37,972 nt of DNA from Porticoccaceae bacterium (GTDB lineage Bacteria; Pseudomonadota; Gammaproteobacteria; Pseudomonadales; Porticoccaceae). The translations under genes and the position numbers were made by a program. The notes below the pieces were generated by a model that saw only the letters and a list, made by a program, of their open reading frames with translations, did no database searches and was not told the DNA's origin. The stretch covers positions 1 to 37,972 of the forward strand of contig JAQWGK010000036.1 of NCBI GenBank assembly GCA_029238255.1. Direction: 5' to 3'. Shown one piece after another: positions 1 to 37,972 of this stretch. Within the stretch, counting starts at the first letter, position 1; each line of letters opens with the position of its first letter.

Positions 1-1151
1 CCGGCACCCATACTTAGATGATGGCGTTCAATACCTTTGTAATCTGCCCGCAGTCCAGCACGAGCATGCTGTTCAAAAATTTGCGGATTCCCTATTACAC
101 CCTCGGGAAAAGGCCCAAACAATGGCATACCAAATGGATCCAGAAAGGGTCCGGTTGAGCCCGGAGGATAGAGAATAAAGTTACCCTCAACTTCCTGAGA
201 GGTATCCAGATAGCTAGCCTGAAACTCAATAGTGGTATCGTCAAAAAGCTCTTTTTCTGTATAGGTGAAGTCCAGATTAAATCGCTCACTGGCAAACTTA
301 TTGGTTGGGTTTAGGGTTTCAGCAGCGCCGGCACCATCACCAATATCTTTTCGAATCTGGCCGCCCAGTCTTAGGCGCATATTTTTATAGAGGCCTTCGA
401 GCCTGATATCTACATTCTGCGCCGAGCGATTTACCGGGCCTGGCGCATTTGATACCGAGGTACCGGCAATAAAATCCAATATACTCTGAGCATCACTTTC
501 AATAATTTCATCGGTGCCATCGGTTTCGCCCAACTCAATTACCGCTGAATAGGCTAACTCACCTTTCTCGGCGGCAGCCGATAACCAGATATTCTTGGTA
601 CCGTAGTCGCCTAGGGTTGCGCCCGCAGAGTTATGCTCGATTTCTGCTGGGCCTTTGGTCACTAAATTAATCACGCCAGCAAAGGCATCGGCACCATAGA
701 GCGCAGAACCCGGGCCACGAATAACCTCTATTCGTGAAATAGCCTCAACGGGCATTCCTCCCCAGACAACATTTCGATCACCCTGAAATAAATTGGTAAT
801 GGGAATGCCATTAATTAGCATTAGCACCTGTGGATTAAAACCAGCACTAATACCTCGAAAAATATAAAGGGGATTGTATCCAATCACATCGCGGCTAACG
901 TGCAAACCGGGAACGGTTTCTAGAACCTGATCAATATCTTTGGCGCCCATTGCTTGAATTTGCTGTGCAGTGATAACTGAGGCCACTGCCGGAGCCTTGG
1001 CAATGGGTTGAACGCTACCAGTAGCAATGGAAACAAAATCCTCATCCCCATAAAAACCGGCAAAATCAAGATCGGAGTCGGGATTATCCTGACCCAGACT
1101 ATTAACCGAAGCCAGTCCCATAACTAAAAATACTGCATACCATTTATTCAT
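1..1151 (-). CDS. TonB-dependent outer-membrane receptor, N-terminal part (cut by window edge)
   Basis: About 383 residues are visible, in a frame that stays open to the left edge. The protein starts with a signal peptide (MNKWYAVFLVMGLASVNSLG, then QDN). A short linker containing EDFVSIATG is followed by a plug domain at about residues 55-165, with typical blocks: SVITAQQIQAMG, VLETVPGLHV, LMLINGIPI and IEVIRGPGSALYGADAFAGV. The rest is the beginning of the beta barrel. Such receptors use TonB energy to bring scarce, large or poorly diffusing substrates across the outer membrane; the substrate cannot be read from this part. The ATG overlaps the TGA of the upstream citrate-synthase-like gene as ATGA, so the receptor is probably translationally coupled and is the last visible gene of the operon starting at 4637. 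The receptor call is near certain; the substrate is unknown. Confidence 0.93.
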   Translation of the reverse strand, partial: MNKWYAVFLVMGLASVNSLGQDNPDSDLDFAGFYGDEDFVSIATGSVQPIAKAPAVASVITAQQIQAMGAKDIDQVLETVPGLHVSRDVIGYNPLYIFRGISAGFNPQVLMLINGIPITNLFQGDRNVVWGGMPVEAISRIEVIRGPGSALYGADAFAGVINLVTKGPAEIEHNSAGATLGDYGTKNIWLSAAAEKGELAYSAVIELGETDGTDEIIESDAQSILDFIAGTSVSNAPGPVNRSAQNVDIRLEGLYKNMRLRLGGQIRKDIGDGAGAAETLNPTNKFASERFNLDFTYTEKELFDDTTIEFQASYLDTSQEVEGNFILYPPGSTGPFLDPFGMPLFGPFPEGVIGNPQIFEQHARAGLRADYKGIERHHLSMGA

Positions 1152-1960
1152 GCTTTACACCTCCAGTGTCTGACCTGCTCAACGCCTTGATAATTAAGTC
1201 GAGAGGTTCGCAAGGGAAAAAAACCTCCCTCATGCTGCTTACATGCATCAATAAAACAGGGCATAGCTCCGGCGGTAAATGCCAAGGTTGCCATATGGTA
1301 AAAGTCCTCTGGACTTAACCCTTCGTCAGCCAACAATGCCGCGCATACTGCCGCGATATTGATCTGGTATTTAAGCCTGGTAGCGCTTAAATAGTCTTCC
1401 ACTTCAAAGGCCAACTTAACAAACTTGCCATTGCCGCAGCCAATTGAACGAGCAAACTCCATCATTGGTTTTACTCGTTCATCGGCATTCACTATAGGTC
1501 TTCCATAACCATATATACTCCGAAATTGTTTTAACTCTGCCTTGATAATCTGCTCTAAATTTTCACCCTTAGTTAGCCGTTGATCTGCGCGATATAAAAA
1601 ATCGGTTGCCCCTTTAATCGGCTTTAACCCATAAACTGTTGCCTCGGTTACTGCCAGCGCCCCCGCCGCTGCCAAAACCCCCGTTGATCGTGCTGTACCG
1701 GCCAACGCAGAGACTCGATTATTCCAAATCCGCGGATCGGGAAAGCTAGTGCAGATTACCCACATTGCCTCCAGCAATCGCGCAATCTTGGGTGACTCTT
1801 TACCGGTCGCTGCAAACAGTAGATATTCCATCCACGGTTTATCATTCAGTTCGGTAAAAACATCCTTACCTCGCAGTACGACTTTTTCATTAGGGAACCA
1901 GCCGCCCATTGAGGTTTGCCAATTATCCTCAAACTTCTCTAATTTACTGTGAACCGGCAT
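1148..1960 (-). CDS. Short citrate-synthase-fold protein (citryl-CoA lyase-like), paralog 1
   Basis: This 270-residue protein looks like the compact citryl-CoA lyase branch of the citrate synthase family. The supporting stretches are FPDPRIWNNRVSALAGTARS (about 73-92), the GYGRPIVNADERV block (151-163) and the C-terminal FFPLRTSRLNYQG. By eye the three citrate synthase catalytic positions are changed. The first His, of the HGG motif, falls at IKG (115-117). The second His, of the GFGH motif, is Arg154 in GYGRP. The Asp of the NVD motif is Asn201 in YQIN. The fold is therefore well supported but the reaction is not; it may bind CoA or an acyl-CoA, act with paralog 2, or do different chemistry. 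It lies 27 nt after paralog 2 and overlaps the TonB receptor start by 4 nt (ATGA). Confidence 0.8.
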   Translation of the reverse strand: MPVHSKLEKFEDNWQTSMGGWFPNEKVVLRGKDVFTELNDKPWMEYLLFAATGKESPKIARLLEAMWVICTSFPDPRIWNNRVSALAGTARSTGVLAAAGALAVTEATVYGLKPIKGATDFLYRADQRLTKGENLEQIIKAELKQFRSIYGYGRPIVNADERVKPMMEFARSIGCGNGKFVKLAFEVEDYLSATRLKYQINIAAVCAALLADEGLSPEDFYHMATLAFTAGAMPCFIDACKQHEGGFFPLRTSRLNYQGVEQVRHWRCKA

Positions 1961-1987
1961 ACAGTTTTTCCAAAAATTTAGTCGTAT

Positions 1988-2779
1988 TTACGGATTTAAT
2001 TTGAAGCCATCGGCAAAAAAGGGGAATTTGCGCCAACCCAGTTTTTCCTGCTCAAGTGAGTGAACCGCTGCCCCAGGCAAGCGTAATAATAGATAGAGCA
2101 TCTCTGCCTGTTCAGGCAAAAACCCCAGATCAGACAGCGCGGCAGCGGCAACTCCGGAAAAAGCCAGAGGGCATTTAGCACACGCCTCTAACTGCTCTCG
2201 ATTATCTTGAAGCCAAACTAGGTGAGGTGTCTGACCGACTTCGACCAGATGGGCCAGCGTTTTTAATACTGGTGTTGTACAGCTAATACCATTGGGGTCA
2301 AATCCCGGTGGGTGTTCCATGGGCAGCCACACATCCGCACGGCCCTCCTCCGGTGGACTGTTAATTATCTGCTGCCAGTCCTGAAGATTGATAGCGCAGC
2401 GCTGCCAGTAATCCATTGCATGAAAAACTTCCCGGGCACCGCCCAGATTACCTGCACCGACGGAGAGCGCAGCGATTAAAGCTGAGGCATGGGTTGAACC
2501 CCCAACACCGGCACTCATGGCAGCATTAACACTGTGATCCCGGGGGCCCGGGTTAGCCAGTGCAATAGCGAGCCCCTCGAGCAAGGCGGACTGTTGAGAA
2601 GTGGGTGGCTCTAATTTAAACAGTAGAAAGAGGTAATCAATAAAGCTGGCGTTTTTTAATAGGTCGCCATAGACATCATAGCCAGAGCAAAAACAGTCTG
2701 CCGCGGCAAAGGGATTATCTGCTTCTGGAGTTTCACGCCAAATTTTAGTGGTGATAGCTTCCGCAGAATCATTTGGCAT
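1988..2779 (-). CDS. Short citrate-synthase-fold protein (citryl-CoA lyase-like), paralog 2
   Basis: This is a 263-residue protein of the citrate synthase/citryl-CoA lyase fold, clearly divergent from its neighbour. Family-like blocks are ANPGPRDHSVNAAMSAGVGG (75-94), GAGNLGGAREVF (108-119) and RLPGAAVHSLEQ (233-244), the last matching the C-terminal helix of the family. Expected catalytic residues are not seen: the HGGA position reads LGGA (112-115), the GFGH position reads GFDPNG (159-164), and the NVD position falls in CPLAFSG (203-209). The ATG overlaps the end of the upstream thiamine-diphosphate enzyme gene by 11 nt, so the two are tightly co-translated. Two unlike citrate-synthase-type subunits in tandem suggest a hetero-oligomer. 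That is inference; a plain enzyme annotation would overreach. Confidence 0.75.
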   Translation of the reverse strand: MPNDSAEAITTKIWRETPEADNPFAAADCFCSGYDVYGDLLKNASFIDYLFLLFKLEPPTSQQSALLEGLAIALANPGPRDHSVNAAMSAGVGGSTHASALIAALSVGAGNLGGAREVFHAMDYWQRCAINLQDWQQIINSPPEEGRADVWLPMEHPPGFDPNGISCTTPVLKTLAHLVEVGQTPHLVWLQDNREQLEACAKCPLAFSGVAAAALSDLGFLPEQAEMLYLLLRLPGAAVHSLEQEKLGWRKFPFFADGFKLNP

Positions 2780-4637
2780 GATTTATTTTCAGTACATTTG
2801 TTCTCAGGGCAATCGGGGGCGCTTCATTTTGATCAATTCGAACATCCAGAACTGTGGGACCCTTTCGATTACAAATAGTTTTTATATCCAGACAATTAAG
2901 GTCTTCTGGTGAGCGAATAATATGGCCGGGCGCACCCATAGCATTAGCCATTGCAGCAAAATCTACACTGGCTAATGTATTGGCAATTGGCTCTGCTCCA
3001 GTCAGGCTTTGACCATGACGAACCATACCGTAGGCGCTGTCATTTAAAATAACAAAAACAATGGTTAGCTTTTCTTCAACCGCAACAGTGATCTCTTGAC
3101 CACTCATCAACCAACTACCATCACCGGTAATACAGACAACTGGAGTATCTGCAGTTGCCAAACTGGTTCCAACAGCACTACCAATAGCCCAGCCCATAGA
3201 GGCGAAGTCCATTGATGCACTAAACAACCCACCATGACCTCTCATTCCCGCAAGCCTTCTATCAAAAGGATGTAAATAGTGGGTACCCCATGCAAAGCTA
3301 TTACCTGAATCGGCCAAATAACGTGTGTGGGGCGGGAATAGTTTTGGTAAATCGTGCATTAAACGCTGCGGCTTAATTGGTATCGCATTTGAATAATAGG
3401 AGTCGATATCATCACATTCGAAATGCATACTCAGGCTCGCGGAAAACTCCTGTTCATTAAGGTCATGTGTTTGCTCAGCATCATCAGATACAGCTTTAAT
3501 CGTAAACTTGGGGTCGTGGTGATACTTGTGATCCAAATGACTAAAAATTGTCTCTAGACAACCTCTAACATGCAGCTTAGCCATCGGTGTTCTAGTCAAA
3601 TTAGCTTCCGTCGATTCAACGTGAATCAACTTGCCATTTAATAGATTGGTCGTGTCCCATGCATTACTTGAAAACTCTCCAAATCGAGCACCAATCGCAA
3701 CAACCAAATCAACCTCAGGATCGGCTAATAATCGTTTAGCTGAAGCATGCCCAGCAAACCCGATTACGCCCTTAAATAAAGGATGATAAGGGCTGACTAA
3801 ACCCTTTCCATGAGGCGTAACAAGAATTTCCGCATCAATTGCTGTGGCCAAACTTAGAATACTGACAATCGCATTACTGGCTTCATCTCCGACAATAAAA
3901 ACTGGCTTTTGCGCTTGAATAATCTCTTTGTAAAGTTTGCCTACCGCTTTTTCATCAATTAACTCAGGCCTATCCAATAAACTACCCAACTGATAATTAG
4001 CCTGTGAAATAGGTGTCGGCATAGCCATTACATCTCGGGGGATGCTGATATGTGCAGGCCCCGCTGGTGAGCCCAGCGCAGACATTATGGCTGCGGCTAA
4101 CTTATGTTCAAATTGGTCTATATGGGAAATCAGGGTGTTGTATCTGGTGCAGTGTTGGTAGAGCCCAACCGTGTTAACACCGGTACAGGAGGAATCTTGA
4201 ATAGCGCCTTTACCAAAGGTTGAAATGGCCGTTTGCGCGGTGATCACTAGCATTGGCACATTGTTTTCGTAGGCGGATGCCACGCCGGTAATCATATTGG
4301 TTGCGCCGGGGCCTGTGGTTGAACAGCAGACACCTAACTTACCGCTGTTTCTGGCATAGCCATCGGCCATAAAGGCCGCACCGGTTTCATGGCGGGCAAC
4401 CACGGCCCTTACGCCACCTCTTCGTTCACTGCGTGCCAACGCATCATAGAGTGGTTCAATTGCACCCCCGGGCACACCAAAAACATATTCCACCCCTAGC
4501 TGATCTAAATAGGCGACTAATAAATCGGCCATCTTGGGGCCAATTGTTGGAACAGCTTGAGTAGCGGCTCCCTTTTCCAACTCTTGATCTAGTTTGCGAT
4601 CCAATTTTTGATCCAACTCGTGATCTAGTTCTGTCAT
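2769..4637 (-). CDS. Thiamine-diphosphate-dependent carboligase/decarboxylase, acetolactate synthase large-subunit-like
   Basis: This 622-residue protein has the three-domain layout of the acetolactate synthase superfamily. The PYR domain (about 36-200) contains the cofactor-activating Glu84 in RHETGAAFMADGYAR. A central domain follows (about 220-355). The PP domain (about 420-600) carries the ThDP/Mg motif from GDG (505-507) to Asn532. Family members include acetolactate synthase, glyoxylate carboligase, oxalyl-CoA decarboxylase and sulfoacetaldehyde acetyltransferase; I cannot choose among them. No small regulatory subunit gene is adjacent, which argues against an ordinary branched-chain biosynthetic enzyme. 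The first 22 residues are an odd charged Leu-Asp tetrapeptide repeat. Met36 is an alternative start, but an AAGG eight bases before the upstream ATG supports 4637. First gene of the operon. Confidence 0.88.
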   Translation of the reverse strand: MTELDHELDQKLDRKLDQELEKGAATQAVPTIGPKMADLLVAYLDQLGVEYVFGVPGGAIEPLYDALARSERRGGVRAVVARHETGAAFMADGYARNSGKLGVCCSTTGPGATNMITGVASAYENNVPMLVITAQTAISTFGKGAIQDSSCTGVNTVGLYQHCTRYNTLISHIDQFEHKLAAAIMSALGSPAGPAHISIPRDVMAMPTPISQANYQLGSLLDRPELIDEKAVGKLYKEIIQAQKPVFIVGDEASNAIVSILSLATAIDAEILVTPHGKGLVSPYHPLFKGVIGFAGHASAKRLLADPEVDLVVAIGARFGEFSSNAWDTTNLLNGKLIHVESTEANLTRTPMAKLHVRGCLETIFSHLDHKYHHDPKFTIKAVSDDAEQTHDLNEQEFSASLSMHFECDDIDSYYSNAIPIKPQRLMHDLPKLFPPHTRYLADSGNSFAWGTHYLHPFDRRLAGMRGHGGLFSASMDFASMGWAIGSAVGTSLATADTPVVCITGDGSWLMSGQEITVAVEEKLTIVFVILNDSAYGMVRHGQSLTGAEPIANTLASVDFAAMANAMGAPGHIIRSPEDLNCLDIKTICNRKGPTVLDVRIDQNEAPPIALRTNVLKINHAK

Positions 4638-4698
4638 CTTTTTGCCTTATAAAATAGCGACATACAAAGAGGTCTTAATCCTTTTTTTATTAAACTCA

Positions 4699-4727
4699 GT
4701 AATAGATCAAGAATTCTGTATTGGCAA
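4699..4727 (-). promoter_or_regulatory. Candidate sigma-70 promoter of the ThDP/citrate-synthase-like/receptor operon
   Basis: On the minus strand TTGCCA (4722-4727) is followed after exactly 17 bases by TATTAC (4699-4704), about 60 bases before the ATG at 4637. The -35 matches five of six consensus bases, the -10 four of six. The spacer between the two divergent genes is AT-rich. No operator for a neighbouring regulator was recognised. Confidence 0.45.
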
Positions 4728-4843
4728 TAAAATATTCTTCACTGGCAGGCTTTTTGGCTTTATTAATTGCTGCCATTATGGACAGCTGATATTCAGTGGT
4801 TACAATGCCTACCCTATTAACCAAATGATCCCTATTGATTGCT

Positions 4844-5569
4844 ATGGACGAAATCAAAGATACCCATCCGACGCCTGAACAAAAAGAACCCAAGAAGGAA
4901 AGCCTGCTTTTAAATCTGGCCTTTAATATAGCCATACCAACGCTGGTGCTTACCAAGCTTAGCGGTGATGACTATCTGGGTATTAAGCTGGCTATTGTGG
5001 TGGCTCTCTCTTTCCCGATTATTTACGGTATTAGAGATTTCTTTAGCCGCGGCAAAATCAATTTCTTCTCCGCTCTGGGTGTGGCCAGTGTTTCGATGAC
5101 TGGTGGCATTAGCCTAATGGAGCTGGATGCGGTTTATATCGCCATTAAAGAGGCGAGTATTCCGGGTCTGTTTGGTGTGGCTACCCTGGTTTCTCTAAAA
5201 ACCTCTCAGCCTTTAATTCATACGTTTTTACTCAATGACTCAATTCTTGAGACCGATAAAATAAACGCTGCTCTCAAGGCCAATAAGCGTGAGGCTGAGT
5301 TTGATCAGCTGCTAATCAATGCCTCATGGATACTCGCCGGTTCGTTTTTGCTCTCAGCGGTTTTGAATTATGTTCTTGCGGTTTATTTGCTCACGGCAGC
5401 TCCAGGAACTGTCGAGTTTAACGAGCAACTCGGCAAGATGACGGCGCTTAGTTTTCCGGTTATTGCCGTCCCTGCAATGCTGGTGATGATTGGCGATATG
5501 TTTTATCTATTTAGCGGTATTAAGCGCTTGACCGGTATTCCTCTTGAAGAAATCGTAAAACAAAAATAA
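4844..5569 (+). CDS. VC0807-type multipass inner-membrane protein
   Basis: The protein has about 241 residues with an acidic/charged N-terminus and roughly six hydrophobic segments. The pattern (LLLNLAFNIAIPTLVLTKLSGDDYLG, YGIRDFF, KINFFSALGVASVSMTGGISLMELD, IKEASIPG, FGVATLVSLKT) is that of the widespread VC0807 family, which resembles septation protein A (YciB). Members are uncharacterised; a role at the inner membrane is all that can be said. A TTG nine bases upstream (4835) is in frame, but the ATG is preferred; neither has a convincing Shine-Dalgarno sequence. The next gene is a YciI protein, and the YciB-like plus YciI pairing is common in related bacteria. Confidence 0.8.
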   Translation: MDEIKDTHPTPEQKEPKKESLLLNLAFNIAIPTLVLTKLSGDDYLGIKLAIVVALSFPIIYGIRDFFSRGKINFFSALGVASVSMTGGISLMELDAVYIAIKEASIPGLFGVATLVSLKTSQPLIHTFLLNDSILETDKINAALKANKREAEFDQLLINASWILAGSFLLSAVLNYVLAVYLLTAAPGTVEFNEQLGKMTALSFPVIAVPAMLVMIGDMFYLFSGIKRLTGIPLEEIVKQK

Positions 5570-5638
5570 CCGGGCTTTTAAAATACGAGTCTTTATCAAC
5601 AGGAATCTATAACAAAAGCCCCAAACAGGATAAAAAAT

Positions 5639-5938
5639 ATGTGGTACGCAATTATCAGTGAAGATGTAGACAACAGTCTGGATAAACGCCTGCAGGCACG
5701 ACCTGCTCATCTGGAGCGATTACAGGATTTAAAGAATGATGGCCGCCTATTTGTCGCTGGTCCACACCCAGCTATAGATGCACTGGACCCCGGCGAAGCC
5801 GGTTTTACTGGCAGTCTGGTGATCGCTGAATTTGATAGTCTGGCAGATGCTCAACAGTGGGCCGATGCAGACCCCTATATGGATGCCGGTGTCTATAAGC
5901 AGGTGACCGTGAAACCTTTCAAGAAAGTTCTTCCCTAA
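5639..5938 (+). CDS. YciI family protein
   Basis: This 99-residue protein carries the compact ferredoxin-like YciI domain over its whole length. The start [10 protein letters not shown], the RPAHLERL segment containing His24 (equivalent to the conserved family His) and the C-terminal [20 protein letters not shown] are characteristic. The family resembles muconolactone isomerase and dehydrochlorinase folds; E. coli YciI has no settled biological function. An AGGA about ten bases before the ATG supports the start. It lies 69 nt after the VC0807-type gene and is followed by a perfect 11-bp hairpin. Confidence 0.9.
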
Positions 5939-5949
5939 TACTTGGTTTA

Positions 5950-5976
5950 GGCGGCAAATGGTTATCATTTGCCGCC
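5950..5976. other. Perfect 11-bp stem-loop after the YciI gene
   Basis: GGCGGCAAATG (5950-5960) and CATTTGCCGCC (5966-5976) are exact reverse complements around the 5-base loop GTTAT. There is no T-run on either side, so it is not a standard intrinsic terminator. It lies between the YciI stop and the SH3 gene start and could be an mRNA 3'-end stabiliser, a processing site or a weak attenuator. Confidence 0.8.
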
Positions 5977-6022
5977 GATCAGAGTATTATCCCCCCTTCT
6001 CAAACTGATCATTTTAAATCCC

Positions 6023-6739
6023 ATGAATTATCTATTTTTGGCAATCTCTGTTTTCGCCCTTTCCCTAAGCAGCAATGCTTTTGCTGAAGAATCCGTAGAA
6101 GATGCGGTTTCAGTTGAAAAGGTCTACCCGCAGGAAAAAACGGTTTACGTTAGCGATGAGTTTCTTGTGCCGCTGCGCGAAACACCCTGCTCTCGCTGTA
6201 CCATTGTGCACCGCGGTATTAAAACCGGCAGCAAAATGCGCCTGTTGGAAGAGGTTGATGGCTGGGCTCACCTGATCACGGCCAGAGGAACTGAAGGTTG
6301 GATGGAAGCTCAGTATCTGGTTGACGAACCAATTGCGCGGATAAAATTGAATCAGCAGCAAAAAGAACTGGCTACGCTTAAGAAGCGTAATACTGAGCTG
6401 GAAAGAAACTACAATGAGTTGCGTGAAGAGTCGAAAGCACTGCGTGACCAGTTGGATAACTCACTGGGTGACAATGAGACTGTGGCTCGCGAGCTGGCGG
6501 AAATAAGAACTATCTCCTCGGACGCTATTGCCCTTAACCAACAGAATGAACAGCTGGTTAAGAATAATCATATGCTGCAGCGCGAGAACGATGCCTTAAA
6601 AGCCAATGTTGATGACTTGCAGAAAGATAAGCGCAATGAGTCTTTCCTGTATGGCGGTCTAACCGTATTTTTGGGCGCTATTCTGGTTATCCTGATTCCT
6701 AAACTGCGCGGCAGAAAGCGTTTTTCAGAGTGGCAGTAG
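6023..6739 (+). CDS. SH3-domain, coiled-coil membrane-anchored periplasmic protein (TIGR04211/YgiM type)
   Basis: With the ATG at 6023 the protein has 238 residues. It starts with a signal peptide (MNYLFLAISVFALSLSSNAFA), then a bacterial SH3 domain at about 35-105 (VYVSDEFLVPLRETPCSRC, GWAHLITARGTEGWMEAQYL). A long charged coiled coil runs over about 112-210, and a C-terminal membrane helix (FLYGGLTVFLGAILVILIP) is followed by a basic tail. This is the layout of the YgiM/TIGR04211 group: a periplasmic sensor or scaffold anchored in the inner membrane. An in-frame TTG at 5969 would add 18 residues and bury the signal peptide, so it is rejected. Function of the family is not established. Confidence 0.85.
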   Translation: MNYLFLAISVFALSLSSNAFAEESVEDAVSVEKVYPQEKTVYVSDEFLVPLRETPCSRCTIVHRGIKTGSKMRLLEEVDGWAHLITARGTEGWMEAQYLVDEPIARIKLNQQQKELATLKKRNTELERNYNELREESKALRDQLDNSLGDNETVARELAEIRTISSDAIALNQQNEQLVKNNHMLQRENDALKANVDDLQKDKRNESFLYGGLTVFLGAILVILIPKLRGRKRFSEWQ

Positions 6740-6768
6740 AGAGTCGTTAAAAAACTTAAGAGGTAGTA

Positions 6769-7509
6769 ATGAAAAGAGCTGTTGTTTTACTTTTTGCATT
6801 AGTCGCAGGATCCTTACTACTTACCTCTTCTGCATTTGCCGAGCAGGTCACCGCTGACAAGGCTGTTCTTGAAAAGACAGGCGCTAAAATGAAAGGCGCT
6901 GTAGAGAAAGGCGCTACAGAGAAAGACTTAGAGAACCCAAGAGTAAAACTGTCCACCGAAATGGGCGATATTGTTCTTGAACTGTACGCCGATAAAGCGC
7001 CCATCAGCGTCGATAACTTTATTAAAAACACCAACAACTATCATTATGACGGCCTGATCTTTCATCGGGTTATCAAGGGTTTTATGATCCAGTCCGGTGG
7101 CCATACCTTTGATATGAGCTTCCGTGAGTCTGACCGCGAGCCAATTGTTAATGAATCCCATAATGGTCTGAGTAATATCCGTGGCAGCATTGCTATGGCG
7201 CGTATTGCAGATCCCGATAGCGCAAAGGCACAGTTTTTTATCAACCATAAAACCAATCAACGCCTCGATGCCACGGCTTCAAGACCGGGCTATACGGTTT
7301 TCGGCGGGGTTGTTTCAGGTATTGAGGTTGTCGATGCTATAGCGGCTGTGAAGGTGCGTTCGATGGGTTTCTATCAGGATGTTCCGGTAACGCCAATTCG
7401 TATTCTTAAAGCGCGGCTGCTAAATCCAAATGCATGGACAGCGCTGCCAGAACCAAAACCAGAAACTATTGAACCGGCCTACGAAATGCCGGTTCCCCTA
7501 AATAGATAA
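6769..7509 (+). CDS. Exported cyclophilin-type peptidyl-prolyl isomerase
   Basis: The protein has 246 residues with a cleavable signal peptide (MKRAVVLLFALVAGSLLLTSSAFA). A Lys/Glu-rich linker (about 25-55) precedes a cyclophilin domain at about 57-220. The domain shows YDGLIFHRVIKGFMIQSGG with the catalytic Arg, GSIAMAR, and SAKAQFFINHKTN. It should catalyse cis-trans isomerisation of prolyl bonds in the periplasm, like PpiA. The linker and a proline-rich C-terminal tail make it longer than E. coli PpiA (190). A good ribosome site (AGAGGTAG) precedes the ATG. Its TAA overlaps the pdxJ ATG by one base. Confidence 0.92.
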   Translation: MKRAVVLLFALVAGSLLLTSSAFAEQVTADKAVLEKTGAKMKGAVEKGATEKDLENPRVKLSTEMGDIVLELYADKAPISVDNFIKNTNNYHYDGLIFHRVIKGFMIQSGGHTFDMSFRESDREPIVNESHNGLSNIRGSIAMARIADPDSAKAQFFINHKTNQRLDATASRPGYTVFGGVVSGIEVVDAIAAVKVRSMGFYQDVPVTPIRILKARLLNPNAWTALPEPKPETIEPAYEMPVPLNR

Positions 7510-8261
7510 TGACTATGACTGCACTCAGTATTAATCTCAATAAAGTCGCCCTGATCCGCAATTCTCGTGAGGGTAATTATCCGGATGTGGTCGAGCATGC
7601 CAAAGTCTGCATTGCCAATGGTGCCGATGGTATTACGGTTCACCCGCGCCCCGACCAGCGCCATATCCGCCCGGATGATGTGCGTCGATTGGCGGCACTG
7701 GTTAAGCCCATCGAGACTGTTGAATTTAATATTGAAGGCAACCCCTTTGCCCCGGCGGTAGGCAGCTACCCGGGCTTTATTGAATTGGTTAAAGAGACTA
7801 ATCCCGATCAGTGCACACTGGTGCCCGATGGGGATGACCAGCTGACCTCTGACCACGGTTTTGATTTGCATAGCTCAGGGGAGCAATTACGACCCATTAT
7901 CCAGCAGCTTCACGCGCTGGGAATGCGCGTCAGCCTGTTTATGGATCCGGATCTTGAGCAGATTAAACTGGCTGCAGAGATCGGTGCCGATCGTATCGAA
8001 CTCTATACTGGCCCCTACGCCGCAGTCTGGGGCAGCGAGCATTTAGAGGCCAATTTTCAGGCGCATTTTGCTGCCGCTGAACTGGCGACCAGTCTGGGGA
8101 TGGGAGTTAATGCTGGCCACGATCTAAATCTGGATAATCTGGCCAAGTTTGCCAGTATTCCAAGTCTGCTTGAGGTCTCTATTGGCCATGCCTTTACCGT
8201 CGATTCACTGGCGATGGGAATGCCAAAAGCGGTGCAGGCCTACAAAGCGCTGCTCGGCTAA
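7509..8261 (+). CDS. pdxJ: Pyridoxine 5'-phosphate synthase
   Basis: The 250 residues match PdxJ throughout: LSINLNKVALIRNSREGNYPD, GITVHPRPDQRHIRPDDV, FNIEGNP, QCTLVPD, VSLFMDPD, RIELYTGPYA, GVNAGHDLNLDNL and VSIGHA. It condenses 1-deoxy-D-xylulose 5-phosphate with 3-amino-2-oxopropyl phosphate to pyridoxine 5'-phosphate, the last ring-forming step of vitamin B6 synthesis, in the cytoplasm. The stop and start overlap with the upstream cyclophilin gene (TAATG) implies translational coupling. In enterics and pseudomonads pdxJ follows recO, so this placement is different. Confidence 0.97.
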   Translation: MTMTALSINLNKVALIRNSREGNYPDVVEHAKVCIANGADGITVHPRPDQRHIRPDDVRRLAALVKPIETVEFNIEGNPFAPAVGSYPGFIELVKETNPDQCTLVPDGDDQLTSDHGFDLHSSGEQLRPIIQQLHALGMRVSLFMDPDLEQIKLAAEIGADRIELYTGPYAAVWGSEHLEANFQAHFAAAELATSLGMGVNAGHDLNLDNLAKFASIPSLLEVSIGHAFTVDSLAMGMPKAVQAYKALLG

Positions 8262-8264
8262 ACC

Positions 8265-9173
8265 TTGGTTCAGGGCAAAACACCACTCACCCTCTCCTGT
8301 ATAGGCGCAGGGCGCGCTGGCAAAACTCTCTGCCGGCTATTTGCCGAACAGCAATGCAGGTTTGAAATTTCTATTGGACAGATCATCAATCGCTCTAGGG
8401 CTTCGGCTCAAGAGGCGGTGACATTTATTGGTCAGGGCCAACCCGGGGAAGGCTTTGAAAACCTGTCCCCAGCCAATATCTGGTTGATAGCAAGCCCTGA
8501 TGATGCCATTTCAGCGGTCAGTGAACGTCTTTCTGAATCTGGCGTGCTGCGCAAAGGGGATATTGTTTTTCACTGTAGCGGTTCCCTTAGCTCAGATAAT
8601 CTCTCAACGGCTACAGATATTGCATATCGCGCCTCGGTGCATCCAATACATAGCTTTGCCGACCCCCAAAACTCTCTGCATAACTTTTCCACAACGGCCT
8701 GCGCGATTGAAGGGGATCAACAGGCGAGCGCTATTTTAACGGAGCTGTTTACTGCAATTGGCGGTCACTGTTTTGCGCTGGATGCTGATAAGAAAGCCCT
8801 CTATCATGCGGCCACGGTTATGGCGTCGAACAATCTGGTCAGTCTTCTCAGTCTTAGCCAACAGCTATTAGAGGCGGCCGGTATAGAGACTCAGGGCGGC
8901 GAGAATATTCTCCAGTCACTGGCGGAAAATAGCCTCAACAACTATTTCAATACTGATGGAATAGCCGCGCTAACCGGGCCTATTTCCCGTGGCGATAGTA
9001 AAACCATAAAAGCTCATATAGAGAGCTTAAAAGAGTATCCCGACGGGCTGAAAGTTTATGCCAGTTTGGGGGAGATTGCCGTTGGTCTATCGGCACAGCA
9101 GGGCTATGCCAATAGCGAACAGCTAGTCACCATATCCCGCTTCCTAAATGCGGTTAAAAAGAATAAAAACTGA
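8265..9173 (+). CDS. Rossmann-like plus DUF2520 domain protein (putative NAD(P) oxidoreductase)
   Basis: The 302-residue protein has an N-terminal nucleotide-binding fold (LSCIGAGRAGKTLCRLF, a GxGxxG-like loop at about 13-18). The pieces NIWLIASPDDAI and DIVFHCSGSLSS precede SVHPIHSFADPQ. A helical C-terminal domain of the DUF2520 type starts near residue 160 (ALYHAATVMASNNLVSLLSL, LTGPISRGD). The architecture resembles ketopantoate or 6-phosphogluconate reductases, but the substrate is unknown. The start is a TTG three bases after the pdxJ stop; no better start is seen nearby. Confidence 0.85.
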   Translation: MVQGKTPLTLSCIGAGRAGKTLCRLFAEQQCRFEISIGQIINRSRASAQEAVTFIGQGQPGEGFENLSPANIWLIASPDDAISAVSERLSESGVLRKGDIVFHCSGSLSSDNLSTATDIAYRASVHPIHSFADPQNSLHNFSTTACAIEGDQQASAILTELFTAIGGHCFALDADKKALYHAATVMASNNLVSLLSLSQQLLEAAGIETQGGENILQSLAENSLNNYFNTDGIAALTGPISRGDSKTIKAHIESLKEYPDGLKVYASLGEIAVGLSAQQGYANSEQLVTISRFLNAVKKNKN

Positions 9174-9183
9174 GTAACTATTG

Positions 9184-9960
9184 ATGAATCAAACTGACAG
9201 CCCTGAGTATCTGGCTAAAAAATCATTCTTTAATCGTCTGATTACCGTCTATGGCCGCAAGCCGGTTCTGGAAATACTCTCAGATAGCAGTCTGGAAATT
9301 TTTCGCCTGCATCTCGCCGAGTCCAATCGTGGCGGGGGGATTGTCGAACAGATCAAAACTCTGGCTGCCCAGCGCAATATTGAGATCTGCTATCACAGCC
9401 GTGAGCAGTTGGCGCGTATCTCGCGCAATAGCAAGCAGGATCAGGGTGTGGCCTGTGATATTCACTGTCAGGGCTATGAACCTTATGAACAGGCCTTAGA
9501 ACAGCTTCCCGCGCCCTCTCAGCGACCTCTAATTGCGGTGGACGGTATTACTAATCCACAGAATCTGGGCATGATTGTGCGCAGTGTGACCGCCAGTCCC
9601 GCCCATGGACTGCTGTTGCCAACCAAGGGCTGTGCAGATATTGGCCCACTGGTGATCAAGGCCAGTGCCGGCACTCTGTTTAAGGGAAATATTCTGCGCT
9701 GTGATTCTCTCGCCCGTGCGCTTAGGGCATTTAAAGATAAAGGCTTCGAAATCTGCACCCTCTCTTCACATCAGGCTACTCCCCTCGGAGAGTTTAAACC
9801 TTCAGCACCGGTTATCTATGTACTGGGCAATGAGACGGAGGGTGTCAGTAAAGAGATTGCGGCGCTGAGTGATCATCGGGTGGGCATTCCCATGGCCAAT
9901 GGTGTGGAGTCACTCAATGTAGCGATTACTGCGGCTTTAATTGCTTTTAACGGCCTTTAA
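9184..9960 (+). CDS. SpoU/TrmH family RNA methyltransferase
   Basis: About 258 residues. An N-terminal substrate-binding domain (GRKPVLEILSD; about 22-100, like the L30e-type domain of RlmB) precedes the SPOUT catalytic domain. The three SPOUT motifs are present: motif 1 GITNPQNLGMIVRS (about 122-135), motif 2 VIYVLGNETEGVS and motif 3 IPMANGVESLNVAITAAL, which form the knotted S-adenosylmethionine site. Members 2'-O-methylate rRNA or tRNA; the target here cannot be fixed. A TTG directly before the ATG (9181) is ignored. The stop lies at the edge of a 23-bp tandem repeat filling the gap to the convergent MFS gene. Confidence 0.9.
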   Translation: MNQTDSPEYLAKKSFFNRLITVYGRKPVLEILSDSSLEIFRLHLAESNRGGGIVEQIKTLAAQRNIEICYHSREQLARISRNSKQDQGVACDIHCQGYEPYEQALEQLPAPSQRPLIAVDGITNPQNLGMIVRSVTASPAHGLLLPTKGCADIGPLVIKASAGTLFKGNILRCDSLARALRAFKDKGFEICTLSSHQATPLGEFKPSAPVIYVLGNETEGVSKEIAALSDHRVGIPMANGVESLNVAITAALIAFNGL

Positions 9961-9961
9961 G

Positions 9962-10039
9962 GCCTCTAGCCTGTCCTCTTAAAAGCCTCTAGCCTCTCCT
10001 CTTAAAGGCCTCTAGCCTCTCCTCTTAAAAACCTCTAGC
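9962..10039. repeat. Three-and-a-half tandem copies of a 23-bp unit between convergent genes
   Basis: Copies lie at 9962-9984, 9985-10007 and 10008-10030, with a partial copy from 10031. Each begins G/ACCTCTAGC and ends CCTCTTAAA plus one base. Copies 2 and 3 differ only at the last base and copy 1 also at one internal base. The last copy overlaps the MFS stop codon, and the TrmH-family stop just before the array has a similar sequence (CTTTAAGGCC). Each unit holds TTAA and CTAG. Confidence 0.95.
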
Positions 10040-11291
10040 TTTTCTGCTTTAAAGCCCACAGTGGCGACATAGTCGCAATCACCGAAACCGCTAGGGTCAA
10101 CACAGCAATAACTGTAAAGGTCTGGGCCAACCCCACCTGCTCTATGGCAAAACCACAGGCCCATGCGCCCAGAGGGGCACCGGCAAATAGACAGAGTTGA
10201 TAGACCGATGCGGCTCGCGAGCGGTGAGAGTGAGGCACCTGATTGTGCAAAATAGTGCGTCCCAGAGTCATCGACATTCCCGAGAAAGCGCCCCAGACAA
10301 AGATCACCGGAAAGAGTATCCAGAAGTTGGGCATCAGGGCAACTGCGGCAAGCAGGCCACCACGACCTAAAAAGCTGATAATCATTAGCCGACCGGGTCG
10401 TTTAAAGGCGTGCTTCTGACGGCTGACAACAAAGTTGGCGACCACAATACCCATGGTAAAAGTCACCTGCAGGATTGCATAGAGCCCTGCCCCGCCCTGA
10501 TAAGCTTCCCTAGCCAGTAATGGCATGCCCACCAGATAGACACCAAAGGCGAGGAAGCCTGTGGCGGTGACTAATAGCAGCAGATGCAGTAATGCTTTAT
10601 CGGTTAGGAACAGGGAAAAGCCGGCGCGCAGCTCTTGCAGCGTTTCGTGTTTTTCTTCATCGGTGTTTTTTTGAGAGTTTTCACTGGAATCCAGATCATC
10701 TGGATCTACAAGGTCCGCAGCTGCAGCCAATTGGGGATGACTGCGTTTGATCAGCACTGAGCTGAGCATAAACATCAGCATCTGGACAATCAGCAGAGCA
10801 ATCAAGCCTACCGTATCCAACTGGCCGGCAAGAATAAAACCTATGCCCTGAGCAATAAACTGCACCATCACTACCTTGGCCACGGCCTGATGCATAATAT
10901 CCTGTGCGGCGTAACCGAGCAGACTCTCCCGCGCCGGTTGAACAAATGCCGAAACCGTACCAAAGACCATGCCAAACATTAATAACAGCGAGAAGGTCAG
11001 CTCTCCGGACAGGGCGGCACCGGCTAGAATGGCAATTGGGAAGCAGTAGAGCAGATAGAGTCGCGATAGCCACGAGCCGCGATGACGGCGATCGGAGATA
11101 ACTCCGCCGGGCAGTATAAATAGTAGATTGGGCAATAACACTGCGAGCTGTGCCAGACCGAGACGACTGGGGGACAGCTCAAGTACACCGACCACTAACC
11201 AGGGGTAGAGTACCGTGTGCAGACCCATGGCCAGATTGCTGGTGCCAATGGTTGCCAAAAAATGACGAAAATGAAATTCCTGTGCTGCCAC
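10035..11291 (-). CDS. Major facilitator superfamily transporter
   Basis: The 418-residue protein has about 12 hydrophobic segments and a charged central loop (about 190-220, DPDDLDSSENSQKNTDEEKHE). The loop after the second helix, GGVISDRRHRGSWLSRL, matches the MFS motif A region, and QPARESLLGYA and SHRSRAASVYQL are typical of the enterobactin-exporter-like MFS group. It probably exports a small molecule; the substrate is unknown. The start is GTG at 11291, directly abutting the stop of the small membrane protein gene upstream, with which it is presumably co-transcribed. Confidence 0.85.
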   Translation of the reverse strand: MAAQEFHFRHFLATIGTSNLAMGLHTVLYPWLVVGVLELSPSRLGLAQLAVLLPNLLFILPGGVISDRRHRGSWLSRLYLLYCFPIAILAGAALSGELTFSLLLMFGMVFGTVSAFVQPARESLLGYAAQDIMHQAVAKVVMVQFIAQGIGFILAGQLDTVGLIALLIVQMLMFMLSSVLIKRSHPQLAAAADLVDPDDLDSSENSQKNTDEEKHETLQELRAGFSLFLTDKALLHLLLLVTATGFLAFGVYLVGMPLLAREAYQGGAGLYAILQVTFTMGIVVANFVVSRQKHAFKRPGRLMIISFLGRGGLLAAVALMPNFWILFPVIFVWGAFSGMSMTLGRTILHNQVPHSHRSRAASVYQLCLFAGAPLGAWACGFAIEQVGLAQTFTVIAVLTLAVSVIATMSPLWALKQKS

Positions 11292-11516
11292 CTATTTACG
11301 CCACTTTCGCAATCTGGATTTTAACCAGACCAGACTGGCGGCAGCGGCAATAATCATTCCCAGAACCAATAGTGCAATGAGTAGGTTGTTAAGCAAGGTG
11401 CTGACAGAGACGTTATAGAGTTTGACCGCCATCAGTAAAAAGGCCGCGCAACCAAACATCGACGCTATCCATGCGGAGCGCTGTCTGACGGCTGTTTTTC
11501 CCACTGCCTTTTTCAC
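11292..11516 (-). CDS. Small two-helix membrane protein, function unknown
   Basis: This 74-residue protein has a basic N-terminus (MKKAVGKTAVRQR), two hydrophobic helices (about 15-32 and 44-64) and a strongly basic tail (KSRLRKWRK). By the positive-inside rule both ends probably face the cytoplasm. It ends on the base before the MFS start, so it may be an accessory subunit of that transporter or merely co-transcribed. I do not recognise the family. Confidence 0.65.
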   Translation of the reverse strand: MKKAVGKTAVRQRSAWIASMFGCAAFLLMAVKLYNVSVSTLLNNLLIALLVLGMIIAAAASLVWLKSRLRKWRK

Positions 11517-11565
11517 TATTTGGTCCTCTATAAATTTCTATTTTTCAGGTTTCTGAGTAGGCTTG

Positions 11566-11991
11566 TTAGCCAGCCTCTTTTACCCACTCACAGCGGATTT
11601 GAATATCCGACTGGTCGGGCTCATGAGCGGTGCCATCGGTGGCAAAAACAAATGAGTGGAGTCCAGACATCTCGGTCTCCAGATGCACCGTCGCGCTTAC
11701 CCAGTACATTTTACGCAGCAGCGACTCAAACTGTTCAAGCCAATAATTCCACTCGTGTTCTACCCCCTGATAGGAGGCGCCGAAATGCATTACTTCGGTC
11801 ATCAAGCTGGCATCAGTGGCCTGCTGTTCAGGTATTGAAAACATCTCACGGTTAACCAGACTCCAGGACTCTGCGGAGGGCAACTGCTCCATAGCATCGC
11901 GGTTGTGGCGCCGATGAAAGGCGACTTCATCAGCGGCAATATTTTTTATACAACCGTAGACGACGGATTCACTTCGAATATCAGTATTCAT
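11566..11991 (-). CDS. Uncharacterised soluble protein
   Basis: The 141-residue acidic protein is rich in Glu, His and Trp, with no signal peptide or membrane segment. Most of it looks helical in the first half (AADEVAFHRRHNRDAMEQL) and strand-rich at the end (KMYWVSATVHLETEMSGLHSFVFATDG, SDIQIRCEWVK). GGGAG about eight bases before the ATG is a good ribosome site. It lies between ligA and the MFS pair, all on the same strand, 49 nt after a spacer on each side. I do not recognise it. Confidence 0.7.
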   Translation of the reverse strand: MNTDIRSESVVYGCIKNIAADEVAFHRRHNRDAMEQLPSAESWSLVNREMFSIPEQQATDASLMTEVMHFGASYQGVEHEWNYWLEQFESLLRKMYWVSATVHLETEMSGLHSFVFATDGTAHEPDQSDIQIRCEWVKEAG

Positions 11992-12040
11992 TCACTTCTC
12001 CCTGTTGATCTAAAATCCCTTACATAGGCCCTCGCCTATC

Positions 12041-14071
<2,031 letters not shown>

Positions 14072-14087
14072 TTAGAGGAGACCTTTT

Positions 14088-14144
14088 AAGCCACTGATTT
14101 AAAATTACAGCTTTTATAATGAGTGGCTTTTAATTTAGTGGCTT
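14088..14144. repeat. Inverted and direct repeats of AGTGGCTT in the zipA-ligA spacer
   Basis: AAGCCACT at 14088-14095 is the reverse complement of AGTGGCTT at 14122-14129 and again at 14137-14144; the two direct copies continue into similar AATTTAG/AAATTAG sequence. Two alternative 8-bp stems could form in the 78-nt spacer between zipA and ligA. This could be an attenuator or simply AT-rich repetition. Confidence 0.55.
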
Positions 14145-14149
14145 GTAAA

Positions 14150-14992
14150 TTAGCTGCTCTGACTGCGTCGAGAAGAGACATCCCGAGCGCGCTGTCGGTA
14201 GTGATCAATAGTCTGACGAGTCATGGAACTGCGTGTTTCATCGAGCACATTCAAGTTTAGCTCTGCGGTCAATGTATCCACTGAATCCGTCATTACATTA
14301 AAGGCGGCAACCGGATCTTCAAGATCGTCGAGGGCCATAAACAGGGTTACACCAGGGGTGGTCATTGCGTCGATGGTATTTAAATCGAAGGTTCCGGGAT
14401 TGACCAGATTGGCCATGCTAAACAGCACTTCGCCGGAGCCATCTTCATTGAGGTGACGCTGGAAGATTTTTAACTCACCGAAGCGGAAGCCAACTTTTAA
14501 AGCCGCTTCCTGTAACAGCTGACCACTGAGCATCTCACCTTTGGGCGCCATCAGATGCATAACCAATATCTGCTGCTGCATGGTTTGATTGTTGGGGCGT
14601 TGCTGTTGGTGGGACTGGGGCTGTGCGGGCTGCTCATCAACCTTTTCTTCGGTGGCGTCTGCATCGTTTAAATCGAACTGCTCCTGACGGGGCTTGTTTA
14701 GACCGAAGTCAGGCTTATTATCGAGGGCGCGGCGAAGGTTTTCTTCAACCTGCTGAATATCCTCTTCATCTCTTATACCGACCACTCGAGAACCGCCAGA
14801 GGGAAACTGGCTGTTGCTAAAGACATCTTCCTCTTCATTATCACCATTGGAGGCATTCTGCAGTTTGCGTGAGGACATATGCAGATTGTCGTAACGGTGA
14901 TGCTTAATACGCCGCGCGCCATCGAGCACGATCGCTAGAAAAGCTAGCAAACCTACAGCGATTAATACTTCTCTTGGGCCAATTAAATCCAT
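14150..14992 (-). CDS. zipA: Cell division protein ZipA
   Basis: The 280-residue protein has the ZipA layout: one N-terminal membrane helix without signal cleavage (GPREVLIAVGLLAFLAIVLDGARR, about 5-27), then a long charged Gln/Pro-rich linker (about 60-140, including PQSHQQQRPNNQTMQQQ). The globular FtsZ-binding domain is at about 142-270 (LVMHLMAPKGEMLSGQLLQEA, GEVLFSMANLVNPGTFDL, TPGVTLFMALDDLEDP). It anchors the Z ring to the inner membrane. It lies between smc and ligA, as in related bacteria, and is shorter than E. coli ZipA (328) mainly in the linker. Confidence 0.95.
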   Translation of the reverse strand: MDLIGPREVLIAVGLLAFLAIVLDGARRIKHHRYDNLHMSSRKLQNASNGDNEEEDVFSNSQFPSGGSRVVGIRDEEDIQQVEENLRRALDNKPDFGLNKPRQEQFDLNDADATEEKVDEQPAQPQSHQQQRPNNQTMQQQILVMHLMAPKGEMLSGQLLQEAALKVGFRFGELKIFQRHLNEDGSGEVLFSMANLVNPGTFDLNTIDAMTTPGVTLFMALDDLEDPVAAFNVMTDSVDTLTAELNLNVLDETRSSMTRQTIDHYRQRARDVSSRRSQSS

Positions 14993-15104
14993 AAAGGCTA
15001 ACTACTCAGCTATTTATCACTTTTATTATTATTGAGAGCGGCTCCTGCCAGGCTCTCGTTCCAATCTACCCTTCCTAAACACTACTACTTTTATATTTTC
15101 TATC

Positions 15105-18100
15105 TCAGGCATCCGCCAGTTCTGCGGCCTGATTGACATCTACAGTTACCAGACGTGAAACGCCCGGCTCATGCATGGTCACACCCATCAATTGATTGGC
15201 GACTTCCATTGAAATCTTGTTGTGGGTAATAAAGATAAACTGAACATGCTCAGACATCTCTTTAACCATTCTCGCGTAGCGACCCACATTGGCATCATCC
15301 AGAGGCGCATCAACTTCGTCAAGCATACAGAACGGTGCCGGATTAAGTCTAAATATAGCAAAAACCATGGCAATCGCAGTAAGTGCTTTTTCACCACCAG
15401 AGAGCAACTGAATCGAGGCGTTCTTTTTGCCCGGAGGTCTGGCCATCAGGGTTACACCAGTGTCGAGTAAATCGTCGCCGGTCATTTCCAGATAGGCGTG
15501 TCCACCACCAAACAGTTTCGGGAAAAGCTCTTGAATATGGTTGTTGACCAGTTCAAAGGTCTCTTTAAAGCGCGTGCGAGTCTCGCGATCAATCTTGTGA
15601 ATGGCGGTCTTGAGAGTATCCAGAGCCTCTTCAAGTTCCGCATTCTGTGCGTCGAGATAATCTTTGCGCTCAGATTCAATTTTGTATTCGTCGATAGCGG
15701 CCAGATTAATCGGCCCAAGGCGCTGGATACGGTTGGCAATTAGCTGCAACTGCTCTTCCCAGTCAACCATTTCAGCATCTTCAGCAAGATTTTCCAGCAG
15801 GGTTTCAAGATCGGCCTGCTTTTCACTGATCTGCTCTTCGATGGTTCGGCTAAGGGTGCTGATTTCCTGGGCAGAAATTCGCTGCCTCTCAAGCTTGCTG
15901 CGGACTTCCTGAACCTGATTTTCCAGTTCACCGCGAAGTGTTTCCTGCTCGCGCATCTGGTGATCTACAGATTCAAGGGCAGTTCTGGCGGCTGCCAGTT
16001 CTGTATCTATAGCCAGTCTTAACTCGAGCTTTTCTTCCAGCTCAAGTTTGTATTTATCGGTGGGGTCGTCTTTGATATTAAATGCTTCGCGTAGCTGGGC
16101 ACGGCGTTCCTGAAGTCGCGCTACCTGCACCTTAAGACGTTCGATACCTTCCAGAATAGAACTTAACTGGGTGGTTAAGGAGCCTTCGCGCACGGCCAGA
16201 TCATGGCGTGCATCACGGTCCTGACGGGCGGCCTGACGGCTGCTGTCGAGCTGCTCACGGAATTGATCGCGCTGTGCAACCAAATCTTCACGCTGCTGGG
16301 TATCCGCATCCATTTTCTCAATGGCCTGCTGCAATACCTGTCGAGCGGTGGCGAGATTTTCCTGTTCGCTAACCTGCTGCTGCTGAACTTCAGCCAGTTC
16401 TTTTTCGGCGCGCTCTTTACGGGCTTTAAGCTGTTCGATCTGAACCTGAAAGCCACTTAATTTGGAGCGCAGATCTGCATAGTTGCTCTGCTGCTGTGCA
16501 ACACTGGCGGCAATTTCCTGACGCTGGGTCTCGAGTGCCTGCAGCTGATTTTCATTGCTCTGGCGCTGGGCTTCGAGTTCGCCTACCTGCTGTTCAACCT
16601 GCTGCTTGTCATCGGCAATGGTTGCCAGCTCCTGCTTGCGCTTAAGGACACCGGCGCTAGCATCTTTATCTCGCGCTACACGCAACCAGTTGTTACCCAA
16701 CCAGATACCATCGCGGGTCACTACTGACTCGATAGGAGAAAGGGATGGCTGCAGAGCCAGTGCCTCAGAGAGAGTCTCTGCGGCATAAATATTGTTGATT
16801 AGGCCTCGGGCTGCATCGCCAGAGATCAGATCGCTAAGCAGTTTAGCCTTGCTAGCAGAACTCTTGTCCCCACCCTTAGCTTTACCGATTAATAGTAGCT
16901 CACCTTTTTTGAAGTCATCCAACAGGCCAATATTGGCCGCTACATCATCTACGGCTACAGCCTGCAGATAGCTACCTAATACGGTTTCAGCGGCCACTTC
17001 CCAGCCTTCGACCGGCTTGACCGAGTCGGCCAGACGGGCGTTACCACCCAGACCTTTTGATTCCAACCATTGCTTCTCAGCATCATCACCCATTGCTGCC
17101 TGTTGCAGGGCTTCCAGAGAGGCTCTGCGACCCTCAAGGGTCTGCTGGCGGCTGCGGGCCTGATCAAGGGCTGCGCTCAGTTCTTTTTCGCTGCTGCGCG
17201 CCGCTTCGATTTCCTGACTGTTGTCCTGTCGCTGGCTCTCAATAGATTTACGTGCCAGTTCTGCATCATTGAGCTGATCCTGAATCGCGGCCATCTCTTC
17301 TTCTGCCGGGCTAGCTTGAAAGCTGCTGGCTTCAGTCGAGAGACTTTCATGGCGCTCGGTGAGTCGACGAATTAACTGTTCGAGGTGCTGAATGCGCGAC
17401 TGCTGAACTTCAGCCTGCTGTCGAGGTGCCGCAGACTGCTGATTAAATTCATCCCAACTCTGCTGCCACTGATTCATCGCCTCTTCTGCAGACTGCAGTG
17501 CCTGCGTAGATACAGCTTCAGCTTCGCGGGCTTTCTCCAGTGCTGGTGCCAGTTCATTAAACTCGGCTTGCCAACCGGCGGCTTTTTCAATATCAGTGTT
17601 TAGATGCTGCTCAGACTCAGTAAAGTTGCGCTCGGTCTGTTCGAGATCTTTATGCAGTTCCGAGGCGCGCTGTTGAGCGTGTTCGATGGCCTGTTCAATC
17701 CGGGCTACATCACCGCCGACCTTATAGAAACGGGCCTGAACTTCGTTAAAGGCATCGCCCAAGTCAGTTGACTGGCTGCGGAGTTTTTCGATGGCGGTGT
17801 CGCAGGCACTGCGCTGGGTAAGGATTTTCTCCTGATCAATCTCCAGCTCGCCGATCAGCTGCTTTTGCTCGCTGGCAGACTTGTCGTAACCGCGCCATTT
17901 TAGAGCCAACAGTTCAGCGGAGAACTGGCGCTCTTCTTTTTTGTATTCGGAATATTTTTCTGCGGATTTTGCCTGACGCTCAAGGCGGCCAAGCTGACGA
18001 CCCAGCTCGTCGCGAATATCGGTTAAGCGCTCGAGGTTTTCCATGGTGCGGCGCATACGATTTTCAGTCTCGCGGCGACGCTCTTTGTATTTGGAGATAC

Positions 18101-18605
18101 CTGCGGCTTCTTCAATATAGATACGCAGCTCATCCGGTCGCGCTTCAATCAGACGGGAGATCATGCCCTGTTCGATAATGGCATAACTGCGCGGCCCCAA
18201 ACCGGTGCCCAGGAAGATATCGGTGATATCGCGGCGGCGACACTTGCTGCCATTTAAATAGTAGTTGGACTGCCCATCTCTGGTGACTTTACGCTTGATA
18301 CCAATTTCGGAATAGGAGGCGTATTCACCGACAATTTTGCCTTCGGAGTTGTCAAAGATCAGTTCAATCGATGCCTGACCCACTGGCTTGCGCCCGCCGG
18401 AACCGTTAAAAATAACGTCCGACATCGACTCGCCACGCAGGTTTTTAGCGGAGGTCTCACCCATTACCCAGCGCACGGCATCAATAATATTGGACTTGCC
18501 GCAGCCATTAGGGCCTACAACTGCTGCGAGGTTGCTGGGGAAGTTGACTGTCGTTGGATCAACGAAGGATTTAAATCCAGCCAATTTTATCGATTTAAGC
18601 CGCAT
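15105..18605 (-). CDS. smc: Chromosome segregation protein SMC
   Basis: The protein has 1166 residues. It begins MRLKSIKLAGFKSFVDPT and has the Walker A loop GPNGCGKS near residues 32-39. Two long coiled coils (about 165-490 and 660-1000) flank a hinge domain (about 510-650). The C-terminal head carries the signature LLSGGEKALTAIAMVFAIF and Walker B CMLDEVDAPLD. It is the ATPase of the condensin-like complex that compacts and separates chromosomes. Enteric bacteria use MukB instead, so an SMC here points away from Enterobacterales. It is followed by zipA after 112 nt. Confidence 0.98.
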   Translation of the reverse strand: MRLKSIKLAGFKSFVDPTTVNFPSNLAAVVGPNGCGKSNIIDAVRWVMGETSAKNLRGESMSDVIFNGSGGRKPVGQASIELIFDNSEGKIVGEYASYSEIGIKRKVTRDGQSNYYLNGSKCRRRDITDIFLGTGLGPRSYAIIEQGMISRLIEARPDELRIYIEEAAGISKYKERRRETENRMRRTMENLERLTDIRDELGRQLGRLERQAKSAEKYSEYKKEERQFSAELLALKWRGYDKSASEQKQLIGELEIDQEKILTQRSACDTAIEKLRSQSTDLGDAFNEVQARFYKVGGDVARIEQAIEHAQQRASELHKDLEQTERNFTESEQHLNTDIEKAAGWQAEFNELAPALEKAREAEAVSTQALQSAEEAMNQWQQSWDEFNQQSAAPRQQAEVQQSRIQHLEQLIRRLTERHESLSTEASSFQASPAEEEMAAIQDQLNDAELARKSIESQRQDNSQEIEAARSSEKELSAALDQARSRQQTLEGRRASLEALQQAAMGDDAEKQWLESKGLGGNARLADSVKPVEGWEVAAETVLGSYLQAVAVDDVAANIGLLDDFKKGELLLIGKAKGGDKSSASKAKLLSDLISGDAARGLINNIYAAETLSEALALQPSLSPIESVVTRDGIWLGNNWLRVARDKDASAGVLKRKQELATIADDKQQVEQQVGELEAQRQSNENQLQALETQRQEIAASVAQQQSNYADLRSKLSGFQVQIEQLKARKERAEKELAEVQQQQVSEQENLATARQVLQQAIEKMDADTQQREDLVAQRDQFREQLDSSRQAARQDRDARHDLAVREGSLTTQLSSILEGIERLKVQVARLQERRAQLREAFNIKDDPTDKYKLELEEKLELRLAIDTELAAARTALESVDHQMREQETLRGELENQVQEVRSKLERQRISAQEISTLSRTIEEQISEKQADLETLLENLAEDAEMVDWEEQLQLIANRIQRLGPINLAAIDEYKIESERKDYLDAQNAELEEALDTLKTAIHKIDRETRTRFKETFELVNNHIQELFPKLFGGGHAYLEMTGDDLLDTGVTLMARPPGKKNASIQLLSGGEKALTAIAMVFAIFRLNPAPFCMLDEVDAPLDDANVGRYARMVKEMSEHVQFIFITHNKISMEVANQLMGVTMHEPGVSRLVTVDVNQAAELADA

Positions 18606-18687
18606 AGGTAGTCTTTCTATTTATAGTTGGTCCATTGCACAGGACCTATTGCTACGGGCCAGTGTCGACCACGATTCCTAGCCGCTT

Positions 18688-18716
18688 ATTCTACACATTC
18701 CGGCGCTGACACAAAA
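18688..18716 (-). promoter_or_regulatory. Tentative smc promoter
   Basis: Minus-strand TAGAAT (18688-18693, five of six -10 consensus bases) lies about 80 bases before the smc ATG. A weak TTTTGT (18711-18716) is 17 bases upstream of it. The -35 is poor, so this is tentative. Confidence 0.3.
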
Positions 18717-18731
18717 TAGAAATAATAATTG

Positions 18732-18749
18732 ATTCGAAGATCTTCGAAT
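18732..18749. promoter_or_regulatory. Perfect 18-bp palindrome between proB and smc
   Basis: ATTCGAAGATCTTCGAAT is a complete palindrome with no spacer, 12 bases after the proB stop and upstream of the candidate smc -35. It has no T-run after it. It may be an operator for a dimeric regulator, or form a cruciform or terminator-like hairpin. Confidence 0.6.
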
Positions 18750-18761
18750 GTTTTGACAGGA

Positions 18762-19886
18762 CTAGCTATTGATAACCATATTATCGCGATGAATAAGCTC
18801 ATCATCCTCAAGATAACCGAGAATCTCGGCAATAGCTTCGGTGCTCTTACCTTTGATCTGTCGGGCTTCATCAGAATTGTAGTTAACCAACCCACGGGCT
18901 ATCTCCTGTCCCTGAGTGTCAACACAGCTAACCAGATCACCCCGGGTAAAATGACCCTCAACCCCAGTTACACCCACAGCCAGGAGACTGCGGCCCTGCC
19001 CAGTTAGAACTTTTACTGCACCTGCGTCCAGTAATAGCTGACCTTTAACCTGAAGGTGCCCGGCCAACCACTGTTTGCGCGCGGCAAGGGGTTGCTGACT
19101 GGCGGTTAACAGGGTGCCAACATTCTCGCCATCGGCAACTGCACTAATAATATTGTGATTGCTGCCACCAACAATCACAGTGCTACAGCCGGAGCGTTCA
19201 GCTAACCGCGCTGCCTGCAGCTTTGTCACCATGCCACCGCGACCCAAACCACTGGCGCTGCCCCCCGCCAAAGCGTCGAGACTTGTATCTCCGGCCATGG
19301 CTTCGGCTATCAGGGTAGCGTCGGCATTTTGATCTGGATTGGCAGTGTAGAGACCGTCTTTATCGGTGAGGATAACCAACAGATCTGCATCTATCAGATT
19401 GGCGACCAGTGCTGCCAGACTGTCGTTGTCACCAAAACGAATTTCGTCGGTAACCACGGTGTCATTTTCATTGACGATAGGAATAACGTTTAGGCTGATT
19501 AATGTCTGTAGTGCGCTGCGCGCATTCAGGTAGCGCTGACGGCTGGCAAGATCATCGTGATCCAGCAGAATCTGCGCAGTCAAACGATCAAAGCGCTGAA
19601 AACTGCTCTCATAGGTTTGGATTAGACCCATCTGACCAACGGCGGCTGCGGCTTGCAGCTCATGAATACTATCTGGGCGCTGTTTCCAGCCAAGGCGCAC
19701 TATGCCTTCGGCTACTGAACCTGAGGAGACCAGAACAATTTCTTTACCATCGGCGAGCAGCTGATTGATTTGCTCAACCCAGCCGTCGATGGCGGCACGA
19801 TCCAGACCAGAGCCGTTATTGGTCAGCAGTGCGCTACCAATTTTTACGACTAGCCGCTTGGCGTCTTTTGCAATGGTTCTTGTCAT
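18762..19886 (-). CDS. proB: Glutamate 5-kinase
   Basis: The 374 residues show an N-terminal amino-acid kinase domain ([55 protein letters not shown]-type region, [24 protein letters not shown]). A C-terminal PUA domain runs from about residue 280 ([20 protein letters not shown]). It phosphorylates glutamate in the first step of proline synthesis and is usually feedback-inhibited by proline. It lies 27 nt after obgE, a pairing common in gammaproteobacteria; proA is not in the window. Confidence 0.97.
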
Positions 19887-19913
19887 GCCTCTTTACTCTA
19901 TTGTTCCTACTCT

Positions 19914-21140
<1,227 letters not shown>

Positions 21141-21204
21141 TTACAGTTGCCAGTGGGTTGTGTCATTTCGGGCTCTTCTGAGAGCGCGCTCGGCCTATAT
21201 CAGA

Positions 21205-21266
21205 AAGTGCTCGACCAATTAAGTGCTCGGCCAATTAAGTGCTCGGCCAATAAGTGCTCAGCCAAT
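21205..21266. repeat. Four tandem 15-16-bp repeats upstream of obgE
   Basis: AAGTGCTCGACCAATT (21205-21220), AAGTGCTCGGCCAATT (21221-21236), AAGTGCTCGGCCAAT (21237-21251) and AAGTGCTCAGCCAAT (21252-21266) follow each other without gaps. Variation is limited to one internal base and a terminal T. They lie between the rpmA terminator and the obgE start, in the place where obgE promoter or leader sequences would be expected. Confidence 0.95.
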
Positions 21267-21279
21267 AAAAGCCGCCCAT

Positions 21280-21307
21280 AAAAAAAGCCCCGCGTAGGGG
21301 CTTTTTT
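21280..21307 (-). terminator. Rho-independent terminator after rpmA (bidirectional form)
   Basis: An A-tract and GCCCC (to 21291), loop GCGTA, then GGGGC and six T's (21297-21307) make a near-perfect hairpin with T-tracts on both strands. It begins 18 bases after the rpmA stop on the minus strand and should end the rplU-rpmA transcript. Confidence 0.93.
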
Positions 21308-21324
21308 AACTGAAGGGGTATAGG

Positions 21325-21582
21325 TTACGCGGATACCACTTCTGCATACTTGCGGTTCTTAGGGCCTTTAGTCACGAACTGAACAACACCTTCAGAGGTG
21401 GCGAACAACGTGTGATCTTTACCCATGCCAACATTGTTGCCGGGGTGGAATTTGGTTCCACGCTGACGAACGATAATGCTGCCTGCATTGATTTCTTGGC
21501 CGCCATACACCTTGACACCAAGGCGTTTGCTTTCCGAATCGCGACCGTTCTTAGTACTACCACCAGCTTTCTTGTGAGCCAT
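21325..21582 (-). CDS. rpmA: 50S ribosomal protein L27
   Basis: The 85 residues match bacterial L27 throughout: [57 protein letters not shown]. It sits at the peptidyl-transferase centre, with the N-terminal AHKK tail reaching the P-site tRNA. It is 18 nt after rplU and forms the usual rplU-rpmA operon, closed by the terminator at 21280-21307. GGAG lies upstream of the ATG. Confidence 0.98.
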
Positions 21583-21600
21583 TTCTATATTCTCCTAGAA

Positions 21601-21915
21601 TTAACCAGCGTTGATGCTAGTAATCTTAACTTCTGTATACCACTGTCTGTGGCCCTGTTGGGTGCGAGAGTGCTTACGACGACGGAATTTGATGATATTC
21701 ACCTTGTCGCCACGACCATGAGAAATAATCTCAGCAGTCACTTTACTGCCCTCTACATGAGGTGCACCAATCTTGACTTCAGCACCTTCGCCAACCATCA
21801 AGACTTCTTCAAAATCGATATTATCACCAGTCGCTATATCAAGCTTCTCCAGTAGTAAGGTCTCACCCTCAACAACTCGATGCTGCTTTCCGCCACTTTT
21901 GATTACTGCGTACAT
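21601..21915 (-). CDS. rplU: 50S ribosomal protein L21
   Basis: With the ATG at 21915 the protein has 104 residues, the usual L21 length: [18 protein letters not shown], the EEVLMVGEG loop and the [18 protein letters not shown]-terminal 23S rRNA-binding block. An in-frame TTG four codons upstream is ignored because [11 protein letters not shown] is the conserved start and GGAGC precedes the ATG. First gene of the rplU-rpmA operon. Confidence 0.98.
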
Positions 21916-22009
21916 GTTCTGCTCCAATTTATGGTGGCCACACGGTACGTAGAGGCCAAATTCCGTCGCTTCTTATACTGGAGCCAATAGCCCCTGCGAG
22001 AGGGCGGCA

Positions 22010-22038
22010 ATTCTAATGGAACACCCCCCTGTTATCAA
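22010..22038 (-). promoter_or_regulatory. Strong sigma-70 promoter of rplU-rpmA
   Basis: Minus-strand TTGATA (22033-22038) and TAGAAT (22010-22015) each match five of six consensus bases, with an exact 17-base spacer. Transcription would start near 22003, giving a leader of about 88 nt. The leader can form a hairpin from TGGCC and GGCCA shortly before the ribosome site. Confidence 0.8.
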
Positions 22039-22091
22039 GTGTTTAAACAGGGAAAATACAAGGAATATTAAAGCATCGTTTAAGCTTGCCC

Positions 22092-22859
22092 CTAAAGCCA
22101 AATCAGCGAGGCGTTGCGACCGGTTTTTGACTCCCGTCTAAACGAGTAAAAGTGGTCGCTATCAGTGTAACTACAGTAGTTACCGCCATAGATCTCAGTA
22201 ACACCAGAGGCGCTTAATTCAGCCCGCGCCAAATCATAGAGATTGGCCAGGTATTTATCGGCACTGCCAGCGACGGGTTTAAATGCGGCTCTTACAGCCT
22301 GCTGCTGATACTCGTTTTGCGCGTTTTGTAAAAATGCCTGCAGCACTTCTGCGCCCACTTCAAACACCTGAGGTCCAATGGCCGGACCCAGATAGGCCAT
22401 AACTTCCCGGGGGGAATGCTTAAAGGTAGCGACAGTGTTTCGCAGTATGCCGCCACAGAGTCCGCGCCAGCCGGCATGGGCGGCTGCTACCTGAGTGCCG
22501 GATTGATTGCAGAACAGTACCGGCAGGCAGTCGGCGGTTAAAATTGCGCAGACGGTATTGACTTTATCCGTGTAACTGCCATCAGCGGTTGGGGTCTGTT
22601 GTGGCGCTGGCAAATACTCCGGCACATAAACCAACGCCGTGCCATGACATTGATCCAACCATAGGGGTTGGGCTGGCAGTGCCAGAGTTTCAATCAGTCT
22701 ATTGCGGTTGCTCTGCACATCGACTTCACTGTCCTCAACGTGCATAGCGAGATTATTGGTATCAAAAGGAGTACGACTGCAGCCACCGCTGCGCAGTGTT
22801 ATGGCAGATTTAACCTCAGCTGGCGCCGGCCAATCGGGACTAAGAAAATGTTCTGCCAT
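22092..22859 (-). CDS. pgeF: Purine nucleoside phosphorylase/laccase-domain protein (YfiH/PgeF)
   Basis: The 255 residues carry the multicopper-oxidase-like YfiH signature: LDQCHGTA, AILTADCLPVLF and AAAHAGWRGLCGGIL with the His/Cys/His metal site, plus LGPAIGPQVFEVG and YRRE-type ending FYSFRRESKTGR. Related proteins have purine nucleoside phosphorylase and adenosine deaminase activity and, in E. coli, a peptidoglycan-editing role. It follows rluD after 12 nt; this rluD-pgeF pairing opposite bamD is common in gammaproteobacteria. Confidence 0.95.
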   Translation of the reverse strand: MAEHFLSPDWPAPAEVKSAITLRSGGCSRTPFDTNNLAMHVEDSEVDVQSNRNRLIETLALPAQPLWLDQCHGTALVYVPEYLPAPQQTPTADGSYTDKVNTVCAILTADCLPVLFCNQSGTQVAAAHAGWRGLCGGILRNTVATFKHSPREVMAYLGPAIGPQVFEVGAEVLQAFLQNAQNEYQQQAVRAAFKPVAGSADKYLANLYDLARAELSASGVTEIYGGNYCSYTDSDHFYSFRRESKTGRNASLIWL

Positions 22860-22871
22860 CCCTGCTGCTCC

Positions 22872-23825
22872 CTACTCTTCTCTCAAAGCCGTCAGTAGGA
22901 ACTGCATATCGTCCGGAAGTTCGGTACTCCAACTGACAAACTCACCCGTGTGGGGATGCACTAGCCCCAATTCGCGAGCGTGCAGTGCCTGACGGCCAAA
23001 GCCCTGAAGTGTTTCTCTAAGCTGATCGGAGACACCTTTGTGAATACGGAAGCGACCACCATAGACATCGTCGCCAACAATCGGATATTTGATGCTGGCC
23101 ATATGCACGCGTATTTGATGGGTGCGGCCGGTTTCCAGCTTCAGGCGAATATAGGTATGCCCTTCAAAGCGCTCGAGAACCTTATACTGAGTGCGCGCCT
23201 CTTTGCCATCTCTCACCACCGCCATTTTGACCCGCTGCTTTGGGTGCCGGCCAATTGGCTGGTCGACACAGCCGCCACCAGTCATCACTCCACTGACAAC
23301 AGCTTCATACTCGCGACTCACCGTTCGCGCCTGCAACTGGGCAACCAGATCGGTGTGGGCGACCAGAGTTTTGGCCACAACCATCAGACCGGTTGTATCC
23401 TTATCCAGACGGTGAACTATGCCGGCTCTTGGCACAGAGGCGAGCTGCGGAAAGTGAAACAGCAGCGCATTGAGCAAGGTGCCATCGCGATTACCCGCCG
23501 CTGGATGGACTACAAAGTTGGTCGGTTTATTGATAACAATAATATGTTCATCTTCAAAGACTATATCGAGGGGGATATCTTCTGCCTGCCAATCGCCCTC
23601 AGCTTTTAATTGCGCTGAAATAGATAGCTCTTCACCACCGAGCAACTTTTGCTTGGGCGGCAGCTGCTGACCATTGACGAGCAACTCGCCGGATTTGATC
23701 CACTGCTGAAGCCTTGAGCGAGAGAATTCCGGAAACTGTTCGGCGGCGATTTGATCGAGCCTGCGCCCACAGTCTTCCAGTGCGACGGTGATCGTTTGTT
23801 CAATAAGGTCAATATTGTCAGTCAA
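22872..23825 (-). CDS. rluD: 23S rRNA pseudouridine synthase RluD
   Basis: The 317-residue protein has an N-terminal S4 RNA-binding domain (RRLDQIAAEQFPEFSRSRLQQWIKSGELLVNG, about 17-50). The RluA-family catalytic domain contains AGIVHRLDKDTTGLMVVAKT with the nucleophilic Asp in HRLDKDT, and LETGRTHQIRVHM. RluD makes the pseudouridines of helix 69 in 23S rRNA (1911, 1915, 1917 in E. coli numbering), and divergence from bamD is the usual RluD context. The start is a TTG with AGGA about nine bases upstream. Confidence 0.95.
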   Translation of the reverse strand: MTDNIDLIEQTITVALEDCGRRLDQIAAEQFPEFSRSRLQQWIKSGELLVNGQQLPPKQKLLGGEELSISAQLKAEGDWQAEDIPLDIVFEDEHIIVINKPTNFVVHPAAGNRDGTLLNALLFHFPQLASVPRAGIVHRLDKDTTGLMVVAKTLVAHTDLVAQLQARTVSREYEAVVSGVMTGGGCVDQPIGRHPKQRVKMAVVRDGKEARTQYKVLERFEGHTYIRLKLETGRTHQIRVHMASIKYPIVGDDVYGGRFRIHKGVSDQLRETLQGFGRQALHARELGLVHPHTGEFVSWSTELPDDMQFLLTALREE

Positions 23826-23893
23826 ACTTGCTGTTCCTAAACTAGAATATTTTTAATCTTGATGCCGTTATCGGCAATAATTTGTGGTCATAG

Positions 23894-24055
23894 ATGCCGG
23901 CACTAAAACAACCGATTACTAACCCGAGCCAACAGGTCTCTTTTATCAGTGGTGAAATTAACCGCGCAGATTGGTTTAAAGCAGGCTGTGTGGTTAAATG
24001 CACGATTAAATCGACTATTGAGTCGACCGCATCTCAAGCTGGGAATACTACATGA
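23894..24055 (+). CDS. Possible 53-residue leader ORF overlapping the bamD start
   Basis: An ATG at 23894 opens a 53-residue frame (MPALKQPITNPSQQ ... TASQAGNTT) ending in a TGA that overlaps the bamD ATG as ATGA, the form expected for translational coupling. The product has no signal peptide or recognised motif, and no strong ribosome site precedes it (only GTGG). A perfect 6-bp inverted repeat (TCGACT, loop ATTG, AGTCGA; 24011-24026) lies inside. It may be chance. Confidence 0.25.
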   Translation: MPALKQPITNPSQQVSFISGEINRADWFKAGCVVKCTIKSTIESTASQAGNTT

Positions 24056-25044
24056 AAAACGCGTCAATTATTTTGCTGTTATTGAGTTTATCTCTTACCA
24101 CTGGTTGCTCATGGTTGGGATCCAGTGATGAGGAGCCGACGGAAGAAGCCACCGAAGGTTTTACCGAGAGAGATTTCTACGAGAAGATTCAGGGCAGCCT
24201 TAACGCCGGCAACTGGACGCTGGCGATCAGCAATCTGCAATTGTTGGAGTCACAGTTTCCCTTTGGTAAATATGCCGAGCAGGCTCAGCTAGAACTTATT
24301 TATGCTCACTACAGAGCCGCTGATTACGAGTCGAGCATTGCCGCTGGAGATCGCTTTATCCGCCTGCACCCCCAGCATCCCAATGTTGACTACGCCTTTT
24401 ATATGAAAGGCCTCTCTGAAATATCTCAGGCTTCAGGTTTTTTCGACAGCTTTTTACCCACCGATAATTCAAAGCGCGATATTGGCTCTGCACGCAACGC
24501 CTTTGCAACACTCTCTGAATTTCTGACCCGCTTCCCTAAAAGTCCCTACGCGGCTGATTCGAGAAAGCGTCTGATTAACCTGCGCAACCAACTGGCTCGC
24601 GCTGAAATTCATGTCGCCAATTACTACTTCTCGCGCAAAGCCTATCTGGCCGCAGCCAACCGCGGTCGTTTTGTGGTCGAGAACTTCCAACAGACTCCGG
24701 CTGTGCCCGATGGTCTGGCGGTTATGGCCCAGGGTTACAAAATGCTCGGCATGCAGGAACTATCGGATAATGCGGTAGAGGTTCTGGCAGCAAACTACCC
24801 GGAACACCCCTCTCTCGATAAGAGCGGAGTTTTTGATTTTGATAAGCGCCTGTTAAGCAGTGAAAACTCCTTTATGGGTAAGATTACCCTTGGCATGATC
24901 GACCGAGTTCAACCACCAGCATTTGATACCCGAATGATTTTTAACAAATCTATTCGCGACGCAGAACAGATCGCCAATGAAGGCGAAGAGAAAGAAGAGT
25001 CTCGCTCTGTGTGGAGCTGGCTTACCTTTGGACTGGTGGACTAA
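24052..25044 (+). CDS. bamD: Outer-membrane assembly lipoprotein BamD
   Basis: The 330-residue protein starts with a lipoprotein signal ending in LTTGC, so Cys19 is lipidated. Five tetratricopeptide-like repeats follow over about 40-260 (DFYEKIQGSLNAGNWTLAISNLQLLESQFPFG-type start, YAEQAQLELIYAHYRAADYE, HPNVDYAFYMKGL, FPKSPYAADSRKRLINLRNQLARAE). This is BamD/ComL, the essential partner of BamA that inserts beta-barrel proteins into the outer membrane. The acidic C-terminal extension to 330 residues is longer than in E. coli (245) but like pseudomonads. Divergent from rluD, the classic arrangement. Confidence 0.97.
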   Translation: MKNASIILLLLSLSLTTGCSWLGSSDEEPTEEATEGFTERDFYEKIQGSLNAGNWTLAISNLQLLESQFPFGKYAEQAQLELIYAHYRAADYESSIAAGDRFIRLHPQHPNVDYAFYMKGLSEISQASGFFDSFLPTDNSKRDIGSARNAFATLSEFLTRFPKSPYAADSRKRLINLRNQLARAEIHVANYYFSRKAYLAAANRGRFVVENFQQTPAVPDGLAVMAQGYKMLGMQELSDNAVEVLAANYPEHPSLDKSGVFDFDKRLLSSENSFMGKITLGMIDRVQPPAFDTRMIFNKSIRDAEQIANEGEEKEESRSVWSWLTFGLVD

Positions 25045-25119
25045 AAAAGTAATCTGGAACCAAGGCTAGCCAGTACTATAGCTATCAAGAAAATATCCAA
25101 ATAACTGGTTTTAATCTCC

Positions 25120-25953
25120 ATGAACAAAGCAGATATTATTAAAGAGATGCGGGTACTGAGTGAAATCGACCCGCATTTTGAAATCAATCGCCGCACCGCA
25201 TTTATCAAAAACCAACTTCTCACTTCCGGCTGCAAAACACTGGTTCTGGGAATTAGTGGTGGCGTTGACTCCTCAACCTGTGGCCGTCTGGCTCAGCTCT
25301 CTGTAGAACAGCTCAACGCCGAGCAAGACTCCAGCGATTATCAATTTGTTGCCGTACGCCTGCCCTACGGCGTGCAGATGGATGAGGACGACGCTCAGAT
25401 TGCGCTGAAATTTATTCAGCCAAGCCAAAGTCTTACGGTCGACATTAAGCCCGGCGCCGATGCTATCCATAAAAATGTCTGCGCCACTCTGGCCGAAAAT
25501 GGCCTGCACTCTCTTCACGATGAAGCCACCGATTTTGCCAAGGGCAATGTTAAGGCTCGCGCCCGAATGGTCTCTCAGTACGAAATTGCCGGTATTCTCG
25601 GCGGTCTGGTACTGGGTACAGATCATTCGGCAGAAAACATTACCGGCTTCTATACTAAGTTTGGTGACGGTGCCTGCGATCTGGCACCGCTGTTTGGTTT
25701 AAGCAAGCGTCAGGTTCGACTGCTAGCTAAGACCATGGGAGCACCAGATACTCTGGTATACAAGACGCCAACGGCAGATCTTGAATGTTTGATGCCGCAA
25801 AAAGCGGATGAACAGGTACTCGGTGTTAGTTACGACGATATTGATGATTTTCTGGAAAATAAACCGGTGAGCAGCGAAGCCGAGGAACGGCTGATTGCCA
25901 TCTATGCAAAAACTCAACACAAGCGCCTGCCGATAGCGACTGTTTATGACTAG
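25120..25953 (+). CDS. nadE: Ammonia-dependent NAD synthetase
   Basis: The 277 residues match E. coli-type NadE without the glutaminase domain. The P-loop is [18 protein letters not shown] (about 43-60); further blocks are [64 protein letters not shown] and [22 protein letters not shown]. It amidates deamido-NAD with ammonia and ATP, the last step of NAD synthesis. It lies 75 nt after bamD. The window also contains LigA, an NAD consumer, but no link is implied. Confidence 0.97.
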
Positions 25954-26036
25954 CTAAATAGCTAAATGATTAAAGAGTTAAAAAGGCTGGCGCCCGTGTA
26001 GAGTTAAACTCCAACAGGGATGGAGAACAGCCACCT

Positions 26037-27713
26037 ATGCAGCTAGCCAGCTTTGATGATCACTCCTCTTCGTCCCCAAGATTACTGCGCCTCTATGCCA
26101 GTTACCGACTATTTTTATCCAGTCTGCTGCTGTGGCTCGTGCAGTTCGACTTTGCACCGGCCTATCTCGGCAGTGACAACCCCAGTCTATTCTCAATTAC
26201 CGCCACGGCTTATATAGCAGCAACTCTGATCAGCCTGCCCCTATTCTATCTGCGCCGCTGGCAACCCAGTGAAACCGCACTGTTTGCCATGCTGCTGGTC
26301 GATATTATCGCGATCAATCTTATGATGGTTGCCTCCGGCGGCCTGGCCGGTTCTGTGGGTTACTTGCTAATGGTCACTGTGGCCGCCTCAGCGACTTTTT
26401 TGCGCACCCAACTGGCACTGTCGATGGCCGCTATCGCCAGCTTTATTCCGGTATCTGTCAGCCTCTCGGAATTTATGCTCAATGGTGCCGACGAGTCCGG
26501 TGTTGTCCGCAGCGGTATCTTTGGCATTTTATTGTTCGCCACTGCGGTAATCTTTATCTTCCTCACCAAACGCCTGACCATGGTTCAGGCATTGGCCAAA
26601 AGTGAGGCTCAAGCCGCCACGCGACTGCAACATCTAAATGATCTGGTAATTAATAAAATGCTTACCGGCATTGTTGTTTTCGATGCTGATTTTCGAATTG
26701 AACAGCTCAATGATCGAGCCTCCCTGTTGCTCGGATCTGTCGACGGTGAAAAACTGCTGGCTCGGGGTGACTCACTCAGTCAAGTTCCAGCGCTGGTCAA
26801 CTACTACCGCGACTGGAAAGCCAACCCCTACAGACAGCTGCCCAACTATCATTCACCGAGCTCGGATATTCCCCTACAGATCAGCTTTAGTGAAGTAATC
26901 GGCGATGCGTTTAACAACAGTATTCATAAAAAAATTCGCGATACGATTATGTTTATCGAGGATGCACGAACCCTGTCGCAACATGCTCAACAGTTAAAAA
27001 ATAGCTCACTGGGGCAGCTCACATCGAGCATTGCCCATGAAGTGCGCAACCCGCTCGGTGCCATTAGCCATGCAGCTCAGTTACTCAATGAATCCCAGCT
27101 ACCCGATCAGGATCAACAGCTGGTCGATGTCGTGTTGAGACACAGCACCAGAGTCGATCAATTAGTCCGCGATATTCTGCAACTGTCGCGACAGAAAACC
27201 CCGCAAATTGAAATTACTAATATCTATGAAAACTGTCAGCTCAGCAAAACCCAGCTCGAAGAGAGCAGACAGTTTGAGAATCCAACTATTGAGATCGATA
27301 GCTCGGCACAGACTGTCAGCGCCCCCTTTGATAGTAGCCAATTGCAACAGGTGCTGATCAACCTATTAAGCAATGCCCTGCGCCACTCGGCGTTGGAGAC
27401 CGGCAAGCCCTGGGCTGAGATTAAGTTTGATTATCAACAGGATATGGGGCTGCCGATGCTAAAAATTTATGACCGTGGTTCGGGGGTTGCCAGCAACAAT
27501 CGAAATAAAATATTCGAGCCCTTTTTTACCACCGAAAATCAGGGCACCGGTCTGGGTTTATACATCGCCCGCGAACTTTGTGAAATCAACTTCGCTACAC
27601 TAAGCTATGTATACAGGGGCTCGTCGGATAACTACTTTCAAATAGTTTTTTCCGACCCAGCCAAGCAACTGCCAAGGAATGCAGCTAATGAAAAAAACCG
27701 TTCTGATCATTGA
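26037..27713 (+). CDS. pilS: Sensor histidine kinase PilS
   Basis: The 558-residue protein has about six N-terminal membrane helices (about 20-180) and a cytoplasmic PAS-like segment (about 205-300, NKMLTGIVVFDADFRIEQLNDRASLLLG). A HisKA domain carries the phosphorylated His334 in SIAHEVRNPLGAISHAAQLL, followed by a HATPase_c domain with NLLSNALRHS, YDRGSGV and TENQGTGLGLYIA. Six helices plus PAS and pairing with PilR identify PilS, which in Pseudomonas senses PilA in the membrane and phosphorylates PilR. Its end overlaps pilR by 26 nt. Confidence 0.95.
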   Translation: MQLASFDDHSSSSPRLLRLYASYRLFLSSLLLWLVQFDFAPAYLGSDNPSLFSITATAYIAATLISLPLFYLRRWQPSETALFAMLLVDIIAINLMMVASGGLAGSVGYLLMVTVAASATFLRTQLALSMAAIASFIPVSVSLSEFMLNGADESGVVRSGIFGILLFATAVIFIFLTKRLTMVQALAKSEAQAATRLQHLNDLVINKMLTGIVVFDADFRIEQLNDRASLLLGSVDGEKLLARGDSLSQVPALVNYYRDWKANPYRQLPNYHSPSSDIPLQISFSEVIGDAFNNSIHKKIRDTIMFIEDARTLSQHAQQLKNSSLGQLTSSIAHEVRNPLGAISHAAQLLNESQLPDQDQQLVDVVLRHSTRVDQLVRDILQLSRQKTPQIEITNIYENCQLSKTQLEESRQFENPTIEIDSSAQTVSAPFDSSQLQQVLINLLSNALRHSALETGKPWAEIKFDYQQDMGLPMLKIYDRGSGVASNNRNKIFEPFFTTENQGTGLGLYIARELCEINFATLSYVYRGSSDNYFQIVFSDPAKQLPRNAANEKNRSDH

Positions 27714-29115
27714 TGACGAACTGGATTTACGCGAGTTACTAAAACTGACACTTGCCAAAATGGGTATAGATTCAACGGCCGTAGAAACCGTAAAAGAAGC
27801 TGTATCTGCCTTGCAAGAAAACACTTTTGATCTCTGTTTAACCGATATGCGACTTCCCGATGGCAATGGACTGGAGCTGGTCGACCATGTTTCAAAAAAC
27901 TATCCGCAGCTGCCAATTGCGGTGCTCACCGCCTACGGCAATGTCGATCTGGCCGTCGACGCACTTAAACTCGGTGCCTTTGATTTCCTCTCTAAACCTG
28001 TCGAACTATCGCGACTGCGCGCACTGATTACCAATGCCCTAAATCTCCCCACTGAAAGCCCTAGTCAGAAGCGTCCCTCTAAGGGGAAATCTGCAGACAA
28101 CAGCGATGTATCCCTACTACTGGGCGACTCCAAAATTATGGCGGATATTCGCCAGCAAATTGGCAAGGTGGCCCGCAGTCAGGCACCGATGTTTATCAGT
28201 GGTGAATCCGGCACCGGCAAGGAGCTAGCGGCTCGTTCAATCCATGGCTTAAGCTCAAGAGCGGCTGGACCATTTATACCGGTTAACTGCGGCGCGATCC
28301 CCGCCAATCTTGTGGAATCGGAATTCTTTGGTCATCGCAAAGGCAGTTTTACCGGTGCCTTTGAAGATAAACAGGGACTCTTTCAAGCGGCCAATGGCGG
28401 CACCCTATTTTTGGATGAGGTAGCTGATCTACCACTGGATATGCAGGTTAAATTACTCCGCGCTATACAGGAGAAGCGGATTCGTCCGGTGGGTTCAGAG
28501 ACTGAAATTGATGTGGATGTGCGACTGATCAGCGCCACCCATAAAAACCTTCAGGATGCGGTAACCCGCGGAGCCTTTCGCAGTGATTTATTTTACCGGC
28601 TCAATGTTATTGATATTCATATGCCTAGCCTGCGTCAGCGACCCGCAGATACTGCCATATTGGCAGAGCATATTCTCGGCCGACTCAACACTGATAATAA
28701 AAAGATTAGCCTCTCACCCGGCGCATTAAATGCGCTGGCCAATTACAGCTTTCCCGGCAATGTCAGAGAGCTGGAAAATATCCTTGAGCGAGCCTGTACC
28801 TTATGCGAGAACAGCCGAATTGAACTGGAAGATTTAAAGCTTAATCCGGCGGCGGCCCTCACCACTGACCCACAGGGAGAGGCCCAAACAAAACAGCAAT
28901 ATAAAGATATCAAAACCTCCAACCCGTCGGTGAGATTGGATAGTCGAATTCCGGTTAGCTCTCTGGATGATCATCTTGAGGAAATTGAAAAAGAGATTCT
29001 CATTGAAACTCTGGAGAAGGCGCGCTGGAATAAAACCGAAGCGGCAAAAAAGCTCGGCATTAGTTTTCGCTCTATTCGCTACCGATTGGAAAAGCTTGGG
29101 CTTAATGACGAGTAG
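27688..29115 (+). CDS. pilR: Sigma-54-dependent response regulator PilR
   Basis: With the ATG at 27688 the protein has 475 residues. It has a receiver domain (1-120; phospho-acceptor Asp53 in LTDMRLPDG), then an AAA+ domain with Walker A GESGTGKE and the sigma-54 contact loop GSFTGAF (consensus GAFTGA, first A replaced by S). LFLDEVADLPLDMQVKLLRA follows, then a Fis-type helix-turn-helix (WNKTEAAKKLGISFRSIRYRLEKLGL). In relatives it activates pilA transcription. AAGGA nine bases before this ATG supports it over the ATG at 27679. It overlaps pilS and faces pilY1 with only 21 bases between the stops. Confidence 0.95.
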   Translation: MKKTVLIIDDELDLRELLKLTLAKMGIDSTAVETVKEAVSALQENTFDLCLTDMRLPDGNGLELVDHVSKNYPQLPIAVLTAYGNVDLAVDALKLGAFDFLSKPVELSRLRALITNALNLPTESPSQKRPSKGKSADNSDVSLLLGDSKIMADIRQQIGKVARSQAPMFISGESGTGKELAARSIHGLSSRAAGPFIPVNCGAIPANLVESEFFGHRKGSFTGAFEDKQGLFQAANGGTLFLDEVADLPLDMQVKLLRAIQEKRIRPVGSETEIDVDVRLISATHKNLQDAVTRGAFRSDLFYRLNVIDIHMPSLRQRPADTAILAEHILGRLNTDNKKISLSPGALNALANYSFPGNVRELENILERACTLCENSRIELEDLKLNPAAALTTDPQGEAQTKQQYKDIKTSNPSVRLDSRIPVSSLDDHLEEIEKEILIETLEKARWNKTEAAKKLGISFRSIRYRLEKLGLNDE

Positions 29116-29136
29116 ATTTAATGATCAGTTTTAAAA

Positions 29137-32100
29137 TTAGTCGCGGTGGTTATACCACCAGACTTTTCGCCTGACTCCCAATGGTTCAGACTCAATATCC
29201 TCAGTGTGAAATCCAAACAGTATTCCACTGACCAGTTTTTCTTCGCTATTGCAGTTTCCTTTAGCATCACAGTTTTCCCTATCGACAGCCAGAGTAAAGC
29301 TAACTGGGGGCGGTAATATTCCACCGCCGGCAATCTCTCTATAGCTTTTAGCCCCATCGGCATCAATAGCAGGAGAAGCCACAAAGGGATTAACTTTATA
29401 GATTCGCGCTTCGCCCAGAGCCCTACAGTTACTGTTAGTGCGCGGAAGATTGGTGGCGAAAGTGGTGGTTTTGTGAACGGTGAGTGCCGGTGTAACCACT
29501 TTCTCACCGCGCTCCAAGGACATATACCAACCGTTTAAGAATTTGCTGTCAGTGTCTATACCTTTAGCCGAGGTCGAATCAGCTTTAACCAGATCACTCA
29601 ACTGCAATGGGGCTGCCACTGTTGATGGACCCTGCTGATCATAGTCACGGTAAAACAGCATAGTGTTATGAACATTGCTAGCCAGTGGCTTCTCCGTATT
29701 ACCCGAACCCATAATTATCATGTCATAACGGCCATCCGGACTTTCCACCACATCCGGTGCCTTTAAAAATCGCTGGGGGGCATTGTCCGAAAATTTAAAT
29801 AATCGCGTCGCCTTCCAGTCACTGAGTGTTGAACTGGCAATATCTAGCCGCCATAACTGCCCCCCTGTATCACCAAAATAAACTCGATCTGAAAAACCAT
29901 CTGCATCCCGATCAACCACCGCTAAATCTGAGGGCACAGTAAAACTCATCGCAGTTTCTGTCAGCACTGTTCCCGAGGGATTGGAAACGGAACCAGAGGT
30001 GACCTGCCAGATATCGCTGCCGGTTTCTGCATCCATCACAATCACACCTCGCCCCTGAGTCCGCGCAGCACTTTTTCCATCATCTACAGCCGGGTCATAA
30101 CCCAAGCCCATAATTAAAACCACTGACTCCGATCCAGCCAGCTTTATCTTAGTGACAACAGGTTTCGACCAGGTTTGCCCCATCTCACTAAAACCATTGT
30201 CCAGTGCGCTTTTGCGCCACTTAATCTTCGGCGCCAAAGGGTCGCTAACATCCAGCGCATAGATTAAATCGCCGCCACGCCGTGCAGTTAAATAGATAAT
30301 CGCGCGGCTGACTTCCCCGCTGCTGTTATAGACAATATGGCTAGCCACCGGGCCATCGAAAAAATAGGGTTTATTATCAAAACCACTAGAGGAACTATTG
30401 TCGTTAAACAGCGAACTGTTGTTGTAGAGAAACTTAAGTTTTTTAAACTGTTCTGGTGCCGTAAATGCCCACACCTCCTGTCCATCTTTTGAGCCGCTAT
30501 TTTTAGTTTTTTCTAGCAACCCACCTTTTACCCCATGAAACATTCCGTCGTTTGAACCATAGAAAATATAGCTGCCTGTGGTGCCCCCATAGTTGATAAC
30601 CAGCGGTTGAGAATGGATCACATCGCCATGGATATAGGGGCGCATATCAGTGGTATCTGCAGGCTGATCATTATCGGCATTGTCAATATCTATACCCTTT
30701 GCCCAGTTAATAATTCTGTCTTTCTCAGCCTTGTCCGCCGCATCAAATGCCGCAAACTTTAGATTTGGATTACTGGTCGTAAAGTTTTCCAAACTGCTAC
30801 AGCTTCCAGTGCAGGTATAGACTTTGCGCCCTGTGCCTACATACTGGCGAAGTCCCTGAGCAACGCCGCCGCGCTCGACTTCTTTACCATCGGGATTGTC
30901 GTTGGGGCTGGTTTTCACCGATCCACGGGCAACCGATAAGTTGGGGATATTTTCCCAGTAGTTGCTGCTGGCCGTCCAAAAGCTTCGCGCATTAGATTTA
31001 ATAAATCCGCTAGCGGTATCCTCCGCAGGTGCTCCATCCGCATCGATTAATATTGGCTTGCCGGTAATAGAGTCGAGACCGATTTGATAAAGCTTTAGAT
31101 TTCCCGCCCAACGGGGTTTATTCGAGGGTCGAAACATCCCCATATAGACCTGATTTTCATAGGTGCCTTTTACACTGGCTGAGACCGGTAAACTAACACC
31201 GGCAAAAACAGTATTAGACTCTATAACAACATCAATCACAGCGCCCAGAGCCCCGCCCAAACTATCTGCATTAGAGGCCACCAGATAGTCACCGCCACCC
31301 ACTCCCGCGGATGCGTTATATAACAGCGCATGAGACGAGGCCTGAGGATCAGTTAGCCCAAATTCGGTGTTATAACTCTGTGCATCATTCAAGGGATGGT
31401 ATGGCTTACCGGAAGAGTTACGGGCTTCAACTATATCAATACCGTAGACTGAGATATTTTGAGCCTTTAAATAGCGAGCATATTCATCTAGCCAGCTAGC
31501 CTCTTGACCGCGGTGAAACCCTGTTGATAGTGGGTCGCTGGAAAATACCCCGCCAAGGGCACTGAGTTTGGACTGGGCAAGGTTATTTTCACCGTTATCC
31601 GGACTACCGTTAGAAACAAATAAAATACTGTTGTTAGCACAGGCTGACTTATCAATCGGGCTTTTATAAAGATCCCCATTAAAGGCTGCTGGATCATAAC
31701 CACCCGCATGTTTTCCGGCCTGATAACGCTTACCGGCAAACCATAGGTAAGCTTCATGAAAGGCCAATGCCATAGGCGCATTATTGGCGTTGGGAAAATT
31801 TTCTGAGCCATAAAAAAGCGCTGTATCAAAACCAGAAGAACCCCATCTTGTGCCTAACTGCGCCTTGCAGGCTGTTTCTCTAGCTGCACCATTACTGCCT
31901 TTAAAGGCCTGCTTATTACAGTAAAGCCGGCTCTTGATAGCATCTATTGCAGAGGAGTTTGCCGATTCAATTTTAAGAAATGCCTGTAGGGGCTTGCCCC
32001 CTTTGGGAGAGTTGCCGCTGGCATAGATCAAAATACCAAGATTGATACCGGTAAAGTCAGGGTTATCCATAAATCGCTGCTGCAGACTATCGAGAAATTT

Positions 32101-32292
32101 ATATAGCCCTTCATGGAGTATCTGCTGTTTGCTAACCCCATTGGAGTTACTATTCCAGTTAGCTGAATTATCCAGTACCAGAAGTATATTTGGTGCTTCG
32201 ATATTTTCAGGATTAGCGCGAAAGATATCTATATCCGCTGAATTTAAGCTCTGCGATAAAATGCAGAGCAAGAAAACATTTAGGCATTTCAT
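29137..32292 (-). CDS. pilY1: PilY1-type pilus tip adhesin and assembly factor
   Basis: The 1051-residue exported protein has a signal peptide (MKCLNVFLLCILSQSLNSA). A von Willebrand A-like N-terminal region (about 30-350) begins NILLVLDNSANWNSNSNG, an imperfect DxSxS metal site. A PilC-type beta-propeller occupies the C-terminal half (about 540-1000; YIFYGSNDGMFHGV, VYFGDTGGQLWRLDI). The segment VDRDADGFSDRVYFGD is the EF-hand-like calcium site that controls pilus extension and retraction in PilY1/PilC proteins. It sits at the pilus tip and primes assembly with the minor pilins. It follows pilX after 18 nt and is the last gene of the cluster. Confidence 0.95.
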   Translation of the reverse strand: MKCLNVFLLCILSQSLNSADIDIFRANPENIEAPNILLVLDNSANWNSNSNGVSKQQILHEGLYKFLDSLQQRFMDNPDFTGINLGILIYASGNSPKGGKPLQAFLKIESANSSAIDAIKSRLYCNKQAFKGSNGAARETACKAQLGTRWGSSGFDTALFYGSENFPNANNAPMALAFHEAYLWFAGKRYQAGKHAGGYDPAAFNGDLYKSPIDKSACANNSILFVSNGSPDNGENNLAQSKLSALGGVFSSDPLSTGFHRGQEASWLDEYARYLKAQNISVYGIDIVEARNSSGKPYHPLNDAQSYNTEFGLTDPQASSHALLYNASAGVGGGDYLVASNADSLGGALGAVIDVVIESNTVFAGVSLPVSASVKGTYENQVYMGMFRPSNKPRWAGNLKLYQIGLDSITGKPILIDADGAPAEDTASGFIKSNARSFWTASSNYWENIPNLSVARGSVKTSPNDNPDGKEVERGGVAQGLRQYVGTGRKVYTCTGSCSSLENFTTSNPNLKFAAFDAADKAEKDRIINWAKGIDIDNADNDQPADTTDMRPYIHGDVIHSQPLVINYGGTTGSYIFYGSNDGMFHGVKGGLLEKTKNSGSKDGQEVWAFTAPEQFKKLKFLYNNSSLFNDNSSSSGFDNKPYFFDGPVASHIVYNSSGEVSRAIIYLTARRGGDLIYALDVSDPLAPKIKWRKSALDNGFSEMGQTWSKPVVTKIKLAGSESVVLIMGLGYDPAVDDGKSAARTQGRGVIVMDAETGSDIWQVTSGSVSNPSGTVLTETAMSFTVPSDLAVVDRDADGFSDRVYFGDTGGQLWRLDIASSTLSDWKATRLFKFSDNAPQRFLKAPDVVESPDGRYDMIIMGSGNTEKPLASNVHNTMLFYRDYDQQGPSTVAAPLQLSDLVKADSTSAKGIDTDSKFLNGWYMSLERGEKVVTPALTVHKTTTFATNLPRTNSNCRALGEARIYKVNPFVASPAIDADGAKSYREIAGGGILPPPVSFTLAVDRENCDAKGNCNSEEKLVSGILFGFHTEDIESEPLGVRRKVWWYNHRD

Positions 32293-32310
32293 AGATGGCC
32301 TCCTGGCAGA

Positions 32311-32799
32311 TCAGGCTGGGCAGTAGCCTGCTAAGTAGCGAAATTTAAACCCTTTAACCAATGTCGATGATGCACCGGAAGTACTATGAGTAACGGTGAT
32401 ATTGGCCTCCCAGTAATAATCCGGATAACAGACGGCAGAACTGCCTTCAGAAATGGAACAACCGCTGGATTTTTTCTCCCGCAAACAGTGCAGACTGTTG
32501 TAAGTAATATTCATACCATTCGATATATAACTTGGAAGTGAAGGGGCAAAACCACCATTGCTATCCAGATAGGCACTGTGGTTTACAAAGTAGTCGAGAT
32601 CACTGAGCAGATAGTTAATGGTATTTTCTGCCACCTGTTCAGTTTCCTGATAGCGCTGCTGCGTTTTTAACAACTGTAGCTTGCTACTGGTGGAGCTGAT
32701 TGTGCTGCTACCCAGTGTTGTCAAAACCATTAGCATTAACAGAGCAACAATCAATACTGCTCCAGCCTGTCTTGAGGGCTTGGCTCTGTGTGCGCTCAT
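32311..32799 (-). CDS. pilX: Minor pilin PilX
   Basis: The 162-residue protein has a short basic leader (MSAHRAKPSRQAG) and a hydrophobic N-terminal helix (AVLIVALLMLMVLTTLGSST). As usual for PilX, it lacks the Glu at position 5 of the mature protein. A C-terminal pair of Cys residues and others (GCSISEGSSAVCYPD) could form disulfides. PilX is part of the priming complex with PilV, PilW and PilY1. The start overlaps the pilW stop as ATGA. Confidence 0.9.
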   Translation of the reverse strand: MSAHRAKPSRQAGAVLIVALLMLMVLTTLGSSTISSTSSKLQLLKTQQRYQETEQVAENTINYLLSDLDYFVNHSAYLDSNGGFAPSLPSYISNGMNITYNSLHCLREKKSSGCSISEGSSAVCYPDYYWEANITVTHSTSGASSTLVKGFKFRYLAGYCPA

Positions 32800-33773
32800 A
32801 GCCCTGCCCGTTTGATACTGATATTCGTCAGCCGTGCCACGACAGTAAATAATCGACGTTTTTTACTGTCGCCAAAGGTGACATTAACTTTATCGGCATA
32901 GGTATAGGCTTTAGGGTCATTTAATCCCGGCGCTGGATTAGTGCTACTAACGATCAGAAATAATTTTAATGAAACCACATTCTGCCACTCCGCTGCTGAA
33001 GCGGGCAGTTCAACAAAGGCATCACTAGTGCCATCCCCGTTGGGAATCCCATTCCCCGAGCGATCAATACCGTAAACCACCTGAAAGTCATCTACCCCCT
33101 CGGCAAGAGGCTCCGAAATATAGGCGCCATTGATAAGCCGCAAGCGCTTAAAAGTATTGCTGTTATCAACGTAATAAATATTCTGGTAATACTCGCGGAT
33201 CGGCGCGAGCCCAAGGCTGTCTTTTTCCATAAGAGTAAAGTTGGCTTTGTTAGCCCCGGTATCCAGGACCATGGCAGTAACGGTTGCCTGTAGATACTGT
33301 TGCTTGGCGGCTAAGCCAACTGTGGTGGCAACTGAAGAGGTACTGGCACGGCGAACTAAAAGGATATCTGTGCCGGTTAATAACCGATCGCCATTGCAGG
33401 TTGTGGCACCGGCGGCAACTTCATCCAGACCGAACAGTGGAAAGCTTAGGCCATCAATTAGATTTGTGGTTGTAAGGTCGGTGCATGGGTTGGGCTGAAC
33501 AGTCGCGCCACTGCTGTAGTTTTCCAACCGGCCATAAAAACCTGCGAGTCGGATTTCACTTTTTAAAAAATGGCTAAGATAGCGCCCGTTCTCGACCATC
33601 TCGCTAGTCAGCTCAACTTCTCTGGCGGTTCCGGTCGCGCTCAATGTGATATCCAGAATCGCCCAGGAGAGTAAAATACCCAGTGCGGTGGCAATAATAA
33701 GCTCGACTATCGTGTAGCCCTGTTGTGAGTTTCCACTGCGGCCATTCTTTCTCTGCCAATAAATAGCCACCAC
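32796..33773 (-). CDS. pilW: Minor pilin PilW
   Basis: The 325-residue protein has a class III-type prepilin N-terminus: a leader ending QQG, then YTIVELIIATALGILLSWAI with Glu5, followed by a long globular part (MVENGRYLSHFLKSEIRLAGFYG) typical of PilW. It carries the pilin priming role with PilV, PilX and PilY1. The GTG start overlaps the pilV stop by one base (TAGTG), and the stop overlaps the pilX start, so translation is probably coupled along the cluster. Confidence 0.93.
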   Translation of the reverse strand: MVAIYWQRKNGRSGNSQQGYTIVELIIATALGILLSWAILDITLSATGTAREVELTSEMVENGRYLSHFLKSEIRLAGFYGRLENYSSGATVQPNPCTDLTTTNLIDGLSFPLFGLDEVAAGATTCNGDRLLTGTDILLVRRASTSSVATTVGLAAKQQYLQATVTAMVLDTGANKANFTLMEKDSLGLAPIREYYQNIYYVDNSNTFKRLRLINGAYISEPLAEGVDDFQVVYGIDRSGNGIPNGDGTSDAFVELPASAAEWQNVVSLKLFLIVSSTNPAPGLNDPKAYTYADKVNVTFGDSKKRRLFTVVARLTNISIKRAGL

Positions 33774-34357
33774 TAATTATCCATGATCGGCGTTTGCAGC
33801 TTATAGGTTAGGGCGCGACGAAATGCACTGGAAGGCCCACCATAATTTGTATTGCCACAATTGGTACTTATTGGTGCAACAGTCTCTATTAGCCCCTGCC
33901 AGACAACTGAAATAACAAAGGTTTTATTGAGGCTATCAAAGACAATACAGCCCCGCGCATTTGGCAGCCCTCCTACATCGCTGCCAGCGGAAACCTCAGC
34001 GCTGCCTTTGAGTAAATCACTCCATTGATTAACCGCTTCAATCACCTGCGCCTGAGTATCGGCGGTGCCGTGACTGGAACAGCTATAAGAGCCGGAATAA
34101 CCACTGCCCACTTCGAGATTGGCCAGATCATAACAGCCCTGAGCGGCTGGATTAGCCCTGATCTGGTCCACTATATAGTCAACTAGATTAAGTGCGTAAA
34201 CTCGCTGATAGACCTCTAGCTGCGCTTTTACAATGCGACTTTGCAATGCGGCATAGCCAAGCAGGCCCACCGAGAAAACCAGTAGCGTGACCAGCACTTC
34301 AATCAGGGTAAAACCCCTGACTTTAGTATTTCGAAATCTGGTTTTGTAAATGGACAT
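33773..34357 (-). CDS. pilV: Minor pilin PilV
   Basis: With the start at 34357 the protein has 194 residues. It begins MSIYKTRFRNTKVRG, then the prepilin peptidase site G/FTLIEVLVTLLVFSVGLLGYAALQ. The rest is the typical PilV globular domain with paired Cys residues. An ATG at 34387, with GGGG upstream and overlapping the pilE stop, would give a 25-residue leader and is also possible. Frames further upstream run back inside pilE and are unlikely. The stop overlaps the GTG of pilW. Confidence 0.9.
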   Translation of the reverse strand: MSIYKTRFRNTKVRGFTLIEVLVTLLVFSVGLLGYAALQSRIVKAQLEVYQRVYALNLVDYIVDQIRANPAAQGCYDLANLEVGSGYSGSYSCSSHGTADTQAQVIEAVNQWSDLLKGSAEVSAGSDVGGLPNARGCIVFDSLNKTFVISVVWQGLIETVAPISTNCGNTNYGGPSSAFRRALTYKLQTPIMDN

Positions 34358-34367
34358 ACTGTGGCAA

Positions 34368-34766
34368 TTATTGATACCAGCTAACATTTTTCTGCCCCAA
34401 ATGATTAATGCTGACTGTGTCGCTACCCTGTTGCACTGAGCCTGATCGAGGGGCGGCCTGCAGGGTAAATGTCGGCGGTGAGACACTGTTGTCACTATCG
34501 GCAATAGTGACTATGTAGTGATCAGCAACCCTTGTATTAGGGCTGGCCCCCAGCGCTGCAAGTGTTGTCGCATAACTGCGATTATCGAGAATAAATTGAT
34601 GCTGCAAGCTAGCGACTTCGAGCAGATATTGCTGTGCTGCAGCACGGTTGCTACGAATAATATGCTGTTGATAACTGGGATAGGCGAGAGTGGATAAGGT
34701 GGCGACAATAACGATAACAATCATTAATTCGAGCAAGGAAAACCCTGCGGCTTTATATTGACCCAT
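34368..34766 (-). CDS. pilE: Type IV minor pilin PilE
   Basis: The 132-residue protein has the shortest leader in the cluster (MGQYKAAG), followed by FSLLELMIVIVIVATLSTLAYPSYQQHIIRSNRAAA-type pilin helix with Glu5, and a small strand-rich domain (FTLQAAPRSGSVQQG). That matches PilE-type minor pilins. AAGGG eight bases before the ATG is a good ribosome site. In Pseudomonas aeruginosa pilE is the last gene of the minor pilin operon; here it lies between fimU and pilV, with a 158-base promoter-like region in front. Confidence 0.9.
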   Translation of the reverse strand: MGQYKAAGFSLLELMIVIVIVATLSTLAYPSYQQHIIRSNRAAAQQYLLEVASLQHQFILDNRSYATTLAALGASPNTRVADHYIVTIADSDNSVSPPTFTLQAAPRSGSVQQGSDTVSINHLGQKNVSWYQ

Positions 34767-34840
34767 TGTGATTCCCTTCTTGTAAATCAGTTGCGGCTTA
34801 TTCCTTTAAGCCTTTTCAAGATCAATACTCTAATCAACTG

Positions 34841-34846
34841 ATTTTA
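34841..34846 (-). promoter_or_regulatory. Candidate -10 element of a pilE promoter
   Basis: TAAAAT on the minus strand (five of six consensus bases) lies 18 bases downstream of the inner LytTR-like box. No good -35 is visible, because that position is taken by the box. Weak -35 plus a bound activator is a common arrangement. Confidence 0.4.
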
Positions 34847-34864
34847 AAAAACCACAGGCAACTG

Positions 34865-34894
34865 ACTAACGTAGTAAAAGCTCAGACTAACGTT
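34865..34894 (-). promoter_or_regulatory. Pair of LytTR-type (AlgR-like) direct repeats upstream of pilE
   Basis: On the minus strand AACGTTAGT (34886-34894) and TACGTTAGT (34865-34873) are separated by 12 bases. Both fit the published LytTR binding consensus [TA][AC][CA]GTTN[AG][TG] at every position, and direct repeats 12-13 bases apart are the known arrangement. The inner box overlaps where the -35 should be. In Pseudomonas the LytTR protein AlgR controls the fimU-pilVWXY1Y2E operon. The regulator gene is not in the window. Confidence 0.6.
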
Positions 34895-34924
34895 ATCTGC
34901 GGGTCTTTTTGACCGGTGGGAAAT

Positions 34925-35488
34925 TCAGTCAGAGTGGCAGTGTATTTTTACACCGCGAATATCATCATAACCATCAGCATCGGAGTCATTGGAAAGACGC
35001 ACTCGGCCGCTGCGAAAGATAATTACCCTGCGCCCATAGGCGAAATTCTGGTTGTGGGAACATAGCTGATAGTTGCCGGACTCCATCGCCTCTCCGGTAC
35101 CTGAAAGCCGAATATAACTGCGCCCAAAAGCAGCGGCTAATTTAATTTCAACAGAACTGGTTTCAATATCTTGCTGCAGAGATTCGCCGGGGCTGAAGCT
35201 TTTATCAAGGTTGCTGTCGTGAAAAACCAACAGACGAAGTCCACCTTCTTTAACACAGGCATTGGTGGCATTGACGGTGCACACTGTCCATATCTTCTGC
35301 TGAGACACGGCCAGACCGCGGGCTAATTCCAGAGCATTGCGAACCTGAACGGTCTTTTGACTGACCGCGCGCTTTTGGGTGAAGTTGGTAAATGAAGGGG
35401 TGGCAATCATTAGCAGGATTGCCACTATGGTAACTGTGATAATTAATTCTATAAGCGTAAATGCACGCGAGCTGGCAAATCGGTTCAT
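34925..35488 (-). CDS. fimU: FimT/FimU-type minor pilin (GspH family)
   Basis: With the ATG at 35488 the protein has 187 residues. It begins MNRFASSRA followed by FTLIELIITVTIVAILLMIATPSFTNF, then a GspH-like domain (VRNALELARGLAVSQQKIWTVC, a GspH-type segment, and RVIIFRSGRVRLSNDSDADGYDD). The start is fixed by AGGAGG eight bases upstream (35497-35502); an ATG further up (35527) is ignored. The residue before the cleavage site is Ala, where prepilin peptidase normally wants Gly. It is the first gene of the cluster; FimT versus FimU is not certain. Confidence 0.85.
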   Translation of the reverse strand: MNRFASSRAFTLIELIITVTIVAILLMIATPSFTNFTQKRAVSQKTVQVRNALELARGLAVSQQKIWTVCTVNATNACVKEGGLRLLVFHDSNLDKSFSPGESLQQDIETSSVEIKLAAAFGRSYIRLSGTGEAMESGNYQLCSHNQNFAYGRRVIIFRSGRVRLSNDSDADGYDDIRGVKIHCHSD

Positions 35489-35496
35489 CCTTAAAC

Positions 35497-35502
35497 CCTC
35501 CT
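35497..35502 (-). promoter_or_regulatory. Shine-Dalgarno sequence that fixes the FimU start
   Basis: AGGAGG on the minus strand is a full-strength ribosome site eight bases before the ATG at 35488. It lies between the two possible starts and so decides for the shorter protein. Confidence 0.85.
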
Positions 35503-35651
35503 GATAGCACTCTGATAAGCATAGCACTTAAAAAAGAATCAATTCTCAGGATAAAAGGGGAAATTGGATAAAGCTGAAACTTGAGAACTATCCCCGCAAC
35601 GCTAATGATTTTAGCGCTGCGAAGATAGCTATTCTACGAAGATAATAAGGA

Positions 35652-37655
35652 TTATTTTCTATAGGAGATATTTCTAACTTCGATGGTTTTGGCGTCTAAA
35701 CCAGAATTTCCCCAAAAATATATCAACGATGTAACATCAGCTAGATCCGCGCCTTTATTTAGCTCAGTGACCGGAATCTCATAGGTTACCCAGGAAGATG
35801 TAATTGAGCGAGTTTGAGTTGGCCCAAACTTCACAAAATTATTAACCTGTGGTCTTGAGCTGTTGTCCCATTTGCCTGACTGAAATCCTAATTCAAAGGT
35901 TGAAGCAGTATCACCTTTGATATCAAAGACCAGCGTACCACTGGCAAAACCTGAGAGATTTTCTCCGGCAGATGCTTCGATTTCCAAAGCAGCGCCCCAC
36001 CAGCTACCAGTTCCTGTAGTTACGGTTACAACGCCGTCTGCAAGACTTAATTCAGAGGTACCTTCCCAAGGGTTTACCAACAATGTGCTGCTGGGATAGG
36101 TGATACTGTTAGAACCATTGGGAACTAACGAGCTATCATCAACCACATAGGTAGATTCAGTCACCAACTCACCGGCTGTGCGGTTGTCATTCACATTTGA
36201 AGTAGAACCGTTGCCACCGGAAGAGTTCATTGGCGGTGCATAGACGGCATTGAGAAGCGTCTGCTCGTTACCATCATAGGTTTTAGTGATTGCAGAACCG
36301 CCACGAGTCAAACCATCAAATACGCCGTTATCAACCATATCCCAGAGAGCGTATTTCGCCTCACCTTCAACAGTGAAGAGGCCAAAATGGTTTTCTGAAC
36401 CCTGACTATTAGACGAGTCCTTCCAGGGTTCGTTAAAGGCTTCAAAATAGAACATGGAGATACCATTCTGATCGGTCCACTCACGCATATGGTCGAAGTA
36501 GAGCTTCTCTTTGTATTCGTCCGCGGCATTTGATCCCGGATTGCCGTACTGCCAGTTGGCTATGGTAGACCAGCCAGTTTCACCAATATGAATTGGCTTG
36601 CTGCTTAGGGATTTGCTGTCGATATAGCTCTTCGTCGACTCATACTGGGAAATTGCATAGTTCTTAGCGCGCAGCATTGCAGCTTCAGTTTTAGCCTGAT
36701 CACTAAGGTTTTCTTCAGCGGCAGGCACATGCCAGAAAACTGGATTGTAATGAGTATCGTGGAATGGGTAGGTATGCAGCGACACAAAGTCCACAGCATT
36801 GATCAACGCATTGAGATCGGCATTGTGGTATTCGCCACCACCGCCGCCCCATGAGGCGAAGTTATCTGAACTGGTGATCCAGGTATCAGCCGGGATACCA
36901 CCATTGGCCTTAAGGTTCTGCAGTGAGTTCACATGGTTAAGGATAATCTCAGGCACTACATAATAACTGGTTGCCCATTGCACCATCGCCTCATTACCTA
37001 CGGCAAGAAACTTAACGATACCCGGATAGTCATTGACCAGATCAATCGCGGTGTCCATTTCTCTGGTGTTATTGACCAGATCTTCCTGGGTATGGTCCGG
37101 GGCATTTGTCCATGCGTTCTTACAGCTAATCCAGATACCCAGCATCACATACATTTCAAAGCTTGGGTCGGTCTGCTTGATTTCGCTGATAGCTTGCAGA
37201 GTGTTAGCTGCAAAAGGATAGCCGGAGGTGTTGTAGGTTCGCAGCACTCTAATACCCATGGCTGACATAATTTGCAGGTCTTCCTTGATCTCGGCAATGC
37301 TGGGGCCATTTGAGCGGCTGGTTGATCTGTAGCCACCGTATGAAATAGCTTGATACTGTGGATTGCCGAGAATCTCTGCAGGAGTTCGGTCAGTAACAAC
37401 AGCGCCGTCGGTTGATCCATCGCTGGAACCACCGTCTGAACTGCCGTCCGTAGTTCCACCATCCGTAGTTCCACCATCTGTAGTTCCACCATCTGTAGCT
37501 CCACCGTCGGAAGAGCCTCCACCAGTAGCTCCGCCATCGGTAGAACCAACCGGTGGATTAGGTTCCGGAGTATCGCCGCCTCCGCCACCACAGCCCTGAA
37601 GACCCAAAAAACCAGCAAATAAAATTATTGGTAAAAGTTTAATTCTTGATAACAT
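35652..37655 (-). CDS. Secreted GH17 beta-1,3-glucanase (laminarinase-like) lipoprotein with C-terminal carbohydrate-binding-like domain
   Basis: The 667-residue protein has a lipoprotein signal ending in LQGC (Cys22) and a Gly/Asp/Ser/Thr linker (about 23-87) with repeated DGGTT units. The GH17 TIM barrel (about 95-465) carries the acid/base Glu222 in FLAVGNEAM and the nucleophile Glu359 in IHIGETGWS. A strand-rich C-terminal domain (about 520-667; GTLVFDIKGDTASTFELGFQSG, WVTYEIPVTELN) looks like a carbohydrate-binding module. GH17 enzymes hydrolyse or transfer beta-1,3-glucans such as laminarin. The lipid anchor places it at the outer membrane. AGGGGG five bases before the ATG is a strong ribosome site. 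Transglycosylation rather than hydrolysis is possible. Confidence 0.92.
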   Translation of the reverse strand: MLSRIKLLPIILFAGFLGLQGCGGGGGDTPEPNPPVGSTDGGATGGGSSDGGATDGGTTDGGTTDGGTTDGSSDGGSSDGSTDGAVVTDRTPAEILGNPQYQAISYGGYRSTSRSNGPSIAEIKEDLQIMSAMGIRVLRTYNTSGYPFAANTLQAISEIKQTDPSFEMYVMLGIWISCKNAWTNAPDHTQEDLVNNTREMDTAIDLVNDYPGIVKFLAVGNEAMVQWATSYYVVPEIILNHVNSLQNLKANGGIPADTWITSSDNFASWGGGGGEYHNADLNALINAVDFVSLHTYPFHDTHYNPVFWHVPAAEENLSDQAKTEAAMLRAKNYAISQYESTKSYIDSKSLSSKPIHIGETGWSTIANWQYGNPGSNAADEYKEKLYFDHMREWTDQNGISMFYFEAFNEPWKDSSNSQGSENHFGLFTVEGEAKYALWDMVDNGVFDGLTRGGSAITKTYDGNEQTLLNAVYAPPMNSSGGNGSTSNVNDNRTAGELVTESTYVVDDSSLVPNGSNSITYPSSTLLVNPWEGTSELSLADGVVTVTTGTGSWWGAALEIEASAGENLSGFASGTLVFDIKGDTASTFELGFQSGKWDNSSRPQVNNFVKFGPTQTRSITSSWVTYEIPVTELNKGADLADVTSLIYFWGNSGLDAKTIEVRNISYRK
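37450..37509. repeat. 15-bp tandem repeats coding for the glucanase linker
   Basis: About four copies of a 15-base unit (GTAGTTCCACCATCC on the plus strand, with one- to three-base changes) encode GGTTD-type pentapeptides on the minus strand. Such repeats can change copy number by slippage in steps of five residues without breaking the frame. Confidence 0.8.
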
Positions 37656-37887
37656 TTTTCCCCCTGAATACCGCCTGTAATTGCCATTAACTCTGGCTTC
37701 AAATTTTTTTGGAACATATCAAAATTTCATAACATTTGATGTAAAAAAGCGATAGTAAGCTGGGAAATAGAGTTAAATGGGTAACTCAGGGATTAGGGGG
37801 ATAAGAGTTTTTTTAGAATACTGCTGATTAGCGGGTTTATTACCCTCTACTTTTACAGCTGGCTTTTGATTTTAATAGCCTTGGCAA
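37656..37887. other. AT-rich spacer upstream of the GH17 gene
   Basis: The 232 bases hold the leader of the glucanase gene and no ORF worth reporting. The minus strand has TTTACA near 37744-37749 as a possible -35, but no clear -10 at the right spacing. A run of seven A's on the minus strand (near 37808-37815) follows the partial gene; no clear terminator hairpin is seen. Confidence 0.5.
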
Positions 37888-37972
37888 TTAGCTTTTATCT
37901 ACCTCGATATTTAGATCAAGTCCACTGGCCTTCGCCCTGAGCTGCCATAGCTCTCGGGCGCGCTCTTGCATA
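37888..37972 (-). CDS. C-terminal end of an unidentified protein (cut by window edge)
   Basis: The last 27 codons visible read MQERARELWQLRAKASGLDLNIEVDKS and end in TAA at 37888. The frame is open to the right edge. The charged helical composition looks like a real C-terminus, but the piece is too short to identify. It reads in the same direction as the glucanase gene and would end about 230 bases before it. Confidence 0.5.
   Translation of the reverse strand, partial: MQERARELWQLRAKASGLDLNIEVDKS

Follow-up and report, generated by a model that had tools for sequence, protein, structure and literature searches.

An operon shared by many water and sediment bacteria joins a ThDP-dependent C-C bond enzyme to a pair of citrate-synthase-fold proteins, CS1 and CS2, and to a TonB receptor, a binding protein and a hybrid kinase. 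Both the conserved unit and the remodelled CS pair are well supported, and the gene group suggests that these bacteria make and sense a small molecule; the product of the enzyme trio and its signalling role are what we infer. The DNA analysed, called the window here, is a stretch of 37,972 nucleotides from a Porticoccaceae bacterium. It comprises an entire contig and ends within the receptor gene (Table 1), a point missed by the earlier note on this sequence. Relatives carry the operon further, with the binding protein and the hybrid kinase, and so does a second contig of this genome, which the note also missed. All four minus-strand frames of the earlier note are present, and the junctions it gave, an 11-base overlap (2769-2779), a 27-base gap (1961-1987) and a 4-base overlap (1148-1151), are correct. 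Its single candidate promoter was not recovered: a scan of positions 4400-5000 for sigma-70 promoters gave none on the minus strand, where such a promoter was rejected, and a single plus-strand candidate, against a chance expectation of 1.1 over the two strands.

Table 1. Features of the operon, with positions in the window or on the contig named.
Feature	Position	Strand	Remarks
ThDP-dependent C-C bond enzyme	2769-4637	-	622 aa
CS1, citrate-synthase-fold protein	1988-2779	-	263 aa
CS2, citrate-synthase-fold protein	1148-1960	-	270 aa
TonB receptor, N-terminal part with plug domain	3-1151	-	383 aa, truncated at contig end
Visible portion of the six-gene operon	1-4637	-	
Rest of the operon: PF04392 binding protein and hybrid kinase with GGDEF-EAL	contig C27:1058-6563		same genome

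The gene set was surveyed in 71 dereplicated loci with complete context, counting neighbours within 7 kb. Beside the CS pair, the ThDP gene was found in 67 loci, the receptor in 68 and both in 65, while only 1 of 302 genes lying more than 7 kb away was such a receptor; chance adjacency was therefore rejected. In 56 of the 71 loci the enzymes, receptor, binding protein and sensor occur together. The ThDP gene, the receptor or both are missing in 6 loci, the binding protein in 15, and 8 lack any gene of the operon's kind for a kinase, GGDEF or EAL protein inside 7 kb. CS1 is the first partner in a nearly obligate pair and directly precedes CS2 in 132 of 135 loci. The co-occurrence beyond close relatives that the earlier note had proposed to look for is thus real, with an adjacency not confined to the genome of the window. 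The loci span Gamma- and Betaproteobacteria and include copies in the isolates Shewanella salipaludis and SAR92 H231, the median spacing is -4 bases both between the ThDP gene and CS1 (84 pairs) and between CS1 and CS2 (114 pairs), and fusions were seen of ThDP with CS1 in one record and of CS1 with CS2 in another. The family is also patchy: CS1 occurs in 10 of 34 genomes of the same genus, the window's own genome excluded, and some operon copies are broken. Named species genomes hold 294 relatives of CS2, the best 80 of which were examined. Spread on plasmids was rejected, as CS2 had no match in the plasmid collection searched. Open reading frames were identified with a simple greedy procedure that misses some starts and overlapping genes; in two loci, L117 and L193, it called no CS protein, yet both carry the pair.

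The ThDP enzyme has three ThDP Pfam domains above cut-off, together with Glu84, GDG at 505-507 and Asn532, and the active-site residues are conserved across its family. It shares the domain order, the catalytic Glu and the GDG...N cofactor motif with the acetolactate synthases IlvB and IlvI. The FDDR motif is important in acetolactate synthase; it is found in IlvB, IlvI and an IlvI-type paralog encoded separately on contig C54 of this genome, but in none of 21 rows of the ThDP family, and 20 of these rows have HG at the position occupied by QQ or QW in IlvB and IlvI. Among the best 25 of 58 NCBIfam families, TIGR00118 (297.5 bits against a cut-off of 538.35) and NF006187 (291.9 against 509) both stayed below threshold. 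In a tree whose deep branches are weak and several of whose rows are long, 20 of the 21 rows form a clade of their own (100/100), apart from IlvB, IlvI, Gcl and PoxB, so that the grouping with biosynthetic synthases which the earlier note had regarded as fatal to its proposal is not seen. The alignment behind the tree (A4) was made without the redundant members of cluster c2 and without one further c2 member, L197_17, which is 26% identical to the window's protein. On the sub-cut-off scores, the separate clade and the absence of FDDR, a biosynthetic acetolactate synthase was rejected. By profile, the nearest solved relatives are BbmA (502 bits) and CsmA (435 bits), ahead of the best acetolactate synthase (367 bits), among the best 60 of 149 hits. 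Only the 21st row, L201, joins BbmA in the tree, and CsmA falls on a long branch with Oxc; L201 aside, the operon's family is in this respect distinct from CsmA and BbmA.

For CS1 and CS2 no Pfam family was found at E 0.1, and in NCBIfam only weak citryl-CoA lyase matches, of 46.1 bits against a cut-off of 245 for CS1 and 48.9 against 193 for CS2. The best matches of the predicted structures (mean pLDDT 89.6 and 88.4) are citryl-CoA lyases or the lyase modules of ATP-citrate lyase, which supports a citryl-CoA-lyase fold for both modelled proteins. Residues were counted in 53 of 64 CS2 and 40 of 41 CS1 sequences, dereplicated and drawn from the named loci and the window, leaving aside 11 CS2 rows and the fused CS1 of L196. 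The catalytic His of HGGA, His of GYGH and Asp of NVDG are kept in 0 of the 53 CS2 and 0 of the 40 CS1 rows. CS1 has a near-invariant His156 two columns off GYGH, in a region of uncertain alignment on which HMMER and MAFFT differ; neither places a His at the motif. Because the catalytic residues are lost in every aligned row, the pair is unlikely to be an ordinary citrate synthase or citryl-CoA lyase, a candidate rejected on these losses and the sub-cut-off scores. When the earlier note spoke of citrate synthase/citryl-CoA lyase proteins it was right about the fold, and the ordinary activity is what is unlikely. Compared with citryl-CoA lyase (6hxp) and the lyase module of ATP-citrate lyase, the operon's proteins differ in lacking the three residues and in being two distinct, adjacent paralogs. 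In CS2 the DPR motif retains its Arg (Arg162, 53/53), and Arg154 (53/53), Tyr110 (50/53) and Cys235 (52/53) occupy ancestral active-site positions; from the alignment these residues look like a remodelled site and not decay.

The receptor, about 710 aa at full length in relatives, has a Plug domain above the Pfam cut-off. No STN signalling domain is among its Pfam hits, which implies that a periplasmic relay is needed. The binding protein (PF04392) is periplasmic and weakly TrpX-like, and in the complete operon of locus L026 it has a signal-peptide-like start and no adjoining ABC permease. The sensor is a hybrid kinase of about 1,500 aa with HAMP, HisKA, HATPase, receiver and Hpt domains, a weak sCache_4 match and GGDEF-EAL at its C-terminal end. 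The kinase of this genome has GGDEF and EAL-type motifs; in 31 of 91 complete sensor proteins examined, at least one of two simple patterns, GGDEF-like and EAL-like, is missing. Together, the binding protein and the GGDEF-EAL kinase point to sensing and signalling besides uptake. BarA-type hybrid kinases and sensory sets of TonB receptor, binding protein and GGDEF protein are known. The operon kinase resembles the BarA type in its domains up to Hpt and in the weak sCache_4 match, but differs from both systems in ending in GGDEF and EAL and in being encoded alongside a biosynthetic-looking enzyme trio in a single operon.

Genes of the tailoring type lie in or near some of the operons. Among 133 loci, a count that includes L038, whose protein is a weak match (62 bits) and no family member, an SDR was found in 12 (inside the operon in 8), a carbamoyltransferase in 3 (two being one contig), a sulfotransferase in 2 and an asparagine synthase in 3 (inside the operon in 1). 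Most of the accessory genes that were annotated encode enzymes that add groups, and the tailoring-type genes inside a few operons favour the making of a compound over its breaking. The annotated recurrent neighbour clusters include no exporter, siderophore synthetase or metal importer, and no inner-membrane transporter recurs across lineages; this annotation left aside c16 and c17, two clusters found downstream in the genus of the window, and the majority of single neighbours.

The earlier note recognised no described pathway of this composition, and the accessible part of the open-licence literature likewise yielded neither a pathway nor an operon. One of the closest comparisons is the furanolide (cyanobacterin) pathway, in which CybE and CybF act, the second enzyme using acyl-CoA (accessible parts of PMC12395478 and PMC8777810). 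CsmA and BbmA are given as structural homologs of CybE in the accessible part of PMC12395478, whose BpmA we took as the BbmA of the PDB entry. CybE, as described there, is a ThDP acyloin enzyme from the superfamily region of the operon's enzyme and acts with a second enzyme. CybF, in contrast to CS1 and CS2, is described as a 3-oxoacyl-ACP synthase in the accessible part of PMC8777810, and was rejected as a citrate-synthase-fold protein. Among the gene functions named in the accessible parts of the two papers there is also no receptor or sensor.

Our preferred explanation, held tentatively and at a little under an even chance, is an operon for the synthesis and sensing of a small molecule, in which the receptor would take up what the trio makes and the binding protein and kinase would sense it, with c-di-GMP as the output. 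The ThDP enzyme would decarboxylate one 2-oxo acid and join the leftover acyl unit either to a further 2-oxo acid or to another carbonyl, giving an acyloin or an alpha-hydroxy-beta-keto acid as reported for its relatives CybE and CsmA in the accessible parts of the sources. CS1 and CS2 would form a heteromeric partner with a rebuilt active site; this partner would either take over the product, probably together with an acyl-CoA, or hold and channel it, and in some lineages the product may be decorated by reduction, carbamoylation, sulfation or amidation. Once released, the molecule would be concentrated into the periplasm by the receptor and bound by the binding protein; the kinase would read the bound form, and a phosphorelay would set the GGDEF/EAL activity and thereby c-di-GMP. 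In assessing synthesis and sensing we counted for it the conservation of the set, the tight spacing, the fusions, the conserved ThDP active site, the similarity to BbmA and CsmA, the loss of the CS catalytic residues, the L026 binding protein with its signal-peptide-like start and no ABC permease, the receptor's lack of an STN hit, the GGDEF and EAL-type motifs of this genome's kinase and the tailoring-type genes, and against it the lack of a recurrent exporter, the few tailoring loci, the incomplete loci, the patchy and broken copies and the sensors lacking a GGDEF-like or EAL-like pattern. Next to a TonB receptor, a binding protein plus kinase might just as well detect a nutrient of foreign origin.

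TonB receptors usually import, and the main rival is the uptake-and-metabolism pathway of the earlier note. Of that proposal the conserved operon of ThDP enzyme, CS pair and receptor stands, the ordinary citrate-synthase-type enzymes do not, and the sensing genes are an addition. In its present form, a catabolic operon with its own sensor, the receptor would import a scarce compound that the ThDP enzyme and the CS pair cleave or rearrange, while the binding protein and kinase report on it through c-di-GMP. The usual direction of TonB transport fits this, as do the adjoining sensor genes and the lyases of the ThDP superfamily, where the family profile gave benzaldehyde lyase 256 and 2-hydroxyacyl-CoA lyase 240 bits against the 502 of BbmA among the best 60 of 149 hits. 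Against it are the lack of a recurrent inner-membrane transporter in the annotated clusters, accessory genes that mostly add groups, and best ThDP relatives that are biosynthetic as far as the accessible parts of the sources describe them; we consider it unlikely.

Citrate synthases serve citrate-type siderophores, and alpha-hydroxy acids bind iron. The trio could conceivably produce a small chelator of the alpha-hydroxy-acid kind whose metal complex is retrieved by the receptor; the receptor's best NCBIfam matches, to models of haem and siderophore receptors, all stay under cut-off. Such a metallophore locus is very doubtful, with neither a siderophore synthetase nor a metal importer among the annotated recurrent clusters and an adjoining regulator that is a kinase of the c-di-GMP type. 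The CS pair itself could be non-catalytic, a scaffold or a sensor of CoA or 2-oxo acids controlling the ThDP enzyme as sole product maker, which may be combined with any of the other readings. The three lost residues agree with this and the ThDP-CS1 fusion would fit a regulatory or structural subunit, but the conserved CS2 residues suggest a remodelled site, and a non-catalytic pair seems rather improbable.

The preferred synthesis-and-sensing explanation can be extended to a previously undescribed communication system, which we regard as leaning towards the unlikely. Here the ThDP enzyme and its heteromeric citrate-synthase-fold partner, the latter with a new active site, would together act as a three-protein synthase and make an acyloin-derived, possibly aromatic signal, read by the TonB receptor, the binding protein and the c-di-GMP kinase and tailored by individual lineages through carbamoyl, sulfo, amide or reductive changes. 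In a quorum-sensing or autoinducer system, synthase and cognate receptor would be encoded together and the released molecule would be sensed by its maker; here the enzymes lie within 7 kb of a receptor, binding protein and sensor that may be cognate in 56 of 71 loci. Should this hold, an unrecognised small-molecule signal with dedicated TonB-dependent reception and a c-di-GMP output would be carried by many uncultured bacteria of marine, freshwater and sediment habitats, and the citrate synthase fold would have been converted to serve, in two parts, as the partner of a ThDP enzyme.

The left end of the contig (C45), which is complete at 37,972 bases and belongs to a 2.2-Mb draft genome, carries four minus-strand genes, for a ThDP enzyme, two proteins of the citrate synthase fold (CS1 and CS2) and a TonB receptor. 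All four frames of the earlier note were found, and the overlaps (11 bases, and ATGA) and the 27-base gap claimed there agree with the frame coordinates; the single promoter it proposed was not recovered, the promoter scan giving none for the operon on the minus strand. The operon exceeds the window. On unbroken contigs of relatives the next genes after the receptor encode a PF04392 binding protein and then a kinase, and in this genome these two genes lie near the start of a second contig (C27), the C45 break falling within the receptor gene.

Features of the operon and kinase-like frames in this genome (L026, a relative's locus with the complete operon)
Feature	Position	Strand	Basis
ThDP enzyme	C45:2769-4637	minus	reading frame
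CS1	C45:1988-2779	minus	reading frame
CS2	C45:1148-1960	minus	reading frame
TonB receptor	C45:3-1151	minus	frame runs off left contig end
Binding protein	C27:1058-1984		83% identity to L026 copy
Hybrid kinase	C27:2013-6563		90% identity to L026 copy
Matches to kinase and receiver/Hpt regions of the operon's kinase	C45:27009-27590; 27697-28209	plus	similarity

The matches to the kinase lie in two further plus-strand frames at 26037-29115. Divergently upstream of the operon is a plus-strand gene block (4835-9960), the same in loci of the window's genus and of Porticoccus, which implies that the operon occupies a fixed site there.

Comparison with other genomes firmly establishes a widespread operon in which the enzyme trio is kept together. 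Of the 135 loci read, 132 have CS1 immediately ahead of CS2 in the same orientation; of the other three, L032 has CS1 only, L110 has CS2 only and L038 is a non-member. A CS2 gene was called in 128 loci; dereplication at 90% reduced these to 108, of which 71 had 7 kb on both sides. Among the 71, the ThDP gene was present in 67, the receptor in 68 and both in 65 (not in L100, L102, L109, L110, L116 and L185), the binding protein in 56 and a kinase or GGDEF/EAL gene in 63; all four kinds occurred in 56. Within 4 kb of the pair, 101 of 631 genes were this kind of receptor and 61 the binding protein, as compared to one each of 302 control genes more than 7 kb away; the profiles came from the same neighbourhoods, so these counts cover these families and not all receptors. 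The spacing is operon-like, with medians of -4 bases for ThDP-CS1, -4 for CS1-CS2 and 3 for CS2-receptor. ThDP and CS1 are fused into one 886-aa chain in a single record (L196, JACQPQ010000047.1), and CS1 and CS2 into a 539-aa chain in another, which has ambiguous residues (L216, PQAG01000064.1). A Rhodocyclales record (L211, 6363-9848) has a tandem CS1-CS2-CS1-CS2-CS2, and in locus L111 (7078-17883) a single pair lies amid two ThDP and two TonB receptor genes.

The family is patchy within the genus, where 10 of 34 other genomes have CS1. When the order was sampled evenly, the CS1 profile matched 95 of 390 genomes (E <= 0.001), and 47 of these, counting the genome of the window, had a match above 100 bits; the 48 weaker matches are probably mostly other citrate-synthase-fold proteins. 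The CS2 profile matched 40 of 274 genomes of the class sample, 30 above 200 bits, again with the window's own. A scan of named species genomes gave 294 CS2 relatives among 312 pattern matches, and the best 80 of the 294 were kept. Their titles include SAR92, Porticoccus, Shewanella salipaludis, Cycloclasticus, Exilibacterium, Methylococcaceae, Gallionella, Sideroxydans, Sulfuricella, Herbaspirillum, Noviherbaspirillum, Pelotalea and one Planctomycetota record. A typical copy on a 3.7-kb contig labelled Flavobacteriales (L156, JAESST010000209.1) is probably mis-binned. In some same-genus genomes (L025, L030/L151, L032, L039/L140) the operon looks broken or cut short: frames are split or overlap, a stop lies in frame, or the genes after CS1 are lost. 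This suggests recent loss or assembly error.

The ThDP family conserves Glu84, the catalytic residue, as well as Asn532 and the GDG motif at 505-507, and the enzyme scores below the acetolactate synthase cut-offs. In a tree of 29 rows, whose deep branches are weak and where CsmA and Oxc join as long branches, 20 of the 21 family rows form one fully supported clade, which includes neither the E. coli enzymes IlvB, IlvI, Gcl and PoxB nor the IlvI-type paralog of this genome; the remaining row, L201 from Pelotalea, groups with BbmA. The family profile gives the solved relatives BbmA and CsmA 502 and 435 bits, against 367 for the best acetolactate synthase, and none of the 21 rows has the FDDR motif seen in IlvB and IlvI. 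In the cyanobacterin pathway CybE is reported to join two 2-oxo acids, after which CybF uses an acyl-CoA (PMC12395478). Acyloin-type chemistry is thus likely, and an acyloin or alpha-hydroxy-beta-keto acid is our best chemical guess for the product.

It is well established that the CS1-CS2 pair is without citrate synthase machinery. That the pair is non-catalytic is improbable in our judgement, and this could be combined with any of the readings of the ligand. One of these, rather unlikely, is that the ligand is imported and metabolised. The accessory genes are mostly group-adding and therefore point to synthesis rather than degradation, although their number is small: an SDR near or in the operon at 12 of 133 loci (in-operon in 8), a carbamoyltransferase likewise at three (two being one contig), a sulfotransferase at two, in each case lying between the receptor and CS1 genes, and an asparagine synthase at three (in-operon in one), each annotated from one representative. 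A metallophore is quite improbable.

We tentatively prefer a self-made signal. The relatives' receptor (~710 aa) has plug and barrel, its Pfam hits include no STN domain, and their binding protein has ~309 aa, the L026 copy being weakly TrpX-like (tryptophan-binding; 40.4 bits, cut-off 390). The ~1,500-aa kinase has HAMP, HisKA, HATPase, receiver, Hpt, GGDEF and EAL domains; GGDEF and EAL-type motifs were found in this genome's copy, and simple patterns for a GGDEF-like and an EAL-like motif both matched in 60 of the 91 complete sensors from three clusters. As the receptor shows no signalling domain, no permease adjoins the binding protein in the complete L026 operon and no transporter recurs across lineages among the annotated neighbour clusters, the simplest wiring would be that the ligand is read via the kinase's periplasmic domain. 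The product of the trio may be a signal that the cell makes itself and reads through its receptor and kinase.
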